Assembly (NCBI GenBank): GCA_002730555.1 | Contig: PCAM01000003.1 | Span: forward strand, 1 to 64,000 | Length of the DNA stretch: 64,000 nt | From: Chloroflexota bacterium | GTDB taxonomy: Bacteria; Chloroflexota; Dehalococcoidia; Lucifugimonadales; Lucifugimonadaceae | Reading direction: 5' to 3' | Shown here: piece by piece, positions 1 to 64,000 of the stretch | Position numbering within the stretch: the stretch's first letter is position 1 | Layout: every line of letters starts with the position of its first letter | Translations under genes and position numbers: made by a program | The notes under the pieces: model-generated | The model's database searches: none | What the model saw: only the letters and a program-made list of their open reading frames with translations | Told to the model about the DNA's origin: nothing

Positions 1-968
1 CGGTGATCGGGCTGGCCACCGCTCTTCTCGCCGTGATCGTCCACACCGGGCATGCGACGCTCGCGTTCACACTGATCGGCACCGGCTTGTTGGCATTTGT
101 CTGGTTGTTGGCCTATCGTCAGCGTGTTGCAGACCGGATGGAGCTCGGGATGGTGACGGCGATTGCGGCGGTGGCGCTCGGGCTCGGTGCGTTCCCTGAA
201 CTGTTCTTATTGAATGACGACATATCGCGTCAGAACACGGTGTTCAAGTTCTACCTGCAGGCCTGGATCCTTTTCGGTATCGCAAGCGCGTACCTGTTGT
301 GGCGACTTTGGGCGTTCGGCGAATCGGCGTTCTCCGGTGGGGAGTTCCTCACCTGGAAGCGCGTCAGGGGAGCGGGGATCGGCGTATTCGTCCTGATGCT
401 TGCGATCGGATTGATCTACCCGGCACTGGCGACGCCAGCCCGGATTTCGGACCGAATCAACACACATGAATCCGGGCTGGACGGCACGGCTTTTATGGCC
501 GATGCGGTGCTTTTCGAGCAACAGGGCCCCTTGGCACTCGGCGATGACGTCAAAGGCATCCGATGGTTGGAGGAGAACGTCGAGGGTTCGCCGATAATCG
601 TCGAAGGGATTAGCGCTTTGTACGGGTGGGGCAATCGCGTCTCCATTTATACCGGCCTGCCCGCCGTTATAGGGTGGGAGTGGCACCAGATCCAGCAGCG
701 GCCGGGGTTTGAATTTGACGTCGTACAACGTCGGTATGAAGTCGATAACTTTTACTCCACGCCCCATGAGCTGGCGGCCGTAAATCTGCTCCGGAAGTAC
801 GACGTGAAATACGTCTATGTGGGCGAGTTGGAACGCACACACTACCCCGGCATCGGTACGGCAAAATTCCGGAGGATGGAGAGCTACGGACTTACGCTCG
901 TGTATGAGGAATGGCCCGTCGCGATCTACGAATACCGGGATCCCGGCCCGCCCGTCGTCAGCAGGTAA
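1..968 (+). CDS. DUF2298 / Chlor_Arch_YYY membrane protein, C-terminal part (5' cut by window)
   Basis: Only the C-terminal part is visible; the reading frame is open to the left edge, so the true start lies outside. The visible part begins with several hydrophobic segments (about residues 1-70 and 75-100, then another near 120-145). A soluble tail of about 170 residues follows, with the 'GIRWLEENV...PIIVEGISALYGWGNRVSIYTGLP' style of sequence, shown here in two pieces: WLEENV and YGWGNRVSIYTGLPAVIGWE. This combination is typical of the DUF2298 (YYY) family, large polytopic proteins found mainly in Chloroflexota and archaea and thought to be glycosyltransferase-like. Function in this organism is unknown. 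It is followed 21 bases later by a second membrane protein gene on the same strand. Confidence 0.85.
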   Translation, partial: VIGLATALLAVIVHTGHATLAFTLIGTGLLAFVWLLAYRQRVADRMELGMVTAIAAVALGLGAFPELFLLNDDISRQNTVFKFYLQAWILFGIASAYLLWRLWAFGESAFSGGEFLTWKRVRGAGIGVFVLMLAIGLIYPALATPARISDRINTHESGLDGTAFMADAVLFEQQGPLALGDDVKGIRWLEENVEGSPIIVEGISALYGWGNRVSIYTGLPAVIGWEWHQIQQRPGFEFDVVQRRYEVDNFYSTPHELAAVNLLRKYDVKYVYVGELERTHYPGIGTAKFRRMESYGLTLVYEEWPVAIYEYRDPGPPVVSR

Positions 969-989
969 CGGGATGAGATACTGAAAGCC

Positions 990-1670
990 ATGTTCTCGAC
1001 ATCCTTCCACCCGAAACGCACCGGACTGCAGGTGCTGATCGTCTCGGTACTGATCAGCGCTGCGCTTGCGGTCTCCTCGCTGCTCATAGGTGAATTCGGT
1101 GAAACAGACGGGCAGATACTTCTGACCGCTCTCGCCGTGGCGGCGGCGAGCGTTCTTACCCTGGCGAACGGAATCGCCCTGGAGAAAGGGAGAAGCCACC
1201 TGGTCGGTCCACTGGCGATCATGGTTTCGATCCTCGGTTTCGCCGTATCGATAGTCGCGATCTGGGATGACTTCTCGTCCAACGACATAATGAGGACGGG
1301 GGCAAGCGCCATAATCCTCGGGGTCGCGCTGACGCACTGGTCCCTGGTGTCGATGGCACAGACGCTGGCGCGCTACCGATGGTTGAAGACCGTGGCGTAT
1401 CCACTGAGTGGCCTGCTGGCGGCGTTCCTGATCGGCGCTATCTGGGAGCGTGTGGGCAACGCAGCGACCCCTCAGACCGTCGGCGTGGTCGCCATCCTCA
1501 CGGTGGCGGTCTCGATCATCCTCCCGGTGCTCCAGCGCCTTTCCCCCCTTGAGAGACCGAAGCGGCGCCAGATCAACTACTGCCCGTATTGCGGAAAGCG
1601 GTTGAACGCAGGCGCCGGAGCCATCAGATGCCCATCGTGCGAGGCGGCGTTCCGGATCCGCTCGGCGTGA
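990..1670 (+). CDS. Polytopic membrane protein with C-terminal zinc ribbon
   Basis: This 226-residue protein has about six hydrophobic segments between residues 14 and 185. It ends in a soluble tail with two CxxC knuckles (CPYCGKRL and CPSCEAAF, residues about 198-220), the signature of a small zinc ribbon. I do not recognise a named family. The ATG at 990 has only a weak purine stretch upstream, but the frame fits and no better start is seen. It lies directly behind the DUF2298 gene and may share its transcript. The zinc ribbon probably faces the cytoplasm; a sensory or assembly role is possible, but nothing in the sequence decides it. Confidence 0.7.
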   Translation: MFSTSFHPKRTGLQVLIVSVLISAALAVSSLLIGEFGETDGQILLTALAVAAASVLTLANGIALEKGRSHLVGPLAIMVSILGFAVSIVAIWDDFSSNDIMRTGASAIILGVALTHWSLVSMAQTLARYRWLKTVAYPLSGLLAAFLIGAIWERVGNAATPQTVGVVAILTVAVSIILPVLQRLSPLERPKRRQINYCPYCGKRLNAGAGAIRCPSCEAAFRIRSA

Positions 1671-1683
1671 GGTCGTCCGTTAA

Positions 1684-2313
1684 CTAGGAAACCGCGTCGG
1701 GCACGATCAGCCCGTAATCACCGTCATGTCGCCTGTAGATGACGCTGATGTTGCGGTCCGTCACGTTCTGGAAAACAAAGAAACTGTGACCCAGCAGTTC
1801 CATCCGGCTGGACGCCTCTTCCACGGACATCGGCGCCATCTCGTGCGTCTTGGTGCGCACAATGCGCCCGTCTTCAAGCTCGGACACCGTCTCGCCATCA
1901 TCAGCCACGGCAACATCGGCGCCTGCGGGTGTTGCTGAAGTCTCAGATGAAGCATCTACAGGCGTCAATTCTTGGAGAACCGTCGCTTCCCACTCCGTGA
2001 AACTGGTCCGGCGTTTGGAGTGTCGTGTGCGGTAGCGTCGAATCTGTCGCGCAAGGACATCGGTAAGGGTGTCAATTGCGATGTAAAGGTCCTCGGCGCG
2101 TTCTTCCGCCCTGAGCACCGTGCTGCGTTTCAGCGCCACCGTCACCTCTGCGACAAACCTGTCTGAAGCAATTTTCGTACCTTCTTTGCGCAGCACAAGT
2201 CGGACGGGCACATCACCCCGCAGGCGACTCGCCACCTTTGCAAGCCGTTTCTCGGCGTACTCGTTTACGGCGGGGCTGGACGGCAGGTTCTTGGCGGTGA
2301 CGGTCAGTTCCAT
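1684..2313 (-). CDS. hpf: Ribosome hibernation promoting factor, long form (HPF/RaiA family)
   Basis: The protein is 209 residues from the ATG at 2313, which is preceded by a strong GGAGGTG site about 8 bases upstream. The frame stays open further 5', but that start has no such site. Residues 1-100 form the S30AE/RaiA domain (start MELTVTAKNL, then a basic stretch RRYRTRHSKRR). An acidic linker follows (about 115-150). Residues 150-209 match the C-terminal dimerisation domain of long HPF (MSVEEASSRMELLGHSFFVF, then VIYRRHDGDYGLI). Long HPF dimerises 70S ribosomes into inactive 100S particles in starved cells. The gene stands alone, convergent with the zinc-ribbon protein gene. Confidence 0.93.
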   Translation of the reverse strand: MELTVTAKNLPSSPAVNEYAEKRLAKVASRLRGDVPVRLVLRKEGTKIASDRFVAEVTVALKRSTVLRAEERAEDLYIAIDTLTDVLARQIRRYRTRHSKRRTSFTEWEATVLQELTPVDASSETSATPAGADVAVADDGETVSELEDGRIVRTKTHEMAPMSVEEASSRMELLGHSFFVFQNVTDRNISVIYRRHDGDYGLIVPDAVS

Positions 2314-2425
2314 TGAGATGCACCTCCAGGATTCGCCATTCGGCTGGTAGTCGCTCGCGTGCGGGACGGCGCCCGACGAGGACTCCATTTTACGGTCCTG
2401 ACCGGTCAATAGTGTGGGTGTGAAT

Positions 2426-2593
2426 ATGAGGATTGAGAACCTGGTGAGTCAGGTGATAACCACATCCACGGATACGTTGTTCCCGGCATGTTGCGTACAT
2501 TGCAACAGGAACGGGGATCTCCTGTGCGAAAGTTGCCTGAATGACGCCACCCGGCTGGTGTCTGACGGTTCATGTCGCCCTCGGGGCAAGTAA
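2426..2593 (+). pseudogene. Remnant of comF: N-terminal double zinc ribbon only
   Basis: A 55-codon ORF starts at ATG 2426 and stops at 2591-2593. It contains LFPACCVHCNRNGDLLCESC, the opening of ComF-type phosphoribosyltransferases (a hydrophobic helix, then 'LFP..C..C....LLC..C'). Where ComF continues with a second knuckle of the CPRCG type, this ORF reads SCRPRGK and stops. Nothing resembling the phosphoribosyltransferase domain follows; a HAD gene starts 31 bases later. I read it as a truncated comF. It could instead be a free-standing small zinc-ribbon protein, since the frame is intact. Confidence 0.5.
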
Positions 2594-2624
2594 CGGGTTG
2601 GGCGGACGTTGTAGGATTTCCGGC

Positions 2625-3356
2625 GTGACATCTCATATTCGCGCCGTCTTTTTCGACCTGTATGACACGCTTATTGGTTTCGATCCTCCCAGAGAAGTGA
2701 TCCAGGGGCGTGCCATGGGTACTCAGGGCCTGACGTCTGATAAGGACGGCATCGACGCCGGGTACGCGATGGCTGATTCGCTGATGGCGGAGCAGACGGC
2801 GCAAGCGCCATTGAGCGCGCTCACGGCCGAGGCACAATCGGATTTCTTTGCGCGTTACGAGCAGTTGATCCTGCGGGGCGCCGGCCACGACGTGGATCTT
2901 CAGACCGCCGGCGATGTCTGGAGGGCGGTGCGGAGGCAGGAGTACGGTTTCGCCCTCTACCCGGACGTAACGCCGGCCCTGGATTCTTTACGAGCCGATG
3001 GCTACGTGATCGGCGTGATTACGAACATGAGCCGCCCGGGAGAGGACGTGGCCGAGACCATGGGGTTCCGGGATAGCGTGGACTTCACCCTGAGCTCGAT
3101 GGATGTGGGGGCGAGCAAGCCGGACCCACAGATGTTCCGTGCGGCGCTGTCCCGGGCCGGAGTTGACCCCATACAGGCGGTCCACGTCGGAGATCAGTTA
3201 GAGACCGACATCGATGGCGCGCGCGCCGCTGGGTTAAATCCGGTCCTGATCGACCGTCATTCGGCGGCTACCGATTACGATGACTGCCCGCGCATCACAA
3301 CGCTGGAAGAGTTTCCGGCGGTATTGAAGGCTCTCAGGATCTCGCCCGGGGAATAG
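2625..3356 (+). CDS. HAD-superfamily hydrolase
   Basis: From the GTG at 2625 (AGGA about 10 bases upstream) this is a 243-residue haloacid dehalogenase-like phosphatase. Motif I is FFDLYDTL near the N terminus, with the nucleophile Asp and the second Asp in DLYDT. Motif II is the Thr of GVITNMSRP, motif III is the Lys of GASKPDP, and motif IV is VHVGDQLETDIDGARAAG. An alpha-helical cap lies between motifs I and II. Domain order and length fit the phosphoglycolate phosphatase/dehalogenase-like subfamily I; the substrate cannot be read from sequence. It follows the comF remnant and converges on mfd, with only 3 bases between the two genes. Confidence 0.88.
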   Translation: MTSHIRAVFFDLYDTLIGFDPPREVIQGRAMGTQGLTSDKDGIDAGYAMADSLMAEQTAQAPLSALTAEAQSDFFARYEQLILRGAGHDVDLQTAGDVWRAVRRQEYGFALYPDVTPALDSLRADGYVIGVITNMSRPGEDVAETMGFRDSVDFTLSSMDVGASKPDPQMFRAALSRAGVDPIQAVHVGDQLETDIDGARAAGLNPVLIDRHSAATDYDDCPRITTLEEFPAVLKALRISPGE

Positions 3357-3359
3357 CCG

Positions 3360-6300
3360 CTAGGTTCCACCCGCAGCGGCGCCCGCATCCGCCAGCACGG
3401 AAAGGAACTGCTGCCGGAAGCGGCCAAGCTCCTCAAGCGTCCAGATCAGCTCTTCCCGCCACCCCGGATCTTCGCGATCTATGTCAAGCCGGATCTGCAT
3501 GTGACCCACCGTCACACCCCGTTTGAGCACTTTTTGCAGGACCCTTCGCGCGCCGCCCGTCGCTTCGTCGAGCGAGAGGGTGATGCGCTTATCGGTGGCG
3601 ACCACCGTGTTCACGCCACAGGTCTCGGACAGGACGCGGACCCTGGCCGTGTAGAGCAGGACCGCTGTCGGCCCCGGGATTCGTCCGAACCGGTCCTCCA
3701 GCTCCTCTTCAAGTTCTTCTACTTGATCCAGCGACCGGATGGCGGCCAGGCGTTGATATATGTCCAGGCGCTCCACCAGGTCCTCAACGTAGTAGTCGGG
3801 CACCAGTGCCTCGACCCCGAGATCGATCCGCGTCGTGGAGAACCCGGGGACTTCGTCCGGGGCGTCCTTGCCTTCGCGCAGCGCACGCGCCGCCTGAACG
3901 GCCCGGGACAGGAGCGAGTTGTAGAGATCGAATCCGATCGCCGCGATGTGCCCGCTCTGCTGGTCGCCGAGGATGTTGCCGGCGCCCCTGATCTCAAGGT
4001 CGCGCATCGCTATCCGGAACCCGGCGCCGAGCTCGGTGGCGGCCAGAATGGTGTTAAGTCTCTGGTCCGCCTGTTCGGTGAGTTGCTTGCCCTTCGGGAC
4101 GAGGAAATACGAGTACGCCCGGTTGGTGCCGCGACCGACGCGGCCACGGAGCTGGTAAAGCTGTGACAGACCGAACATGTCTGCACGGTCAACGATGAGC
4201 GTATTAACGTTGGGCAGGTCCAGTCCACTCTCGATGATGGTCGTGCAGACGAGGACGTCGAACTCGTGCGCCGCAAACGCGGTCATCACCTTTTCCAGGT
4301 TGTCCTCGCGCATCTGGCCGTGGCCGATGACGATCCTCGCTTCGGGGACCATCTGCTGGAGCTTGTACGCCGTGTGCTCGATGTTCTTGACGCGGTTGTG
4401 GACGAAGAACACCTGTCCGCCGCGGTCCATCTCACGCAGCACGGCCTCGCGGATCAGATCGTTGCTCTCCTCGGAGACATAGGTCTTGATGGACAGACGC
4501 TCGTCCGGCGGCGTCTCCATCGTGCTCATGTCCCGCACGCCGGAGAGCGAGAGGTGGAGCGTGCGGGGTATCGGCGTGGCGGACATAGCGAGCACGTCGA
4601 CCTCTGAGCGGAACTGCTTGAGGCGTTCCTTGTGGATCACGCCAAATCGCTGCTCTTCGTCGATCACCACCATGCCCAGGTTTTTGAACGATATGTCACG
4701 CTGCAACATGCGGTGCGTGCCGATGCAGATATCGATATCGCCGGACCGGACACCGGCGGCGATGTCGCGCTGCTCTTCGTTGGTCCGGAACCGACTCAGC
4801 ACATCCACTCTCACCGGAAAAGCGCTCAGACGTTCAGCGAAAGTCTGGTAGTGCTGTTGCGCGAGGATCGTCGTCGGGACAAGCATTGCCACCTGCCTGC
4901 CGCTCTCAACGACCTTGAACGCCGCCCTCAACGCCACCTCCGTCTTCCCGTACCCGACGTCCCCGCATATCAGCCGGTCCATCGGCCGCGGGGCTTCCAG
5001 GTCGGTCTTCACATCGGCGATGGCCGATAGCTGGTCCGACGTCTCCTCAAACGGGAAACTGGCCTCAAGCCTGTCCTGCCACGGCGTATCGCGATTAGCC
5101 TGCAATCCCGGCACAACCTCACGGGAAGCGTACAGGGCGATAAGGTCGGCGGCGATCTGCTCCGTGGCGCGACGCACGCGGGCCTTGGTGCGCGTCCATT
5201 CCTGGGTGCCCAGACGTGTGAGTCTTGGCGGCACGTCGGCAGCGCTGCGGTATAGGCTCAGGCGGTCGACATGCTCCGTGGGAACGTAGAGCCGATCGTC
5301 ATCTGCGTACTCGACCAGCAGATACTCGCGTCCCTCGTCTTTTGCTGCCTCGGCCCCGATGAACCTGCCGACACCGTGTTCAACGTGGACCACATACACA
5401 CCGGGCCGCAGATCGCTCAATTTTACGCCCCTACGTATCGGCCTCCGCCGAATCCTGCGGCGTTCCTTGGAGACGCCAAACACTTCCCGGTCCGTGAGCA
5501 GCGTTAACGGGCTCTCGCCGATGGGTGCCATCACGAAACCTTCGCGCAACTGCCCCTGCACAAAGATCGCCGTGCCGGGTTCTGGTTCCTTTAGAGGGCC
5601 CTTCGCCACGGCGTGGGGCAGCCCCTTCTCGTGCGCCATTTCGGCCAACCGTTCAGCGTGCTGCGTCAGCACAACAACCCGGTATCCCGCGGCTCGGCGG
5701 CGTTCGATCTCCTCCAGCGCCTTTTCCGCCTCGCCGCCGGAAAACGAGGATATCTCAAACGGCAGTCGTTCGGCGGAACCTGGAAGCCGGTCGTCGTCGA
5801 CTCCGAACGGCGAAATGGCGACCGAACGCTCGCGGCCGTTCATGGCGTCGGCCATCAGGCCCCATTCGAGGTGGGGCAGTGGAAATCCACCCGGGATCTC
5901 GCCCCGTGTGGCCTTGGTGATCCTGAGCTGCTCCATGCGTCGGTTCGCCGACCGAGAGGCCTCTTCGATGGCGCTGGGGCGCAGCGTCACCAGGAGCGCT
6001 CCCGGCGGCATGAAGTCGAACAACGAGCCGTGGTTGAAAAGCCCGGAGTAGTAGGACAGCTCCTCGCGCATCTCGCCGCGAAGCACCCGGCCCAGTTCTT
6101 CCGTGATCCGGTCTTCCACGCGGGCGGCCCGCCCGGAGAAGTCGAGTCCGGTGATCAGATCTTCGACCCGTCCGCCGTCTGAACGCAGGGGAAGAGTTTC
6201 TTCGGCCGGCACGATGGTGACAACAGCCGCCGGCTCGACGGAGCGCTGCGTCTCCGGGTCGAACACCCGGATGCTGTCCACCTCGTCGCCGAAGAACTCG

Positions 6301-6896
6301 ATGCGATACGGGACATCTGACGAGACCGGGAACACGTCCAGGATGCCCCCACGCCGGCTTATCGTGCCGGGAACCTCGACCGTGGGCTCAACCTCATACC
6401 CGATCTCGATCCATGTCTCCACGAGCTTGGCCGGGGCGGACACGTCGCCCACCTCGACCCGGTATGAACCGGCCCGGAACGTTTTCGGGTCCAGCGTTTT
6501 CTGTGAAAGGGCCAGGGCGGATACGACGACGAGGGGAGGGCGGGGCGCCAGGCGGTCTTCAAGGGCGGCGAGGGATCGGAGCCGTTGATGCGTGGCACCG
6601 CGGTCCGGGCTCAGACGCTCATACGGGAGGGTTTCGTTCTCAGCGAACTGGTAGATAGGGGCATTATCACCGAGCCATGTGTACAGCTGGGCGGTGAGGC
6701 GGCGTGCCGACTCCGGCTGCGGCGTGACTACGACGATAGGCGCGCCCAATGAGCGCCACAGCGCTCCCACCGCATAGGGTGTAGGCGCATCGGGCGCAAT
6801 CAACACCTCCCGGGATCTGGGCGCCCGGAGACGGTGTATCAGCTCCTGGAACCGCTCACTCTCTGAGAGCAGAGGCAGGAGGGCTGAAAGGGTCAT
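3360..6896 (-). CDS. mfd: Transcription-repair coupling factor Mfd
   Basis: Mfd removes RNA polymerase stalled at DNA damage and recruits UvrA. The N-terminal third resembles UvrB (UvrA-binding part). A CarD-like RNA polymerase interaction domain follows (GVYVVHVEHGVGRFIG...YLLVEYADDDRLYVP). Then come the two RecA-like translocase domains, with Walker A (GDVGYGKTEVALRA), the DEEQ box (VVIDEEQRFG), SATPIPRTLH and the TRG/VI motifs (QLYQLRGRVGR). The C-terminal TRCF domain is complete. Length is about 1178 residues from ATG 6896, normal for Mfd. The frame also has an ATG at 6941, giving 15 more residues without a ribosome-binding site, so I prefer 6896, where the sequence begins MTLSALLPLL. Confidence 0.97.
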   Translation of the reverse strand: MTLSALLPLLSESERFQELIHRLRAPRSREVLIAPDAPTPYAVGALWRSLGAPIVVVTPQPESARRLTAQLYTWLGDNAPIYQFAENETLPYERLSPDRGATHQRLRSLAALEDRLAPRPPLVVVSALALSQKTLDPKTFRAGSYRVEVGDVSAPAKLVETWIEIGYEVEPTVEVPGTISRRGGILDVFPVSSDVPYRIEFFGDEVDSIRVFDPETQRSVEPAAVVTIVPAEETLPLRSDGGRVEDLITGLDFSGRAARVEDRITEELGRVLRGEMREELSYYSGLFNHGSLFDFMPPGALLVTLRPSAIEEASRSANRRMEQLRITKATRGEIPGGFPLPHLEWGLMADAMNGRERSVAISPFGVDDDRLPGSAERLPFEISSFSGGEAEKALEEIERRRAAGYRVVVLTQHAERLAEMAHEKGLPHAVAKGPLKEPEPGTAIFVQGQLREGFVMAPIGESPLTLLTDREVFGVSKERRRIRRRPIRRGVKLSDLRPGVYVVHVEHGVGRFIGAEAAKDEGREYLLVEYADDDRLYVPTEHVDRLSLYRSAADVPPRLTRLGTQEWTRTKARVRRATEQIAADLIALYASREVVPGLQANRDTPWQDRLEASFPFEETSDQLSAIADVKTDLEAPRPMDRLICGDVGYGKTEVALRAAFKVVESGRQVAMLVPTTILAQQHYQTFAERLSAFPVRVDVLSRFRTNEEQRDIAAGVRSGDIDICIGTHRMLQRDISFKNLGMVVIDEEQRFGVIHKERLKQFRSEVDVLAMSATPIPRTLHLSLSGVRDMSTMETPPDERLSIKTYVSEESNDLIREAVLREMDRGGQVFFVHNRVKNIEHTAYKLQQMVPEARIVIGHGQMREDNLEKVMTAFAAHEFDVLVCTTIIESGLDLPNVNTLIVDRADMFGLSQLYQLRGRVGRGTNRAYSYFLVPKGKQLTEQADQRLNTILAATELGAGFRIAMRDLEIRGAGNILGDQQSGHIAAIGFDLYNSLLSRAVQAARALREGKDAPDEVPGFSTTRIDLGVEALVPDYYVEDLVERLDIYQRLAAIRSLDQVEELEEELEDRFGRIPGPTAVLLYTARVRVLSETCGVNTVVATDKRITLSLDEATGGARRVLQKVLKRGVTVGHMQIRLDIDREDPGWREELIWTLEELGRFRQQFLSVLADAGAAAGGT

Positions 6897-7167
6897 CCAG
6901 TCGTTTCCACTAACCTGACTAGCACGCCAATAAACCAGCATCGTTTGCTGGCCCGGCTACCCATTGATCATAACAACAGGTTGGTCCGTTTCGCTATCGT
7001 GTCATCACGGGTTAGATCAGTAAATCCAGGTAAATGCGGGGCGAATCGGGGGCAAAAGGGCCGGTATAATTCAAAGTGGCGCGAATCCATCCCGAGCGAA
7101 CACGAGTCGAACACGGGCCAAACGCGCCGTTTTTACGGCTAACCAACCCCTTCCAGACGATCTTTTT

Positions 7168-8397
7168 ATGAGTGCACAAGGCAGCAAGTCCGCGCGCGTC
7201 CAAGACCGGCCCAACCGTCTCGTTGTCAAACTGGGCACAAACCTGTTGACCGGCGGCGGCGAGACGCTTGATATCGAGATCATGGCTGACCTCGTTGGGC
7301 AAATGGCGTCGCTCATCAAAGACGGGCATGAGGTTCTGGTCGTCACTTCCGGCGCCGTGGCTGGCGGACGCAGGGTCGTGGCAAGACAACCCGGAATCGG
7401 GCAACCCGGAAATGGCGATGTGCCGGGCCGGCAGGTGCTGGCGGCGCTTGGGATGCCGGAGCTCATGCGCACCTATGACGAACTATTCGCAGAACACGAC
7501 ATTGCCGTGGCGCAGACCCTGATCTCACGGCCCGATATCGCAAACCGGCAACGCTACCTCAACGTGCGCAATACGTTGGAATCCATCCTGAACATCGGCG
7601 CCGTGCCGATCATCAACGAGAACGATGTCGTAACCGTGGAAGAGCTGGAGGGTGATGTGTTCGGCGACAACGATCGCCTGTCCGCTTCAATCGCGAATGC
7701 CGTCAACGCCGACGGCCTCCTGTTGCTGGGCCACGAGGACGGCCTGTTCACGGCCGACCCGAACGTTGATAAGACGGCCAAACGGATCGAATCGGTAGTG
7801 CATATCGACGACCGGATCGAGGCGATGGCGGGAGATGCGCGTGACGGAAGAGGGCAGGGTGGCATGCGTAGTAAGGTGGAGGCCGCCCGCATGGCGACCC
7901 GCTTCGGTGCTTACACGGTGATCGCGGCGGGAAGAACTCCCGGCGTGATAGGGCGCATCGCAAACGGCGAGGGCATCGGGACGCGCTTCAAGCCGACCAC
8001 GGATCGCGTCGAGGGCTGGAAACGCTTTCTGCTCACCGGCAAGGCCAGCAGCAGGGGTGGTGTCGTCATCGATGCCGGCGCAACAAAGGCCCTCCAGTAC
8101 GGCGGCAACAGTCTGCTGCCGGCCGGCGTCCTGCGCGTGGACGGTTCGTTTGAGCGCGGCGCCAACATCTCGATTCTCGAACAGGCGGGCGACGTCGTGG
8201 CATGGGGTATCACCAACTACCGATCAACCGATATCGAACGGATCCTGGGGGTTCGTTCGGACAGGATCGAATCGATTCTCGGTTACGGGTACGGGCCTGA
8301 TATCGTCCATCGCAACAACATGGCCCTGGCGGGCAACGGACACGAAACCACGACGGACGCCGACTCGGAATCTACGGAAAGGGCGGCGGAACGATGA
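7168..8397 (+). CDS. proB: Glutamate 5-kinase with PUA domain
   Basis: First step of proline synthesis: ATP-dependent phosphorylation of glutamate to gamma-glutamyl phosphate. The amino acid kinase domain spans about residues 15-270 (RLVVKLGTNLLTGG, VTSGAVAGGRR, VPIINENDVV, FGDNDRLSA, GGMRSKVEAAR). A C-terminal PUA domain lies at about 285-385 (GVVIDAGATKAL...SLLPAGVLRVDGSFERG), as in full-length ProB. Length is 409 residues. Its 3' end overlaps proA by 4 bases (ATGA), so the two are translationally coupled. The 226-base gap separating it from the divergent mfd must hold the promoter. Confidence 0.97.
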   Translation: MSAQGSKSARVQDRPNRLVVKLGTNLLTGGGETLDIEIMADLVGQMASLIKDGHEVLVVTSGAVAGGRRVVARQPGIGQPGNGDVPGRQVLAALGMPELMRTYDELFAEHDIAVAQTLISRPDIANRQRYLNVRNTLESILNIGAVPIINENDVVTVEELEGDVFGDNDRLSASIANAVNADGLLLLGHEDGLFTADPNVDKTAKRIESVVHIDDRIEAMAGDARDGRGQGGMRSKVEAARMATRFGAYTVIAAGRTPGVIGRIANGEGIGTRFKPTTDRVEGWKRFLLTGKASSRGGVVIDAGATKALQYGGNSLLPAGVLRVDGSFERGANISILEQAGDVVAWGITNYRSTDIERILGVRSDRIESILGYGYGPDIVHRNNMALAGNGHETTTDADSESTERAAER

Positions 8398-9674
8398 CTG
8401 TAAGCAACGGATCACGATTTAACGAGCAGGCAGTTGCAGCGCGCGCAGCCGGCAAGACGCTCGCCGCGGCGGACACGGACCAAAAGAACGATTTCCTGGC
8501 GGCGCTAGCCGGTGCTCTCGAGGCGCGGAACGACGAGATCGTGGCCGCAAATCTGCTCGACGTTTCCGCCGCAGGGTCCAACGGATTGGGCGATCACATA
8601 GTCGACCGTTTACGATTGGACGCGGAGGGGATCAAAAAGATCGTCTCGGACGTCAGGCACGTCGCATCGCTGGACGATCCGGTCCGGGAGCAGATCGAGG
8701 AGTACACACGACCAAACGGACTGGATATCGAGCGCGTCCGTGCGCCCCTGGGCCTGATCGGCGTGATCTACGAGAGCCGCCCCAACGTGACGATCGATAT
8801 CGCCGCGCTCTGTTTGAAAGCCGGCAATACGGTCATCCTCAGGGGTGGCCGTGAAGCCATCCATTCCAACAAGGTGCTCGCCGGGATCGCCCGGGACGCC
8901 CTGGAATCGTCCGGGCTTCCCGCCGACGCCATCCAGTTCATCGACTCAACCGATCGCGCCATCGTCGACGAGATGCTCAAGGCCCGGGGGTTGATCGACC
9001 TCCTGATTCCACGCGGCGGTGAAGCGCTCATCAACCGTGTACGGGAAGACGCCCGCGTGCCCGCCATCACGGGCGGCATCGGCGTGTGCCACACATACGT
9101 GGACGTCGCGGCCGACCTTGAGAAGGCCGTCGCCATCGTAGTTAACGCCAAAACACAACGCCCAAGCGTGTGCAATGCGCTGGACACTTTGCTTATCCAC
9201 GAGAAGGTGGCTCCCAACTACCTGCCGCCCATCGTGAAGGGATTGATCGACCGGGGTGTCGAGGTCAGGTGCGACGGGCGTTCGCTCGCCATCCTTGAGC
9301 CAGCGCTAGGCGGGGACTCGTTGCGAAGCGCTGGAGACGACGACTACGGACAGGAGTTCCTGGCGCTTGTGGCCGCCGTGAAGGTGGTCGATTCCATAGA
9401 CGATGCGCTCGACCATATCGACAGGTTTGGATCGAGCCACTCCGAGGCCATTGTCACGGAGGATAAGGACACGAGTGAGTGGTTCCTCTCCACCGTGGAC
9501 GCTGCCGCCGTGTTCTCGAACGCCTCGACCTACTTTCATGATGGCGGCGAGTTTGGACTTGGTGCAGAAGTCGCAGTCAGCACGGATCGACTGCACGCTC
9601 GCGGCCCGTTGGGTCTGCGGGAGATCACCACATACAAGTGGGTCGTCCGTGGCGACGGTCAGGTGCGCAGCTAG
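8394..9674 (+). CDS. proA: Gamma-glutamyl phosphate reductase
   Basis: Second step of proline synthesis: NADPH-dependent reduction of gamma-glutamyl phosphate to the semialdehyde. The 426 residues have the aldehyde dehydrogenase-like fold. Visible signatures are APLGLIGVIYESRPNVT, LKAGNTVILRGGREA, the catalytic Cys in RPSVCNALDTLL and the C-terminal FGLGAEVAVSTDRLHARGP. It overlaps proB by 4 bases and is followed 2 bases later by a small gene of unknown function, probably part of the same transcript. Confidence 0.97.
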   Translation: MTVSNGSRFNEQAVAARAAGKTLAAADTDQKNDFLAALAGALEARNDEIVAANLLDVSAAGSNGLGDHIVDRLRLDAEGIKKIVSDVRHVASLDDPVREQIEEYTRPNGLDIERVRAPLGLIGVIYESRPNVTIDIAALCLKAGNTVILRGGREAIHSNKVLAGIARDALESSGLPADAIQFIDSTDRAIVDEMLKARGLIDLLIPRGGEALINRVREDARVPAITGGIGVCHTYVDVAADLEKAVAIVVNAKTQRPSVCNALDTLLIHEKVAPNYLPPIVKGLIDRGVEVRCDGRSLAILEPALGGDSLRSAGDDDYGQEFLALVAAVKVVDSIDDALDHIDRFGSSHSEAIVTEDKDTSEWFLSTVDAAAVFSNASTYFHDGGEFGLGAEVAVSTDRLHARGPLGLREITTYKWVVRGDGQVRS

Positions 9675-9676
9675 CC

Positions 9677-9994
9677 ATGCCCGGTTTTTACTTCCAGCGC
9701 GAGACGCGCACACCCAATTCAGAGTGCTACACGGTGATCGAGGAAGCATCGCCCGTGGGTCGGTTGGACATTCACTACGCCTCGCCCGTGGTACACGCCA
9801 CACTCATCGTGTCCGAGAGCCTGACGCAAGAGGGCATCCAGGACATTGTCGAGATGATCGATGAGGACCTGATCGACGCCGTGGGGATCGACCGCCAAGA
9901 ACTGATCGTCCACGTGCACCAGGGCCGCGATCTGGGAGTGTTCGCCCACAACGAGTGGCCCTGGGGCGACGAACACCCGGAAGAAGGGGCCTAG
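9677..9994 (+). CDS. Small conserved-looking protein of unknown function
   Basis: A 105-residue protein starts at ATG 9677, 2 bases after the proA stop. It is soluble and strongly acidic, with no signal peptide or membrane segment. It has alternating strand- and helix-like stretches (GRLDIHYASPVVHATLIV, then IQDIVEMIDEDLIDAVGID, then ELIVHVHQGRDLGVF), suggesting a small alpha/beta domain. I do not recognise the family. Its tight position after proBA suggests co-transcription, but operon position alone does not show a role in proline synthesis. Codon use matches its neighbours, which supports it as a real gene. Confidence 0.7.
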   Translation: MPGFYFQRETRTPNSECYTVIEEASPVGRLDIHYASPVVHATLIVSESLTQEGIQDIVEMIDEDLIDAVGIDRQELIVHVHQGRDLGVFAHNEWPWGDEHPEEGA

Positions 9995-10275
9995 CCGGTA
10001 ACGACGGGTTTATTGGGGAAGGCGAAGAGGACATTTGTCACTCCCGGCCTAATGGCTCTGGAACAGCCGCCCCGAACACTTCGACGACCAACCCAAACCG
10101 CCAATATGGATGTGGAGATAATCGACAATCCGACAAGAAGGTCGTTCTCCGAGGCGGTCAGGTCCATGGTCGCAGACAACTTCACCGAGACGACGACGAA
10201 GATGATGGCGTTCGCCCTCGCGTTCGCCATGAGTAACCAGGTTCCCACGACGGCAATTTCTGGCTTTGATCTCAT
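9991..10275 (-). CDS. Possible small membrane protein
   Basis: A 94-residue frame starts at ATG 10275. The purine run GAGGAGACGAGG directly upstream could serve as a ribosome-binding site. The protein has two hydrophobic stretches (WLLMANARANAIIFVVVSV, and VGLSIISTSILAVWVG) and a basic C-terminal half. It converges on the small gene downstream of proA, overlapping its end by 4 bases. The opposite strand also has an open frame of similar size, so the coding strand is uncertain. No family recognised. It may be non-coding spacer with chance open frames. Confidence 0.3.
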   Translation of the reverse strand: MRSKPEIAVVGTWLLMANARANAIIFVVVSVKLSATMDLTASENDLLVGLSIISTSILAVWVGRRSVRGGCSRAIRPGVTNVLFAFPNKPVVTG

Positions 10276-10332
10276 CCTCGTCTCCTCACATGTATCGAAC
10301 GGCAGTCCAGCACCGCACACGTCGCACTCGCC

Positions 10333-11454
10333 TCAGTAGCTCTGGAAGAGCCGTCCCCAGCCGGTCTTCATCGCCTCTGCGACCCGCTTGCGGCCGATAA
10401 AGCGCAGCCAGAACGAGTTGTGATAGACGTTCGAGGCGAAAAAAGCCCAGGGCGCGACGAAGCTACGCAGCAGGATGCGTTCAAGCGGCTTCAACGGGCC
10501 ATGGTAGATCAGCTTCTGGCCTCGACTGGCAAACGTACTCTGCCCGCTAGCAAAGCCCCAGTTCACTTTTGAAACATCCTCGCCGACGATCTCGATCTCG
10601 GACGGATTGCCAACCCCTAGGCCACGCTCATGCGCCAGCCGTATCTTGGGCAGCGACATCGGGTCCATTCCCATCATCCTTGCGGCTGTGGCGTCGATCG
10701 CCACCTGGTCTGCGCTCGCCAGGATCAGGTTCTTCTCGTGCCAACGCATCGCCCGCGGGCCCGGTCCGGCCCCGGCAAATGTGCCGTCCATCACGGCGAA
10801 CAACCCCGGGTGGATCTCCTTCTGGATGGTCAGCAAATCAACCAGCGTTTCGTGGATCACGGCATGCGTCCAGTGGCGATTGCGGTGCAGCAAACCCCCG
10901 AAGGCGTTTTTCATTGCTCCCGTCATCTGTGTGAACACGTGTGTCTTGACCGTCGGGAGGTGGATGATGTTCTTCCCGGCAAAGGTCTCGGGGATGAACA
11001 GGCCGTCGGGGAAGACTTCGTTCAGCACCAGCATCTCGCCCTTCGGTACGTACGGAACCCAGCGGTTTGGCTCCACGTCCAGAGTGATGGACGGGATCCC
11101 GTGCTTTTCCTCGACAACCTTGTGCTTGTTGCGGATCTCTCCTTCGAACGGGTCAACCACGACCGTCCCGTTGTGGGCGGCCATCAGATCGTCGTATCCG
11201 TCCGCTTCAAGCCGCTGGATCACCCCGTCCATCTGCCACGGCGTTGTGGAGCAAGCGGGGTAGTAGTGCTGCCACGACAGATTGATCTTGAGTAGTGTTT
11301 GTATGCCCGGGGCCAGCGCGTCCTGGTAGTTGGCCAGCTTGAGCAAACGGCCGTAATCCTCGATCACCGTTTCCGGTGTCGTGTACAACGCAGCGACCAC
11401 GCCCATCTTCGGCGTGGTGTGTGAGATCGCTGGGGATACGGCGGGGTTCGCCAT
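10333..11454 (-). CDS. DUF362 family protein
   Basis: From ATG 11454, preceded by an excellent GGGGAGG site, this is a 373-residue DUF362 protein; the frame extends further 5' without a comparable start. Family features are LLKINLSW near the N terminus, HLPTVKTHVFTQMTGAMKN...FGG in the middle (residues about 180-200), and ILASADQVAIDATAARMMGMDP near residue 290. Many DUF362 proteins carry or accompany ferredoxin-type domains; this one has no cysteine cluster. The molecular function of DUF362 is not established. It is divergent from an amidohydrolase gene, with a 73-base gap that must hold both promoters. Confidence 0.85.
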   Translation of the reverse strand: MANPAVSPAISHTTPKMGVVAALYTTPETVIEDYGRLLKLANYQDALAPGIQTLLKINLSWQHYYPACSTTPWQMDGVIQRLEADGYDDLMAAHNGTVVVDPFEGEIRNKHKVVEEKHGIPSITLDVEPNRWVPYVPKGEMLVLNEVFPDGLFIPETFAGKNIIHLPTVKTHVFTQMTGAMKNAFGGLLHRNRHWTHAVIHETLVDLLTIQKEIHPGLFAVMDGTFAGAGPGPRAMRWHEKNLILASADQVAIDATAARMMGMDPMSLPKIRLAHERGLGVGNPSEIEIVGEDVSKVNWGFASGQSTFASRGQKLIYHGPLKPLERILLRSFVAPWAFFASNVYHNSFWLRFIGRKRVAEAMKTGWGRLFQSY

Positions 11455-11527
11455 CGGGCCTCCCCTGGTTGAACGTCGGGTAAAGTAAGTCGTGGCGCTT
11501 GCGGGTTGTTGATTTCCGTGCGCCAAC

Positions 11528-12445
11528 GTGAATTCGTCTCGAAAGTATAGCAATGACCGTGTGTTCTTCAGGTCCATCGGCGACCCGCAAAGCGTCTTGA
11601 TAGTCGACTCCCACACACACATCCTCCCGGGCGAGTTCCGTGAGCAACGAGAGCGTTGGCTGGCGACTGATCGCACGTTCGCCGCTTTGTTCGACGATAC
11701 GGCGGCGTTGTCGGTTTCATCCGGGGAACTGGTTGCCGAAATGGACAGCGCCGGTGTCGACCTGTCGGTGGCTCTGGGATACGGCTGGACCGATCAGGAC
11801 GCCGCCCGGCTTTCCAACGATTACCTGCTCTCCACCGCCATCGATCATCCCGGCCGCATCATTCCTTTTTGCAGCGTGGACCCGGGCTGGGGAGTCGAGG
11901 CCGTAAAGGAAGCTGAACGCTGCCTCGTGGCGGGAGCGCGGGGGATCGGGGAATTGCATGCAGATACACAGAACTGGAGTCCGGAAGACGCCGAAGGTAT
12001 GCGCCGTGTGGCGGGTCTCGCAATGGAAGCAGCAATCCCGGTCGTCGTGCACGCCTCTGAGCTGATCGGTCACGATTACCCAGGCAAGGGCGCAACGACC
12101 CCGGACCGGTTGCTCAGGTTGGCCACCGCCTTCCCGGAAGTAGCTTTCATATTCGCCCATTTCGGCGGCGGACTCCCGTATTACGCCCTTATGCCAGAGG
12201 TCACAGAGTCGCTCTCTAACGTCTACTTCGATAGCGCCGCCACGCCGTACCTCTACCGGCCGGAAGTGTACGCCGTTTCGGCAATTGCCACCGGCGCCGA
12301 TCGCATCCTGTTCGGCAGCGATTTCCCACTCATCCGGCAGGGCAGGGCGATACGTGGGGTACGTGAGGGCAATTTGAGCGATGCCGATATGGACCGCGTT
12401 CTGGGCGCAAACGTGACCGATTTGCTCGGGATACACGCCCTCTAA
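11528..12445 (+). CDS. Amidohydrolase (TIM-barrel metal-dependent hydrolase, amidohydrolase-2 type)
   Basis: The metal-binding HxH is in VDSHTHILPGEF near the N terminus. Further ligands are the His of VVHASE and of FIFAHFGGGLPYY, and the Asp of LFGSDFPLIRQG near the C terminus. This arrangement is that of the amidohydrolase-2/TIM-barrel hydrolases, which include decarboxylases and lactonases. The listed start is GTG 11528 (305 residues). A TTG at 11597, which would begin LIVDSHTH, fits the family's usual short N terminus better, so the start is uncertain. Substrate unknown. It shares a short divergent promoter region with the DUF362 gene. Confidence 0.85.
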   Translation: MNSSRKYSNDRVFFRSIGDPQSVLIVDSHTHILPGEFREQRERWLATDRTFAALFDDTAALSVSSGELVAEMDSAGVDLSVALGYGWTDQDAARLSNDYLLSTAIDHPGRIIPFCSVDPGWGVEAVKEAERCLVAGARGIGELHADTQNWSPEDAEGMRRVAGLAMEAAIPVVVHASELIGHDYPGKGATTPDRLLRLATAFPEVAFIFAHFGGGLPYYALMPEVTESLSNVYFDSAATPYLYRPEVYAVSAIATGADRILFGSDFPLIRQGRAIRGVREGNLSDADMDRVLGANVTDLLGIHAL

Positions 12446-12492
12446 CTCCGAGCGTGGATATCCCCCGCCAACGGTTGGGTGAAGGCCCGGTT

Positions 12493-12520
12493 TTGAAATA
12501 ACGGGCCCTAGGTCTACAAT
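12493..12520 (+). promoter_or_regulatory. Sigma-70-type promoter in the gap after the amidohydrolase
   Basis: TTGAAA (12493-12498) and TACAAT (12515-12520) are separated by 16 bases, close to the ideal housekeeping promoter. The predicted start is near 12527. No gene in the main reading frames begins here; what follows is a structured element and a short ORF, so the promoter implies a dedicated small transcript. Confidence 0.55.
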
Positions 12521-12526
12521 GGCGTT

Positions 12527-12660
12527 ACTGTGAAATACCGATCAGCCATGTGTACTTGTTGTTGTACCACCCGCAGGGGAGGAGTAACCGCGCGCTGACT
12601 GGTTGAGAACCACAGCGTTCTGTGCGGCCCCTGCGGATATGTGATCCCGGGGGTTTTTTT
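12527..12660 (+). ncRNA. Candidate structured small RNA or attenuating leader
   Basis: Downstream of the promoter, CCGCAGGGG (12571-12579) pairs perfectly with CCCCTGCGG (12628-12636). They enclose a second hairpin made of CGCTG/CAGCG and TGGTT/AACCA arms around a GAG loop (12593-12617). Seven T residues follow at 12654-12660. CCCC at 12628-12631 could alternatively pair with GGGG just before the T run, giving a mutually exclusive terminator. I see no match to SRP RNA, RNase P RNA, tmRNA or tRNA. It may be a free small RNA of about 130 bases or an attenuator for the ORF at 12723. Confidence 0.5.
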
Positions 12661-12722
12661 ATTGCCATCCGCTCCCGGGCCAATTCAATCCTGGCACCGG
12701 CACACAGCAGCGGAAACGAACC

Positions 12723-12857
12723 ATGGCTACCACGACACAAATCCCTTCTCCGACCACCGACGAGCGAACCGGCGTGTTGCGCACAAGTTGGAAGCGCACC
12801 GTATCGGCATTTCGTCGCCTTCTCAACGCAGTAGACGGACTTGGAATCGAACCGTAA
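12723..12857 (+). CDS. Possible 44-residue small protein
   Basis: ATG 12723 to TAA 12857 encodes a basic peptide (start MATTTQIPSPTTDERTG, middle WKRTVSAFRRLLNAV) with no recognisable domain. The C-terminal half could form an amphipathic helix. The ribosome-binding site is poor (GGAAACG). In its favour, the frame lies between a good promoter plus structured leader and a strong terminator, so the region is probably transcribed. Against it, the length is short and the codon pattern only moderately biased. The transcript may be non-coding throughout. Confidence 0.3.
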   Translation: MATTTQIPSPTTDERTGVLRTSWKRTVSAFRRLLNAVDGLGIEP

Positions 12858-12884
12858 ACCCGGCTCTCGAACTCCGAATAAAGC

Positions 12885-12917
12885 AATCCCTCGGATATCG
12901 TTCGGGGGATTTTTTTT
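12885..12917 (+). terminator. Rho-independent terminator
   Basis: AATCCCTCG (12885-12893) pairs with CGGGGGATT (12903-12911; one G-T wobble) around a 9-base loop, followed by a run of eight T on the + strand. It closes the small transcription unit that begins near 12527 and lies 8 bases before the stop end of the convergent enolase-superfamily gene. Confidence 0.8.
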
Positions 12918-12925
12918 GCGCCAGT

Positions 12926-14098
12926 CTAGAGTGTGGTCGCCGTGACATCAGCGTCCGGCCGATCCATAACTCCGGGCAACAGCTTCATCCCAAGTCCCGG
13001 CGTGTCCGGGGCCGAGATGTGGCCGTCCTCGATGACCGGCAGCACATCAACCACATCGGCATACCAGGTCCTCATGAAGGCACGGACGGTCTCCTGGACC
13101 ACGGCGTTCGGCAGATGCATGTCCAGGTGCGTCGATGCCATCAGCGTCACCGGGCCGGAGGCGTCGTGCGGGGCGAACGGCAGCCCGTACGTCTCGGCAG
13201 CGTATCCGATCTTTCGGGCCTCACTCAGCCCGCCGACCCATGTCACGTCGATCATGACGATGTCTGTGGCGTGCTTCTCGAATACGTCGCGGAACCCCCA
13301 GCGGGTCGATATTGTTTCTGAAGCGCAGACCGGAACCGTGGTCGAGTCCTTTAACTCTTTCAGGCTGTCGATGTTATTCAGCGGCATGGCGTCTTCTATC
13401 CACATGGCGTTGTACGGCTCGACGGACCTGGCGATCTGTTTAGAGGCTGGCAGGTTCCAGCGGTTGTGCAACTCCAGCGCTATATCGATCCGGTTTCCGA
13501 CTGCTTCTCTGATCTCTCGGAAAGGGCGCGTCGCAGCCTCTAGGTCTTCGGTGCCAATGAATTGTCCGTTGCTCTTATCGGCGTAGCGGTCGAAGGGCCA
13601 GATCTTCATCGCAGTGACGCCATCGGCCAGCAGGGACTCCGCGAGCGCGCCCGGGTCCTCCCACTGCGCCTTCAGGTCGTAGAGGCCGCTATCGTCGTTC
13701 GATCCGCTGTGGGGCATAATCGGGTCAAAGCATGTGTTGTAGACCCGGATGCGCTCCCTGAACTTGCCGCCCAGCACCTGGTAAAGCGGGACGCCCGCGG
13801 ACTGCGCATAAATGTCCCACAGTGCGATATCGACGGCGGACATGGCGAGCATGTTGACGCCTCGATTTCCGGTGGAGCGGCCCACGTAGTACATGCGCGC
13901 CCAGTGGCGTTCGATATCCCTCGGGTCTTTGCCCAGCAGTTCCGGGGCGAGCACCTCCGCCACGTAGGTTGCCACGGATCCGGTGCCGTTCACCCACACC
14001 TCTCCAAGGCCGACGATGCTGTCATCGGTATGTATCTGGACCCAGGTGACCGGCCAGATGTCCTTCAGGATGATGGTCTCTATCTTTGTGATCTTCAC
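12926..14098 (-). CDS. Mandelate racemase / muconate lactonizing enzyme family (sugar-acid dehydratase-like)
   Basis: The start is probably GTG 14098 (AAAGGAT upstream), giving MKITKIETIIL and 390 residues; the longer open frame has no site. The N-terminal capping domain (about 1-125) is followed by the enolase-type barrel. Candidate metal ligands are the Glu of IALELHNRW, of MWIEDAMP and of VCASETIS. A catalytic His is seen in FAPHDASGP, and a Lys in VTAMKIWPFD. This ligand set is typical of galactonate/gluconate dehydratase-like members, but the substrate is not decided by sequence. The two divergent epimerase genes suggest sugar or sugar-acid catabolism. SAR202 Chloroflexota are known for many enolase-superfamily paralogues. 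Confidence 0.87.
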   Translation of the reverse strand: MKITKIETIILKDIWPVTWVQIHTDDSIVGLGEVWVNGTGSVATYVAEVLAPELLGKDPRDIERHWARMYYVGRSTGNRGVNMLAMSAVDIALWDIYAQSAGVPLYQVLGGKFRERIRVYNTCFDPIMPHSGSNDDSGLYDLKAQWEDPGALAESLLADGVTAMKIWPFDRYADKSNGQFIGTEDLEAATRPFREIREAVGNRIDIALELHNRWNLPASKQIARSVEPYNAMWIEDAMPLNNIDSLKELKDSTTVPVCASETISTRWGFRDVFEKHATDIVMIDVTWVGGLSEARKIGYAAETYGLPFAPHDASGPVTLMASTHLDMHLPNAVVQETVRAFMRTWYADVVDVLPVIEDGHISAPDTPGLGMKLLPGVMDRPDADVTATTL

Positions 14099-14305
14099 CG
14101 CGCGATCCTTTGTACGATTCTTGCAGGTGTAGTTCGGGGTACACGACCGGCCACTACGGTCCTGTGAGGCTATCAAATAATCGCTTACCAGCTTGAGGCG
14201 GACACTGGCTGGGCCTAAGCTGTCCCGTGCCACGTGCGACGGTTATCCCAGTCCCGCGGCACATCGACTAACCAACCACGTCCCGCCACAACCCGGAGGC
14301 CCAAG

Positions 14306-15037
14306 TTGCGCCTGTTATTGACCTCGGCCACGAGCGATTTTGGCCGATCCGTCGCCGGTCTGTTAGCCCCGGACAACGACCTGGTTCTCACCGATCTCTC
14401 CGAACATGCTAAGGGCCACGAGCACGTGATCACCTGCGATCTTGGCGACGACGACTCCACGGATCGTCTTGTTGACGGCATAGACGGCATCGTCCACATC
14501 GGATACGGCGGGCACTTCGCCTCGGCGTCCGACCTCCTCGATCAGCACACCCGTTGCACCTACAACCTGCTCACTGCAGCGCGTTCCGCCGGCGTTCCAC
14601 GCTTCATCAACCTGAGCACATTGAAACTGCTCTCCGACTACCCCGAGAACCTGACCGTCACCGAAAACTGGCGCTCGACCCCGTCCGTTGAACCCGTGAT
14701 CCTCTCGGCGCACCTGTCCGAGTACGTCTGCCGGGAGTTCGGCCGGGAAGGCGGCATCAAGATTGCCAACCTGAGACTCGGATTCCCGCTGGTCGACGGC
14801 GACACGGCTGCAGCGGTTGCCTCGGGATCGACCGCAGCGCTGGCCGGAGACGACCTGCGTACGGCGCTCAACGCGGCGCTCATCGCAGACCTTGCGGCGG
14901 GCGCCCAGTCGGCCGGTTCACCTCACCCGGCCTCGTTCCGGACGATCCATGTGCAATCCCCAATCCCGAACCGACGATTCCTCCTCAAGGGCGCGGCATC
15001 GATACTTGGACTCTGGAAAGGGCAGGGAGTGGCCTGA
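14306..15037 (+). CDS. NAD-dependent epimerase/dehydratase-like protein (degenerate glycine motif)
   Basis: The start is TTG 14306 with GGAGG 7 bases upstream (243 residues); an upstream in-frame start has no such support. The Rossmann start is LRLLLTSATSDFGRSVAGLL, where the usual GxxGxxG is reduced to TSATSDFG. An Asp at the end of the second strand (LVLTDLSE) still suggests NAD binding, and GIVHIGYGG fits the third strand region. The SYK catalytic triad is not obvious (HLSEYVCREFG occupies the YxxxK position, lacking the Lys). It overlaps the next epimerase gene by one base, so they form an operon, probably with related substrates. Confidence 0.7.
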   Translation: MRLLLTSATSDFGRSVAGLLAPDNDLVLTDLSEHAKGHEHVITCDLGDDDSTDRLVDGIDGIVHIGYGGHFASASDLLDQHTRCTYNLLTAARSAGVPRFINLSTLKLLSDYPENLTVTENWRSTPSVEPVILSAHLSEYVCREFGREGGIKIANLRLGFPLVDGDTAAAVASGSTAALAGDDLRTALNAALIADLAAGAQSAGSPHPASFRTIHVQSPIPNRRFLLKGAASILGLWKGQGVA

Positions 15038-15795
15038 TGAACATCTTGATTCTTGGCGGAAATGGGATGCTGGGGCCATGGGTGGTGGACGCACTTGGCG
15101 ATCGGCACCGGCTGCGAATCACGGACATCGGCGAGCCGCCGGAGACGACCCACGAATGGCGTCAAATAGATGTCTCAAACGTGGACGACGTGGTCGATTC
15201 GGCCGAGGGGATGGACGCCATCGTCAACCTCTCCGTCCTGCGGCCGCACCGTCGCGTCGCGTTCGACGTCAACACACGTGGCAACTACAACATGATGGTC
15301 GCCGCCGTGACCCACGGCATCCAGCGCGTCATCAACACCGGGCCGCACTTCCAGCTTGCCGGGCCGGGATACGAAGACTGGGATTTCGATCTCAACCCGG
15401 ATATGCCGCCGCAGCCGGGCACGCGTCTCTACGCACACACAAAAGCACTGGGGCAGGAGATCGACCGCGTTTTCACGACGACTCACGACATCTATCTACA
15501 AACGCTGCTCTTCTACCACCTATACGACCCGGCCGACATCGGCAACGGGCCCGGGGGAAGCGGTTTGGAGTCGCTCGGCAGGGACATGATGGTGCCGTAC
15601 AGCATCGCCTGGCAGGACGCCGGAAGCGCTATCAGATGCGCGGTGGAGTTGCCGCTGGAGCGACTGCCGACCAGGGTGGAGACCTACATGTTGTTCACCG
15701 ATCTGCCGCACGGCAAGTTCAGCAACACCAAAGCGCGAGGACAACTCGGCTGGCAACCCCAGTATCACCTGGAGTCGCTCTGGAACAAATCGTGA
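15037..15795 (+). CDS. NAD-dependent epimerase/dehydratase
   Basis: The 252-residue protein begins MNILILGGNGMLGPWVV, a good GxxGxxG NAD-binding loop, followed by an Asp (RITDIGEP) that would bind the ribose of NAD. YAHTKALGQEI near residue 135 matches the YxxxK active-site motif of extended short-chain dehydrogenases. The gene overlaps the preceding epimerase-like gene by one base. Together with the divergent enolase-superfamily enzyme it may form a sugar or uronate catabolic set; this is inferred from position only. Confidence 0.85.
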   Translation: MNILILGGNGMLGPWVVDALGDRHRLRITDIGEPPETTHEWRQIDVSNVDDVVDSAEGMDAIVNLSVLRPHRRVAFDVNTRGNYNMMVAAVTHGIQRVINTGPHFQLAGPGYEDWDFDLNPDMPPQPGTRLYAHTKALGQEIDRVFTTTHDIYLQTLLFYHLYDPADIGNGPGGSGLESLGRDMMVPYSIAWQDAGSAIRCAVELPLERLPTRVETYMLFTDLPHGKFSNTKARGQLGWQPQYHLESLWNKS

Positions 15796-15809
15796 GCCGG
15801 TCTAATCGT

Positions 15810-16025
15810 CTATAGAGGATCCAGTTCGTCGACATGCAGGCGGAGAAGAACGTCCAGCCGGAACAGTTTGCTCAGGATCGCATCGCCGCACAGTTCACGC
15901 ACGCTGCCCTGGAGGGCGGGATCAACCATGCCGCTGATGAAACTGTCCAGACTGTCGCCATAGTGTGGCGCTATGCGTTTTATAGCCGAGCGAGATGAGT
16001 ACACGGAGCGACGGGAGATCGTCAC
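15810..16025 (-). CDS. Small hypothetical protein
   Basis: A 71-residue frame reads from GTG 16025 to a TAG just beyond the epimerase gene. Its codon use is rich in G/C at third positions, like real genes here, and its C-terminal half could form helices (ELCGDAILSKLFRLDVLLRL). No ribosome-binding site of good quality is visible and no family is recognised. It is convergent with the epimerase gene and divergent from the rhomboid gene. Confidence 0.35.
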   Translation of the reverse strand: MTISRRSVYSSRSAIKRIAPHYGDSLDSFISGMVDPALQGSVRELCGDAILSKLFRLDVLLRLHVDELDPL

Positions 16026-16171
16026 GCCCCCGGGGTTTCAAGAAACGCGGATCAAGTCCCGCTGCGGATCAACTGCGTAAAGTACGCAGGGTGCTGACAG
16101 GCATCAGGCGTCAGCGCCGTAAATCGATCAAAAGTATCGGGGCCAATCCCATGGCCACAGGAGCCCACTGA

Positions 16172-17224
16172 ATGTTCCAACGGAACCCGTTTCAACAGGG
16201 ACCGGAACGAGACGGTATCTCCTCCATGTTGCGCGCCAACCCCGCCATGTGGTCTGTGCTGGCGATCAACGCGGCGTATTTCCTGCTACTCGAGGCAGCC
16301 GGCGGTTCTGAAGACGCTGAGGTGCTCATCAAATACGGCGCCAAGTACGGTCCCGAAATTGCGGACGGCCAGTTCTGGCGATTGATCACGCCGGTGTTCA
16401 TGCACATCGGGATCTTCCACCTGCTGGCGAACAGCATCTCCCTCCTCGTCTTCGGAGGGATTGTCGAGCGCTCCTACGGCTGGCGCGCGTTCCTCGCCAT
16501 CTACTTGACGGCGGGCGTGGCCGGAAACGTCGCCAGCTATGCAGCCGGTCCCACCGTCGGCGCGGGCGCGAGCGGCGCAATTTTCGGGATGCTGGGTGCG
16601 TTTGCCGTTTACCTGTATCTGAACCGGGTCGTGTTTGGTTCGGCGGCGCGCGGATCTCTCGGAGGGCTCGCGTTCATCATCGTCATCAACGTCTCGCTCG
16701 GCCTTACGACAACGGGCGTTGACAACTGGGCGCACCTCGGCGGCTTGATAGCCGGCACCTTGTTGGCCCTCAGGCTTTCGCCGCGAGCGGCTGCCGAAAA
16801 CACCTACGGACTGAACACTCGTCTCGTTGCGTCCCGATCGGTGATCCGACAGGCGAGTCCGGCGACGCTAGGCACGGCGACCATCACCGCTTTTGCGGTC
16901 CTCCTTTTGTTCACGGTGTTCATCTCACGAGGGGATTCCGACAGGAACCGGGACCTCACGGACCAACTGACCGGGCGGGCGATCACGGCACTACTTGAAC
17001 AGCGTTTCGGCGAGGCGAGTTCTTATGCCCGACAGGCGCTGAGCGCTGATCCGGATGGCGACTCGCTCGCCGTGCTCTACTTGATAAAGGGGCTGGGCGA
17101 AGCGCAGGAGGGCCACTCCGATACGGCCATCCGGGACCTCAATCAGGCCCTCGCGTACGGATTCAACGATCCCGAGAGCCAGGACCTCGCCGAGCGTGAG
17201 CTGACCCGCCTTACCGGTCGTTAA
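16172..17224 (+). CDS. Rhomboid family intramembrane serine protease with C-terminal TPR-like region
   Basis: ATG 16172 has GGAG 8 bases upstream. The 350-residue protein carries the rhomboid core. HLLAN (His83, Asn87) lies in the second core segment, GASGAIFG holds the catalytic Ser134, and NWAHLGG holds the partner His188, with six or so membrane segments between about 27 and 200. A further membrane segment (about 235-250) leads to a tail of about 90 residues whose alternating helices (SYARQALSADPDGDSLAVLY, AIRDLNQALAYG) look like two or three tetratricopeptide repeats. Both catalytic residues are present, so it should be active. Substrates are unknown; the tail may recruit them. Confidence 0.9.
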   Translation: MFQRNPFQQGPERDGISSMLRANPAMWSVLAINAAYFLLLEAAGGSEDAEVLIKYGAKYGPEIADGQFWRLITPVFMHIGIFHLLANSISLLVFGGIVERSYGWRAFLAIYLTAGVAGNVASYAAGPTVGAGASGAIFGMLGAFAVYLYLNRVVFGSAARGSLGGLAFIIVINVSLGLTTTGVDNWAHLGGLIAGTLLALRLSPRAAAENTYGLNTRLVASRSVIRQASPATLGTATITAFAVLLLFTVFISRGDSDRNRDLTDQLTGRAITALLEQRFGEASSYARQALSADPDGDSLAVLYLIKGLGEAQEGHSDTAIRDLNQALAYGFNDPESQDLAERELTRLTGR

Positions 17225-17266
17225 CGCGATTGACGGGTAGTAACAGCGCAGGTAGCATGATCACGT

Positions 17267-17285
17267 ATTGATACTTACTATCAAT
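17267..17285 (+). promoter_or_regulatory. Fur/Zur-type operator upstream of zur
   Basis: A perfect inverted repeat, ATTGATA-CTTAC-TATCAAT (7-bp arms, 5-bp spacer), lies 38 bases before the zur start. The same half-site and spacing recur in front of znuA at 17798-17816. This suggests that the repressor controls both its own gene and the transporter. Confidence 0.65.
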
Positions 17286-17322
17286 TAGATAAGTTTTGCG
17301 ATACGCCCGACATGAGACCCCG

Positions 17323-17757
17323 ATGACAACGGCTCCAACTGCGCAACACGACGCGATCACCGCCCTGGAAGACGCCGGCCTCCGGATCACCGGCCAGCGT
17401 CGTCAGGTAGTGGCGGCTGTCGAGCGCAGAGACGGCGGGTTCACGGCGGAAGACATTTCGGGACAGCTTCCGGGCGTCGGGCGAGCAACAGTTTTCCGGA
17501 CACTGAAGCTGCTCGTAAACGCCGACGTGATCTGTAAGCTGGCGTTGCCCGACGGCACGCCGATCTACAGCCCGTCTCGTGTCGAACATCATCACCACTC
17601 CGTCTGCACGACCTGCGGCGCCATCGAAGAGTTTCGTGACACCACCGTGGAACGCGTGCTCAGATCGCTGACCCGTGAGATCGAGGGCGAGATCGTCGGC
17701 CATCGGATGGAGGTGTTCATCCGATGCGGATCCTGCCTGAATTCACAGGCCGTCTGA
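17323..17757 (+). CDS. zur: Fur-family metalloregulator, probably zinc-responsive (Zur)
   Basis: A 144-residue protein from ATG 17323 (a TTG at 17296 would add 9 residues). The winged helix spans about residues 10-85 (RITGQRRQVVAAVE...VGRATVFRTLKLLV). The C-terminal dimer domain has the metal-site residues VEHHHHSVCTTCG and a final CGSC; these two CxxC pairs form the structural zinc site. I call it Zur rather than Fur because znuA, znuC and znuB follow immediately and share its operator sequence. A zinc-bound Zur would repress uptake when zinc is plentiful. Confidence 0.85.
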   Translation: MTTAPTAQHDAITALEDAGLRITGQRRQVVAAVERRDGGFTAEDISGQLPGVGRATVFRTLKLLVNADVICKLALPDGTPIYSPSRVEHHHHSVCTTCGAIEEFRDTTVERVLRSLTREIEGEIVGHRMEVFIRCGSCLNSQAV

Positions 17758-17797
17758 CGTATTGAAGCAATTTGTCTATTGATTTCAGGGGATCTTA

Positions 17798-17816
17798 ATT
17801 GATACTGAATCTCATT
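17798..17816 (+). promoter_or_regulatory. Second Fur/Zur-type operator, overlapping the znuA start
   Basis: ATTGATA-CTGAA-TCTCATT has the same left arm and 5-base spacer as the perfect site at 17267, with 5 of 7 matches in the right arm. It overlaps the TTG start codon of znuA, so binding there would block both transcription and the start region. Confidence 0.5.
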
Positions 17817-18797
17817 AAACAATGCTCATTAATCGTATTATTCACGGCGATTGGACAGGCGATGATCGGGTTGGCCTGCGGGGGCACTGTAGACGGGGCA
17901 GGTGGTAACGCCTCCGGTCCCGAATCCGTTCACGCCGTCGCCTCTATGTATCCGTGGGAGTACTTCACGGAACGCATCGGCGGTGAACGGGTACGGGTAG
18001 ACGGAGTGGTGCCGGCCGGAGGCGACGCGCACGATTTTGAGCCGACGCCGGACGACCTACGTCATATTGCGAACGCCGATCTGTTTATCTACAACGGCCT
18101 GGGATTCGAGTCGTGGGTCGATTCCTTACTTGCGGCGGGGGATGCTCCCGATATCGCTGTGCAGGCAAGCTCAGAGTCAAACGCCCGGTATTTTGGGTCC
18201 GACGATATCGACGCCGGTTCTGAAGACAGCCACGGTGGCGAAGACAGCCACGGTCACGAAGACGGCGAGCTGGACCCACACATGTGGTTAGACCCTGTTC
18301 TTGCTATAACGCAGGCGCGCGCCATCGAGGCGGGCCTAACCGCGGTCGATCCCGATGGCAGGTTTGTATACGAGGGGAACACGAACGCCCTGATCGCCGA
18401 TCTGACGGCGCTGGACGGCGAGTTTTCGAGCACTCTACAGTCCTGCCGGGGAGATACCTTTGTCACGTCGCACGACAGTTTCAACTACATGGCGGCGCGA
18501 TACGATCTGAACGCCGTCGGCATAAGCGGCATCAACCCGGAGGCCGAACCCAGCCCGAAGGCGCTTGCCGATTTGAGCGAGGCGATCACCGAGACCGGAA
18601 TTCGTTACGTGCTGGTGAGTCCGATCGACTCGGAGCGCATGAGCGACACGCTGGCTCGGGAGACGGGTGTTCAGGCGCTGCCGCTGCACAGTCTCCAGAA
18701 CATGAGACAGGATCAAAAGGACGACGGCGAAACCTACTTCACGCTCATGGGCGCGAACTTGGAGAGCCTTGCGATCGCGTTGGAGTGTGCGTCATGA
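17799..18797 (+). CDS. znuA: Zinc ABC transporter substrate-binding lipoprotein
   Basis: The start is TTG 17799, supported by AGGGGA at proper spacing. It yields a hydrophobic signal ending in the lipobox IGLAC (Cys27). The cluster A-I metal-binding fold is clear: His ligands in DAHDFEPT and in the DPHMWLDP motif, plus FVTSHDSFNYMA and the acidic site near VLVSPIDSERM. A His-rich loop (HGGEDSHGHEDGE, about residues 147-160) is typical of zinc rather than manganese binders. 332 residues. It overlaps znuC by 4 bases. Outer-face lipoprotein delivering Zn(II) to ZnuB. Confidence 0.93.
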   Translation: MILNLIKQCSLIVLFTAIGQAMIGLACGGTVDGAGGNASGPESVHAVASMYPWEYFTERIGGERVRVDGVVPAGGDAHDFEPTPDDLRHIANADLFIYNGLGFESWVDSLLAAGDAPDIAVQASSESNARYFGSDDIDAGSEDSHGGEDSHGHEDGELDPHMWLDPVLAITQARAIEAGLTAVDPDGRFVYEGNTNALIADLTALDGEFSSTLQSCRGDTFVTSHDSFNYMAARYDLNAVGISGINPEAEPSPKALADLSEAITETGIRYVLVSPIDSERMSDTLARETGVQALPLHSLQNMRQDQKDDGETYFTLMGANLESLAIALECAS

Positions 18798-19672
18798 CGG
18801 TGGAACGGGCTGACGAGGTGGACCGGGAGCGACAGGCCGATCTGGATCTAGAGAACGGCCAGACAACTCTCTGGTCGGCGGGATCAGATGGCGAGAATGC
18901 CCCGTCCAATCGCCCGACGGTCTGTGAGTTCAAAAGCACCTGGTACTCCTACGGCGGGGGAGAGCCGGCCGTAGAGGATGTGTCGTTCAAGGTTCATGAA
19001 GGCGACTTTGCTGCCATTCTCGGGCCAAACGGCAGCGGGAAAACGACCTTGCTCCGGCTCGCTCTGGGCTTGTTGAAACCCGGGCGCGGTTCTGTCGAGC
19101 TATTCGGGCAGTCTTCGTCTCGATTCCGGAACTGGTCCCGCGTTGGGTACGTCCCGCAAAGGGTGGAAGGCCTTGGAACACGCTTCCCGGCGACGGTGGA
19201 AGAGATCGTCGAGCAGGGCCTGTACCGGGGGATTGATCCGCTCGCCATTTTCCGGAGGCACGGGCGAAAGGACGTCCTTGACGCGCTGGACGTGGCCGGC
19301 ATTGCACACCTGCGACACAGGCCCATCGAGTCGTTGTCGATCGGTCAGCGGCAGCGAGCACTGATCGCGCGCGCCATTGTTGGACGCCCCGAATTATTGT
19401 TCCTAGACGAGCCGGTATCGGGCGTGGACGCGGTCGGGCGCGATCGGTTCCATGAGCTCATCTCCGCACTCAACCAAGAGCACGGAATGACCGTGTTCCT
19501 CATCTCCCACGACATCGGTGCTGTGATGCAGGGCGCCACCGTTTGCGCCTGCATAAACCGCACCGTTGTGTTCCATGGAGCGCCCCACCACCTCACCGGC
19601 GAGCATCTATCGGAGCTGTACGGCTTCCCGGTGGACGTCCTTCTTCACGATGCCCTGCACGAACACAGGTAA
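18794..19672 (+). CDS. znuC: Zinc ABC transporter ATP-binding protein
   Basis: 292 residues from ATG 18794, which overlaps the znuA stop (ATGA). Walker A is GPNGSGKTTLLRL, Q-loop VGYVPQR, signature LSIGQRQRALIARAI (LSIGQ rather than LSGGQ), Walker B LLFLDEPVSGVD, H-loop LISHDI. An unusual acidic N-terminal extension of about 45 residues precedes the ATPase core. It powers ZnuB. Confidence 0.93.
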   Translation: MTVERADEVDRERQADLDLENGQTTLWSAGSDGENAPSNRPTVCEFKSTWYSYGGGEPAVEDVSFKVHEGDFAAILGPNGSGKTTLLRLALGLLKPGRGSVELFGQSSSRFRNWSRVGYVPQRVEGLGTRFPATVEEIVEQGLYRGIDPLAIFRRHGRKDVLDALDVAGIAHLRHRPIESLSIGQRQRALIARAIVGRPELLFLDEPVSGVDAVGRDRFHELISALNQEHGMTVFLISHDIGAVMQGATVCACINRTVVFHGAPHHLTGEHLSELYGFPVDVLLHDALHEHR

Positions 19673-19685
19673 GGCCAGCTGATCC

Positions 19686-20573
19686 TTGCCTGAGATATTT
19701 CAGTACACCTTCATGATCCGGGCCCTGATCGGTGGCTCGATGGTGGCGATACTTGCGCCGGCCTTCGGCCTTTTCATAGTCCTGCGCCGTCTCTCGCTGA
19801 TCGCCGATACCCTGTCGCACGTGGCGTTGATGGGCGTTGCCATCGGTTTTGTCACAAACACCTTCCCGACGTTTGTCGCATTGATCGCGACTACAACATC
19901 GGCCGCGGGCATCGAACAGCTCCGGGCGCGTGGCCGGATGCCGGGCGATGCGGCGCTGGCCGTGTTCCTGTATTCATCGCTCGCGATCGCCGTGATCATT
20001 ATCAGCAAATCATCCGGCTTCAACGCCGACTTCTTCGGCTACCTGTTCGGGACGGTCCTCTCCATCAACGATCGCGATCTCTGGTTAATAGGGATACTGC
20101 TCGTGGTGGTAATCCTGTTCGTCATATCGTTTTTTGGGGAACTTACGCAGAGCGCGTTCGATCAGGATCTGGCACATGTGAGCGGCGTCAGGGTGACGGC
20201 AACCAACCTGGCGCTGGCAGTTCTGACGGGGGCTACCGTGACGGCATCGATGCGCGTCGTCGGCGTACTGATGGTCGGCGCCCTGATCGTGATACCAGTG
20301 CTGGCGGCGTTGCGTCTGGCGCGAGGGTTCAGGACTGCGTTACTGCTGTCGATAGCCTTCGGGCTTCTCAGCGTCTGGATCGGGTTGGTCGTCGCGTTCT
20401 ACGCCGACCTCGCAGCGGGCGGAGTGATAGTGATCACCACGGTCGTAATGCTAGCCCTGGCGGAGACAGTCGGGCGCGGACGAGATTACTTAGCGGAGCG
20501 ACACGGGATTGCGCCAGCTGGTCAATCCGTTACTCAAGAGGACGTGGAGAACACCCTGTCCGCCGACCCATAG
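19686..20573 (+). CDS. znuB: Zinc ABC transporter permease
   Basis: A polytopic protein (295 residues from TTG 19686; ATG at codon 10 is an alternative start) of the ABC-3 permease family. It has about eight or nine hydrophobic segments and the family stretches RRLSLIADTLSHVALMGVAI near the N terminus and VVGVLMVGALIVIPVLAALR in the C-terminal half. It follows znuC by 13 bases and completes the transporter. Confidence 0.92.
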   Translation: MPEIFQYTFMIRALIGGSMVAILAPAFGLFIVLRRLSLIADTLSHVALMGVAIGFVTNTFPTFVALIATTTSAAGIEQLRARGRMPGDAALAVFLYSSLAIAVIIISKSSGFNADFFGYLFGTVLSINDRDLWLIGILLVVVILFVISFFGELTQSAFDQDLAHVSGVRVTATNLALAVLTGATVTASMRVVGVLMVGALIVIPVLAALRLARGFRTALLLSIAFGLLSVWIGLVVAFYADLAAGGVIVITTVVMLALAETVGRGRDYLAERHGIAPAGQSVTQEDVENTLSADP

Positions 20574-20779
20574 TTACGCCCAGGTTTGCGGCGAATTTCG
20601 TCAGACAGACGCGACGGCGTTCACTCGCGTCATCCGGCGGCCTGGTTCCGGCCGCGCCGGCCGTTCCGAATTCCGGGGTCGCGTACATGGCACCGACGTA
20701 AGTTATCTGGTCGTGCCACCGGTTAGCGCGCCCGTGCCTTACACTTCCGCTATCAATGTCACGACGGGGGCACGTATAA

Positions 20780-22180
20780 ATGACAGACCAGAACCTTTCG
20801 CTGATGGCGCATTTGATGCGCAGGGCAGGCTTCGGGGCGTCCCGGGACGAGCTGGAACGAAGGGCCGAACTCGGGTACGAAGCAACCGTGGAAGAGCTTC
20901 TCAGCCCGGACGACCAGGAACCGGTCGATATATACGAGTTTCTGCGCTACTACCCGCTCTGGTGGAAGCCGGGGACGATGGGTGGTCTGGGGCACGTCCC
21001 CTGGGTCTGGCGCATGATCAACACAAATGCGCCCCTCCAGGAAAAGCTCTGCCTCTTCTACCATCAGCTTTTCGCAACAGGCGTCGCCAAGGTCGACCAT
21101 TACGACGAGATCGAAGACATGATCGATTCGTTCCGTGAGAAGGGGCTCGGAAAGTATAAAGATCTCCTCATGTCGGTGGCGCGGAGCCCAGCGATGATCT
21201 ACTGGCTTGATAACCATGAGAACCACGCCGATTCGGTGAACGAAAACTGGGGTAGGGAACTACTAGAGCTGTTCACGATGGGCGTCGGCAACTACACCGA
21301 AACCGACGTCAGGGAGTGCTCTCGCGCCTTCACCGGCTGGACGCTCAAACACAAGCTCCCGCGCTTCCACATGGGTCGATGGGACTGGGAGTATGAGTTC
21401 CGGGCGCATGACCACGACTATGGCGAGAAGACGTTCCTGGGACACACGGGTAATTTTGACGGCGAAGAGATCATCGACATCATTCTGTCCAAGCCCGCTA
21501 CGGCTGGTTTCATCGCACGGCACTTGTACAGCTTCTTTGTGGCCGACGAGCCGCAGGTGCCGGCGTGGTCCGTTACGCCGCCCAACGACCCGGAAGCGGT
21601 TCGGTTCATCGCCGACGCACTCATCGAGAGTGACTACCACATGGGGACCGTCCTGAAGAAAGTCTTCAACTCGGACTTCTTCAAGTGCGCCCAGTTCAAA
21701 CGGGTCAAGAATCCGACCGAGGTCGTGATAGGCACCCTCCGCCTTATCGAAGATACGAATCGACCGGCGCCCGAAACGATGAACTGGGCAAGCCAGATCG
21801 GCTTCATGGGCCAGGAGCTTCTCAACCCGCCGAGCGTGGAGGGCTGGCACTCCGGTATCGAGTGGATCAATAGTGGAACGCTGATGAAGCGGACAAATTT
21901 CACCGCACAGATGATCAGCGATCAGTCCCGGCCAGGCGTGACGAAGATAATTGACCGCATCAAGTCGTCCGGTAGCGACCCGGAGGACGTGGTCGACGCC
22001 TGCCTGGACGTGATGGGGCCGCTCGAAATCCCGGATGAGTCACGCACGGAACTTCTGGACCACGCACGGGGACTTGGCGTGTTTGACTGGGAGGATGATC
22101 GGCCGGGACAGGGCGGAGCGGCGAAGGTGACGGAGATTCTCCAGCTAGTGGTATCCCTCAGGGAGTATCAGTTCGCCTAG
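20780..22180 (+). CDS. DUF1800 family protein
   Basis: The 466 residues match the DUF1800 family: the opening LMAHLMRRAGFGASRDELE, then KLCLFYHQLFATG, NWGRELLELFTMGVGNYTE, CSRAFTGWTL, NPTEVVIGTLRLI and PPSVEGWHSGIEWIN. The family is widespread in Planctomycetes, Chloroflexota and Bacteroidetes, nearly always beside DUF1501 genes. Function is not established, although secreted or surface roles have been suggested. No signal peptide is visible in this copy. The 206-base upstream gap holds no other gene and presumably the promoter. It is the first gene of a run with DUF1501 and NHL-repeat genes. Confidence 0.9.
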   Translation: MTDQNLSLMAHLMRRAGFGASRDELERRAELGYEATVEELLSPDDQEPVDIYEFLRYYPLWWKPGTMGGLGHVPWVWRMINTNAPLQEKLCLFYHQLFATGVAKVDHYDEIEDMIDSFREKGLGKYKDLLMSVARSPAMIYWLDNHENHADSVNENWGRELLELFTMGVGNYTETDVRECSRAFTGWTLKHKLPRFHMGRWDWEYEFRAHDHDYGEKTFLGHTGNFDGEEIIDIILSKPATAGFIARHLYSFFVADEPQVPAWSVTPPNDPEAVRFIADALIESDYHMGTVLKKVFNSDFFKCAQFKRVKNPTEVVIGTLRLIEDTNRPAPETMNWASQIGFMGQELLNPPSVEGWHSGIEWINSGTLMKRTNFTAQMISDQSRPGVTKIIDRIKSSGSDPEDVVDACLDVMGPLEIPDESRTELLDHARGLGVFDWEDDRPGQGGAAKVTEILQLVVSLREYQFA

Positions 22181-22258
22181 CCGCAAGATCCCCGTTCAAC
22201 CCTGTTGGCAACCGCCAGACGTCGGGCTCATACCGTCGGACCCAGAGAGGAACTGACT

Positions 22259-23422
22259 TTGACTAGCGTGATCGAAAACGGAGCAAACAAGATCGGCTCG
22301 AAAAAGGATCCGGTCATGGTCGTGCTTCAACTGTCGGGCGGCAACGACTACATGAACACCGTGGTGCCGTACAACGACCCTCTTTACCGGGATTACCGCC
22401 CGACGGTGAATGTCAGAGAGGATGAGGTCCTCACGCTGGACGACGACATCGGGCTGCACCCGACGATGGGTCCGATAAGAGACATGTACAAAGATGGAAA
22501 CGTAGCGATCATCCACGGCGTGGGCTACGAGAATTCGCCCCGGTCGCATTTCCGATCGATGGACATCTGGCACACCTGTGAGCCGGACACTCTTGGCACC
22601 GAAGGCTGGCTCGGCCGCGTGGTACGCGAACTTGATCCGGACAAAGAGAACGTGGTCACCGCCGTCAGCATGGGCTCGGCCCTGTTCCGCGCCCTGGTTG
22701 CGCCAAACGTCCCTGTGGCCACCGTCGAAAACATCGATAGCTACGGACTTCTGACCGACATAACCCCTGAGGAAAAGCTCAACCGCGTACTTGGGCGGTA
22801 CAAGCGCATGTACTCGCCGGCGATCGGCACAGGGCCGGTGATGGATTACCTGGGGCAGACCGGCCTGGACGCCCTCAAAGGAGCCGAGATCCTGAATGTT
22901 GCGCCGGAGAAATACTCATCTACCGTCGAGTATGCAGACTCCACCATCGGCCGAAAGCTGAAGGGCATAGCGCAGGTGCATCTGGCAGGGCTCGGCTCCC
23001 GGGTTTTCTACTGCGACCACGGCTCTTTTGACACCCACGCGGATCAGCTGGGTAACCACCACACTTTGTGGAATCAGGTCTCGCAGGCCATCCGTGATTT
23101 CTTCGACGATCTAGAAGAACACAACGCCGCCGACAACGTGATGATGTTCCTGTTCTCGGAGTTCGGGCGTCGCGTGTACGACAACGGCTCCGGCACGGAC
23201 CACGGCGCCGGCGGCGTCTGTTTCGCTATCGGCAAGGGTGTAAAGGGCGGCCAGTACGGGCAGTATCCGTCTACAAAGGCCAATGATCTGGACCAGGGTG
23301 ACCTCGTGCCGGATTTGGACTTCAGAAGTGTCTACACGAGCCTTGTCGAAGACTGGCTGGGCCTCGATCCCGTACCCATCGTGGGCGGTACCTTCGAGAA
23401 CCCGGAGTTCATTCTGAAGTAA
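22259..23422 (+). CDS. DUF1501 family protein
   Basis: The likely start is TTG 22259 (GAGAGGA upstream), giving 387 residues; the open frame extends to 22205. Family stretches are MVVLQLSGGNDYMNTVVPYN near the N terminus, HPTMGPIRDMYKDG, YENSPRSHFRSMDIWHT, and the C-terminal LFSEFGRRVYDNGSGTDHGA, which resembles the metal-site region of the sulfatase/alkaline phosphatase fold. No Tat or Sec signal is visible, which is unusual because many DUF1501 proteins begin with a Tat signal. It lies 78 bases after DUF1800, its usual partner. Confidence 0.9.
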   Translation: MTSVIENGANKIGSKKDPVMVVLQLSGGNDYMNTVVPYNDPLYRDYRPTVNVREDEVLTLDDDIGLHPTMGPIRDMYKDGNVAIIHGVGYENSPRSHFRSMDIWHTCEPDTLGTEGWLGRVVRELDPDKENVVTAVSMGSALFRALVAPNVPVATVENIDSYGLLTDITPEEKLNRVLGRYKRMYSPAIGTGPVMDYLGQTGLDALKGAEILNVAPEKYSSTVEYADSTIGRKLKGIAQVHLAGLGSRVFYCDHGSFDTHADQLGNHHTLWNQVSQAIRDFFDDLEEHNAADNVMMFLFSEFGRRVYDNGSGTDHGAGGVCFAIGKGVKGGQYGQYPSTKANDLDQGDLVPDLDFRSVYTSLVEDWLGLDPVPIVGGTFENPEFILK

Positions 23423-23428
23423 CGGCGT

Positions 23429-23444
23429 CTCCCATTCATGGGAG
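23429..23444. repeat. Short hairpin between DUF1501 and NHL genes
   Basis: CTCCCAT-TC-ATGGGAG is a perfect 7-bp inverted repeat with a 2-base loop, 7 bases after the DUF1501 stop. No T run follows. It may stabilise or process the polycistronic message. Confidence 0.35.
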
Positions 23445-23509
23445 CGAACGTTGGCTCCAGCGCAACCAGACGAAAGAATTCGGAATCCAGGAAAACGGAA
23501 GAGGTCCAA

Positions 23510-24508
23510 GTGCTCACGACATCGGCATCGGGACGGGCGTTTGATTTCAGTCACATCGTTGGTGGCAGGCAGATCACCGGCATCGTCAACCTAGCGTTCG
23601 GCGAGGATGACGACGTATACATCGTGAAAAAGGCCGCAGGATTTACGGACGTCCTCAGGCTGTCCATCGGGGACGTGCCGGAAGACGAAGAGATAACGGC
23701 CACTTTCAGCCAGGTAAACGACAGGTTCTTCAGGGGCGCCTGGCCGGCTTGCGTCGCGGTAGGTCTCGATTCAAATGTCTACGTGACGGACGAGTTGCGG
23801 AATGTCGTGACCGTTTTTGACCGGGACGGTTTGTTCCTGAATCACGTCGGTGGGGGCGGCAACGGCGAGGGGCAGTTTGACAGGCCGTCCGGGATCGTTT
23901 TCAACGCCTCCGGCAACATGCTTATCGTGGACACACTCAACCACCGGGTTCAAGAGGTGACGACCGACGGTACTTTTGTGAACGGGTGGGGCAGTCAGGG
24001 ATCCGCTGAGGGCCAGTTTCAGTCCCCGTGGGGCATTGCGGTGGATTCAAACGGCGATGTTTACGTGGCCGATCACAAGAACCACCGCGTGCAGAAGTTT
24101 GACTCAACCGGAGGCCTCATCTCATCAATCGGGGAGCACGGATCCGAACCGGGCCAGTTCGATCACCCTTCGGACGTGGCGGTCGATCCTGACGGCGATA
24201 TCTACGTCTGCGACTGGGTGAACAACCGCGTGCAGGTCTTCGACCGAGAGTATGGGTTTATCAGCGAGCTCGGCGGGGCGGCCATCGAGCTCTCCAAGTG
24301 GCAGAAGCAGTACGTCCGCGGCAACCCGGACGTCCACAAGGCCCGCCGTCGAGTCGCCAGCCTGGACCTGGAGGCGAAGTTCGCCCTCCCGACCGGGGTG
24401 AAGTTTGATGTCGCCCGCTCCCGCCTGTTCGTCATCGACTCCCAGCGTTGGCGCATACAGATATTCGAAAAGCTGGATGGATACGCCGACCCTCAGTTCA
24501 ACATCTGA
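23510..24508 (+). CDS. NHL-repeat beta-propeller protein
   Basis: The start is probably GTG 23510 with GAAGAGG 7 bases upstream (332 residues). Repeats of the type GQFDRPSGIVFNASGNMLIV DTLNHRVQ, GQFQSPWGIAVDSNGDVYVA DHKNHRVQ and GQFDHPSDVAVDPDGDIYVC DWVNNRVQ (spaces break the runs) recur about every 47 residues from residue 85 on. They form an NHL propeller of probably six blades, with a final divergent blade after a helical insertion near 270. There is no signal peptide. It follows the DUF1800-DUF1501 pair in the same direction and is likely part of the same system; propellers of this kind bind ligands or proteins. Confidence 0.88.
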   Translation: MLTTSASGRAFDFSHIVGGRQITGIVNLAFGEDDDVYIVKKAAGFTDVLRLSIGDVPEDEEITATFSQVNDRFFRGAWPACVAVGLDSNVYVTDELRNVVTVFDRDGLFLNHVGGGGNGEGQFDRPSGIVFNASGNMLIVDTLNHRVQEVTTDGTFVNGWGSQGSAEGQFQSPWGIAVDSNGDVYVADHKNHRVQKFDSTGGLISSIGEHGSEPGQFDHPSDVAVDPDGDIYVCDWVNNRVQVFDREYGFISELGGAAIELSKWQKQYVRGNPDVHKARRRVASLDLEAKFALPTGVKFDVARSRLFVIDSQRWRIQIFEKLDGYADPQFNI

Positions 24509-24653
24509 TACTGACGGGTTGGCGGCGGAACGGGCCCGCACCGGGGCCTCCTCGAATCGGAGTGCGTTGCCCCCGGGATCTCCTCACGCTATCCGCACAC
24601 AGAATCGCGGTGGCCACTCGTAACATTGTGTCGTTAATACCAGGGGAGGCCAC

Positions 24654-25271
24654 ATGATTTTCATCGAGTTCCTGTTCGGCAGCAAACTGAACGAGTTGAT
24701 CAGGAATCCTACTTCAGATACCGCCGCCGTCCGTCTGGACGATCTGCTGGGCGAGATCGTCGTACCGGCATATCAGTTTGGTCTCGCCACGGGGGTTGCG
24801 CTGACGCCCTCGCCGGACACGCTCGTCAAACTGCTTGGCGTCGTCGCTCCGGACGGAAAGAAATTTCTTGACGACGACCCGTCCGAGATTTACTCCAGCC
24901 ATAAAGAGGCGGTTCGGGTCCGCAGGGCGACCCAGGCGGCTGAATACGTTGAGACCGTGTGCGCCAGGATCGCCACACGCATCAAGGACAGCAACGAGCT
25001 GGGAGATCTTCCGCCGAACGATTTCCAGGAGCCCCTAGACGCGGCGTGGCAGGACATCCAGTACAGCTTCGCCTGCGGCGTGATGCTCGCCTACAACGAC
25101 CCCGACACGGCGATCCGCCTGGCAGATATCGGCGCCGAGGGCAGCGCGAGCCGTGCCACCCGCGCCGTGGCGGACGTGGCGCACGCATACGTCGAGTCAA
25201 GCCTCGGAGACGAAGAGCAGATCTTCACTTCGGATGATCTTGCCGCCGTCTCCGCTATCGGGACTGACTAG
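24654..25271 (+). CDS. Hypothetical protein of unknown family
   Basis: ATG 24654 has a strong GGGGAGG site. The 205-residue product is soluble and mostly helical by appearance, with no signal sequence and no motif I recognise. Repeated acidic helices (LDDLLGEIVVPAYQFGLATG, EAVRVRRATQAAEYVETVCA) suggest an all-alpha fold. It lies 145 bases behind the NHL gene on the same strand and in front of an inverted repeat, so it may be the last gene of the DUF1800-DUF1501-NHL run or stand alone. Confidence 0.7.
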   Translation: MIFIEFLFGSKLNELIRNPTSDTAAVRLDDLLGEIVVPAYQFGLATGVALTPSPDTLVKLLGVVAPDGKKFLDDDPSEIYSSHKEAVRVRRATQAAEYVETVCARIATRIKDSNELGDLPPNDFQEPLDAAWQDIQYSFACGVMLAYNDPDTAIRLADIGAEGSASRATRAVADVAHAYVESSLGDEEQIFTSDDLAAVSAIGTD

Positions 25272-25353
25272 CGCCGCACTTCAGACCGTAGAGGCCACTG
25301 TCTTGATACACGGGCCTGACCAACCGTAGTCGTGGGCACGCGTCCCGTTTCAC

Positions 25354-25386
25354 CCGGGGTGTCTTGTAGTTCGCTCCACACCCCGG
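25354..25386. terminator. Hairpin between convergent genes (possible bidirectional terminator)
   Basis: CCGGGGTGT (25354-25362) and ACACCCCGG (25378-25386) form a perfect 9-bp stem with a 15-base loop, between the hypothetical gene and the convergent narK. No T run flanks it, so termination may need Rho or the stem may only protect RNA ends. Confidence 0.45.
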
Positions 25387-25400
25387 ATGAAGTACGTCAG

Positions 25401-26813
25401 TTACGCCCCGTACTCTTCGGCGCCCTTGCGCAGGTAGAAGTACCAGAGGATGACCATCGAGACGCCGTAGAAGACACAGAAGCCGTACAGGCCCTGGTCC
25501 GGTGCGTTGGTTCTCTCGATCGCGCCTTTAAACACGATCGGGATGATGAAAGCGCCGTACGCCGCCACGGCCGAAGTCCAACCGAGCGTTGGCCCACGTG
25601 TCCGGAAATTGAACTCCTTGATCACGCCGATCATCCTGAAGGTTGAACCGTTTAGGAGTCCCGTAAAGAAGAACATCAATAAGAAAACACCGAGGAAATA
25701 CGGGAACGAATCCATGCTGGTGGGATGTGTGAACGCCGTCACCGCCAGTGACGAGATGATCAATCCGATGCCAGCCACAAGGGTGACTATTGCTCCGGTG
25801 TACTTGTCTGAGAGCCAGCCGCCAATCGGCCGAATCAGTGATCCGACCAACGGGCCCAGGAACGCGAATTTCAGTGCCAGGCCTTCCGGCGCGTCGTCCA
25901 ACCCGCCGTAGACCAACTTGATCGTCAGCGGAAACGCCGCCGAGTAACCGATAAAGGATCCGAAGGCCATCGTGTATAGCCAGGTCATGGTCCAGGTGTT
26001 CTTGAGTTTGAAAATCTCCATCTGGTCTTTAAGCGGGAGGCTGAAAGCCTTGATGCTGTTCATGAACAGCGTCGCCGCTATCAGGGTGGCGACTATCGGT
26101 ACGATCCAGATCAGCAGCCCGCTCTGGAGGTAGACATCCTTCACGGTGCCGCCTACGGTCGTTACCCATTCACCGTCTATGAATTTGCCTTCGCGGTAGA
26201 TCATCGAATCGCCGACGAAGCCAACGCCAATGATGAGCGGAGTTACCAGCTGAACCACACTGACGCCGAGGTTTCCGAGGCCGGCGTTCAGGCCCAGAGC
26301 AAGACCCTGCTGCCGACGCGGGAAAAAAGAGCTGATATTGGACATGGAGGAAGCGAAGTTGCCGCCGCCAAATCCCGCCAGGGCGCCGATCATCATGAAG
26401 GTACTCCAGGACGTATCGACGTCCTGGATTGCGAAGAACAGCCACACGGTTGGGATCAGCAGCGAACCCACGCTAATGATGTGGGTAAGGCGCCCACCTA
26501 GCAGACTCGGGAGGAACGAGTGAGCGATCCTCAAGGTCGGTCCGGTCAGGCCCGGAATCGCCGTCAACCAGAACAGCTCGCCGACTGTGAAGTCGAACCC
26601 CGCGCTGTTCATGTTCACGACGATCGCGCTCCACAGCAGCCACACCAGGAATGCGAGATGGAGTGAAGGAATAGAAATGAGCAGGTTTTTCCAGGCTACC
26701 TTTTTGCCCCGGCGCTCCCAGGATCCCTTGTCTTCGGGATCCCAGTCCTCGATCCAACCGGGCGTCAACCAGTGCGCTTCGTTGGAGGGCGTATCTGAAG
26801 AAGTGGTGCTCAC
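25401..26813 (-). CDS. narK: NarK-type nitrate/nitrite transporter (MFS)
   Basis: A 470-residue major facilitator with 12 predicted membrane segments. The nitrate-signature stretch GFGGGNFASSMSNISSFFP lies in the first half, followed by RRQQGLALGLNAGLGNLG, as in NarK/NNP proteins. An N-terminal cytoplasmic extension of about 45 residues (PGWIEDWDPEDKGSWERRG) resembles the one on NarK2-type antiporters. It is the last gene of the nar run, 2 bases behind the second transporter. Probably a nitrate/nitrite antiporter, by analogy with paired NarK1-NarK2 systems; the pairing is seen, the mechanism is inferred. Confidence 0.92.
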   Translation of the reverse strand: MSTTSSDTPSNEAHWLTPGWIEDWDPEDKGSWERRGKKVAWKNLLISIPSLHLAFLVWLLWSAIVVNMNSAGFDFTVGELFWLTAIPGLTGPTLRIAHSFLPSLLGGRLTHIISVGSLLIPTVWLFFAIQDVDTSWSTFMMIGALAGFGGGNFASSMSNISSFFPRRQQGLALGLNAGLGNLGVSVVQLVTPLIIGVGFVGDSMIYREGKFIDGEWVTTVGGTVKDVYLQSGLLIWIVPIVATLIAATLFMNSIKAFSLPLKDQMEIFKLKNTWTMTWLYTMAFGSFIGYSAAFPLTIKLVYGGLDDAPEGLALKFAFLGPLVGSLIRPIGGWLSDKYTGAIVTLVAGIGLIISSLAVTAFTHPTSMDSFPYFLGVFLLMFFFTGLLNGSTFRMIGVIKEFNFRTRGPTLGWTSAVAAYGAFIIPIVFKGAIERTNAPDQGLYGFCVFYGVSMVILWYFYLRKGAEEYGA

Positions 26814-26815
26814 GA

Positions 26816-28348
26816 TTAATCCCCGCCGCTCGTCGCGGCTGAACTATCACTTTCAATGTGACGGACAAGATCCGGGTCCGCCTGCCGTGTCATGCGTTGA
26901 ATAACGAACTGCATCCAGATCAGCGACACAACGCTTATCAACGCAAGGAGCATCCAGTTGGTGCTCCAGATCCCGGTGCCGCGCAACATGTACCCGAAGA
27001 TCACCGGGAGCACAAAGCCGCCAAGCCCCCCCATGACTCCCACTATTCCACCAACAACCGCGACGTCGTCAGGGAAGTAGTCCGGGATGTGCTTGTAAAC
27101 GGCCGCCTTGCCGATACCCATGGCTATTCCGACTATGAAAACCAATCCGGTGAAAACCCAGATATTTGCCTGGAAGAAGATACGGCTGATGCCGGATGCC
27201 AGCAGCTGGCGCCGTGTGACCACGTCACCGACCTCCACGGCAGACTCGTGCCAGAACTCGGAGGTTGGAAAGAGCAACAGATTTGCGTCGGGGTCAAATT
27301 CGTCAAGCGCGTCCATCGGTGTCAGGGCGTAACTTCGATCGTCGACAACGATCTCTTCTGACGTGACGCTTGTCACCGTCCCTGAGCGAGCGGCAACGAT
27401 GCCCTCCCCAGGTGACTGGATATCCATGCGGGGCACAGAAAGAAGTATCAATCCGATGGCGCAGAAACCCAGGACGCCGTACATGACTGAACGAGCTCCA
27501 AACCTGTCCGATATCCACCCGCCAAGCGCCCGGATTACGCCGGAAGGGAGCGTGAATATGGACGCCATCAAACCGGCGCTCGCCAATGACATCGTGTACA
27601 CGTTGACGTAGTAGGGGATCAGCCATTGCGCCAGCGCGACGAAACCGCCGAACACGAGGAAGTAGTAGAGGCCAAACCGCCAGACCCGGATGTAGAAAAG
27701 CGGCCTCAGACGCTGCCCTAACGTGTGACCAGCGTGGCCTTCAACTTTTCTGGATTTCGTGAGCAGGAAGAACAGGGTGGCGGTGATTGCCAGTGCGATC
27801 GCATAGATCTTCGGCAACATCCGCCACTCATCGATGTCGGCGCCATCATCGGTCAGCGACTTGAGGAGAGGCGGCGCAAGCATGCTCGTGATGGCGGCCC
27901 CGGCGTTACCGGCTCCGAATATGCCGAGGGTGAACCCCTGCCGCTCTCTGGGGAACCAGATAGAGCTGAAAGCGATGCCAACCGCAAACGTCGCGCCCGT
28001 AAGGCCGAAACCCAAACCTGCGAGCATGAATCCCAGGAAAGAGTCTGCGTAGCTGACCAGGAACATCGGCATCGCGGCGACGAGCAGAAATATCGTGAAG
28101 ACGGGGCGGCCACCGTATTTGTCTGTCAGCAGCCCGGCCGGCAACCGCATGAGCGAACCGGTGAGGACCGGAACCCCGATCAACCAGCCGATCTGCGCCT
28201 TGTCCCAGTCGTACTCGCCGTTGTCCACCAGAAAGGTGATAAGCACGCCGTACGTCATCCAGGCGGCGAAAGCCACGGTGAACGCCAATGTGTTAATGCT
28301 CAGGACGGTGTATGCGCGACCGCTGCCGCCGTAATCTGTCGATGCCAT
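26816..28348 (-). CDS. narK: NarK-type nitrate transporter with an extra soluble insertion
   Basis: A 510-residue MFS protein of the NNP family (GFGLTGATFAVGIAFSSIWFP, then RERQGFTLGIFGAGNAGAA). The first nitrate-signature region is less canonical than that of its neighbour, as in NarK1-type symporters. Between two C-terminal membrane segments, about residues 318-400, is a soluble insertion rich in strands (SGTVTSVTSEEIVVDDRSYA and a second part around FDPDANLLLFPTSEF). The adjacent narK gene follows 2 bases later. The 195-base gap to narI upstream could carry a secondary promoter. Likely nitrate/proton symport. Confidence 0.9.
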   Translation of the reverse strand: MASTDYGGSGRAYTVLSINTLAFTVAFAAWMTYGVLITFLVDNGEYDWDKAQIGWLIGVPVLTGSLMRLPAGLLTDKYGGRPVFTIFLLVAAMPMFLVSYADSFLGFMLAGLGFGLTGATFAVGIAFSSIWFPRERQGFTLGIFGAGNAGAAITSMLAPPLLKSLTDDGADIDEWRMLPKIYAIALAITATLFFLLTKSRKVEGHAGHTLGQRLRPLFYIRVWRFGLYYFLVFGGFVALAQWLIPYYVNVYTMSLASAGLMASIFTLPSGVIRALGGWISDRFGARSVMYGVLGFCAIGLILLSVPRMDIQSPGEGIVAARSGTVTSVTSEEIVVDDRSYALTPMDALDEFDPDANLLLFPTSEFWHESAVEVGDVVTRRQLLASGISRIFFQANIWVFTGLVFIVGIAMGIGKAAVYKHIPDYFPDDVAVVGGIVGVMGGLGGFVLPVIFGYMLRGTGIWSTNWMLLALISVVSLIWMQFVIQRMTRQADPDLVRHIESDSSAATSGGD

Positions 28349-28543
28349 CAGCGCTCTATGTACGACTGTGGGGTTAGCGTGCGGCCGGGTAGGTCACACG
28401 ATCGTTCCACCACACACCAGTTACGTCCAACGCCCCTGATGTGGCGATGGAATTACTATTCACCACCGGGGTATGTATGCGTTGCAACACGCTCCGGACG
28501 AACAGAACCGTTTGGGTTTCGTTTCCCTGTTTGGGGTCACGCC

Positions 28544-29218
28544 CTAACGGGAGCGCCGGTACCAGACCACCACCTGGTACGGCCGCCACAGGTACGTGAT
28601 CGGAACCGTGATCACGTGGACAAGCCGGGTGAACGGGAAGATCGCGACGATGGCGAAGCCGCCCAGCATGTGTAGCTTGACCACCCATGGCAGGGAGACG
28701 ACAAACGACGTGTCCGGCTGGAAGGTGATCAGCGACTCAAGCCACGGCGCTGCCGTGAACAAGAACCAGTCCGAGCCCCAGCGGAAGAACAGTGCGCTCC
28801 AGATTCCCAGCGCCACCTGCGCCAGGAGCGCCACCAGCAAGATCCAGTCCATGGTCGATGTGACCACCAGTACCCGGGAGCTGCGTAGACGCCGAATTAA
28901 GAGCACGGACAGGCCGAGCATTGCAGCGATCGCAAGCGAAAGACCGATCAACTCAAGGGAGTACAGCGTCGTCTGATCAGCTACCAGGGCCGCCCATGCG
29001 TCCTGGAACAGGAACGCCACGACGTGCGCCAGCAGAATGATCAGGATCCCGTAGTGCCACGGCACCGAGCCCCAGAAAAGCGCCCGGCCCTCAAGGAACT
29101 GCGATGACTGGGTGGAGTAAGAGAAACGGTCCGTGAAGTAACGGAACAGGGTGACCGCAATCGCAAGGGTCACCGCTACGTACGGAAACGCTATAAACAG
29201 TACTGACTCAACGAACAT
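28544..29218 (-). CDS. narI: Respiratory nitrate reductase gamma subunit (cytochrome b)
   Basis: A 224-residue membrane protein with five hydrophobic segments. The two haem b ligand pairs are present with the spacing known from NarI: His55 and His65 (WHYGILIILLAH) and His183 and His201 (KLHMLGG...RLVH). It takes electrons from quinol and passes them to NarH. It overlaps narJ by 11 bases. Confidence 0.95.
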   Translation of the reverse strand: MFVESVLFIAFPYVAVTLAIAVTLFRYFTDRFSYSTQSSQFLEGRALFWGSVPWHYGILIILLAHVVAFLFQDAWAALVADQTTLYSLELIGLSLAIAAMLGLSVLLIRRLRSSRVLVVTSTMDWILLVALLAQVALGIWSALFFRWGSDWFLFTAAPWLESLITFQPDTSFVVSLPWVVKLHMLGGFAIVAIFPFTRLVHVITVPITYLWRPYQVVVWYRRSR

Positions 29219-29810
29219 CTGCGGTATCTCCGGCGTGATCGATGATGGGTTCCTCGGGCTGCGGTTCCTGGCCGAGAACGACCTGGAGCGCCCGCAAGAC
29301 GCTGGAGTAGGGGTTCTCTTCCGACTGCACCGCGTCCTTGATGCTCGGTTCCTTTGTTTTCGTCATCTTGGCGAGAGCGGGTATAAACCCGTACTCGATG
29401 ATGTCGTCCGCCACTTCTGCATCGCCACATTCCGACACAAAGTGGAGCATGATCGACAGGCGATCCGGCAGTTCCGGTTCCGGGGCCACGAAGCCAAACT
29501 CCCGGTACTGCTCTTTACACTCCACCAGGAAAGAACTCCGCTTGTAGGTCTCGCCGAACAATTGATAGCCGACGTACGGGTGGCACGTGGCGTTCAGATC
29601 AAAGATGGCCGTGTACACCTCTTCTCTGCGCTCCGCCGGCATGTCGGCGACCACTGCACGGAAGTCGCCCAGCAGATCTACCGCGTCCGGGAAATCTGCC
29701 GCGACGCATTCCTCGGCAAGCCTGAGCTGCTCGAGCGTGTTCTCGCCCGGGTAGTCTAGGATGCCGCCAAACAGTCCCAGCAATCGATCTCTAACAGCCC
29801 GGTCGGGCAT
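29208..29810 (-). CDS. narJ: Nitrate reductase molybdenum cofactor assembly chaperone
   Basis: A 200-residue all-helical protein of the TorD/NarJ family, with the family stretch HPYVGYQLFGETYKRSSFLV in the middle (residues about 80-100). It is required for inserting the Mo cofactor into NarG and is not part of the mature complex. It overlaps narI and follows narH by 2 bases, the usual nar operon arrangement. Confidence 0.92.
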   Translation of the reverse strand: MPDRAVRDRLLGLFGGILDYPGENTLEQLRLAEECVAADFPDAVDLLGDFRAVVADMPAERREEVYTAIFDLNATCHPYVGYQLFGETYKRSSFLVECKEQYREFGFVAPEPELPDRLSIMLHFVSECGDAEVADDIIEYGFIPALAKMTKTKEPSIKDAVQSEENPYSSVLRALQVVLGQEPQPEEPIIDHAGDTADVR

Positions 29811-29812
29811 GC

Positions 29813-31354
29813 CTAGAATCTCCTCGCTGGCGCCTTCCGGAAGCCAAATCCGGCAGATGCCTTGTGTGCGTAAACGCCTGTGGTCTCGTCGACCGCTTGC
29901 TCCCGCGCCATCGGCGGGATCACGAAACGTTCCTCGTATGTCGGCAGGGAGGTAAGCTGGAATATCGCCTGCACCTCTTCGGCCGTCGTACCCGCGTTCT
30001 CGAGGGCCTGCTGCACCTCCGAGTCCGGCACGTCGCCCGCTCGCTGTGCCCGCATGAATACGCGGACAGCGATCAGCTTTTTGTAGACCGACTCGACAAT
30101 GGATTCATTACCGGCGGAGAACAGGCTCGCCAGGTAAGTGATGGGCACCCGGTTTCGTTCCAGGGCGCTCATGAGCGGCGCCAGCCCCTCCGGGAAGTCC
30201 CGGGCGGAGTCGTACTTGCCGTTTTCGTTGACCTTGGCCAACACCGGCAGCATCGGCGGGACGTAGAACAGCATCGGTACTGTTCGGTACTCGGAGTGGA
30301 GCGGCAGAGCCAGGTTCCACACCTTTACGAACTTGTAGACGGGCGAGTTCTTCGCCGCCTCGATCATCGTGTCCGTGATCCCATTCTTGCGGGCTCCGGC
30401 CTGAACTTCCGGATCGTTCGGGTCCAGGATGGCCGAGCGCTGAGCTTCGACGAGATCTTCCGGCGAAGCCGAGGCGACCTCCTGGATCTTATCTGCATCG
30501 TAGAAGAGCAGCCCGAGGTAGCGGATGCGCCCGACGCATGAGTGGAAGCAAGCTGGGGGCTGGCCGCTCTCAAGTCGAGGGTAGCAAAGGATGCATTTCT
30601 CTGATTTGCCGGTGCCCCAGTTGAAGTAGGTCTTCTTGTACGGGCAGCCGGAGATGCACATGCGCCATGCACGGCACTTGTCCTGGCCGATGAGGACAAC
30701 CCCGTCCTCACCGCGCTTGTAGATGGCGCCGGCGGGGCAGGCTCCGACACAGGCGGGGTTGAGGCAGTGGTTGCAGATGCGCGGCAGGTAGAAGAAGACG
30801 ACCCGCTCGATCTCCGAGAGCTGCGCCTTTTCTTCTTCCGTGACGTGTTCCAGGTTCGGGTCGTTCGCCGCGTAGACGGGCGATCCGCCCAGGTCGTCGT
30901 CCCAGTTCGGGCCAGCCTCGATCTCCATCGGCTTGCCCGTGATGAGTGAGATCGCCCGCGCCGTCGGCTGTTCCTCGCTCAGTGCGGCGGTGAACAGGTT
31001 CTCGTAGTCGTAGGTCCACGGCTCGTAGTAGTCGTCGAGTGTGGGCAGGTTGGGGTTGGCGAATATGTTGCCAAGCGCTCCCCATTTTTTCTGAAGCTTC
31101 AGCTTGAGCTTGCGCTTCTTCGGGTCCGGCTCATCCAGTTCTTTTTCGTCGAGCTGCCAGCCGCCCTTGTACTTGTTCTGGTCTTCCCACATCGTCGGGT
31201 AGCCCGTGCCGGGCTTCGTCTCGACGTTGTTCCACCACATGTACTCCGTGCCCTTGCGGTCAGTCCAGATGTTCTTGCACGCAATACTGCACGTGTGGCA
31301 CCCGATGCATTTATCCAGGTGGAACACCATGGATACCTGTGATCGAACGTCCAT
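29813..31354 (-). CDS. narH: Respiratory nitrate reductase beta subunit (iron-sulfur)
   Basis: 513 residues. The N terminus (FHLDKCIGCHTCSIACKNIW) holds cluster ligands Cys16, 19, 22 and 26. A central block CNHCLNPACVGACPAGAIYK, then CRAWRMCISGCPYKK, then CILCYPRL, supplies the other clusters. The Trp in CRAWRMC replaces a Cys, as in NarH, giving the [3Fe-4S] cluster next to NarI. Length and order match NarH of E. coli. The gap to narG is 82 bases. Confidence 0.97.
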   Translation of the reverse strand: MDVRSQVSMVFHLDKCIGCHTCSIACKNIWTDRKGTEYMWWNNVETKPGTGYPTMWEDQNKYKGGWQLDEKELDEPDPKKRKLKLKLQKKWGALGNIFANPNLPTLDDYYEPWTYDYENLFTAALSEEQPTARAISLITGKPMEIEAGPNWDDDLGGSPVYAANDPNLEHVTEEEKAQLSEIERVVFFYLPRICNHCLNPACVGACPAGAIYKRGEDGVVLIGQDKCRAWRMCISGCPYKKTYFNWGTGKSEKCILCYPRLESGQPPACFHSCVGRIRYLGLLFYDADKIQEVASASPEDLVEAQRSAILDPNDPEVQAGARKNGITDTMIEAAKNSPVYKFVKVWNLALPLHSEYRTVPMLFYVPPMLPVLAKVNENGKYDSARDFPEGLAPLMSALERNRVPITYLASLFSAGNESIVESVYKKLIAVRVFMRAQRAGDVPDSEVQQALENAGTTAEEVQAIFQLTSLPTYEERFVIPPMAREQAVDETTGVYAHKASAGFGFRKAPARRF

Positions 31355-31436
31355 TAATTACTCCCTTGCCGGGCGTGGAGGAAATTGCATCCCCATAGGT
31401 CCGTCAACCGTGAATTTCGGTTCTGTACCGGAGTGA

Positions 31437-34400
31437 CTACCACTCCAGCTTATCCATCTTCCGGACCACGCAGTACGTGTCCCGGGTGAAGATCCCGATG
31501 GGGCCCCAGTAGTTGAATCCGTATGTGAACTGTGCATATCCGCCGGCCAGCAACATGGGATTAATGCGAGTCCGCGTCAGGCTGTTGTGCCCACCGGCTC
31601 GCTTCCCGCCCCGTTCCTGCGACTTCGGCACGTAGATCGTCCGTTCCACAGCGTGGTAGTACAGACAAATCCCGGGCTGTACACGAGCGCTGATATTGGC
31701 CCTCGTCACCACAACCCCGTTGTCGTTCATGACCTCGACCCAGTCGTTGTCCTTGAGGCCAATCTTGTCCGCGTCCTCGACGCTGATCCAGATCGGATCC
31801 ATACCACGGGACAGGGTCAGCATCCGCAGGTTGTCTTTGTACGTGGAGTGGATATTCCATTTGCCGTGAGGCGTGATGTAATTCAGTACAAGGCTCTTGT
31901 CGTCGACCGGCGTCTTGACGATGTCCCCGGTCCTCGAGTGATCAAGTTTGGGCTTGTACGTCACAAGCGCCTCGCCGAAGTCCATGTACCAGGGGTGGTC
32001 GACATACATGTGCTGCCGGCCGGTAAGGGTCCGCCACGGGACCAGGCGATTAATGTTGATCGCCCACGCCGTGTACGGGTTGCCGTCGTTCACAAGACCG
32101 GTCCAGCAAGGACTGATCAGCGTGCGGCGGACCTGGCGTGTGATGTCGAAGAACGACATCCGCGTTGATCTGACGCCCTCTGCTAGGTCGGCCAGCTCAA
32201 CGCCGGTCCGTTCCTCTTCGTGTTTGAACGACTGGTAACTGACCTCCCCGTTCGTCTCCGGGGCCGTGTACAGCACCACATTCGCCGCATCAAGCGCGTC
32301 CTCAAGGCTTGGGTACTTGACCCCGTTCCACTCGCGGGTGCGGGTGTGCCGTGGGTCTGGTGAACCACCGAGAGGAGCTTCGAGCAATTCTTTGTAGGTC
32401 GCATCGCCCGGGACGAAAACACCGTTTCCGCTGTAGCCGTCGCCCGGGACGTTTGGACCCAGAGCCACGAACTTCTCGTAGATCTGTGAGTAGTCCCGTT
32501 CCACCACGTTGATGTGGGGGAAGGTTTTGCCCGGAACCGGTTCGGTTTCACCCTCACGCCAGTCCCGGACGTCGGTTTGGCCGAGCTCGTCCGGGGTGTC
32601 GTGGGCGAGCGGCGTCGCCACGATGTCCTGCACCGGACCATCGAAAGCGGACGAGGCTATCTCGCTGACCTTCTTGGCGAGGGACTTGAAGATGTCCCAG
32701 TCTGTCCTCGACTCCCAGACAGGCGGGATGGCCGCGCTGAGCGGGTGGACGAAGGAATGAAGGTCGGTCGTGTTGAGGTCGTTCTTTTCGTACCAGAACG
32801 CCGTCGGAAGGATGACGTCCGAGTAGAGGGCGGAGGAGTCCATCCGGAAGTTGATATCAACAACCAGGTCCATCTTGCCCGTGGGGGCAGGTTCCCGGAA
32901 CTTGACCTCTTTCACGCTGTCTTTGGCGTGCTCTTCTGCGATGGCATTGTCGTGCGTACCAAGATAGTGCCGGAGGAAGAACTCATGGCCCTTGGCGCTG
33001 GACTGGATGGCGTTTCCACGCCAGATGATCCAGATGCGCGGCCAGTTACCCTCTGCATCCGGGTCGTCGACGGCGAACTTCAGATCGCCCGATTTGATCT
33101 GATCCGTGGTCCACTGCGCAACCGATTCCGCTCCGGCGGCTTCGGCCTCTTTCACGAGATCGAGTGAGTTCTTGTCGAACTGCGGGTAGGAGGGCATCCA
33201 GCCCATGCGGACGGATTTCGCCGTCAGGTCAACGGCGTGCCCGTTGGCCCACCGCGTCTCTTCGGGAACCGAGGCGTACTCGTCGAAATCACCTTCGTAA
33301 CGCCACTGGTCGCTGTTGACGTAGTGCCAGGTGGGGGACTGCTGCCGACGCGGCGGCTTTGACCAGTCCGTTGCGAACGCCAGAGTGCTCCACGGCGCAA
33401 CCAGGGAAAGTTTTTCCTGGCCGACGTAGTGGTTCATCCCGCCGCCGTTCTGGCCCGGGCAACCCGTGAGGATGAGCGCCGTGATCGGCGCCCGGTACGA
33501 CAGGCTGTTGTTGTACCAGTGGTTGATGCTGGCGCCGACGATGATCATCGACTTGCCATTGGTCGCCTCGGCGTTACCGGCGAACTCCCGCGCCATGCGG
33601 ATAACAGTGTCTCGTCCGATGCCGGTCAGGTTCTCCTGCCAGGCTGGCGTGTACCCGTTGTCGTCGTCGTAACTGGTCGGGTAGTCGCCCTCAAGCCCGC
33701 GGCCCACGCCGAACTGGGCCATCATCAAGTCGAATACCGTGGCGACGGGCACTCTGCCGTCGGCCGTTTCCACGTACCGCATCGGTACGCCGCGAAGCTT
33801 CGTGCTCTTGCTTTCGTAGTCGTTATACGAAACCTGCACGACCTCGTCGTGCTGTTCGAAGAACGACAAAACCGGAGTGATCGGCTGGTCGTCCAGGCCG
33901 TCTTCCATCTTCAGGTTCCACTTGCCAACTTCTTCGCTCCAGCGGTGACCGACGGAGCCTTTCGGCGAACGGGGTTCGCCGGTGGCGTCGTCCTGGACCA
34001 GGAACTTCCAGTCGCCGTTTTCGACGTTCTGGTATCGGCCCATCCGGTTGGCGCGAAGCATTCGGCCGGCGGCGTATCCGCCGTCGATCTCTTCGAGCTC
34101 AACGAGGAACGGTGAGTCTGTATAGCGTTTCACGTAGTCGTTGAAGTAGGGCACTTCGCGGTCTACGTGGTACTCCTTCAGGATGACGTGGTTGATGGCC
34201 ATCCACAGGGCGGTGTCCTGCCCCGCCGTGACCGGAATCCACTCGTCGGAGAACTTGGCGACCTGGCTGTAGTCCGGGGACACGACGACAAACTTGGCGC
34301 CGGCGGTCCTCGCCTCTGATATGAAATGCACGTCAGGCGTGCGTGTCATGTTGAGGTTTGCGCCCATCGAGACGATGTACTTGGCGTTGTACCAGTCAGC

Positions 34401-35072
34401 GCTTTCGCACACGTCCGTCTGGTCGCCCCAGACCTCGGGGAAGGCGGTCGGGAGGTCGGCGTACCAGTCGTAGAAGCTCATGTTCACGGCGCCGAACAAC
34501 TGCAGAAACCGTGAGCCGGCGGCGTACGAGAGGTAGGACATGGCCGGAATCGGCGCGAAACCGAATATCCGGTCCGGGCCCCTGGTCTTGGCCGTGTGAA
34601 GACAGGATGCGGCAACGAGCTCCAAGACCTCGTCCCAGTGGGAACGGCGGAATCCGCCCATGCCACGAGCCTTCTGCCATGAGGAGCGCTTAGCCTCGTT
34701 GTTGACGATGTATTCCCACGCCTCGACGGGGTTGCTGTGGGTCTTCTTCGCCTCGCGCCACAGGTCCATCAACGGGCCGCGCATGTACGGGTATTTCACC
34801 CGGATCGGGCTGTAGACATACCACGACGCAGAGATGCCGCGCTGGCAACCACGTGGCTCGTACGGCGGTAGGCACGCCTGGAGAGTCGGGTAGTCGTTCT
34901 GTTGCATCTCCCAGGTAACGATCCCGTCTTTCGTGTAGATCGCCCAGGAGCAGCCACCGGTGCAGTTCACTCCGTGAGTGCTGCGGGTGACGTTGTCGTG
35001 TTGCCAGCGATTTCTGTAGAACTCTTCCCAGCGGCGAGCCTTCGGGTCTACAAGGTCCTGGATCCAGCCCAT
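31437..35072 (-). CDS. narG: Respiratory nitrate reductase alpha subunit (Mo-bisPGD)
   Basis: 1211 residues. Catalytic subunit reducing nitrate to nitrite. Cluster FS0 ligands are His33, Cys37, Cys41 and Cys76 (HGVNCTGGC, RGCQRG); the His ligand is characteristic of NarG. The Mo ligand Asp is in YDWYADLP (Asp202). There is no twin-arginine leader, so the active site faces the cytoplasm, as in the classical membrane-bound Nar, unlike archaeal pNar. The residue after the Mo-ligand motif is Ala where E. coli has Cys. It follows the dihaem cytochrome gene by 113 bases. Confidence 0.97.
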   Translation of the reverse strand: MGWIQDLVDPKARRWEEFYRNRWQHDNVTRSTHGVNCTGGCSWAIYTKDGIVTWEMQQNDYPTLQACLPPYEPRGCQRGISASWYVYSPIRVKYPYMRGPLMDLWREAKKTHSNPVEAWEYIVNNEAKRSSWQKARGMGGFRRSHWDEVLELVAASCLHTAKTRGPDRIFGFAPIPAMSYLSYAAGSRFLQLFGAVNMSFYDWYADLPTAFPEVWGDQTDVCESADWYNAKYIVSMGANLNMTRTPDVHFISEARTAGAKFVVVSPDYSQVAKFSDEWIPVTAGQDTALWMAINHVILKEYHVDREVPYFNDYVKRYTDSPFLVELEEIDGGYAAGRMLRANRMGRYQNVENGDWKFLVQDDATGEPRSPKGSVGHRWSEEVGKWNLKMEDGLDDQPITPVLSFFEQHDEVVQVSYNDYESKSTKLRGVPMRYVETADGRVPVATVFDLMMAQFGVGRGLEGDYPTSYDDDNGYTPAWQENLTGIGRDTVIRMAREFAGNAEATNGKSMIIVGASINHWYNNSLSYRAPITALILTGCPGQNGGGMNHYVGQEKLSLVAPWSTLAFATDWSKPPRRQQSPTWHYVNSDQWRYEGDFDEYASVPEETRWANGHAVDLTAKSVRMGWMPSYPQFDKNSLDLVKEAEAAGAESVAQWTTDQIKSGDLKFAVDDPDAEGNWPRIWIIWRGNAIQSSAKGHEFFLRHYLGTHDNAIAEEHAKDSVKEVKFREPAPTGKMDLVVDINFRMDSSALYSDVILPTAFWYEKNDLNTTDLHSFVHPLSAAIPPVWESRTDWDIFKSLAKKVSEIASSAFDGPVQDIVATPLAHDTPDELGQTDVRDWREGETEPVPGKTFPHINVVERDYSQIYEKFVALGPNVPGDGYSGNGVFVPGDATYKELLEAPLGGSPDPRHTRTREWNGVKYPSLEDALDAANVVLYTAPETNGEVSYQSFKHEEERTGVELADLAEGVRSTRMSFFDITRQVRRTLISPCWTGLVNDGNPYTAWAININRLVPWRTLTGRQHMYVDHPWYMDFGEALVTYKPKLDHSRTGDIVKTPVDDKSLVLNYITPHGKWNIHSTYKDNLRMLTLSRGMDPIWISVEDADKIGLKDNDWVEVMNDNGVVVTRANISARVQPGICLYYHAVERTIYVPKSQERGGKRAGGHNSLTRTRINPMLLAGGYAQFTYGFNYWGPIGIFTRDTYCVVRKMDKLEW

Positions 35073-35185
35073 GTACGTATGGCCTCCTGAAGCCTCAGTC
35101 CACGATCAAGGTCGTTTGGTTGATTCCGGTTGTCGGGCCGTTACCCGTGCGGCGGGAAGTCCGTCGTGCGGGCGGTGGTCCGGCC

Positions 35186-36076
35186 TTACCGGCCGACCAT
35201 CGTCTTCCTGACGCCCTGCAGTCGTTTGCGCCAAATGAGGTGTGTGAATAGAGCGATGATTGCGGTGCCTATCAGAGCCAGCCCGGCAAGTTGGATCACC
35301 TGCTGCGTGTCTCTTTCGCTGGCATCGGCTGACCTGAAGAAAGCAAGCAGGTCAGCTTTTTCTTGATCTGTTAACGGCCGGTCCGAGAAGATCGGCTTCA
35401 TCGTCTTCGATGTTTCCGGGAACACGATCATCCCGTCACCGAGCTTGGCGTACGCCTCCGTCAGGTCAGGTCCGAGCGTGCCGCCGCCCAGCGCTCCGAG
35501 TCCGCTACTGCTGTGACAGGCGGAGCAGGCTGGTCCCTTTTCATCGAACCGTGTGGAGCCTGTGAACAGGTTTTCTCCAATCGAAGCGGTGCCGGTTAAG
35601 GTGATGGCCGGTAGTACGGGCTCGGGAGCATCGCCCCCATCTGTCGTAACCGCCACGGCCTCAACATCCGACAGCGTCCCGAGGTACGCAACGAGGCTGC
35701 CGAGGTCCGCATCGGACAGATCGGCGAACGCCGGCATCACCGGGGGGAAGCCCTCGACGATGAAAGCGCCCGGGTCCGTCAGGGACTGGCGGAGGTAGTC
35801 ATCGGCAGAAAGGTCCGTCTGCGTCCCCGCTCGATCCGCTAGACCGCCGAGACCGGGTCCGAGAATCGTGTTCGCTCCCGTGGAGTGGCATCCCGAGCAC
35901 CCACTGGAAGCGAAGAGGGCTTCACCGTCGGCGGCGGACTGAGCCAGAACGCTGGCCATCCCTCCGAAGACAGGTACGCCCACAAACATCACCGCTATCA
36001 CCACTGCGAGCGTGGCCTTGCGGTAGCCGATGATCGGGTTGAAGCTACGTTTTATGTAACCGAAGAGCTTGCTCAC
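35186..36076 (-). CDS. narC: Membrane-anchored dihaem cytochrome c (NarC-like)
   Basis: 296 residues. An N-terminal hydrophobic segment (about 22-46) acts as signal anchor. Two class-I cytochrome c domains follow, with haem motifs CSGCH (60-64) and CSACH (184-188) and candidate axial Met residues in VMPAF and KTMKPIF. A C-terminal membrane segment (about 262-282) ends in a basic cytoplasmic tail. In Thermus the nar operon likewise starts with a dihaem cytochrome, narC, needed for Nar assembly and electron flow; the symbol is by that analogy. It overlaps the preceding small gene by 4 bases. Confidence 0.85.
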   Translation of the reverse strand: MSKLFGYIKRSFNPIIGYRKATLAVVIAVMFVGVPVFGGMASVLAQSAADGEALFASSGCSGCHSTGANTILGPGLGGLADRAGTQTDLSADDYLRQSLTDPGAFIVEGFPPVMPAFADLSDADLGSLVAYLGTLSDVEAVAVTTDGGDAPEPVLPAITLTGTASIGENLFTGSTRFDEKGPACSACHSSSGLGALGGGTLGPDLTEAYAKLGDGMIVFPETSKTMKPIFSDRPLTDQEKADLLAFFRSADASERDTQQVIQLAGLALIGTAIIALFTHLIWRKRLQGVRKTMVGR

Positions 36077-36327
36077 GTTGGTGGCGATACCCCTGCCCGT
36101 TCACTGACGTAACTCAGCAACTCAGACAACTTCGTGAAATACGTCGGTCCAGTACTGGCGTCCTGCCCGTCAATCACCCGCCAGCGCCATTGTGGCGCTG
36201 CGGCGGCGTTCGCTCCTTCAAGCCACAGAGTCATTGCGAACGAAGCTCTCCGCGTAGAACCGCCAGCTTTCAGACGGTGCTCTTGTCCTTCACCGTCTGT
36301 GAAATTATTCCCACATTCGTCTGGCAT
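36073..36327 (-). CDS. Small protein, first gene of the nar operon
   Basis: 84 residues from ATG 36327, ending in an ATGA overlap with the cytochrome gene, which strongly suggests translational coupling. The C-terminal half reads WRWRVIDGQDASTGPTYFTK followed by LSELLSYVSERAG. This looks like a compact strand-strand-helix protein; I recall similar small WRxRV...YF...L proteins in Chloroflexota but cannot name a family. The stretch encoding FAMTLWLE coincides with a GTCATTGCGAACGAAG-like sequence on the opposite strand that is common in dispersed repeats, so a repeat-derived origin cannot be excluded. No clear ribosome-binding site. Confidence 0.5.
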   Translation of the reverse strand: MPDECGNNFTDGEGQEHRLKAGGSTRRASFAMTLWLEGANAAAAPQWRWRVIDGQDASTGPTYFTKLSELLSYVSERAGVSPPT

Positions 36328-36359
36328 GGTATGAAGCCGACATGAGGGGCCTGTTCCTC

Positions 36360-36389
36360 TACGTGAGGGTTACGTGAGGGTTACGTGAG
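36360..36389. promoter_or_regulatory. Three direct repeats with 11-bp period upstream of the nar operon
   Basis: TACGTGAG occurs at 36360, 36371 and 36382, each followed by GGT or CAT, so the 7-bp unit TACGTGA repeats with 4-bp spacers. This period is that of OmpR/PhoB-type response-regulator boxes. The array ends about 33 bases before the first nar-operon start codon, a position suited to activation. Confidence 0.55.
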
Positions 36390-36490
36390 CATCGGCGGTA
36401 GCCCGGATAGCTCCATAGCCTCGATATTGAGGTATGCGCTCGCAACGTCCGCTCAACGGACGGACGATGCGTCTCAAGACGCCGGATTCT

Positions 36491-37221
36491 CTAGCCGGGG
36501 TGACCGTGTTCATCCGCCGGTGAAACGGTGAAAAGAAAGTGGACCTTTCGCCGACGGCGGACTCCGCCCAGACCTTGCGGCCGTGGCGTTCTACGATCCG
36601 CCTGACGATCGCCAGCCCGGCGCCGGCACCTTTTCCCGGGATAACCGCACGATCAGTTCGATGTAGTTCCGAGCGGCTTCCGATAGCGAATCTCTCTCTG
36701 AGTTCAGCAAACGCGACGCTAGGTGGGCGGACATGCTCAACGGGCCGCGAAGATAGTGGGAAACGCTGTAGGAAAACGCTTCGAGTTCCGAGTTGGCATG
36801 CTGCAGTTTCGCGGTTCGTTCCTCGACGCGTCGCTCAAGGTTGGCCGTAACGATCCCGACTGCGGCCGTCTGAACAATCGCCCTTGTACGGGGTAGGGGC
36901 TTCCGTATCGGCCAGCGTCCTGTGTAGTTTTGCGTTTGTGACGCTACCGGCGATCTGGGTGGTGATCCTTCTGGATTGCTCCGGATACCTCTGGCCGTAA
37001 GCGTTCTTCACTCGGGGCCTCGCCGAAAGCGCATCGATCACTCGACCGTTAACCAGAAACGGGTTAAATAAGCCTGAATTTGACGCGCCTTCCTCCACCG
37101 CTCCTGGGGCCATTGTCGAGTCCTGATCAATAGCTACGATGACTGACCGGTCTACGTTGGCAACCCACCAGGACGAATCCGAATCATTTGAATGACGGCC
37201 CCCGGGTTCGAATCCAGGCAA
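36491..37221 (-). pseudogene. Decayed GAF-domain sensor histidine kinase
   Basis: Three pieces of one kinase are readable on the minus strand in different frames. From about 37221 to 36850, a GAF-like domain ends VIDALSARPRVKNAYGQRYP and then TTQIAGSVTNAKLHRTL. From 36839 to about 36636, the linker and H-box read RVEERTAKLQHANSELEAFS and then YSVSHYLRGPLSM, with the phospho-acceptor His kept but the usual Asp replaced by Tyr. From about 36630, in another frame, comes the end of the ATPase domain, GAGAGLAIVRRIVERHG, then VWAESAVGE. Most of the ATP-binding domain (N, D and F boxes) is missing. Several frame changes and stops make it non-functional. Confidence 0.75.
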
Positions 37222-37517
37222 CGCTTGTCCGGTGGTGTATCAGGTGGTCCAAAGATCATCCAGTTCCAACGTTGATCCCACAGCCCGTCCTATGTCAGTG
37301 AGATAACCGCGTTCCCACGCCGTCTGTTCGTACTCTGCAGGGACAGATGGTTGGTCGACTTTGATAGCCGACCAACCGCAATAGGTAGGGCTTTGGCCCC
37401 GAAAAGGGAGGCCGCTCGCCGAGACCGACGAAGAGACTGTCTCTCATGAAAGATCACGGTCATTCGATTCTTGCCACAATGGCCACCGCAAAGGACTTCC
37501 CACGATACCCAACGATT
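37222..37517. other. Gene-free spacer between kinase remnant and liv operon
   Basis: No convincing coding frame is seen. It contains one perfect 9-bp inverted repeat, GGTTGGTCG (37349-37357) with CGACCAACC (37369-37377), loop 11 bases, no T run. It starts next to a tRNA T-arm-like stretch (CGGGTTCGAATCCAGG near 37201), for which no complete tRNA can be folded. Confidence 0.5.
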
Positions 37518-37546
37518 TTGTTGATCTAGAAATTCGCTTGTATCCT
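37518..37546 (+). promoter_or_regulatory. Sigma-70-type promoter of the liv-type operon
   Basis: TTGTTG (37518-37523) and TATCCT (37541-37546) have a 17-base spacer. The predicted transcript start near 37553 leaves a 67-base leader before the binding-protein ATG. Confidence 0.5.
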
Positions 37547-37619
37547 TTGATGTCGGTAAGATGTGGGGCAATATCGTTCCAAAACCGGCCTTCGCGGAGA
37601 GTAAGGATCTACCTCGATT

Positions 37620-38777
37620 ATGAAATTTACTAAACCGTTTGTTTTTCTTTTGATCGCCATGGTGGGGTTCGCGTCGCTGGCTGTTGCATGTAGTAGCAGT
37701 GACGACATGGAGGTGGCCAAGATTGGGCTGATGAGCCCGCAGACCGGTCCGATTGCGCAGTACGCGCCCGGGTTCGAGACTGCGGGAGATGTGGCCGTTG
37801 CAGAACTCAACGCGGACAACGAGGACTTCCAGTTTGAGTTGATCGTTGTCGACTCGGGTTGCGACGGCACACAGGCGGCGACCGCCGCCCAGTCTCTGAT
37901 CGACTCCGGCGTCGACGTGATCGTCGGAGCCGCATGCTCGGGCGCCACACTGGGCGCTATCGCAGTCGCAGCTCCAGCCGGAGTACCGATGGTTTCGTAC
38001 GCAAGCACATCGCCCGCGATCACGAACGCGGATGACAACGGACACCTGTTCAGGGTCGTCCCGAGCGACGCCCAACAGGCGGTCGCGCTGTCGTTGGTGG
38101 TGGAACAGGCAAACGTCGGTGATCCGGCCGTCCTGTACATGACCAACGAGTACGGCTCAGGGCTCGCAGATAACTTCGAGTCCAATTGGGCCGCCAGCCT
38201 GTGTGCGCAGGTCGGTTACGACCCGACGGAAGGCTCCTACGACGCATCCGCTCTCGCCCAGGCAGTGGTCGATGGCGGTTGTGAATCCGTTGTCCTCATG
38301 TCCTACGCCACCGATGGCGCAGCGATCATGGAAGCTCTGCTCGCGCAGGGCTACGACGGCTCCATCTTCGGCGCCGACGGTCTTGCCGACTCGGCCTTCG
38401 CAGACGCATTCACAGACGTGGAGGCGCTCCCCGGCCTGGTGGCGACACGACCCCGTCCGGGAGAAGAGTCCAGCTCCAAGAGCGCGTTTGAGACCGCTTA
38501 CTCCGCCGCCGGCGGTGACACGGGTGGGATCTACACGCACGAGACCTACGACGCCATCAAGCTCGCTGGCGCGGCGGTCATTTCGGATCCCGATGGAGAC
38601 ATCGCAGCTGCCCTGTCTAACATCGGTGTCGCGTACGCCGGCGCCAGCGGTACCCACACGTTTGACGCGGCCGGTGACGTTCTCGGAACCGGTTACGAGG
38701 TCTGTGAGTTTGGATCAGGGGGCAGCTTCGCCTGCCCGCAGGTCTGGACAGCTGACGGCGGGGTGAGTAACCAGTAA
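37620..38777 (+). CDS. livK: Branched-chain amino acid-type ABC transporter substrate-binding lipoprotein
   Basis: 385 residues with a lipoprotein signal (MKFTKPFVFLLIAMVGFAS, lipobox LAVAC, Cys about 24). The type-I periplasmic binding fold is seen in KIGLMSPQTGPIAQYAPGF, VIVGAACSGATLGAI, PMVSYASTSPAIT and DGLADSAFADAF. Family members bind leucine, isoleucine, valine, other amino acids, urea or amides; the ligand is not evident. AAGGA lies 12 bases before ATG, somewhat far. Followed by a strong hairpin, then the permease and ATPase genes. Binding protein levels are probably raised by partial termination at that hairpin. Confidence 0.93.
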   Translation: MKFTKPFVFLLIAMVGFASLAVACSSSDDMEVAKIGLMSPQTGPIAQYAPGFETAGDVAVAELNADNEDFQFELIVVDSGCDGTQAATAAQSLIDSGVDVIVGAACSGATLGAIAVAAPAGVPMVSYASTSPAITNADDNGHLFRVVPSDAQQAVALSLVVEQANVGDPAVLYMTNEYGSGLADNFESNWAASLCAQVGYDPTEGSYDASALAQAVVDGGCESVVLMSYATDGAAIMEALLAQGYDGSIFGADGLADSAFADAFTDVEALPGLVATRPRPGEESSSKSAFETAYSAAGGDTGGIYTHETYDAIKLAGAAVISDPDGDIAAALSNIGVAYAGASGTHTFDAAGDVLGTGYEVCEFGSGGSFACPQVWTADGGVSNQ

Positions 38778-38804
38778 CGGTTCCGGTCGGGTAAATTCAC
38801 GGTG

Positions 38805-38850
38805 ACGAGTTGGCCTGCAGCGGGGATTATCCTGCTGCAGGCCAACTCGT
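38805..38850 (+). terminator. Strong hairpin after the binding-protein gene (partial terminator / mRNA stabiliser)
   Basis: A perfect 17-bp stem (38805-38821 with 38834-38850; arms contain GAGTTGGCCTGCAGC) encloses a 12-base loop and is followed by TTTAG. Such hairpins between a binding-protein gene and its permease genes commonly give the binding protein higher expression. Confidence 0.75.
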
Positions 38851-38921
38851 TTAGCCGACGGTGACGCCACTCCTCAGGGGCGGAGGGGCGGAATAGCGCA
38901 GTTGACTGGATCGGTACACAT

Positions 38922-41792
38922 TTGAACGCAACGCGTCAAAGATGGGCGGGCATCCCCTTCTGGCAGCGTCGACTGTTGATAAGCGTTTTCCTGTTTTTTG
39001 ACGCCTACCTGGGAATGAACCACGGCGCGGGCGTCGTCGGGTGGTCGGGCCTGGTCACCAACGATCTGAAATGGCTGTTGTTGGCGCTGGAGATGATGGC
39101 GGGCGGGATGGTTTCCGTTCATCTTCTCACCGTCCTGGCCAGACAGAGATGGCGGGCCGTTTCACTGATCTCGACGCCGGTGCTGGTCGTGGCGTTCGGA
39201 TTCCTTGTACTTGAGCTCGGACTGTCCGGGGCGGGCAATTCGGCCGGGATGAACTTCAACCTGGCCTCAATCGGATCGAGCGCGCTCTACTGGTCTGCCG
39301 CTTACCTCGTCATCGCCATCGGTCTGACCCTCACCTACAAGGTGCAGCGCTTCGCCAATTTCGCCCAGGCTGAAATGGCGCTCGTCGGCGCTTATGTGGC
39401 TCTCACGCTGATGTGGTCAGACACATTCTTCCCGATATCAGACGCTCCCGCAGATGGAAAATTCAACTGGGAGTTGATCATCTGGTCCGGGATTATGGCG
39501 TTCGCCGTGACCGGCCTCATCGGCCTCCTTATAGATCGGCTCGTCTATAAACGACTCCGAAACAAGTTAGCGACGCCGCAGGTGATGATGATCGCCTCGC
39601 TCGGGGTCGCCATGGTGCTCCGGGCCTTGTTGTTCATGCGATTCAGCGCGAGCACCTACCTGTTCGTTCCCGATCGTGACTGGCGGCTCGCCAGTTCCAA
39701 GTTTGAGATACCGACCGAACGGCTGAGGCTCACCCTTGGCGACCGCATCGACGCGCCGCTGATGGAACTGGCCGATAAGGTGAATCCGCACGCCCTGACG
39801 TACACGCGGGTCGCCTTGATCGTGGGCATGTTCGGCGCGGTCCTCTTCCTGCTCATTCTTCTTCACCGCACCCGGCTCGGCAGACAGGTACGCGCCGTGG
39901 CCGACAACGAGGGTCTCGCAGCATCGAGCGGAATCCATGTCGAACGTGTACACGGGATCAGCGCCTTCCTTTCGGCGGGGCTCACCGGTTTTGGCGGCGC
40001 GCTCCTGGCGTCGATCCTGCCGATCAATCCGGAATTGGGTCTTTCACTACTGCTGCCGGCGTTCGCCGTGGTCGTCCTCGGATCCATAGGTTCCGTTCAA
40101 GGGGTGATTATCGGGGCGCTTATTGTCGGGCTGTTAAGGGCCGCCTCCGAGCCGATATTGATCGGCGCGGGAAGTGCTTTGGGTCGACCTACCGCGAGCG
40201 GTTTCGCCGAGGTGATGCCATTCATATTCCTGATCGGCCTGCTGCTGATGGCGCCGCGAGGCATCGGTGACGCGCTGCAGAACTGGAACATCGAAAGGGC
40301 CCGAAAGCGTCGGCAGGCGCAAGGGAACGGCGGTCCTGACCTGAGGGCCGCCGCCGGGCCGCCAGGCCGCGCCGAGGAGCTGACGAGAGCCCTCAGCGAT
40401 TTCTGGGAACGCCTCGGTGGGTGGAAAGACTCCGCGTTTGAAGGACTGGCCCGGGCGATCTCAGTCGTCTGGGCGCTTCCCAACGCTTACCTGGTGCGAC
40501 AATTCAACGCGGCCTCCGGCTTCATCTCCGGCCTGAGGATCACCCCCCGGGGGCGGATACCGGTCGACCGGGAGACCAACCGGGGGTCCTGGATGGCATT
40601 CGCCGTCTTCTTCCTGATATTGGTCGGCGTCGTATGGTTCCTCCCCAGCGTCAGCAACCTGACGAAGGTGCTCCAAGTCGCCCGGATCATCATCCTGGTC
40701 GGCATCTTCAGCCTGATGGCGTTCTCCCTGAACCTGCACACAGGCCTGACCGGTATGACCAACTTCGGGGTGATTTTCTTCGTCGGAATCGGGGCCGTCA
40801 CGGTCGGGTTGCTATCTGCGCCGGTCGAGACGAACGGGTATGGCTGGGCGCCGTGGCAGGCGACATCCGTCGCCGTCTTACTATCGGCACTGGCCGGCTG
40901 GCTGCTCGCGTACCCCACGGCGCGGTTGCGCATGGACTACTTCGCCATCGTGACAATTTCACTTGGTGAAATGCTCCGGATATCACTCCAGGCGGAGCCG
41001 GTACTGCGCGCCGGAACCGTCACATCGGCCATCGGCATATCGCAATATTCACGACCACTGGAGGGCTGGTGGGAGTCCGGCGCGGCGTCCACGGTCGGCG
41101 GGTGGCTGGGACTCGATGGTTCGGCACCGTATGTCGTGCTCCTCGCCTCCGTGACCGTCGTCGCTACTCTCGGGGTCTGGTATCTCCTGAACACACTCCT
41201 CGCTTCCCCCTGGGGCCGAATTCTCCGCTCGATCAGGGAGGACGAGGAGGTCAGCCAGCATCACGGCCACAACATCCTGACTCACAAAGCGGCGAGTCTG
41301 GCGTTGGGCGGTGCGGTGGCGGCGCTTGCGGGAGCCCTGTGGGCCTGGCTAAACGTGAGTATATTCCCGGACTTCATGAACCCCGTCCGCTCTACGTTCC
41401 TGATCTGGGCGGCATTCATAGTTGGCGGACGCGGCAACAATCGGGGCATGGTCGTGGGCGCGTTCTTGATCGTCATCGTGGAGTTCGTTTTCAACGTGAT
41501 GGTAGTAGCGAGAGGCAGTGCGGACCTGGCGTTCCACGATGTCACCAGGTATATGGACACCGCCTTTGCGTGGTTTATAAACGACGTCGGTGGACTCCTC
41601 TGGTCGGACCGGTCCGTTACGGAGGTGTTCCCGAAAGGGATCGTCGTGGTGGCGCTGAGCCACCTGAAACTGGCCTTGATCGGTATGGTGATTCTCGGGG
41701 CGCTGCTGTTGTCGCCGAAGGGTCTTCTGCCCGAGGTCCCGGGCCGGCCGAAACGAGCCGTGTCCCCGACGGAAAATGAGGGCCGGTCGTAA
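38922..41792 (+). CDS. livHM: Fused LivH-LivM ABC permease
   Basis: A single 956-residue frame from TTG 38922. Residues about 1-110 are an extra hydrophobic extension with three or four membrane segments. Residues about 115-455 are a LivH-type permease (GLTLTYKVQRFANFAQAEMA, VRAVADNEGLAASSGI). A charged linker of about 90 residues follows. Residues about 560-930 are LivM (MAFSLNLHTGLTGMTNFG, GRILRSIREDEEVSQHHGHN, FIVGGRGNNRGMVVGAFL). The two half-permeases are normally separate genes. No frameshift or internal stop separates them. The two ATPase genes follow at once. Confidence 0.92.
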   Translation: MNATRQRWAGIPFWQRRLLISVFLFFDAYLGMNHGAGVVGWSGLVTNDLKWLLLALEMMAGGMVSVHLLTVLARQRWRAVSLISTPVLVVAFGFLVLELGLSGAGNSAGMNFNLASIGSSALYWSAAYLVIAIGLTLTYKVQRFANFAQAEMALVGAYVALTLMWSDTFFPISDAPADGKFNWELIIWSGIMAFAVTGLIGLLIDRLVYKRLRNKLATPQVMMIASLGVAMVLRALLFMRFSASTYLFVPDRDWRLASSKFEIPTERLRLTLGDRIDAPLMELADKVNPHALTYTRVALIVGMFGAVLFLLILLHRTRLGRQVRAVADNEGLAASSGIHVERVHGISAFLSAGLTGFGGALLASILPINPELGLSLLLPAFAVVVLGSIGSVQGVIIGALIVGLLRAASEPILIGAGSALGRPTASGFAEVMPFIFLIGLLLMAPRGIGDALQNWNIERARKRRQAQGNGGPDLRAAAGPPGRAEELTRALSDFWERLGGWKDSAFEGLARAISVVWALPNAYLVRQFNAASGFISGLRITPRGRIPVDRETNRGSWMAFAVFFLILVGVVWFLPSVSNLTKVLQVARIIILVGIFSLMAFSLNLHTGLTGMTNFGVIFFVGIGAVTVGLLSAPVETNGYGWAPWQATSVAVLLSALAGWLLAYPTARLRMDYFAIVTISLGEMLRISLQAEPVLRAGTVTSAIGISQYSRPLEGWWESGAASTVGGWLGLDGSAPYVVLLASVTVVATLGVWYLLNTLLASPWGRILRSIREDEEVSQHHGHNILTHKAASLALGGAVAALAGALWAWLNVSIFPDFMNPVRSTFLIWAAFIVGGRGNNRGMVVGAFLIVIVEFVFNVMVVARGSADLAFHDVTRYMDTAFAWFINDVGGLLWSDRSVTEVFPKGIVVVALSHLKLALIGMVILGALLLSPKGLLPEVPGRPKRAVSPTENEGRS

Positions 41793-41794
41793 CG

Positions 41795-42574
41795 ATGAGC
41801 ACACCCGCACTTCGTGTCACCGAACTCATAAAGGACTTTGGCGGTCTCAGGGCTGTCGACAACATCTCGTTCCAGGTCGAGGACGGCGAGTTCGTCGGAT
41901 TGATCGGTCCAAACGGGTGCGGAAAGACGACCACGTTCAACTGCATCTCGGGTCTCCTGGAGATGACGTCCGGCAAGATCGAAGTACTCGGGGAAGATGC
42001 CACGGGCAGCCGGCCTGATCAGATCCAGAATCTGGGGCTTACGAGGACCTTCCAGCACACACGGCTCTGGCGGGAGATGACCGTGATCGAGAATCTTCTC
42101 GTGCCGCCACGCCGTCAGTTCTCTCCGAACCCGTTGCTAGCGCTGCTTCGTCCGGGCTCCCGGACGAATGAAAGACATCGGGTCGCCGATGCCTACGCCA
42201 TCCTGGACATGCTTGAGATCTCACACATGGCGCACAATCTGGCGAGTGAGCTTTCGGGTGGACAGAGCAAACTCGTCGACATCGGCCGCGCCCTCATGAG
42301 CTCCCCTCGATTCCTGTTGCTAGATGAGCCGGTCGCCGGGGTCGCCGGACCGCTTGCCGAGAGGATCTTCCAGAACCTGCGCAGCCTGGCGACGGAAACC
42401 GGGGTCGGCATGCTGGTTATTGAGCACAATATGGACTTCATCCTGCGCACCGGCGTCGACCGGATCATCGTCATGGACGCAGGCCGGATTCTGGTGCAGG
42501 GCACGCCCGACGAAATCAAGGAGAGCCAGAGTGTTGTCGAGGCATATCTCGGCGACGCGGGAGCGGCCCTTTAA
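41795..42574 (+). CDS. livG: Branched-chain amino acid-type ABC transporter ATPase (LivG-like)
   Basis: 259 residues, 2 bases after the permease. Walker A GPNGCGKTTTFNCISG, Q-loop region LTRTFQHTRLWREMTV, signature LSGGQSKLVDIGRAL, Walker B FLLLDEPVAGV, H-loop VIEHNMDFI. The extended C-terminal region with EIKESQSVVEAYLG is typical of LivG. It pairs with LivF as a heterodimeric motor; the ATG of livF overlaps its stop. Confidence 0.95.
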   Translation: MSTPALRVTELIKDFGGLRAVDNISFQVEDGEFVGLIGPNGCGKTTTFNCISGLLEMTSGKIEVLGEDATGSRPDQIQNLGLTRTFQHTRLWREMTVIENLLVPPRRQFSPNPLLALLRPGSRTNERHRVADAYAILDMLEISHMAHNLASELSGGQSKLVDIGRALMSSPRFLLLDEPVAGVAGPLAERIFQNLRSLATETGVGMLVIEHNMDFILRTGVDRIIVMDAGRILVQGTPDEIKESQSVVEAYLGDAGAAL

Positions 42575-43296
42575 TGCCCGCCGTCCTTGAGGTCACAGGA
42601 CTCGAAGGTGGGTACGGATCCGTCCAGATTTTGAACGGCATCGACCTGCACGTTGATGAAGGAGAATTCGTCACGATTATCGGGCCCAACGGGTGCGGGA
42701 AGTCGACGTTCCTGAAGGTATTGTTCGGTCTCGCTGCGCACTACAACGGCATCGTCAAACACAACGATGAAGACGTTTCAGGGTGGCGTACCGACAGGCT
42801 TGTAGGCCGTGGAATCGCTTACGTGCCGCAGGTGGACAACGTGTTCTCGTCTCTATCGGTGCATGAAAACCTGCAGATGGGTGGCATCCGACAGTCCACG
42901 AGGGTACTCACCGCACGCATCAGTCAGGCCTGCCGTATGTTTCCGGTTCTTGAACCACGCATGAACGATCTGGCGGCCTCTCTCTCCGGCGGTGAACGAC
43001 AGATGCTAGCGATATCGCGTGCGCTCATATCGGATCCCTCTTTTCTTCTTCTGGACGAACCGACCGCCGCGTTGTCGCCGCTGTTTCAGCAGCAGATCAT
43101 CGCAAGCATTGACGCACTCCGTAGCGAGGGGATATCGGTGCTTCTTGTCGAGCAAAACGCCAGGTTGTCTTTGGCCCGATCCGACCGCGGTTACATATTC
43201 GCGGGCGGAAAAGTCGTACATACCGGAAGCGCAGATGCGATCCTCAACGACCCGAATATCGGCGCTTACTTCCTAGGCGTCCAGGACGACTCCTGA
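42574..43296 (+). CDS. livF: Branched-chain amino acid-type ABC transporter ATPase (LivF-like)
   Basis: 240 residues. Walker A GPNGCGKSTFLKVLFG, YVPQVDNVFSSLSVHENLQM (typical LivF), signature LSGGERQMLAISRAL, Walker B FLLLDEPTAALSP, VLLVEQNARLSL. It is the last gene of the operon. No clear terminator is visible in the 141-base gap to the next regulator gene, which has its own promoter. Confidence 0.95.
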   Translation: MPAVLEVTGLEGGYGSVQILNGIDLHVDEGEFVTIIGPNGCGKSTFLKVLFGLAAHYNGIVKHNDEDVSGWRTDRLVGRGIAYVPQVDNVFSSLSVHENLQMGGIRQSTRVLTARISQACRMFPVLEPRMNDLAASLSGGERQMLAISRALISDPSFLLLDEPTAALSPLFQQQIIASIDALRSEGISVLLVEQNARLSLARSDRGYIFAGGKVVHTGSADAILNDPNIGAYFLGVQDDS

Positions 43297-43367
43297 CCTG
43301 GTCCTTGCGCAGGTTGGCGAGGGCAGGCAGTGGGCATTTCTTGCGTGGTAAGTCCACTCGGATCCAT

Positions 43368-43396
43368 TTGAGCGTCGGTCGAAAAAATCCATTAAA
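43368..43396 (+). promoter_or_regulatory. Promoter of the gntR-tupABC-moeA unit
   Basis: TTGAGC (43368-43373), a 17-base spacer containing an A run, and ATTAAA (43391-43396). Transcript start near 43403. The leader contains CACTGTCAC and CTTGTCACATG, two GTCAC-bearing half-sites that could be an autoregulatory site. Confidence 0.45.
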
Positions 43397-43437
43397 TCCT
43401 CATGCGAACGCCGGGAATTCACTGTCACACTTGTCAC

Positions 43438-43857
43438 ATGACGAATCGAACAGATATCGAATGGCTGCAGCTGGATTCGGCCTCTTCGACGCCCCTCCAT
43501 CGACAGATCGACGAGGGCGTCAAAACTGCCATCGCCATGAAACAGCTTCGCACCCGGGACCGGCTTCCCACCGTTCGCGCACTGGCCGATCATCTCGGCA
43601 TCCACCCCAACACCGTCGCACGTGCCTACTCAGGCCTCGTCAGGGACGGGGTGCTGATCGCACAGCCGGGAAGGGGCACATTCGTTCCTCCAGAGTCCGG
43701 CGACCTGGGCGCAGAACGGCAGGTTCGGCTGGACTCCATCATCACCCGCAGCCTCGTCCGGGCCCTCAGCCTTGGTTTCCCTCTTGAGCAGATCGAAGCG
43801 AGTTTCACGAGAGAGGTCGCCGGATTCAGGGAAGATGTCGAAGGTCCAGCTAGTTGA
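43438..43857 (+). CDS. GntR-family transcriptional regulator (short, YtrA-like)
   Basis: 139 residues from ATG 43438. The winged helix-turn-helix fills residues about 10-80 (PLHRQIDEGVKTAIAM, RLPTVRALADHLGIHPNTVA, GVLIAQPGRGTFV). The short helical tail of about 60 residues, lacking an effector domain such as FCD or UTRA, is that of the YtrA type, which often controls ABC transporters next door. It overlaps or abuts tupA, so it may regulate tungstate uptake and moeA; this is inference from position. Confidence 0.85.
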   Translation: MTNRTDIEWLQLDSASSTPLHRQIDEGVKTAIAMKQLRTRDRLPTVRALADHLGIHPNTVARAYSGLVRDGVLIAQPGRGTFVPPESGDLGAERQVRLDSIITRSLVRALSLGFPLEQIEASFTREVAGFREDVEGPAS

Positions 43858-43925
43858 TCCTTCCGATACCAGATGACGACGTAACGGTGGAACGCACCGA
43901 ATCCCGGCGATTACGACGAGTAAAC

Positions 43926-44768
43926 GTGGTCAAGCGCCTGCTCGCGCTCGTCGTGTTAGTCGCGATCGCAACCACCCTTGTCGCGTGCGGTGGTTTAGAC
44001 GATTCAAACGTAATTCTGGCAACTACCACGAGCACTTTCGACACCGGCCTGCTAGATGTGTTGATCCCGGCCTTTGAAGCGGAGAGCAAATACAAAATCA
44101 AGCCGATCGCGGTCGGCACCGGCCAGGCACTGGCGATGGGCGAGCGCGGTGAGGCGGATGTGTTGCTGGTTCACGCTCCGGCCGCAGAGGCGGAGTTGCT
44201 GGAGAGTGGGGCGGCAGTGAACCGGACCCCGGTCATGTACAACTTCTTCGTTCTACTCGGCCCTCCTGACGACCCGGCCGGAGCCCTGACCGCCTCTTCC
44301 ATTGAGGGCGCCATGGCGTCCATCGCCAGTACCGACGCCGATTTCATGTCACGGGGAGACGACTCCGGGACGCACAAGATGGAGTTGAGCCTGTGGGAGC
44401 GTGCCGGGGTGGCGCCGAACGGTCACTGGTACCAGGAGACGGGGCAAGGGATGGGCGCAACGCTGCAAATAGCATCCCAGAAAGCCGCGTACACGCTCTC
44501 CGATCGCGCCACCCATCTGTCGCTCAGCGGCGTCCTGGAACTGGAGATCATCTCAGGAGCGGACGACGCGCTTCTGAATACCTACTCCATCCTGGAGTTA
44601 AACGGTGGCCGTTTTCCCAAGTTGAACGTTGAGGGCGGGAGAGCGTTCACAGAGTTCATGCTGTCGACGGAGACGCAAGCCATCATCCGGGATTTTGGTG
44701 TCGCCAGGTTCTCAGAACGTCTTTTCATCCCGGGCCCGGCCGGTGATTCGACTGGAACGGGTTCGTAG
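43926..44768 (+). CDS. tupA: Tungstate ABC transporter substrate-binding lipoprotein
   Basis: The likely start is GTG 43926, which gives a textbook lipoprotein signal (VKRLLALVVLVAIATTLVAC). The frame is open to 43854, overlapping gntR by 4 bases. The mature part begins with ILATTTSTFDTGLLDVLIP, the TTTS-T-DTGLL motif diagnostic of TupA/WtpA-unlike type tungstate binders. GQALAMGERGEADVLLVHAP and FMSRGDDSGTHKMELSLW carry the oxyanion-binding residues. It feeds TupB/TupC. The downstream moeA and AOR genes make tungstate the natural ligand. Confidence 0.92.
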   Translation: MVKRLLALVVLVAIATTLVACGGLDDSNVILATTTSTFDTGLLDVLIPAFEAESKYKIKPIAVGTGQALAMGERGEADVLLVHAPAAEAELLESGAAVNRTPVMYNFFVLLGPPDDPAGALTASSIEGAMASIASTDADFMSRGDDSGTHKMELSLWERAGVAPNGHWYQETGQGMGATLQIASQKAAYTLSDRATHLSLSGVLELEIISGADDALLNTYSILELNGGRFPKLNVEGGRAFTEFMLSTETQAIIRDFGVARFSERLFIPGPAGDSTGTGS

Positions 44769-45467
44769 ATGGATCTTATCTGGGACGGCATCACGGAGGC
44801 TGTGCGGCTGATCTTTAGCGGTGACAAAGAGGTGGCCGAGATCGTATTTCTAACCCTCCGGGTTTCCGGCGCAGCAACCGTGCTGGCGACGGTTATCGGG
44901 GTTCCGTTAGGCGCGGTGCTGGGCGTATGGCAGTTCCGGGGCAGGGGGCTGTTGATCAGCATCGTCAACACGGGAATGGGCGCGCCGCCGGTCGTCGTTG
45001 GGCTGGTGGTGATGATCATGCTGTGGCGCTCCGGCGTTCTGGGCGGCCTCAACATCCTCTACACGCCGTGGGCAATGGTGTTCGCACAGGCCTTGATCGC
45101 ACTGCCGATCGTCATCGGGTTCTCGATGGCGGCGATCGCCGGTATAGACCCCGCGTTTCGGCAGCAGATGCTGGCGCTGGGAGCGTCAAAGTCACAGGCC
45201 CTTTACGTGATGGTCCTGGAGGCGAGGCTTGCCATTCTGGCCGCGGTGATGGCCGGGTTTGGCGCGGTGATATCGGAAGTCGGCGCAGTGATGATGGTCG
45301 GCGGCAACATCAAGGGAGAGACCAGGGTACTGACGACGGCCACCGTGCTTGAGTCCAGTCGCGGAGAGTTCGGCACGGCGATCGCACTCGGCGCTATCCT
45401 CTTGATGCTCGCGTTCGTGGTTATCGCCACGCTGACAATCGTGCAACAAAGGGCTCGGATCAGATGA
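44769..45467 (+). CDS. tupB: Tungstate ABC transporter permease
   Basis: 232 residues with about five membrane segments and the ABC permease EAA-like loop AAIAGIDPAFRQQMLALGAS. It starts directly after the tupA stop and overlaps tupC by 4 bases. VGLVVMIMLWRSGVLG is typical of the TupB/ModB-like group. Confidence 0.93.
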   Translation: MDLIWDGITEAVRLIFSGDKEVAEIVFLTLRVSGAATVLATVIGVPLGAVLGVWQFRGRGLLISIVNTGMGAPPVVVGLVVMIMLWRSGVLGGLNILYTPWAMVFAQALIALPIVIGFSMAAIAGIDPAFRQQMLALGASKSQALYVMVLEARLAILAAVMAGFGAVISEVGAVMMVGGNIKGETRVLTTATVLESSRGEFGTAIALGAILLMLAFVVIATLTIVQQRARIR

Positions 45468-46588
45468 GTGAATCGCCCACCGTTGAACTGATCGACGTCA
45501 AGGTCTGGAAAAACCGGCGCCTGATTCTGGACGTGCCGGCGTTAAATTTGCCGGCCGGCGAAACGTTCTCCGTAATAGGTCCGAACGGCGCAGGGAAGAC
45601 CACGCTGCTGCGCATCATTTCGCTCCTTGACCGGCCGCAAAGCGGCCAGGTGTTTCACGACGGGGAGATGATCAACTCCGGCCGAGACACCCTTAAACGC
45701 CGACGCCAGCTGGCGATGGTGATGCAAAATCCGCTACTCCGCAATGCAAGCGTCTGGGAGAACGTCCTGACCGGTCACAGATTCCGGCACACCCCCAGAG
45801 AGGTCGCCTCAAACAAGGTGGGGGAGTGGCTTGAGCGGTTGGGGATCAGCCACCTGGCGGACAGAAACGCCCGTCGGCTATCGGGCGGAGAGGCGCAGCG
45901 GGTGAACATGGCCCGTGGGCTTGTCCTGGAGCCCGATATGTTGTTGTTGGATGAGCCTTTCAACGGGCTCGACCAACCGACGAGGCTGGGCCTGATGGAC
46001 GATCTTTGGCAGATATTGCAGGAGATTCAAACCACCACCGTCCTCGTTACCCATGACAGGGCGGAGGCGCAGGCGCTCAGCAGCCGGGTAGCCGTCATGC
46101 TGGACGGCAAGGTGGAACAGATAGGCGACCCAGAGGCGGTATTCACCGCTCCCGATACGGAGGAGATAGCGAATTTCGTCGGTGTGGAAAACATCCTCGC
46201 GGGCGAGGTGATCGAATCTGGCGACGGTCTGACCACGGCGGCTGTCGGAGAGGGCGTAATTACCCTGGATGGGCAGTACCTTCCCGGCGAGGAGCTCTTG
46301 CTCGGCATAAGCCCGGAGGCGGTGGTGATAGAAGACCCCTCCGGATTGGGCTCGACGGCCAGCGTACGAAATCGAATCTCAGGTGTTGTGAGCCGGGTGT
46401 TCGAGATGGGCGCACAGGCTCGTGTTGTCGTCGATTGCGGATTCCCCCTTGTCAGCCTGATATCCGGGGGTTCTGCAGAGGATCTACGGTTGTCGCCGGG
46501 CGTACAGGTGGTGGCGTCATTCAAGGCTAGCGCTGTGCACGTGATCCGAAACGGCGAGGCGTCCGAGTCAACAACAGATCGCCCCTGA
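45464..46588 (+). CDS. tupC: Tungstate ABC transporter ATPase
   Basis: 374 residues, longer than the usual TupC of about 220-240. Walker A GPNGAGKTTLLRI, signature LSGGEAQRVNMARGL, Walker B MLLLDEPFNGLD, H-loop LVTHDR. Residues about 235-365 form a C-terminal extension with two strand-rich halves of the TOBE kind (VENILAGEV, then SVRNRISGVVSRVFEMGAQA). Such a domain in molybdate transporters senses intracellular oxyanion and inhibits transport. It overlaps tupB by 4 bases. Confidence 0.92.
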   Translation: MSESPTVELIDVKVWKNRRLILDVPALNLPAGETFSVIGPNGAGKTTLLRIISLLDRPQSGQVFHDGEMINSGRDTLKRRRQLAMVMQNPLLRNASVWENVLTGHRFRHTPREVASNKVGEWLERLGISHLADRNARRLSGGEAQRVNMARGLVLEPDMLLLDEPFNGLDQPTRLGLMDDLWQILQEIQTTTVLVTHDRAEAQALSSRVAVMLDGKVEQIGDPEAVFTAPDTEEIANFVGVENILAGEVIESGDGLTTAAVGEGVITLDGQYLPGEELLLGISPEAVVIEDPSGLGSTASVRNRISGVVSRVFEMGAQARVVVDCGFPLVSLISGGSAEDLRLSPGVQVVASFKASAVHVIRNGEASESTTDRP

Positions 46589-46645
46589 TCGAGTCATGAA
46601 GACAATAACGGTCCGTCAACAGCCCACCAATGGAGTAAGAGATCG

Positions 46646-47962
46646 ATGACCGAACATACTCATCACGATGAGCATGTCCACGCCGATGAGGGCGACATGA
46701 TCAGCATCGAAGAGGCTCTGAAAAGGGTGCTGTCTTACACGTCGATTCTGCCACCCGAAAACCGTCCACTGCTGGAGTCGCTGGGCGGCGTACTTGCCGG
46801 GGACATCGTCGCCGGGTTCGACATCCCGCCGTTGCCAAACTCTGGCATGGATGGCTATGCCGTGCATTCCGACGACCTCGCCCGGGTCAGCGAAGCATCT
46901 TCCGTCGAATTGTCCGTCGTCGGAGAAGTTGCCGCTGGCTCGGTTCCGAAAGGTCCGCTGTCACCGGGGTCTACGGTGAGAATCATGACCGGCGCGCCGG
47001 TCCCTGTCGACTCGGGCGCCGTCGTGCCCTTTGAAGACACCGACGAATTGGAACGGCGTGGAGCGGGTCAAGACCTCAAAACGATAGCGATTCAAAAAGT
47101 TCCCAGGGCGGGCGGGAACATCCGGCTTGCGGGCGAGGACATCGCAGCGGGATCCGTGGTCCTCACCGGGGGTATGACCCTGCGTCCCTGCGACATCGGG
47201 TTGGCGGCCTCGCTGGGGCTTACCCAACTCCCCGTAATCCGGAAGCCGCTCGTGGCCATCATCTCGACGGGTGACGAGATCATGGAGCCGGGGGAGGAAT
47301 CCAGGCCCGGCGCCATCTACAACTCCAACGCGTACACCATCGCCAGCTTCGTCTCACGCAGCGGCGGGACGCCGCAAATCATCGGCACCGCCCGTGACAC
47401 CGAGGACTCCCTGAACGCCATGCTGGACCTCGCCATGGGAGCCGACCTCGTGATGACATCGGCCGGCGTTTCCCGCGGCGATTACGACGTGGTCAAAGAC
47501 GTACTGGCGTCTCGCGGACATATCGTCAACAGGTCCGTACGGATAAAGCCTGCGCGGCCGCTTGCGTTTGGAGCGTTGCGGACAGGCGATGGCCGGGAGA
47601 TTCCACACATCGGGCTGCCCGGCAACCCCGTAGCCGTTGTGGTCGCGTTCGAGGTGTTTGCCCGTCCAGCGATCCTGGCGATGTCAGGCCACACCTCACT
47701 CGATCGACCCGTGGTGCAGGCCGTACTCGATGATCCGATCAGGAACCCCGATCACCGTCGGGTGTTCGCACGGGTACAGGTCGACCTTGACGAAGAGACA
47801 GGTGGCTACCGGGCGAAGTTGAGCGGCAGTCAGGGATCGGGAGTGCTCACGGCAGCAGCTGCCGCAAACGGCCTGGCCATCTGTCCCGAGGACAGCGACG
47901 GGCTGAAACCGGGCGACATCGCCGCCGTTCAAATGCTCGACTGGCCGGAGCAGATGTTGTGA
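46646..47962 (+). CDS. moeA: Molybdopterin molybdenumtransferase / tungstate-inserting MoeA
   Basis: 438 residues. MoeA inserts molybdate or tungstate into adenylylated molybdopterin. SGMDGYAVHSDD in domain I, IMTGAPVPVDSGAVVPFEDT, STGDEIMEPGEE and the MoaB-like TSAGVSRGDYDVVKDVLA are present. The C-terminal domain IV is complete. An unusual His/Asp/Glu-rich start (THHDEHVHADEGD) precedes the family N terminus. It sits at the end of the tungstate transport operon and in front of a bidirectional terminator shared with AOR genes, so tungsten insertion is likely. A mogA or other cofactor gene is not in the window. Confidence 0.93.
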   Translation: MTEHTHHDEHVHADEGDMISIEEALKRVLSYTSILPPENRPLLESLGGVLAGDIVAGFDIPPLPNSGMDGYAVHSDDLARVSEASSVELSVVGEVAAGSVPKGPLSPGSTVRIMTGAPVPVDSGAVVPFEDTDELERRGAGQDLKTIAIQKVPRAGGNIRLAGEDIAAGSVVLTGGMTLRPCDIGLAASLGLTQLPVIRKPLVAIISTGDEIMEPGEESRPGAIYNSNAYTIASFVSRSGGTPQIIGTARDTEDSLNAMLDLAMGADLVMTSAGVSRGDYDVVKDVLASRGHIVNRSVRIKPARPLAFGALRTGDGREIPHIGLPGNPVAVVVAFEVFARPAILAMSGHTSLDRPVVQAVLDDPIRNPDHRRVFARVQVDLDEETGGYRAKLSGSQGSGVLTAAAAANGLAICPEDSDGLKPGDIAAVQMLDWPEQML

Positions 47963-47976
47963 TCGTTCCCGACAAA

Positions 47977-48033
47977 CGTTCTAACGAAAAGGCCCGGTCA
48001 CCGTGATGGTGACCGGGCCTTTTCGTTAGAACG
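47977..48033. terminator. Bidirectional terminator between moeA and AOR-1
   Basis: Perfect inverted repeat with 26-bp arms (47977-48002 and 48008-48033; core GGCCCGGTCACC) and a 5-base loop. An A run and a T run in the arms make it a Rho-independent terminator in both directions. It ends both the tup-moeA and the AOR transcripts. Confidence 0.92.
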
Positions 48034-48042
48034 CTACTCGTC

Positions 48043-49941
48043 TCAGGCGACGGGCTGAGGTAGCTCCTCGGCCGCCCACGAGATGCCGAGCTCTGCGAGC
48101 TTCACCTTTGTCGGAATGCCGGTCTGCTCGTCCCATCCCATCATGGCGTACATGTTGTGGATGGCTTCGTCCATCTTGGCCTTGTCGATGCCACCGCCGA
48201 CCAACCCGCCGGTTTCGGTGCCGTTAAAGAACCGTTTCGGCAATTCATCCCGGGTGGCGTCGATGCCTTCCCGTAGGTTGAATATTCGACCCAGCGTGGC
48301 GATGCGCTGGCCCAGTTGCTGAGCTTCGTGGCCGGTGTAAGACCAACCAGTCGCCGCCGAAATGATCTCGATCAGCTGCGAGAACGTCCACGGGACGAAG
48401 CTGCAGGCAATCGCTGAGTCCTTGAACAGGTTGTTGGTGTGTGCTGCCCGCTGGTTAGCGACCTTGTCCATGCTGAGGTCGTCCGCCGGCAACGGTACCG
48501 TCAACCCCATCCCCTTCATGTGCTCGAATCCGGCTCCCCACTGGGTCGCGGCGGTGTCGTGCAAGCCGGCGCAGTGGTCTGCGCCTGCGGCTTCCATGGA
48601 GTAGATGATGCCAAGTCCCTGCTTGACCCGTGGGTCGTGCATCGGAAGCTCGAGGCCCTTCACCTGCATGGCGAATTCTTCGGCACCCTGACCGATGATC
48701 TCCGCCGCTCGCTTCGTACCTTCGGCCAACGTCGCGCCGATACCTTCTCGTTTGGCGATCGCTTCGATCGTCTGAATGAGGGCCTCAGCGTTTCCGAACC
48801 TGAGGTCGATGCCTCCGGTGTCCTCCAGAGTGAGGATCTCGTTCTCGAAACACTCCATGCCAAAAGCGATGGTGACTCCGAGTGAGATCGAGTCCAGGGA
48901 GTACAGGTTGGCGAGTTCGTTGGCCTTGATAACGGCCGCCAGGTCGTCCACGCCACAGGTGGAGCCGAGGGAGCCAAGTGCTTCGTACTCGGGCCCACCG
49001 TTGCGCTTATCGACGTTCCACGGCTCGTTGATCTCGACGGTCTTCTTGCACCGAATGGCACAGGCTGCACAGCCCTCCATCCCGGTCCCGTATACCTCCA
49101 TCGTGGCAGTCGCCGTAATCGCCTCGGTGGCCGGGAAGTCGTTCTTCCCGAAGTTGTATGAGGGCATGTTGCCCACTTCATTCCCCGAGATCATCATCGA
49201 GTGCTCGCCGGTTCCGACCTCACTCATGGACGGGTTGAACAGCGGGACTTCCATGAAGCCCTGGTTCATCGTCAGAGTCAGCTCGCGAATCTTCTTAGGA
49301 TCAGCAGATTTGGGCATCCCCCGGCGGCCACGAGCTGCGATCGCCTTCAAGTTCTTGGACCCCATCACGGCGCCAAGGCCACCACGGCCTGCGGCGTCTT
49401 TGAGGTCGTTGATCACACAGGCGTAACGGACCATGTTCTCGCCACCGGAGCCGATAGCTGCGGTGCGGATGTTCCGGATGCCGGTCTCTTCCTCGATGGT
49501 GTCATGCGCGTCCATGACCGTCTTGCCCCAGAGATGGCTCGCGTCCTTGATGTCCACACCATCATCGGTTATCAGGAGGTAGACGGGTGAGTCCGCCTTG
49601 CCTTCAACGATGATGGCGTCGTATCCGGCCTTCTTGATCTCCATCGGGACGAAGCCGCCGACCTCTGATTTGGAGTAGCCGCCGGTCAAGGGAGATTTGG
49701 CTCCGACGCAAGCGCGCGTTGCGCCCGGCATTGCTAGACCACCCATCGGGCCCAGGGCGTAGATGAACTTGTTCTCGGGCGAAAGTGCGTCGATACCCTG
49801 CGGGACTTCCTTCAAAAGGTAGTAGGAGACGATTCCGGCGCCGCCCAGGTACATCCGGTAGAACTCTTCTTCCGGTTCGTCGACAGTTATCTTTCGGTCT
49901 GTGAGGTCAACCCTCAGAATCTTTCCGGCAACTCCGAACAA
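48043..49941 (-). CDS. aor: Aldehyde:ferredoxin oxidoreductase family protein (AOR-1)
   Basis: 632 residues from TTG 49941 (AAGGAG 7 bases upstream). Tungsten-pterin enzyme family oxidising aldehydes to acids with ferredoxin, or a related redox reaction. Cluster ligands Cys291, 294 and 298 (CAACAIRC) and Cys513 (SAIACSF) are all present. The pterin-contact motifs AGRGGLGAVMGSKNLKAI and LPMHDPR (about 433-438) are intact. It is preceded by a MoaD-like gene and a second AOR on the same strand, facing the tungstate operon. Whether W or Mo is used, and the substrate, cannot be read. Confidence 0.92.
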   Translation of the reverse strand: MFGVAGKILRVDLTDRKITVDEPEEEFYRMYLGGAGIVSYYLLKEVPQGIDALSPENKFIYALGPMGGLAMPGATRACVGAKSPLTGGYSKSEVGGFVPMEIKKAGYDAIIVEGKADSPVYLLITDDGVDIKDASHLWGKTVMDAHDTIEEETGIRNIRTAAIGSGGENMVRYACVINDLKDAAGRGGLGAVMGSKNLKAIAARGRRGMPKSADPKKIRELTLTMNQGFMEVPLFNPSMSEVGTGEHSMMISGNEVGNMPSYNFGKNDFPATEAITATATMEVYGTGMEGCAACAIRCKKTVEINEPWNVDKRNGGPEYEALGSLGSTCGVDDLAAVIKANELANLYSLDSISLGVTIAFGMECFENEILTLEDTGGIDLRFGNAEALIQTIEAIAKREGIGATLAEGTKRAAEIIGQGAEEFAMQVKGLELPMHDPRVKQGLGIIYSMEAAGADHCAGLHDTAATQWGAGFEHMKGMGLTVPLPADDLSMDKVANQRAAHTNNLFKDSAIACSFVPWTFSQLIEIISAATGWSYTGHEAQQLGQRIATLGRIFNLREGIDATRDELPKRFFNGTETGGLVGGGIDKAKMDEAIHNMYAMMGWDEQTGIPTKVKLAELGISWAAEELPQPVA

Positions 49942-49996
49942 TGCTTTCTCCTTAGATCTGTTTCGTCGTGTTCATCAAATCTGTGCCGTCGTTACT

Positions 49997-50230
49997 TCAT
50001 CCACCAGCGATCGGGGAGAACACAAGCAGGTCATCCCCATCCGAAACCTCCGCATCTTTGTAAACCAGTTGGCCACCGATACTGGCGTTCCACTGAGCTT
50101 CCGAGTCGATCCCTATTGCGGCCAGAGCGTCGGCGACCGTTGAGCCGTCAGGCAAGGTCACCTCAACGCTTTTGTTATCTCCCTCTAAATGGCGGCGGAG
50201 CGATCCTATCGGCCGAATTTTTATTTTCAT
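49997..50230 (-). CDS. moaD: MoaD/ThiS-like sulfur carrier
   Basis: 77 residues from ATG 50230 (MKIKIRPIGSLRRHL). It has the ubiquitin-like core VTLPDGSTVADALAAIGID and the C-terminal VFSPIAGG ending in the Gly-Gly that is adenylated and thiocarboxylated. It would donate sulfur for the dithiolene of molybdopterin. It sits between the two AOR genes, a recurrent position in AOR clusters, and 55 bases before AOR-1. The frame is open further 5' but without better support. Confidence 0.88.
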   Translation of the reverse strand: MKIKIRPIGSLRRHLEGDNKSVEVTLPDGSTVADALAAIGIDSEAQWNASIGGQLVYKDAEVSDGDDLLVFSPIAGG

Positions 50231-50253
50231 GGCCGTACTATAATTCGAGTTCC

Positions 50254-50289
50254 CGCTTCCGGGAACCACAAAACCTGTTCCCGGAAGCG
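50254..50289. repeat. Perfect 13-bp inverted repeat between AOR-2 and moaD
   Basis: CGCTTCCGGGAAC (50254-50266) and GTTCCCGGAAGCG (50277-50289), loop 10 bases. TTTT follows only on the + strand, where no gene would use it. For the minus-strand transcript it is a hairpin without T run, perhaps a processing or stabilising element separating AOR-2 from moaD-AOR-1. An ATAG/TATAGT box lies between it and moaD, so it may also be an operator. Confidence 0.5.
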
Positions 50290-50302
50290 TTTTCTCGGAC
50301 CG

Positions 50303-52135
50303 TTATGTCGTGATCGTCTCTTTGAGCCCGAGCGCCTCCAGTTTTGAATCACTCGGGCGCGTCGTCACCTGGTCCCAGTCCAACGCCCGCAAGTAGTCCG
50401 CAATGAGGGAGTCGTCGTCTATAGTCACGCCCTCGTTAGGTCCTTCCGTCTGTGGTGTCTTGCCGAGCGCGCGGTCGTTGAACTCCATCTCAAGCGGGTT
50501 CAGACCCTCACGCAGGTTGAACATGTGGCGCAACGTTCCGATGCGCTCACCGGCGAGCTCCAACTCTTCATGGGTGTACTTCGCACCGGTGATCGTCTCA
50601 AGGAACTCCGTCACGAAACTGACGTTGTATGAGTTAAAGCCGAAGAGGCAGATACCAGTGGTATTTGCCACATGCACCCACGAGGCCGCCTTGACCTGCA
50701 GCTCCCCGAACCCCTCCGCGGAGTATTTGTCCGGCCGGGTGTCTTCCATCACGCCATCGCCCATGATCCATCCCACGCCGCCCTGTGTGTGACGTCCGGG
50801 GGTGGCGTCCATTCGGTAGCTGACCGAGAGTGACGGGACAAATTTGGGGTCGTGCGCCGGGAGTTCCTGCCCACCGGCGTGGACGGCGAATTCGTCAGCA
50901 CCCTGGCCAAATTTTTCGGCGGCAGACCTTACACCGTCCGCCAGGATCTCGCCGATGCCTTCCCGTCGGGCGATCAGATCGACGAGCGATGTCACCGCTT
51001 CACCATCGCCCCAGTTTAGCTCAAAGCCGACGTCGTCCAGGCTGATGATCTCGTTCTGGAACGACTCGACGGCAAACGACACCGCAGACCCGGCTGAAAT
51101 GGTGTCCAGCCCGGCGGCGTTGCAGATGTCGTTGAACCGGATGATCGACTCCAGGTCGTCGTTCAGAATGTTGGTGCCGGCCATCGTGAGGGTCTCGTAT
51201 TCGGGTTTGTGGGATTCCTTCGCCCGGCCCGCGCCCGCCTTCATGTGTCCACCGCAAGCGATGGTGCAGCGCCAGCAGCCGTAGCGTTTGGCCTGTTCAG
51301 AAATAACCTCATCGCCGCCGATCTTTTCGACCGTCGGGAAGTCTACCGAGCTTCCACCCCAGTTCTTAACGGGCGAGTCACCCAGAGCAACCAGCCCTTC
51401 GGTGATCCCAGCGGTGCCGTACTCGTGGAACAGGTCCCCGCCCTCGTTGAGCTTCGGGATCCACCGACGGCGCATCAGGGTCGCCTCTCTGGCGTCGTGC
51501 ATCGGGACCTTGATGGTGCCCCTCGCCACGATCGCCTTGAGCATTTTGGACCCCATCACCGCGCCCAGACCGGATCGGCCGGCCGCTCGGCCCTTGTCGT
51601 TCATGACACAGGCGATCAGCGACTGCATCTCGCCGGCCTGACCGATGCAAGAGACACGTGTGTGCCGCTTTCCGTACTCGTCGCGGAGCTGGTCGTCCGT
51701 GACCTGCGTGTCTTTGCCCCACAGGTGCGCAGCATCCTGAAGCGACGCCTGCCCTTCATCAAGCAGCAGGTACACGGGCTTCGGCGATATGCCCGTGAAG
51801 AAAACAAAGTCGTAACCGGCAAACTTCATGTAAGGCCCAAAGTCGCCACCGGAGCTTGAGTCTCCCCAGGTGCCGGTAAGTGGCGATTTGCCGACCACTG
51901 TGTAGCGCCCGCTCGTGAGCGCGGGGGTCCCGGTCAGCGGTCCGCTTGTGAAACCAAGCATGGCGTCCGGACCGAGAGGGTCGACGCCCGGCTTCATCCG
52001 GTCATACAGGACTTTAACGCCAACTCCGTAGCCGCCGAGATAGTCTCGTACGACACTTTCATCAGTCGGCTCTTCAGCCATTGATCCAGTCGTCAGATCG
52101 ACGAAAAGAGTCCGTCCCATGAATCCGTTCGACAT
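50303..52135 (-). CDS. aor: Aldehyde:ferredoxin oxidoreductase family protein (AOR-2)
   Basis: 610 residues. Cluster ligands Cys287, 290 and 294 (CWRCTIAC) and Cys496 (TTGICLF) are complete; AGRSGLGAVMGSKMLKAI and LPAHDPK are present. About a third of residues appear shared with AOR-1, so it is a paralogue with probably a different substrate. It follows the methyltransferase gene by 124 bases and precedes moaD by 72 bases on the same strand. Confidence 0.92.
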   Translation of the reverse strand: MSNGFMGRTLFVDLTTGSMAEEPTDESVVRDYLGGYGVGVKVLYDRMKPGVDPLGPDAMLGFTSGPLTGTPALTSGRYTVVGKSPLTGTWGDSSSGGDFGPYMKFAGYDFVFFTGISPKPVYLLLDEGQASLQDAAHLWGKDTQVTDDQLRDEYGKRHTRVSCIGQAGEMQSLIACVMNDKGRAAGRSGLGAVMGSKMLKAIVARGTIKVPMHDAREATLMRRRWIPKLNEGGDLFHEYGTAGITEGLVALGDSPVKNWGGSSVDFPTVEKIGGDEVISEQAKRYGCWRCTIACGGHMKAGAGRAKESHKPEYETLTMAGTNILNDDLESIIRFNDICNAAGLDTISAGSAVSFAVESFQNEIISLDDVGFELNWGDGEAVTSLVDLIARREGIGEILADGVRSAAEKFGQGADEFAVHAGGQELPAHDPKFVPSLSVSYRMDATPGRHTQGGVGWIMGDGVMEDTRPDKYSAEGFGELQVKAASWVHVANTTGICLFGFNSYNVSFVTEFLETITGAKYTHEELELAGERIGTLRHMFNLREGLNPLEMEFNDRALGKTPQTEGPNEGVTIDDDSLIADYLRALDWDQVTTRPSDSKLEALGLKETITT

Positions 52136-52259
52136 AAAGAATCTCCGTTCCCGGCGCGTTGTTAACAGGGCGTGAGGGGTCGATGGTCGACATCGTAGAG
52201 ATCAGGCCGTCGTGAAGCGTGAGGATTTTGTGATCCTCGCTATTTTATAAAGCTGGTTT

Positions 52260-53192
52260 TCATCGTAAACCTGTGTCGGCGGGCCAGCGGAAGAGCAGGG
52301 AGGCGGTTGGTTTTCGCCACCGGAAGTGGCAGGTTCCGTCTTCGGAATCCACAAGAGCCGAATCGACCGCATGCTCCAGCCGGTCGTGCGCCGGAGTCCC
52401 AACCTTCACCCGCAACCGGCGGGCCGATCGGGCGATGGCCTCGTCGCGATCCCGGAAGTTTACCGCCCGGATCTCCGGGAGATGGATCATCTCTGGCACT
52501 TGCCCCCGGCCGATCAACAGCTTCTCGAAATAACGCGCGCCCGGGGCCACTATCCGCTCCACGCCGTGGACTGCCGGCCAGAGCGGGTGGTAGTAACCGC
52601 CCGGCGGAGACTGACCCAGCACCGCGATCACGGCATCACCGGCGATCGCCATGGCCTTCTCCACGAACGGTGTAATGGGCACGACTCCGTATAGCACGTG
52701 CGACATCAGGACCACATCAACCGGTGCCGGGTCGTCCTCTTCCCAGCGAACGGTCCGTATATCGATGTTGTCGATACCACGTCGGTCCCGCTGGAGTTTA
52801 AGTTCCGCCGCCATCGCCGGTGAAGGCTCGACCGCCAAGACCGTTTTGCACAAGCGCGAGGCGGGAACGGACAGCCGGCCGGCCCCGGCGCCGACGTCAA
52901 GAAGGACCGAATCGGCGCGCAAAACGGAGCGCAGGTACGAGATGACCGGGTTGTCCGGAGCATCGTCCGGAGCAGGAACGAAACTTGAGGTCAGGCCATC
53001 CCAGGGATCCGGCCGGCCGTTGTCCTTGAACACACGTTCATGTTGATCGCGGGAGCGTTCTACCTGCCTGTCCCACTCCCGGGAGCAGTGAACTAAAGCC
53101 AAGGCCCATGCCCTTTCATCGGCGCGGGCGCACCGCTCTCCAGATCTGAGAGGCCATCGTGACGCCCATCTTCCCTCGGATCGGGCGAACAT
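52260..53192 (-). CDS. Class I SAM-dependent methyltransferase
   Basis: 310 residues; the start is uncertain because the first 50 residues are not family-typical. Motif I is VLLDVGAGAGRLSVP (about 96-110), the acidic end of strand 2 is VLAVEPSPAM, and motif IV is VDVVLMSHVLYG. The C-terminal region contains strand-rich stretches typical of small-molecule methyltransferases. Methyl acceptor unknown. It is the first gene of the minus-strand AOR run and divergent from AOR-3 across a 286-base gap, which suggests a function tied to the AOR pathway, by position only. Confidence 0.82.
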   Translation of the reverse strand: MFARSEGRWASRWPLRSGERCARADERAWALALVHCSREWDRQVERSRDQHERVFKDNGRPDPWDGLTSSFVPAPDDAPDNPVISYLRSVLRADSVLLDVGAGAGRLSVPASRLCKTVLAVEPSPAMAAELKLQRDRRGIDNIDIRTVRWEEDDPAPVDVVLMSHVLYGVVPITPFVEKAMAIAGDAVIAVLGQSPPGGYYHPLWPAVHGVERIVAPGARYFEKLLIGRGQVPEMIHLPEIRAVNFRDRDEAIARSARRLRVKVGTPAHDRLEHAVDSALVDSEDGTCHFRWRKPTASLLFRWPADTGLR

Positions 53193-53478
53193 ATCGGGCG
53201 ATTAAACATGCGTAATCACTCCCACAACGCGTGTACTGGACGACCACTGCGACGTGGCACTCCGGCTTTCCAGCATAACCACCACGACCGCCAAAATCGG
53301 ACCAATCTGTGGCCGACCATGCGGAGATTTGAACCGGCAAACGTCAAGTTCTTGGGATCCCGGGCCGCCCGAAGGTTTCTCACAATCGCTCATTCCCTCC
53401 AATACACTGGCCTCCACAGGGTTGGCTGCCACATGACCATAAGACCGATCGGTAATCCCCGAGCAAGGAGCGCATCCA

Positions 53479-55182
53479 TTGGCCATCAGGGGCGGGTATC
53501 GGCCTCACATTCTGCGCGTTGACCTGGGGCAGGGAAGCATCGATCTACAAACCCTGCCGGGCGAAGAGGAATTGCGCAAGTACGTCGGCGGAACCGGGCT
53601 CGGGCTTTACACGTTGTTGAAGAACGCTCCGATGAGCGCGACGGCGACCGAACCTGAGGCTCCGCTGGTCTTTATGGTGGGACCACTGACGGGCACGCCC
53701 GCGGTGAACTCCTCCGACTGGACGACGCTCTGTTTCAACCCTCTGATTCCTCACTCCGTCGGGATTGGCCACGGTCACGGATGGTGGGGGGCGTATCTAA
53801 AGCTCGCCGGACACGAGGGCATCTTCCTCACTGGGGCCGCCGAGACGCCGAGCTACTTGTGGATCGACGACGATCAAGTTGAGCTACGCGACGCCAGCCA
53901 TCTCTGGGGGCTCGACACGAGGGAGACGGAGCGCCGTATCAAAATAGAGCTGGGTGACGAAGCCGACATCAGCGTCATCTGCATCGGCCCCGCGGGCGAG
54001 GCGCAGCTCCCGGGTTCCATGGTGAAGGCGGACCGCAACCACGGCTCGGGCAAGGGCAGCCCGGGCGCGGTTATGGGTAGCAAGAACCTGAAGGCAATCG
54101 CCGTCCGGGGAACCGGCGTCGTGCCGCTGGCGAACGCGCCCAGAGTTGTCGATCTCGCCGCGGGCTGGGAAGAAAGCCTGATCGCCGGGGGGCAGGGGCC
54201 AGCCGTCCCGTTTGCGCTCGGAGTTCAGAACGGCGAGGTGGCACGGAAGGTCCTGAACGACGCGGGGACACCGGGCGACCCGACCAGGAGGAAAAAGAAA
54301 CCCTCGTTTCAAAGTGAGTTCGCTCGCAAGTACGTGGAGGCGTGCCGGCGATGGCGTGTGACCTCCCGGCCTTCATACAACTGCAAGATTGATTGCACGT
54401 ACGAAGTTGAGATCACAGACGGGCCGATGTCGGGGTTCGTCGGGAGCCCGCGGGGGGGCGCCGAAAACACGGAAGGTATCTGCGCCATCATCGGCGTAAA
54501 TGACCCGGCCACCGCCGTGGTCATGACGGACTTCTTCGAAGGTTTGGGTGTCGAGTCCAACCAGTTCCATACCGTCATGCGGTCGATGTACGAATCGTTC
54601 GCGGACGGCTTGCTCACGCTGGAGGATACGGACGGGCTTGATCTGACATGGGGCAACTGGGAGACGGCGATGGAGTTGCTATCTAAGGCCATCCAGATGG
54701 AGGGCATCGGCGGGAGACTCGTCAATGAGACCAGGGCGCTCCCGGAGACCCTGACAGGTGAGGACGGATTACTGGAGAAGATGCGGGACAGGGTACTGGA
54801 GGTAGCGGGAGAGAGCGATTCTCGGATTCGAAAGGTGCGTGAATCGCAATACGCTACGCTGTTCTACGACTCCCTGGGTGTATGCAACTTCGGTGTGAAA
54901 GGCGTTTCAGAGTCGCTCCGCCTGACCAGCGAGTGCCTGGGCCAAACGGTTGGCTGGGACGATTTTGATTCAGATGAAGCGCTCCTCGCCGGTGAGCGCG
55001 TGATCAACCTGATGCGCCTCATATATTCGCGGCGGGGCTACCAGAATGAGATCGAATCCGACTCATCGGTCCGTTTCCACCGCTTGATGGGGTGGGATCT
55101 AAATACCGGGAACCCGACGGCCGAGACCCTGACGCGGCTCGGCATGGACGAGTTCGCTCAAAGTGGACTGGAGAGCTTTTAA
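53479..55182 (+). CDS. Divergent AOR-family protein (AOR-3) lacking one cluster cysteine
   Basis: 567 residues from TTG 53479 (AAGGAG 8 bases upstream). The N-terminal pterin domain is recognisable (VGPLTGTPAVNSSDW, KGSPGAVMGSKNLKAIAVRG). The cluster motif reads SYNCKIDC, so Cys302 and Cys306 remain but the first Cys is Ser299. The fourth, Cys469 (YDSLGVCNFG), is present. The region with the HDPR motif and following pterin/active-site residues is missing, which accounts for a length 45-65 residues below AOR-1 and AOR-2. The frame is intact and well started, so it is expressed rather than decaying. It may be a cofactor-binding or regulatory homologue. Confidence 0.87.
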   Translation: MAIRGGYRPHILRVDLGQGSIDLQTLPGEEELRKYVGGTGLGLYTLLKNAPMSATATEPEAPLVFMVGPLTGTPAVNSSDWTTLCFNPLIPHSVGIGHGHGWWGAYLKLAGHEGIFLTGAAETPSYLWIDDDQVELRDASHLWGLDTRETERRIKIELGDEADISVICIGPAGEAQLPGSMVKADRNHGSGKGSPGAVMGSKNLKAIAVRGTGVVPLANAPRVVDLAAGWEESLIAGGQGPAVPFALGVQNGEVARKVLNDAGTPGDPTRRKKKPSFQSEFARKYVEACRRWRVTSRPSYNCKIDCTYEVEITDGPMSGFVGSPRGGAENTEGICAIIGVNDPATAVVMTDFFEGLGVESNQFHTVMRSMYESFADGLLTLEDTDGLDLTWGNWETAMELLSKAIQMEGIGGRLVNETRALPETLTGEDGLLEKMRDRVLEVAGESDSRIRKVRESQYATLFYDSLGVCNFGVKGVSESLRLTSECLGQTVGWDDFDSDEALLAGERVINLMRLIYSRRGYQNEIESDSSVRFHRLMGWDLNTGNPTAETLTRLGMDEFAQSGLESF

Positions 55183-55211
55183 CCCGCAAACCTGAGGACG
55201 ACGTCCCCACT

Positions 55212-55242
55212 GACCAACATTGACGGACGATCAACGTTGGTC
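55212..55242. terminator. Hairpin downstream of AOR-3
   Basis: GACCAACATTGA (55212-55223) and TCAACGTTGGTC (55231-55242), 11 of 12 pairs, 7-base loop, 30 bases after the AOR-3 stop. No T run. A third copy of one arm lies at 55535-55547 next to the tmRNA 3' end. Confidence 0.5.
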
Positions 55243-55526
55243 TGACCTGATCCCCTTAAACGGGACCAGTCAATAACTTAGAGACTGGACGTTTCCAGAA
55301 GGGGGAATACATGCCAAGAAGAGGGCATCCGCCAGAGCAGACCCTGAACAAGTTGAGGCAGGTAGAAGTCTCGGTGGCCAACGTTCAGGGACTCACTTCT
55401 ACGCATAAGCCGTTCAAAGTGCATCGGGGCCATCGAGCCGCAACCGGCTTTCGCCAGGCTTCTGGAAACCGCCGTCACGCGGACGAGTCGATCAGCCTGC
55501 GTCCTCCTTACCGCGGACGAAGCTGA
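55243..55526 (+). mobile_element. Remnant of an IS3-type insertion sequence
   Basis: From 55243 the sequence resembles a left terminal end (TGACCTGATCCCC...GGGACCAG). An ORF at 55311-55526 starts after GGGGGAATAC with MPRRGHPPEQTLNKLRQVEV, the opening of IS3-family OrfA transposases. After about 25 residues similarity stops and the rest (71 codons in all) is unlike a transposase. No OrfB, helix-turn-helix remainder or right end is found. It is a truncated, inactive copy lying directly behind the 3' end of tmRNA. Confidence 0.6.
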
Positions 55527-55546
55527 CCGGCTCGTCAATGTTGGTC

Positions 55547-55900
55547 TGGTGGAGACGGGGGAGAGTCGAACTCCCCGTCCAGCTAGGGTTTCGCTTCGAC
55601 GTCTACAAGCTTAGTCGGCGATTTATGATCTCGCCGCCGAGTTCGCTCTCCGTCAGGCTACCTCAGCGGCCAGCCGATGATCTTAGGTCCGCACCAATCG
55701 GCGTCAGGCGGACAGCACCCCGAGTAAGCGTCGCAGCCACCGATCCCCTCAGGGTAAGAACCGGGGCTACGTGGCCGTCTTTAGGCGGCCATAGCGAGTT
55801 GTTTCTCGCCAGTTAATGTTGCGCCAGCGGATTATCGAGGAAGTTGGCGCCCTCGGCTTGCAGTCTGGCGGATACCTCTCTGTCGAAACCACGCGTCCCC
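55547..55900 (-). ncRNA. ssrA: Transfer-messenger RNA (tmRNA)
   Basis: The 5' end GGGGACGCGTGGTTTCGACA (at 55900) pairs with the 3' acceptor side CGTCTCC before ACCA (genome-encoded CCA at 55547-55549). The T arm is GGGAG-TTCGACT-CTCCC. The conserved GCAAGCCGAGG precedes the tag region. The tag ORF at 55810-55781 reads GGC GAG AAA CAA CTC GCT ATG GCC GCC then TAA, i.e. GEKQLAMAA, with the expected alanine-alanine end. About 354 bases, one piece. tmRNA rescues stalled ribosomes; its partner smpB lies 119 bases upstream on the same strand. Confidence 0.95.
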
Positions 55901-56019
55901 AGGTGCCCTTTAATCGTACCGCGAACCGGTTACGCAACGTAAGCCCGGTGTGACGTGACAGCATGCCACCGTGCCATTTGTACGGGCAGGGCAGGGGCCC
56001 CAGGTTAAAGGATCCGGGT

Positions 56020-56529
56020 TTAGCGGTTCCGGAGCCTGATCGCCCGCTGCATATCCCGCTTGTTCTCCCGGTCCCTGATCGCATGCCGTCGGTCGTACTG
56101 GCGACGCCCCTTAGCCACGGCGATCTCCACTTTGGCGTGGTGATCCTTCAAGTAGAGGCGCAGCGGCACCAATGTAGACCGCTCCCTGCCAAGTTCCAGC
56201 TCCAGCCGGCGCAACTCCCTCTTATGCAGGAGCAATTTTCGGGGCCTCAGCGTGTCGTGCTCCGAGTAGTGACTTGCACCCTTGAACTCCGCTATGTGTG
56301 CATTCATCAGCCACATCTCGCCGCCGCGGATACGGGCGTACGCCTCTGCGATGTTGACGCGGCCCTCGCGCACTGACTTGATCTCGGTCCCGCTGAGGAC
56401 TATTCCCGCTTCAAACTGGTCAAACAGGTCGTAGTTGAATCGGGCGCGACGGTTCTGCGCGATCGTTTTGTATCGCGTCCCAACATCCGTCACGGCCGTT
56501 CGCTCGCGGCCTACCGAGCGCCTGGGCAT
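56020..56529 (-). CDS. smpB: SsrA-binding protein SmpB
   Basis: 169 residues from ATG 56529 (AGGTGG upstream). IAQNRRARFNYDLFDQFEAG, LSGTEIKSVREGRVNIAEAY, MWLMNAHIAEFK and LLLHKRELRRL are family blocks. The basic tail GRRQYDRRHAIRDRENKRDM binds in the decoding centre. It starts 4 bases after the protease gene stop, and its tmRNA partner follows, so all three may be co-transcribed. Confidence 0.97.
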   Translation of the reverse strand: MPRRSVGRERTAVTDVGTRYKTIAQNRRARFNYDLFDQFEAGIVLSGTEIKSVREGRVNIAEAYARIRGGEMWLMNAHIAEFKGASHYSEHDTLRPRKLLLHKRELRRLELELGRERSTLVPLRLYLKDHHAKVEIAVAKGRRQYDRRHAIRDRENKRDMQRAIRLRNR

Positions 56530-56533
56530 GGTG

Positions 56534-57817
56534 TTAGCCCACCTGCACGATCGACAACTGGAAATTGAGCTGCTCGATCGCCGCTTCAAGCTGCAGATCA
56601 ACCTCGGCGTCAAACGGGAGTTCTATCGTCACGTCCGGCACCACGCCATCGCCCTCGATGAGCCCGCCGTTTGGCGTGTACCAGCGACCGATCGTCAGGT
56701 AGATCCCGCCGTCATCTTCCTTGAGATCACGAAGGATGTTTACAGAGCCTTTACCGAAGGTCTGCGTACCGATGATTGCGGCCCGGTCGCGATCCTGCAG
56801 GGCCGCGGCAAGCACCTCACTGCCGCTGGCGCTGAACCCGTCCACAAGCACCACGAGCGGGATGTCCAGCGCCGAGCCTCCCGGGTCGGCGGGCCAGTCA
56901 CGCCTGACGCCGCGCCCGTTGATCTCATACGTCACCAGCCCGTCGTCCAGAAACTCAGCGGCGACGTCGACGGTCGACTCCAATAGCCCGCCGGGATTGG
57001 ACCTGACGTCCAGAATAATGCCCTCGGACTTCACTTCTTTTGCATCTTCAATCACTGCCCTTAACTCCTCCGGCGTCCGCTCCGTAAACTGCGTGATCCG
57101 GATTATCGTGTAGGGCGGATCCTCCGGGTTGCCATCGCCGTCGTGCAGGTCCCGCCGGAACACGCTGGCGGTCGGAATGGTCCCGCGGATGATCGTCACG
57201 ATGATCGTATCGCTCTCTCCGAGCCTCTGTATCGTGAGATCGACGGGCGTGCCGCCTTCGCCACGAATCCGGTTCACGGCATCGATCACGCTCCAGCCTG
57301 ATGTATCGTCGCCGTCCACAGCTAGGATGATGTCGCCGGACTTGATCCCGGCGCGCTCGGCCGGAGTGTCCGGTATCGGAGCAACCACGATGATGCGCTG
57401 GCCGTCCGGGGTGTTATCTATCTGCGCGCCGATACCCTCAAAATCGCCCTGGAACGATTCTAACTGCCGCTCGAATCCCTGCGGCGTCACGTACGACGTG
57501 TACGGGTCGTCTAGCGCTTCCAGCATGCCCCGGATGGCTCCGCGCGCCAGTTCCTCCGGATCGATGTCTTCTCGTTCGACGTACTCACGAGCGATTATGG
57601 CGAAGGTCTCCCAGATCGGCTCGAGTCCGTCCGGGAGATCGCCCGGACTGTCGATCACCGGCAACGGGCTCGCAGTCGCTATCAACCGATCGCGCCCGGG
57701 CGCGTCTTCTTCAAAGAACGGTGTTCCAGATTCTTCATCGCCGCCGCCGCACGCCACGACGAGCACTATAAAAGCACCGACAATGACCGGATGCCAGCGT
57801 TTGAGACTGTTCAACAT
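56534..57817 (-). CDS. ctpA: Carboxy-terminal processing protease (S41), lipoprotein
   Basis: 427 residues from ATG 57817 (AAGG upstream). Signal with lipobox LVVACGGG. The PDZ domain (about 95-190) has GIGAQIDNTPDGQRIIVVAP and SGDIILAVDGDD. The S41 core has VVLVDGFSASGSEVLAAALQ (catalytic Ser) and GTQTFGKGSVN (catalytic Lys). Membrane-anchored on the outer face, it degrades or trims proteins at their C termini. Interestingly it precedes smpB-ssrA, whose tag marks proteins for proteolysis, although tagged cytosolic proteins are normally handled by other proteases. Confidence 0.95.
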   Translation of the reverse strand: MLNSLKRWHPVIVGAFIVLVVACGGGDEESGTPFFEEDAPGRDRLIATASPLPVIDSPGDLPDGLEPIWETFAIIAREYVEREDIDPEELARGAIRGMLEALDDPYTSYVTPQGFERQLESFQGDFEGIGAQIDNTPDGQRIIVVAPIPDTPAERAGIKSGDIILAVDGDDTSGWSVIDAVNRIRGEGGTPVDLTIQRLGESDTIIVTIIRGTIPTASVFRRDLHDGDGNPEDPPYTIIRITQFTERTPEELRAVIEDAKEVKSEGIILDVRSNPGGLLESTVDVAAEFLDDGLVTYEINGRGVRRDWPADPGGSALDIPLVVLVDGFSASGSEVLAAALQDRDRAAIIGTQTFGKGSVNILRDLKEDDGGIYLTIGRWYTPNGGLIEGDGVVPDVTIELPFDAEVDLQLEAAIEQLNFQLSIVQVG

Positions 57818-58300
57818 GACCTTCGATTTTACCTTGTTGACCCGCCGGTAAGTCGCGCTGGCGGGCGGCAACAAAAAGGCCGACGGCACGGGGCCGCCGA
57901 CGATTCATTGGAGCGTAGCACGACGCCACGGGCACGCGAGGCGGGTTGGCATTGCATTGCACGTCCATCAGATGCGCCGCTCACACAGGGCGATATATCA
58001 CGCCGGGGTTTCGGGTTCAGACGGGGACAATATTGACGCCCTGGAGAAGATTGGTGGGGCGGGACATGATCACCTCTCAAAGGGTAGGCAGGCGGTTGGG
58101 CGTGGTTTACATAACCATCGGAACTGTTACTTTGTAATTGACATAACTACTATAGTGCGACGTTATTGCAATCGTGACCAAACACCTGCCCTGCCTTCCA
58201 CACATCACTCCCGGGATGATCCCGGGCTCGTGGTGACGCGGCGTACAATCCCGGCGGCTCCGGCTTTAAATAATGTCACCCCGGTTTTCTAGGATCATCG
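57818..58300. other. Divergent intergenic region, no gene seen
   Basis: 483 bases between ctpA and the DapA-like gene, with no frame of coding appearance. An AT-rich patch around 58120-58170 contains a TATAGT box (58151 region) after GTAATTGACAT and is the likely promoter zone for the DapA-like gene. A near-perfect palindrome lies at 58210-58226. Confidence 0.5.
58210..58226. promoter_or_regulatory. 17-bp palindrome upstream of the DapA-like gene
   Basis: CCCGGGAT-G-ATCCCGGG, perfect 8-bp arms around one base, 74 bases before the start codon at 58301 and downstream of the AT-rich promoter-like patch. Symmetry and position suit a repressor operator. No regulator gene is adjacent. Confidence 0.4.
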
Positions 58301-59224
58301 ATGCCCGTTCCGACCACCGATCCGATCATCGTCGCTCCCACCAACATGCCGTTCCGGGAGGACGAGTCTCTTGATCTGGACGCCCTCGCGCGAAATGTCG
58401 ACAAGTTTTGCGGCACGGCCCTTTCGGGATTCGTTGTTGGTAGTTACGGCGGCGAAGAGTTCCATATGGGCGAGCCGGAGAAGGTTTCTGCCCTCAAGAC
58501 AGTGGTCGATGCCCACGCAGGCCGAAAGTTCGTCATCGCCGGGATTGATGCGCTATCGCCGACCGAGGCCGTCCGTCTGGCGAACCTCTACGCAGAGTCA
58601 GGCGCGGATATCGTGCGGGTCCGTATCCCTCCGAGAGCTGGAGACGGGGGCAGCCAGGCACCGATTCAGGATTATTACGAGCAGGTAACTGTGGGCAGCC
58701 CGGTACCGGTGATCGTTATTCATCAGCCCAAAACGGCGATGGGCGTCGATGTGACCCCGGAGGAGCTGGCTGACATCACGGCCCTCGACAACGTTTTCGC
58801 ATACATCATGTCGCTGAACTACAGGTATGAATGCAGGATGTCGCCGTTCGTAAACAGCGCCGTGAAGTTCTGGACCTGCAACGGGACTCTTCTCATGCCG
58901 GGAGGGATCATCGGCGCGGTTGGCGCCTGCCTGTTGTTCGGCAACTGGGGTCCGCATATCGCCAGGGACATCATCCAGGCCTGTCTTGATGGCCGATACG
59001 CCGAAGCCCGGGCGATTCAGGGCCGCATCAACCACATGGACTACCTGGGTATGGCCTGGGGAGTCGGCGTCCAGAAGACTGGCCTGAACCTGCTGGGCTA
59101 CGAAGGCACGGTGCCCAGACTCCCGAATCTGCCTCTAAACGACTCGCAGACCGCCGAGGTGCGTAAGGCCCTCATCGAGGCGCAGATACTGAGTTCGGAC
59201 GGGACACCATTTCCGCAGGTTTAG
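58301..59224 (+). CDS. DapA-family (N-acetylneuraminate lyase superfamily) protein lacking the Schiff-base lysine
   Basis: 307 residues with the DapA-type barrel: GFVVGSYGGEEFHMG at the substrate-phosphate loop position (family GTTGE), IPPRAGDG, VIVIHQPKTAMGVDVTPEEL and LLMPGGIIGAVGACLLFGNW. Where the family has the Schiff-base Lys (GIK), this protein reads AYIM with Met170; where it has the catalytic Tyr (YNxP), it reads IHQP with Ile140. It therefore cannot use the standard aldolase chemistry. The frame is intact. It may have a different activity or be a binding protein. Its position opposite ctpA gives no pathway hint; the dap genes downstream are on the other strand. Confidence 0.85.
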   Translation: MPVPTTDPIIVAPTNMPFREDESLDLDALARNVDKFCGTALSGFVVGSYGGEEFHMGEPEKVSALKTVVDAHAGRKFVIAGIDALSPTEAVRLANLYAESGADIVRVRIPPRAGDGGSQAPIQDYYEQVTVGSPVPVIVIHQPKTAMGVDVTPEELADITALDNVFAYIMSLNYRYECRMSPFVNSAVKFWTCNGTLLMPGGIIGAVGACLLFGNWGPHIARDIIQACLDGRYAEARAIQGRINHMDYLGMAWGVGVQKTGLNLLGYEGTVPRLPNLPLNDSQTAEVRKALIEAQILSSDGTPFPQV

Positions 59225-59267
59225 GGGGTTTCTGACCGCCTCACATCACCTTAAAAAGGACCGAAAA

Positions 59268-59557
59268 ATGCGCTCACTGGGATTTGCTGAAGTCGCTATC
59301 GTCGCCCATGACTTCGCCCACTCTGTTGGGTTCCAAGTCGACCTTTTCGGATACACGACGGCACAGTTCGACACCTACACGCCCGCATGGCGGCGGCCGC
59401 ATCATTCGGGTCGGCTGGATCATTTCCTTGGGCTGTGGGAGCCGGGCGTCTGGTCCAGCGACTACCTTCGAGGTTCGTACGGGACTACTTCGGCACTAAC
59501 ATCGGGCAGGCTCACCTGGTGATGACCATCGCCCAGGACGAGATTCAGCCCCACGAG
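59268..59557 (+). pseudogene. Frameshifted gene of unknown family
   Basis: AAGGA 8 bases before ATG 59268 starts a protein-like frame (MRSLGFAEVAIVAHDFAHSV, then WRRPHHSGRLDHFLGLWEPG) that ends at a TGA at 59520-59522. Near 59485 a second frame takes over with protein-like sequence (VRDYFGTNIGQAHLVMTIAQ, then DEIQPHE), running into the 3' end of hflX. A single-base change would join them. The opening faintly recalls the vicinal-oxygen-chelate fold (xVAIVAHDF...GF...LFGY), but I cannot name it. A 3' truncation by hflX is also likely. Confidence 0.45.
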
Positions 59558-60814
59558 CTAACCGACCGCCGCCGACACCTGCTCTGCCCGCTGCGCCGCT
59601 TCCTTCAGCTCTTCATCGATAGCGCTTCGTAGCCGTTCGACGCCCCAGCCTCTGGTCGCTGACGCTAGCACCACCTGCGAGATTTCACCTCTCAGGCCAC
59701 CACCGAGATCTGACGGATTTAGTCCGGCCGGTCCGGGGCCCGAACCGATTGCGTCTGGCTCTCCGATGCCGCCGGCCAGGTCACTGGCCAGGTCTGCGCC
59801 CGGTTGAACGGGCTCCTCTTCGGTGAGCAGGTCCATCTTGTTGAACACCAGTATCCGTGGCACGTGCGACAGATCCATGTCGTCCAGGATCTTGTCCACC
59901 ACATCGATCTGCCGCTCGGCGTACTCGGAGTTGGCGTCCACGACGTGCACCAGCACATCCGCCTCCTCCAGCTCCTCGAGCGTGGCGCCAAACGACTCCA
60001 CGACGATCGGCGGCAGCTTGTAGATGAAGCCAACCGTGTCCGAGATCGTCGCCGGAGCCCCGGAAGGCAGGTGAACCTGCCGGGTCGTCGTATCCAGGGT
60101 CGAGAACAGCTGGTTGCGCTCCATCACCTCAGACGAAGTCAGTTTGTTGAAGAGAGCGCTCTTGCCGGCGTTCGTGTAACCAACAAACGCGGCGACACCT
60201 AGATCAGAACGACGACGGTTATTGCGCTGGCCCTCCCGGCGCAGTCGAACCTTTTTGAGCTGCTTCTTGATGCGGGTAATCTTGTTGCGGACCAGACGGC
60301 GGTCGGTCTCGATTTGCGTCTCACCGGGACCACGGGTTCCGATCCCACCACCGAGTCGTTCAAGGTGAGACCACTGCCCCGCCAGTCGTGGCAGTAGGTA
60401 TTCGCTCTGCGCCAGTTCGATCTGCAACTTGCCCTCTGCGGACTGCGCGCGACGGGCGAACACGTCCAGGATGAGCGTGCTGCGGTCGATAACCTTGACC
60501 TTGAGATCGTCCTCGAGACGAAGTTGCTGAGACGGCTTGAGTTCATCGTCGAAAATAACGGTGTCGGCGTGCTCATCACGCAACGCCGCCCTGAGATCAT
60601 GGATCTTGCCCTTGCCGATATAGGTCGGCGAGTACTTGTTGAGTGTCTGGGACGCCCGTCCCACGACCTCTGCGCCACACGCCTCGGCAAGGGCCGCAAG
60701 CTCATCAAGCGAGTCTTCGACCGGCCAGAGCGATTTTTCTCTGCGGACCTGTGCGCTTACAACGAAGACGCGCTCCTGGCGCCTTGACGTCCTAACTCTT
60801 GAGGATTTGGGCAA
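59558..60814 (-). CDS. hflX: GTPase HflX
   Basis: 418 residues from TTG 60814. N-terminal domain with NKYSPTYIGKGKIHDLRAAL and VIFDDELKPSQQLRLE; linker GGGIGTRGPGETQIETDRR; GTPase domain with G1 GYTNAGKSALFN, G3 DTVGFI, G4 NKMD. A Gly/Pro/Asp-rich insertion of about 45 residues (QPGADLASDLAGGIGEPDA onward) follows the G4 motif and is not common in HflX. HflX binds the 50S subunit and splits stalled ribosomes. Last gene of the miaA-dapF-dapL-hflX run, 32 bases after dapL. Confidence 0.95.
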   Translation of the reverse strand: MPKSSRVRTSRRQERVFVVSAQVRREKSLWPVEDSLDELAALAEACGAEVVGRASQTLNKYSPTYIGKGKIHDLRAALRDEHADTVIFDDELKPSQQLRLEDDLKVKVIDRSTLILDVFARRAQSAEGKLQIELAQSEYLLPRLAGQWSHLERLGGGIGTRGPGETQIETDRRLVRNKITRIKKQLKKVRLRREGQRNNRRRSDLGVAAFVGYTNAGKSALFNKLTSSEVMERNQLFSTLDTTTRQVHLPSGAPATISDTVGFIYKLPPIVVESFGATLEELEEADVLVHVVDANSEYAERQIDVVDKILDDMDLSHVPRILVFNKMDLLTEEEPVQPGADLASDLAGGIGEPDAIGSGPGPAGLNPSDLGGGLRGEISQVVLASATRGWGVERLRSAIDEELKEAAQRAEQVSAAVG

Positions 60815-60846
60815 GCTGTACCGGCTACTCCAGACCTTCTGGGGCT

Positions 60847-62025
60847 CTAACTGGCGGGTGGCGGCGGTATCTTCCAGTCCTGCAGGCGGGAGATCCCTTC
60901 ATCCACCCTGTCATCACTAAGGGTAAGCGATAACCGTATATAACCCTCGCCGGCAGTCCCGTAGGAACTGCCCGGCGTCACCACTATGTCACGTTCTTCA
61001 AGCAGCGCATTTGCGAAGCCTTCGGATGTGTACCCCTCCGGGACTCGTGTCCAGACATATAAACCGGCCTGCGGTGCAATGACCGCCAGCCCGATGGAAC
61101 GCAGCGCCTCAACGACTTTGTCCCTCCGGGCCTGATATTCCCGATTGTTCTCGATCACCCAGTCGCCGTGGTTATCCAGCGCCTCGATCGCCATCTCCTG
61201 GACGGCCTGCGGCACTCCGGAGTCCAGGTTGGATTTGATCACCCGCAGGGCCTCGACTAGATCGGCGTTCCCCACGGCTGCGCCGACGCGCCAACCCGTC
61301 ATATTGAAGGTCTTGGACAGGGAGTGAAACTCCATGCCGACGTCCATCGCACCATCCGCCTGCAGGAAGCTGGGGGCGACGTACCCGGCGTACGTAACCT
61401 CGCTGTAGCAGTTGTCGTGTAGCACGATCAGGTCGTGCGCCTTTGCGTATACCACCACCTTCTGGAAGTACTCCAGTGTCCCGATCCCGCCCGTCGGGTT
61501 ATTCGGATAGTTCAGCCAGAGAACCTTTGCTCTGTCCGCCACTTCTGTCGGGATACTGTCCAGCTCAATCAGCCACCCGGCCTCTTCGTGCATCGGGACT
61601 TTGTAGCTAACGCCGCCGGCGAAGATCGTGCCGATGTCGTACACCGGGTACGCCGGATCTGGCATGATCGCCACATCGCCAGGGTTCAGGAACGCGAGTG
61701 CAGCGTGCCCGATGCCCTCTTTTGCGCCGATAAGACTAATGGCCTCGGTTTCCGGATTTAGCTTTACACCAAACCTGCATTCGTACCAGTCGGTGACCGA
61801 TTTTCGAAACTCCGGCAATCCCTCCGATTCCGGGTAACGGTGGTTGGGCGTGTTGCGTGTGCCCTTGTCCAGCGCGTCCAGTATGAAGCCCGGCGTCTCT
61901 CGGTCCGGGTCCCCGATTCCAAACGAGATCACGTCGATACCCTGCGCCCGCTTGGCCGCAATCGTGCGAGAGATCGTGACAAAGGGGTACTCGGGGAGCT
62001 GAGTGACGCGGTCGGCGATGTGCAT
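60847..62025 (-). CDS. dapL: LL-diaminopimelate aminotransferase-type class I/II aminotransferase
   Basis: 392 residues. PLP enzyme with YPVYDIGTIFAGG, LNYPNNPTGG, LHDNCYSEVTY and the PLP lysine in SLSKTFNMTGWRVGAAVG. FGIGDPDRETP and the NHRYPESEGLPEFR stretch at the N terminus match the DapL group, which makes LL-diaminopimelate directly from tetrahydrodipicolinate. Placement beside dapF supports this, although DapL-like sequences also include other aminotransferases. Intergenic spacing to dapF is 255 bases and includes a repeat. Confidence 0.88.
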   Translation of the reverse strand: MHIADRVTQLPEYPFVTISRTIAAKRAQGIDVISFGIGDPDRETPGFILDALDKGTRNTPNHRYPESEGLPEFRKSVTDWYECRFGVKLNPETEAISLIGAKEGIGHAALAFLNPGDVAIMPDPAYPVYDIGTIFAGGVSYKVPMHEEAGWLIELDSIPTEVADRAKVLWLNYPNNPTGGIGTLEYFQKVVVYAKAHDLIVLHDNCYSEVTYAGYVAPSFLQADGAMDVGMEFHSLSKTFNMTGWRVGAAVGNADLVEALRVIKSNLDSGVPQAVQEMAIEALDNHGDWVIENNREYQARRDKVVEALRSIGLAVIAPQAGLYVWTRVPEGYTSEGFANALLEERDIVVTPGSSYGTAGEGYIRLSLTLSDDRVDEGISRLQDWKIPPPPAS

Positions 62026-62100
62026 GGTTCTTGGGGTTCCTCGGGAATCGATTGGTTGAGTTGGGGGTTTGCAACGATTGAATCGTGATTACGACGCCAA

Positions 62101-62211
62101 GTCATCCTGAGCCGTGGCAAAGGATCCCGCCGGCAGCGGACCGCGAGCACATCGAGTATGCATGCCGCCATCGATCGGCGAGATTCTTCGTCGTGGGCTC
62201 CTCAGAATGAC
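62101..62211. repeat. MITE-like palindromic repeat unit
   Basis: GTCATCCTGAG (62101-62111) and CTCAGAATGAC (62201-62211) are inverted terminal repeats (10 of 11). Inside them the pairs AAGGATCCCGCCG and CGGCGAGATTCTT continue the symmetry imperfectly. The GTCATNCTGAG...AAGGATC arrangement resembles dispersed intergenic repeats seen in many bacteria. Only this copy is in the window. It separates dapF from dapL. Confidence 0.55.
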
Positions 62212-62280
62212 ATTTCGCGGCGCACGGGCTTACCGGGAGAGCAAAGATTGTAGACGTCTCGTCGATCCTGATGGACGGTT

Positions 62281-63135
62281 TCAATCCCGCCAAACGCCCT
62301 CAAACACCTCGACCGCCGGACCTTCAAGGTAGATTTCACCCTCGCCGGGCCACGTGATACGCAGTTCGCCGCCCGGGACCTGGACTCGAACCGTGTCGCC
62401 CGTAAATCCGTGCAGCTTCGCGGCTACCGCTGTGGCGGTTGTTCCGGTCCCGGAGGAGAGGGTCTCCCCCGCCCCGCGCTCGAATATCCGGGCTTTCAAT
62501 GTGTCGCGATCCACCACATTGGCGATCTCAAAGTTAATCCGGTTCGGGAATAACGGGTGGTTCTCCACGTACGGCCCGATCCCAAGTAACGGGAAGTCGT
62601 CTACATCTTCCTCCGGGAACACAACGGCGTGCGGGTTGCCCACCGACAGGCACGTGACCTTAAGCAGCCGTCCCCCGGCCTCGATCTCGTAGTCGAGAAC
62701 CCGATCCGGGTTGCCCATCGCCGCCGCATCCACCGGGATGTCAGCAGGGGTCAGCTCCGGCTCACCCATCGCCACACGCGCCGCCACCATCAACTCCCCG
62801 TCCATCGTGGGAACAACCGCGCGAACACCGCCACCGGTCTCGACGATCAATCCATCGGGACCGGGCACGGCGATCTTGCGGTCGATCACGAACTTCGCGA
62901 AAAGGCGGATGCCGTTCCCGCTCATCTCTGCTTCGGACCCGTCCGGGTTGTAGATTCGCATGCGAACCTGCGCCACGTCAGATTCCTGGACCAGGGTTAT
63001 CCCGTCCGATCCGACCCCAAAGTTGAGCCGGCTCATGGCGACCGAGAGCGCGCCCCAGTCGTTATCCATCCCACGACCGTCGATAGCGATGTAATCGTTC
63101 CCGGCTCCGTGTAATTTGACGAATGGCAGCGCCAA
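62281..63135 (-). CDS. dapF: Diaminopimelate epimerase family protein with serine at both catalytic cysteine positions
   Basis: 284 residues from TTG 63135. The family frame is complete: FVKLHGAGNDYIAIDG, GVGSDGITLV, IYNPDGSEAEMSGNGIRLF, SVGNPHAVVF, FERGAGETLSSGTGTTATAV. The canonical motifs are xCGNGxRC and GETxACGTG; here Ser72 and Ser228 take the places of the two acid/base Cys. Everything else is conserved and the frame is intact. In a standard DapF the Cys pair does the two-base epimerisation of LL- to meso-diaminopimelate. Activity here is therefore uncertain; neighbours miaA and dapL support a dap role. Confidence 0.9.
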   Translation of the reverse strand: MALPFVKLHGAGNDYIAIDGRGMDNDWGALSVAMSRLNFGVGSDGITLVQESDVAQVRMRIYNPDGSEAEMSGNGIRLFAKFVIDRKIAVPGPDGLIVETGGGVRAVVPTMDGELMVAARVAMGEPELTPADIPVDAAAMGNPDRVLDYEIEAGGRLLKVTCLSVGNPHAVVFPEEDVDDFPLLGIGPYVENHPLFPNRINFEIANVVDRDTLKARIFERGAGETLSSGTGTTATAVAAKLHGFTGDTVRVQVPGGELRITWPGEGEIYLEGPAVEVFEGVWRD

Positions 63136-63274
63136 AATTGGCCCCTTTGACTCTGGGTTCTGGCCCGCTAACGATCCCTGGACAAGCCCGGGATTTCAAG
63201 AACCCGGAGCGTGCAAGTTTAAAGTGGTCGAAGCGGTCAGTAAATGGGTTTTAGGGTTATGTTTTGCCTTAATC

Positions 63275-64000
63275 TTAGTTTGAGATCGTCTCGCCCAGCC
63301 ACGACGATATCAGCGCACTGGCCGCCATCGTCGCGCCCTCGGGGTCGCTCGCGTCGAGCCAGTTAATGCGCTCGTCATCGGCCGAAAACCAGTTGCCCTG
63401 ATGTCGCGCCAGGCTGCGTGTCGCCCGCCGAGTGGCGTGCACCGCATCGGCGTACGCCCGCTCCCCGGCAAGGTAGCCGGCCAGCTCCCGATAGCCGATC
63501 CCCGTCATCGCTGGCGCGCTCAGCGGCACGCCTCGCCGCACCACCGTCCGGACCTCGCCCACCCAGCCGTCCATCAACATGCCGTCGATACGGGCGTCGA
63601 TACGGGCGTACAACTGCTCCCGGCCCATCTTCAGGCCGATAACCAGGGCGTCATACGGGGGCTCTTCGGTGCGGCTGGGCCCCTTGTTGCCACCCGCCTC
63701 AGCTACCTCTATGGCGCGTATGACACGACGGACGTTTCGCGAATCGATCCGTTCCGCCGCCACCGGGTCGAGCTCCTTCAAACGGGCGAAAACAACGTCT
63801 CCGCCCATTTCGTCGGCCTCCAGTTCCAACTCCGCACGCAGCGGGAGGTTCGGCGGCACCCGTGGCACGTTCCACCCCTCCAGCAGCCCCCACACGTACT
63901 GCCCCGCCCCGCCTGCTAGGACGGGGATCGTCCCGCGATCCGTGATTTCAGCGGCGGCCTTCCTGGCCGCATCCAGGTAGTCGGCGAGTCCAAACGTGTC
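63275..64000 (-). CDS. miaA: tRNA dimethylallyltransferase, C-terminal part (cut by window edge)
   Basis: The frame is open to the right edge, so the N terminus, including the P-loop, lies outside. Visible are FGLADYLDAARKAAAEI, PVLAGGAGQYVWGLLEGW (family usually GGTGLY), RIDSRNVRRVIRAIEV, MTGIGYRELAGYLAGE and the C-terminal RRATRSLARHQGNWF (family R..R.YAKRQ.TW.). MiaA puts a dimethylallyl group on A37 of tRNAs reading UNN codons. First visible gene of the miaA-dapF-dapL-hflX run. Confidence 0.92.
   Translation of the reverse strand, partial: DTFGLADYLDAARKAAAEITDRGTIPVLAGGAGQYVWGLLEGWNVPRVPPNLPLRAELELEADEMGGDVVFARLKELDPVAAERIDSRNVRRVIRAIEVAEAGGNKGPSRTEEPPYDALVIGLKMGREQLYARIDARIDGMLMDGWVGEVRTVVRRGVPLSAPAMTGIGYRELAGYLAGERAYADAVHATRRATRSLARHQGNWFSADDERINWLDASDPEGATMAASALISSWLGETISN

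Follow-up and report, generated by a model that had tools for sequence, protein, structure and literature searches.

Positions 12493 to 12917 of the window, the 64-kb stretch of Chloroflexota DNA that was analysed, very probably hold a cysteine-responsive, ribosome-mediated transcription attenuator that controls one small gene. Comparison with relatives argues strongly for this regulatory reading, and the small protein is likely to be switched on in cysteine shortage. The central element is a leader ORF with a run of cysteine codons at 12530-12598, which does not appear in the initial annotation of this stretch. That annotation had listed a promoter, a 9-bp stem enclosing a two-part hairpin, a run of seven T, a 44-codon ORF and a terminator, all of which are indeed present. 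Together with the leader ORF they give the following layout.

12493..12520, + strand: sigma-70-type promoter, TTGAAA-16-TACAAT, by sequence match
12530..12598, + strand: leader ORF of 22 codons, GTG start, TGA stop, VKYRSAMCTCCCTTRRGGVTAR, its frame kept in relatives
12551-12553, + strand: cysteine codon TGT, proposed sensing codon, read in the leader frame
12557-12565, + strand: TGT TGT TGT, proposed sensing codons, read in the leader frame (whole cysteine stretch 12551..12565)
12571..12579, + strand: region 2, putative 5' arm of the antiterminator, CCGCAGGGG, within the leader ORF, by pairing
12588..12627, + strand: inner two-part hairpin of the antiterminator, predicted fold
12628..12636, + strand: region 3, CCCCTGCGG, partner of region 2 (antiterminator) or of region 4 (terminator)
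12627..12660, + strand: intrinsic terminator, 11-bp hairpin GCCCCTGCGGATATGTGATCCCGGGGGT followed by T7, -21.7 kcal/mol
12649-12653 and 12654-12660, + strand: G stretch GGGGG and T7
12668..12714, + strand: inverted repeat TCCGCT (12668-12673) / AGCGGA (12709-12714) in the 5' UTR of the small ORF
12723..12857, + strand: regulated gene of 44 codons, ATG at 12723 to TAA, MATTTQIPSPTTDERTGVLRTSWKRTVSAFRRLLNAVDGLGIEP
12885..12917, + strand: intrinsic terminator closing the unit

By composition alone, much of this unit is unexceptional. Promoter-like matches in 3.5 kb number one, against a shuffle mean of 1.0, and terminator-like matches one, against 2.6; the fold energy is unremarkable as well, with z-scores of -1.67 for 12527-12662 and -0.68 for the whole unit. 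What exceeds chance is the combination of a short CxCC-containing ORF with a hairpin and a T run, found once in the 64-kb window and never in 60 dinucleotide shuffles, together with its conservation in seven of eight genomes of the genus. A search of plasmid records gave no match to the unit. The same window also carries a tmRNA gene (55547-55900, minus strand) with the tag peptide GEKQLAMAA.

The leader ORF and its conservation can be read directly from the sequences. Four cysteine codons are clustered in it, preceded by an internal in-frame ATG at 12548. Seven of the eight same-genus genomes have this leader, the host's own counted; the eighth, without a leader match, is 79% complete (G006). 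The reading frame, the CxCCC run and the position of the stop are kept in all seven loci, the stop codon itself varies among TGA, TAA and TAG, and a 9-nt insertion in two of the seven preserves the frame. Since the leader of G001 has no internal ATG, the upstream start is favoured. In every one of the seven loci, 9 nt separate it from the -10 hexamer upstream, which makes a leaderless or almost leaderless mRNA probable. The six relatives have TTGCA(A/T) and TA(C/G/T)AAT upstream of the leader. All six are metagenome assemblies named as Chloroflexi or Dehalococcoidia; their isolate names point to a marine habitat, and the host bacterium is probably marine. Both arms of the inverted repeat TCCGCT/AGCGGA are also present in all seven loci, and this element before the small ORF may add a further level of control, on translation or on the stability of the RNA.

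The small gene is, judging by its substitutions, under purifying selection: dN/dS ranges from 0.07 to 0.35 in 20 of the 21 pairs yielding a value, and differences fall at 525 third positions versus 378 first and second positions. Its product has no match in Pfam, NCBIfam or PHROGs. A BLASTP comparison of the 44-residue protein with a 40-residue protein of genome G008 gave nothing; in a shuffle test of this relation, none of 5000 shuffles reached the mean score and eight of 5000 the best score, and this test together with a larger profile supports the kinship of the two. The profile was built stepwise, adding the G008 relative and then further small ORFs found with it, up to a final 19 sequences. 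With it, 29 of the 247 genomes searched in the order give a match to the small protein at E <= 2.6e-7, and 28 of these belong to the host's family; another eight genomes, whose matches are weaker (E 0.001-0.05), were left out of the 29. Among 393 genomes from the class, partly the same ones, the profile matches in eight, all of the host's family. A poly-cysteine leader with a T run precedes the small ORF in all 28 cases with full upstream sequence. In the 29th (G149), the contig begins inside the leader, the tail of which is in frame. This copy (L180, G149:C81) is the sole strong match outside the family; it lies near a contig start and closely resembles the family members, and its contig is possibly misbinned. 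A match in G074 (L143) proved false, the real copy in that genome being L192.

The alternative structures of the leader form two mutually exclusive stems, as the initial annotation had perceived when it noted that the stem and the G stretch before the T run compete for one C run. Region 2 lies directly past the cysteine codons and forms nine Watson-Crick pairs with region 3 in its own locus. Region 3 doubles as the 5' arm of the 11-pair terminator that is followed by T7; the terminator hairpin proper spans 12627-12654 (-21.7 kcal/mol) and includes the G stretch before T7. The annotation had named a lack of stem conservation in relatives as a refuting condition and had proposed looking for compensatory changes; the stem is in fact kept in relatives, with altered pairs at several positions. 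The pairing of regions 2 and 3 over nine bases is kept in all seven same-genus loci, G001 using U-G and G-U. When the 28 small-gene leaders are aligned at the G run, several stem positions display more than one Watson-Crick pair type, up to four, with A-T/G-C, C-G/G-C and G-C/T-A swaps; because the stem placements were chosen for best pairing, this alignment leans towards the stem, and G001 is mis-anchored in it. In the RNAalifold consensus of the seven leaders, the terminator is seen along with an upstream fold rich in GU; of the 37 pairs of this consensus, two have changes in both partners. The longest run of Watson-Crick complementarity that the leader ORF has with the 5' arm of the terminator is 8.1 bases on average in the 28 small-gene leaders versus 4.5 bases in codon-shuffled leaders; in 22 of the 28 it is reached by at most 15 of 300 codon shuffles, and six miss this threshold. 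Among 54 similar leaders before other genes, only four pass it (mean 4.9 versus 4.1). Since the result is mostly negative there, these leaders may use another antiterminator, and the antiterminator of regions 2 and 3 is claimed for small-gene leaders only.

Thermodynamic modelling backs the proposed switch only in part. The minimum-energy fold is the terminator in six of the seven same-genus loci; in the window's own locus it is the antiterminator (-47.7 versus -45.9 kcal/mol). The effect of a ribosome was considered in an equilibrium model that masks the RNA under the ribosome and ignores folding during transcription. For the own locus, this model gives 0.51 for pairing 2:3 versus 0.34 for pairing 3:4 when the ribosome occupies the second cysteine codon; on the first, third and fourth codons the terminator is favoured (3:4 0.55, 0.86 and 0.86), as it is at the stop (0.91). 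Only two of the six remaining loci of the genus have a cysteine codon at which 2:3 outweighs 3:4, the second in G003 and the third in G001. For the whole set of 28 leaders, the number in which 2:3 comes out ahead of 3:4 is 16 for a ribosome at the first cysteine codon, three for one at the last codon of the first cysteine cluster, nine for RNA without a ribosome and zero for a ribosome at the stop, this zero being fixed by construction. In these counts G058 is a miss, its leader having no GGGG and its region 2 being misplaced by the script. The best modelled switch is that of the leaders of genus g12, with 2:3 values of 0.99, 0.93 and 0.97 on the first three cysteine codons in G018. In the leaders of this genus (L156-L164), cysteine codons flank region 2 on both sides, the second group standing directly before the stop, mostly as ..CCTC* and in two cases as ..HCTC*.

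The proposed course of events can be outlined as follows. Transcription would begin a few bases ahead of the leader start codon, and a ribosome would translate the leader. With an ample supply of charged tRNA-Cys, this ribosome should reach the stop codon, which is located in the 5' arm of the inner hairpin. Because the end of the leader ORF, stop codon included, lies within this hairpin, a ribosome that has arrived there would break the hairpin open; the antiterminator of regions 2 and 3 would be blocked, region 3 would pair with region 4, and RNA polymerase would halt at T7, giving a transcript of about 130 bases. In cysteine shortage, the ribosome would presumably pause on the early cysteine codons and leave region 2 free to capture region 3. 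The terminator would then not form, and transcription would proceed through the 44-residue gene to 12917, giving an RNA of about 390 bases. The small protein would be made under cysteine shortage, and itself contains neither cysteine nor an internal methionine.

The small protein is connected with cysteine because of its leader alone. The 28 small proteins have 34-44 residues and share GLxxE, the ORF finder having required a motif similar to it. Cysteine and internal methionine are absent from all 28, the 44-residue form of the window included; as these proteins are not independent, the absence supports a sulfur-sparing role without proving it. All 28 have an amphipathic stretch, with a maximal moment of 0.49-0.65, and a structure model of the 44-residue form consists of a single helix at 12-39, at a mean pLDDT of 67, which is low confidence. 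The gene has its own terminator at the window. In 13 loci examined, the next gene on the same strand varies and is at least 45 bases away; this distance is 45-108 bases in L157, L160, L161 and L163, where co-transcription with the next gene is possible. Upstream, the same neighbour is present in all six named relatives, a gene that we take to be amidohydrolase-like. One possible role is that of a helical partner, or regulator, of some protein of sulfur metabolism or of the membrane. More specifically, the chances seem evenly balanced that these proteins of 34-44 residues represent a new dedicated effector of cysteine starvation: a peptide that forms an amphipathic helix, lacks cysteine and internal methionine, is produced only when the attenuator opens, and would bind and adjust a sulfur enzyme, a transporter or the membrane.

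Poly-cysteine leaders are also present in relatives before genes of sulfur metabolism. At E <= 1, a sequence model of the seven leaders finds mostly weak matches, spread over 23 of 60 genomes. Among 13 weak matches inspected (L035-L047), six have the layout of poly-cysteine ORF, terminator and gene, the genes being PAPS_reduct (L036, L037), TauE (L038), Cys_Met_Meta_PP (L041), DUF4395 (L042) and a small ORF (L035); L039, L040 and L043-L047 are weak matches without the leader layout. A pattern of cysteine codons and terminator occurs in 80 of 247 genomes of the order, and the reversed pattern in 12. Its output of 124 rows corresponds to 103 places after merging of overlaps. Ten of these were already among the loci analysed, 59 of the other 93 were inspected, picked by eye as mostly leader-like before the downstream gene was seen, and the 34 outside this sample probably include many chance matches in genes. 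A pattern match in G031 (L021) lies inside a longer frame and was taken as chance. Ten of the 59 were dropped: eight whose frame was long or offered no usable start codon, L097, a 9-residue peptide ahead of an MFS gene, and L126, where the contig ends. With five leaders from the sequence-model matches, 54 were kept.

Genes behind these leaders were named by Pfam scans of representatives and, for the rest, by BLASTP single linkage. Eight families lie behind 49 of the 54: Sulf_transp (14), DUF4395 (14), PAPS_reduct (7), AhpC/TSA peroxiredoxin (6), ThiF (5), and NIR_SIR, TauE and Cys_Met_Meta_PP (1 each). DUF4395, to which Pfam assigns no function, we take to be sulfur-linked; by the stricter count that leaves it out, 35 of 54 leaders precede Pfam families with a sulfur or thiol connection. 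The remaining five leaders are L083, L121, L122 (Thioredoxin_9), L123 (RimK) and L125. The leaders LCCCCCC of L121 (G162) and NCCCC of L125 (G229) are followed by terminators and then by ORFs without a Pfam match, possibly further cysteine-regulated proteins. The host's own genome contains a second leader (L078, G000:C21:87300-90800), ...CACACCLIPEGEQS, with a terminator, before a PAPS/APS reductase gene (PAPS_reduct, E 1.9e-41). Counterparts of L078 are present in G005 and G004, and one precedes sulfite reductase in G003. Some small-genome relatives (L094-L118, L127-L130) have two or three poly-cysteine leaders each; those of G050 precede ThiF, sulfur transporter and peroxiredoxin genes. The occurrence of several leaders per genome suggests a set of genes in this order that is read by cysteine. 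The unit of the window had been called an orphan, which is apt for its sole target, a small gene with its own terminator, and not for the unit as a whole, which belongs to this wider class of leaders.

It could be imagined that the switch works the other way round: region 2 would be covered by a ribosome that stalls at the end of the cysteine codons, so that shortage would lead to termination and the small protein would be made when cysteine is plentiful. The geometry lends itself to this, the last cysteine codon starting 8 bases before region 2 and the assumed footprint covering about half of it, and the model lets 2:3 prevail in only 3/28 leaders once the ribosome has moved to the final cysteine codon of the first cluster. 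However, in attenuation, ribosomes short of charged tRNA halt first at early codons, and it is there that 2:3 prevails in 16/28. The existence of similar leaders before sulfur-acquisition genes, which are needed in shortage, and the lack of cysteine and internal methionine in the encoded protein point the same way, and an inverted sign seems very unlikely. A poly-cysteine ORF could act on translation or through Rho, as proposed for mycobacterial cys operons, with the T7 hairpin as a partial or constitutive terminator. Actinobacterial cys leaders have no recognised terminator and Rho has been suggested for them, according to the available text of PMC1262725; the mycobacterial system is called translation attenuation in that of PMC13236596; and in the window a conserved inverted repeat adjoins the small ORF upstream. 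Against this, a hairpin with a T run is present in the leader of all 28 small-gene cases, and in 22 of them the terminator 5' arm is complementary to part of the leader ORF to an extent that codon shuffles seldom reach. Such a mechanism we hold to be a shade less probable still.

Finally, the initial annotation had likened the layout to an attenuator or a riboswitch. The attenuator half is borne out by the exclusive stems sharing a C run and by the upstream stem being kept in relatives. A metabolite-binding riboswitch, or a stand-alone small RNA without a translated leader, would fit a conserved folded RNA with alternative folds ahead of a short gene. Yet the conservation tracks a reading frame, with an in-frame insertion and free exchange of stop codons, and the conserved sequence is explained by the leader ORF with its cysteine-codon run. 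Furthermore, no Rfam family matches at its gathering score in the stretch 12493-12917, in agreement with the annotation, which had recognised no known RNA family; at E <= 5 there are two matches only, both far below their gathering scores. On these two grounds, frame-wise conservation and the Rfam result, the riboswitch was rejected, and any such non-translated RNA is scarcely credible here. Ribosome-mediated transcription attenuation is retained for the unit.

If this holds true, translated leaders with classical terminators read the cysteine supply across an order of uncultured Chloroflexota. The small protein family would gain a physiological context, its own regulator telling when the gene is needed. 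In addition, the codon content of leaders would provide a route for assigning conditions to orphan small proteins of uncultured bacteria.

Among known systems, the closest are the trp-type ribosome-mediated transcription attenuators, with the trp, his, leu, thr and phe leaders. The comparative data argue strongly that the unit is of this type, read by cysteine codons and controlling a conserved small protein without a Pfam match. In common with these attenuators, it has a leader ORF with a codon run for one amino acid, an intrinsic terminator between leader ORF and gene (in all 28 small-gene loci), and an antiterminator that starts within the leader ORF, with 9/9 pairs in the own locus, and that excludes the terminator, the latter being predicted to prevail once the whole leader has been translated. 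In contrast to them, the sensed amino acid would be cysteine, the start codon lies nearly at the putative 5' end, and the regulated gene encodes a small protein without a Pfam match rather than a biosynthetic operon. T-box and S-box elements control sulfur amino-acid genes. The proposed control of the unit resembles theirs in acting at the RNA level, via termination; unlike them, the unit has no such Rfam match and contains a leader ORF instead.

Trp-type attenuation and poly-cysteine leaders are both already known; what is new here is a variant of the trp-type attenuator with cysteine codons. A literature search that covered few subscription papers, on Chloroflexi, cysteine-codon attenuators, leader peptides of APS reductase and small proteins of SAR202, found no cysteine attenuator for Chloroflexota, and the available portion of PMC4833913 does not mention cysteine. 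In mycobacteria, leaderless poly-cysteine ORFs are described as attenuators that respond to cysteine (Canestrari et al. 2020, as cited in the available portions of PMC13236596, PMC9094748 and PMC9031893). As far as these portions go, the mycobacterial ORFs share with the present leaders the shortness, the contiguous cysteine codons and the membership in a class of poly-cysteine leaders before cysteine-tied genes, and probably also the leaderless mRNA. A cysteine-pathway gene behind the leader, as in mycobacteria, does not occur at the locus of the window and does so at L078 (PAPS_reduct). Candidate cys leader peptides without terminators are reported before cys genes of Actinobacteria, and conserved terminator hairpins are given as absent before mycobacterial cys operons, in the accessible part of PMC1262725. 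Within what that part describes, the actinobacterial leaders are similar in being cysteine-run peptides before cys genes, and differ in phylum, in targets and in having neither terminator nor antiterminator. Compared with the mycobacterial ORFs as described in the same limited sources, the leaders studied here belong to Chloroflexota and combine an intrinsic terminator with a complementary putative antiterminator.

Follow-up and report, generated by a model that had tools for sequence, protein, structure and literature searches.

Serine at both catalytic cysteine positions of DapF in a SAR202 clade: a candidate serine-based diaminopimelate epimerase

The dapF locus and its active-site residues

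The window analysed here, a whole stretch of 64,000 nucleotides of Chloroflexota DNA, carries a dapF homologue on its reverse strand at 62281-63135 (284 amino acids, TTG start), and the forward strand is not open across this interval. According to our analysis the product is a member of the diaminopimelate (DAP) epimerase family: it scores 231.8 bits against the NCBIfam equivalog model TIGR00652 (cut-off 114.65) and 158.8 bits against Pfam DAP_epimerase, and both collections give DAP epimerase models only, which leaves it outside the proline racemase superfamily. Its AlphaFold2 model (pLDDT 94.8) is predicted to have the two-domain DapF fold; the top PDB matches are DapF enzymes, the best of them the ligand-bound cyanobacterial protein 9mro (TM 0.91), and proline racemase structures match the model at 12-17% identity, well below DapF.

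Downstream of dapF, at 60847-62025 on the same strand, lies dapL, as the initial annotation had proposed. It encodes LL-diaminopimelate aminotransferase (PRK09276, 560.9 bits against a cut-off of 507, and synteny), whose product is the DapF substrate. Upstream is miaA (63275-64000, reverse strand, cut by the window end), a neighbour kept in loci with serine at both catalytic positions (Ser/Ser) and in those with the canonical cysteines (Cys/Cys). The gene order miaA-dapF-dapL-hflX is common to Ser/Ser loci and their Cys/Cys relatives, and the miaA-dapF-dapL order around the Ser/Ser dapF is ancestral. dapL adjoins dapF in nearly all SAR202 Ser/Ser loci compared; one locus (L039), unlike nearly all others, is without dapL between dapF and hflX, with a gap of 85 bases. 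In many SAR202 loci dapL is followed by an smpB-like gene, a ctp-like peptidase gene and an hflX-like gene, and the window has a tmRNA gene (tag GEKQLAMAA) near an SmpB-like gene (55547-55900 and 56020-56613, both on the reverse strand). A DHDPS-like protein encoded at 58301-59224 on the forward strand is DapA-like, with 61.5 bits against the DapA cut-off of 206; the real DapA of this genome, where the DapA model matches 12 times, is found elsewhere (G000:C7:76954-77769).

The first catalytic cysteine, that of the CGNG motif, is replaced by Ser72 (EM[S]GNGIRLF; codon AGC, 62920-62922, reverse strand) and the second, that of the TLxCGTG motif, by Ser228 (GETLS[S]GTG; codon TCC, 62452-62454, reverse strand). 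Among the alignments listed, these serines align with both catalytic cysteines of solved wild-type DapFs, and cysteine occupies both positions in 89 of 89 canonical sequences aligned, so the double substitution read initially from the letters is confirmed. Judged by its sequence, the SAR202 protein is a DapF orthologue, yet not a Cys-type DapF, as it does not possess the two cysteines that form the acid/base pair.

Further substitutions surround this pair, all again on the reverse strand. Codon 15 (63091-63093) is Tyr at an active-site position that is usually Phe in the sampled Cys/Cys DapF; codon 78 (62902-62904) is Leu, where CGNGIRC has an otherwise conserved third Cys, and codon 218 (62482-62484) is Phe, where the WERG motif has Trp. 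Fixed in the SAR202 clade are Tyr15, Leu78, Ile217, Phe218 and Ser227 together with Ser72 and Ser228, and these changes cluster around both catalytic motifs. The DAP-binding residues N13, N63, G73, N74, N167, H169, N201, E219, R220 and G229 are invariant in the alignment of the clade.

Conservation and origins of the serine pair

We obtained 167 usable DapF sequences by collecting relatives from GTDB genomes and 400 Chloroflexota genomes. In one SAR202 clade Ser/Ser was found in 55 of 55 DapF sequences aligned, drawn from many assemblies, including two closed chromosomes, those of Candidatus Lucifugimonas marina (L052) and L041. Identity within the clade goes down to 45% and 68 of the 284 columns are invariant, both serines among these. 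Codon 72 is only AGC or AGT, codon 228 is TCA, TCT, TCC or TCG, and Ala, Gly, Thr and Cys do not occur at either in the 55 sequences; dN/dS is 0.02-0.05 between close SAR202 relatives, although dS values above 1 are near saturation. Exactly one DapF is present in each SAR202 genome tested. It is therefore strongly supported that the serine pair is a selected, clade-wide trait under purifying selection.

Since the serines are clade-wide, their codons vary only synonymously and dN/dS is low, assembly error and decay are excluded, and we leave next to no probability to a sequencing or assembly artefact or to a single decaying copy, in view of the same residues in 55 members, many assemblies and complete chromosomes. 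The initial annotation had itself named an assembly error at the serine codons and a second, canonical dapF as points at which its reading could fail. The same serines occur in independent genomes, L052 and L041 included, and a second canonical dapF was looked for in the window's genome and in other SAR202 genomes and none was found. Its view of a distinct lineage instead of random decay holds well with the clade-wide occurrence, strict conservation, purifying selection, single copy and lysine-pathway gene order.

The 55-member set includes one sequence (L062:1060-1920) from a MAG labelled Deltaproteobacteria (G402). This MAG has two DapF matches, one canonical-scoring and one of the SAR202 Ser/Ser type; the latter stands in a non-lysine context and has further changes, GNGY for GNDY and GSNG for GSDG. 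It may be a case of horizontal transfer with a new function, or a binning error.

In the tree the SAR202 Ser/Ser clade (100/100) is nested within Cys/Cys Dehalococcoidia, and a second Ser/Ser clade (99/99) comprises several other Chloroflexota families and one Clostridiales Family XIII genome. One origin for all Ser/Ser proteins costs 46 log-likelihood units with an AU p of 0.068, so it is disfavoured, not firmly rejected, and the second clade appears to have arisen independently of the SAR202 one. It also has Tyr15, Ile217 and a branched aliphatic residue at position 78. Ser/Cys proteins are placed in at least three parts of the tree and Cys/Ser proteins in one family. Among Dehalococcoidia with one cysteine replaced (Ser/Cys in G291, G277, G350, G194 and G242; Cys/Ser in G146, G226 and G356) this protein is the only DapF of its genome. 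Existence of such lineages makes the two exchanges separable; both cysteines were indeed replaced, as initially stated, but the replacement need not have been coordinated, given that Ser/Cys and Cys/Ser lineages are found in the same class.

A different rearrangement was observed in many genomes of Clostridia, where a carbamoyl-phosphate-synthase-large-subunit-like protein carries DapF at its C-terminus, in open frames of about 1350 amino acids (loci L225, L247 and L234). In two of these loci, L225 and L247, Gly stands in place of the first catalytic cysteine of the fused DapF (GKMGGNAIRC).

All Ser228 proteins sampled, those of both Ser/Ser clades and the Cys/Ser ones, have Tyr15, and all Ser/Cys proteins have Phe15; the corresponding residue of C. 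trachomatis DapF, F22, is listed among active-site residues (PMC5885031). It could be suggested from this that the enzyme is an active epimerase in which another group (Tyr15, a water molecule or the substrate) replaces one or both serines as proton carrier, the serines serving to position it. We give this a slim chance, as both serines are strictly invariant and Cys/Cys proteins of the sister group and of Clostridia have Tyr15 as well. For the latter reason the complete correlation in the Chloroflexota sample is no proof that Tyr15 and Ser228 evolved together; as Tyr15 marks the Cys/Cys sister group, it may predate the serine exchange and was perhaps permissive for it.

The lysine pathway and the probable reaction

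DapA and DapB score over curated cut-offs in every SAR202 Ser/Ser genome tested, and LysA does so in 12 of 13 SAR202 genomes, two complete chromosomes included, with no match in the 1.0-Mb genome G410. Meso-DAP dehydrogenase (Ddh) gave no match over the cut-off in any genome tested, and a bypass of DapF by this enzyme is rejected, all matches being sub-cut-off ones below 27 bits; alanine racemase (Alr) is absent from the SAR202 genomes tested and is likewise rejected as a DapF substitute. Some of the genomes are MAGs (that of the window is 91.7% complete), in which single absences are soft, but the same absences recur in many genomes, among them two closed chromosomes. A single-copy DapF accompanied by DapA, DapB, DapL and LysA, with neither Ddh nor Alr, would thus be the sole LL-to-meso-DAP step of the DAP-to-lysine pathway.

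SAR202 bacteria are without peptidoglycan (PMC10444878, PMC11994032) and, as expected for such cells, their MurE matches are below the cut-off, so meso-DAP would serve lysine only. Amino acids had been supplied in the media used to isolate the strains (PMC10444878), so that lysine prototrophy of SAR202 is only putative, a point against an active epimerase. With these data in mind one may propose that epimerase activity was lost and bypassed, LysA taking LL-DAP or lysine being imported, and that DapF persists as a leftover or a binding protein. We consider this unlikely. An adaptation of LysA to LL-DAP is not seen, the invariant motifs of canonical LysA being kept in the SAR202 protein and free of clade-specific changes; DapA, DapB, DapL and LysA are all retained, and strong purifying selection acts on both serines of DapF. 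It also speaks against a bypass that the second Ser/Ser clade, by its gene content, consists mostly of peptidoglycan makers: MurE is over the cut-off in 12 of 13 genomes tested (G097 has below-cut-off pieces), and in the Clostridiales member it carries the DNPR motif of the meso-DAP-adding type. DapF is single in nearly all genomes of this clade, with an additional fragment in G188, and LysA matches, most over the cut-off, occur in 12 of 13, with none in G015.

The least unlikely alternative, to which we still assign a low probability, is neofunctionalisation, in which the protein binds a DAP-like or other amino acid and performs another reaction, on a different substrate or by one-sided deprotonation such as elimination, meso-DAP being made otherwise. 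Both the first and the second shell are changed in SAR202 DapF, the loss of a catalytic cysteine in the proline racemase superfamily goes with a change to dehydratases of Ser/Thr and Cys/Thr type (PMC4113996, PMC4364671), and DapF-like proteins can racemise other amino acids, as HisR does (PMC11602996). However, the SAR202 protein is the sole DapF homologue of genomes that keep DapA, DapB, DapL and LysA, no Ddh or Alr being detected there, its substrate residues are unchanged, and its gene adjoins dapL.

As the serines are strictly conserved and the gene is single, with an intact substrate site in its product, the expected gene context and a complete pathway, it would be logical to suggest, with a probability of roughly 0.6, that the SAR202 DapF orthologue is an LL-to-meso-DAP epimerase working with a Ser72/Ser228 pair. 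The initial annotation had left a choice between altered mechanism and altered function; as substrate site, gene context and DAP-to-lysine pathway are unchanged, the same reaction is probably done by different acid/base residues, so the former is favoured and the latter is not. Ser72 and Ser228, which both lie at helix N-termini, would carry the protons in place of the catalytic cysteines, possibly helped by the second-shell changes Tyr15, Leu78 and Phe218, and the active enzyme would have LL-DAP as its substrate.

Serine has a pKa far higher than that of cysteine and is a much weaker acid, which weighs against such a pair. So do engineered proteins: Cys-to-Ser single mutants of the DapF-like racemase HisR have greatly reduced turnover (PMC11602996), and C. 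glutamicum DapF loses activity when its Cys residues are exchanged for Ala (PMC5296763). There are precedents, on the other hand, in a natural Ser/Cys hydroxyproline epimerase of related fold, active and structurally solved, with two-base proton transfer (PMC4113996), and in the PLP-dependent serine racemase, where serine is the catalytic base (PMC8142540). Slower catalysis may be tolerable to SAR202 bacteria, which grow at only 0.18-0.24 per day (PMC10444878) and would need meso-DAP for lysine and not for a wall. A possible gain would be resistance to thiol oxidation; in C. glutamicum DapF the catalytic thiols form an inactivating disulfide (PMC5296763).

Our literature search, incomplete in its coverage, yielded neither a paper describing a natural Ser/Ser DapF nor activity, expression or structure data for one. 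How cofactor-independent amino-acid racemases can abstract an alpha-proton of very weak acidity with a mild base is a textbook puzzle; a thiol pair is the accepted solution, and the exchange of Cys for Ser is the standard way to cripple such enzymes. The analysis suggests that a natural, working serine-only version of DapF exists. If an abundant ocean clade relies on it for lysine, the catalytic thiols would be replaceable and the Ser/Cys and Cys/Ser proteins would be ready-made evolutionary intermediates to measure, and this would undercut both the prediction of function from catalytic residues and thiol-directed DapF inhibitors.

Relation to known epimerases and dehydratases

Compared with known DapF (EC 5.1.1.7; TIGR00652, PF01678; cyanobacterial 9mro, A. 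thaliana 3ejx, H. influenzae 1gqz), the SAR202 protein has the same fold and length at 30-41% identity and is alike in substrate-site residues, dapL adjacency and pathway context. It differs in having Ser/Ser for Cys/Cys, Leu for the third Cys of CGNGIRC, FERG for WERG and Tyr for the Phe of GNDF.

The trans-3-hydroxyproline dehydratases of Ser/Thr and Cys/Thr type (4k7g, 6r76) share a related fold and altered acid/base residues, but they perform one-base dehydration, whereas the SAR202 protein has Ser at both positions and an intact DAP site. The Ser/Cys 4-hydroxyproline 2-epimerase of Agrobacterium vitis (4lb0; PMC4113996) is, like the SAR202 protein, a natural variant of related fold with Ser for the first Cys, and it is an active 1,1-proton-transfer epimerase; the two are about 13% identical, and the A. 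vitis enzyme has one Cys replaced and a different substrate.

The engineered H. influenzae DapF variants C73S (2q9h) and C217S (2q9j) carry Ser at the same positions singly and keep the fold. Both single mutants, studied by Koo and Blanchard, reportedly lose epimerase activity; they are man-made and are without the second-shell changes that accompany the serine pair in SAR202.
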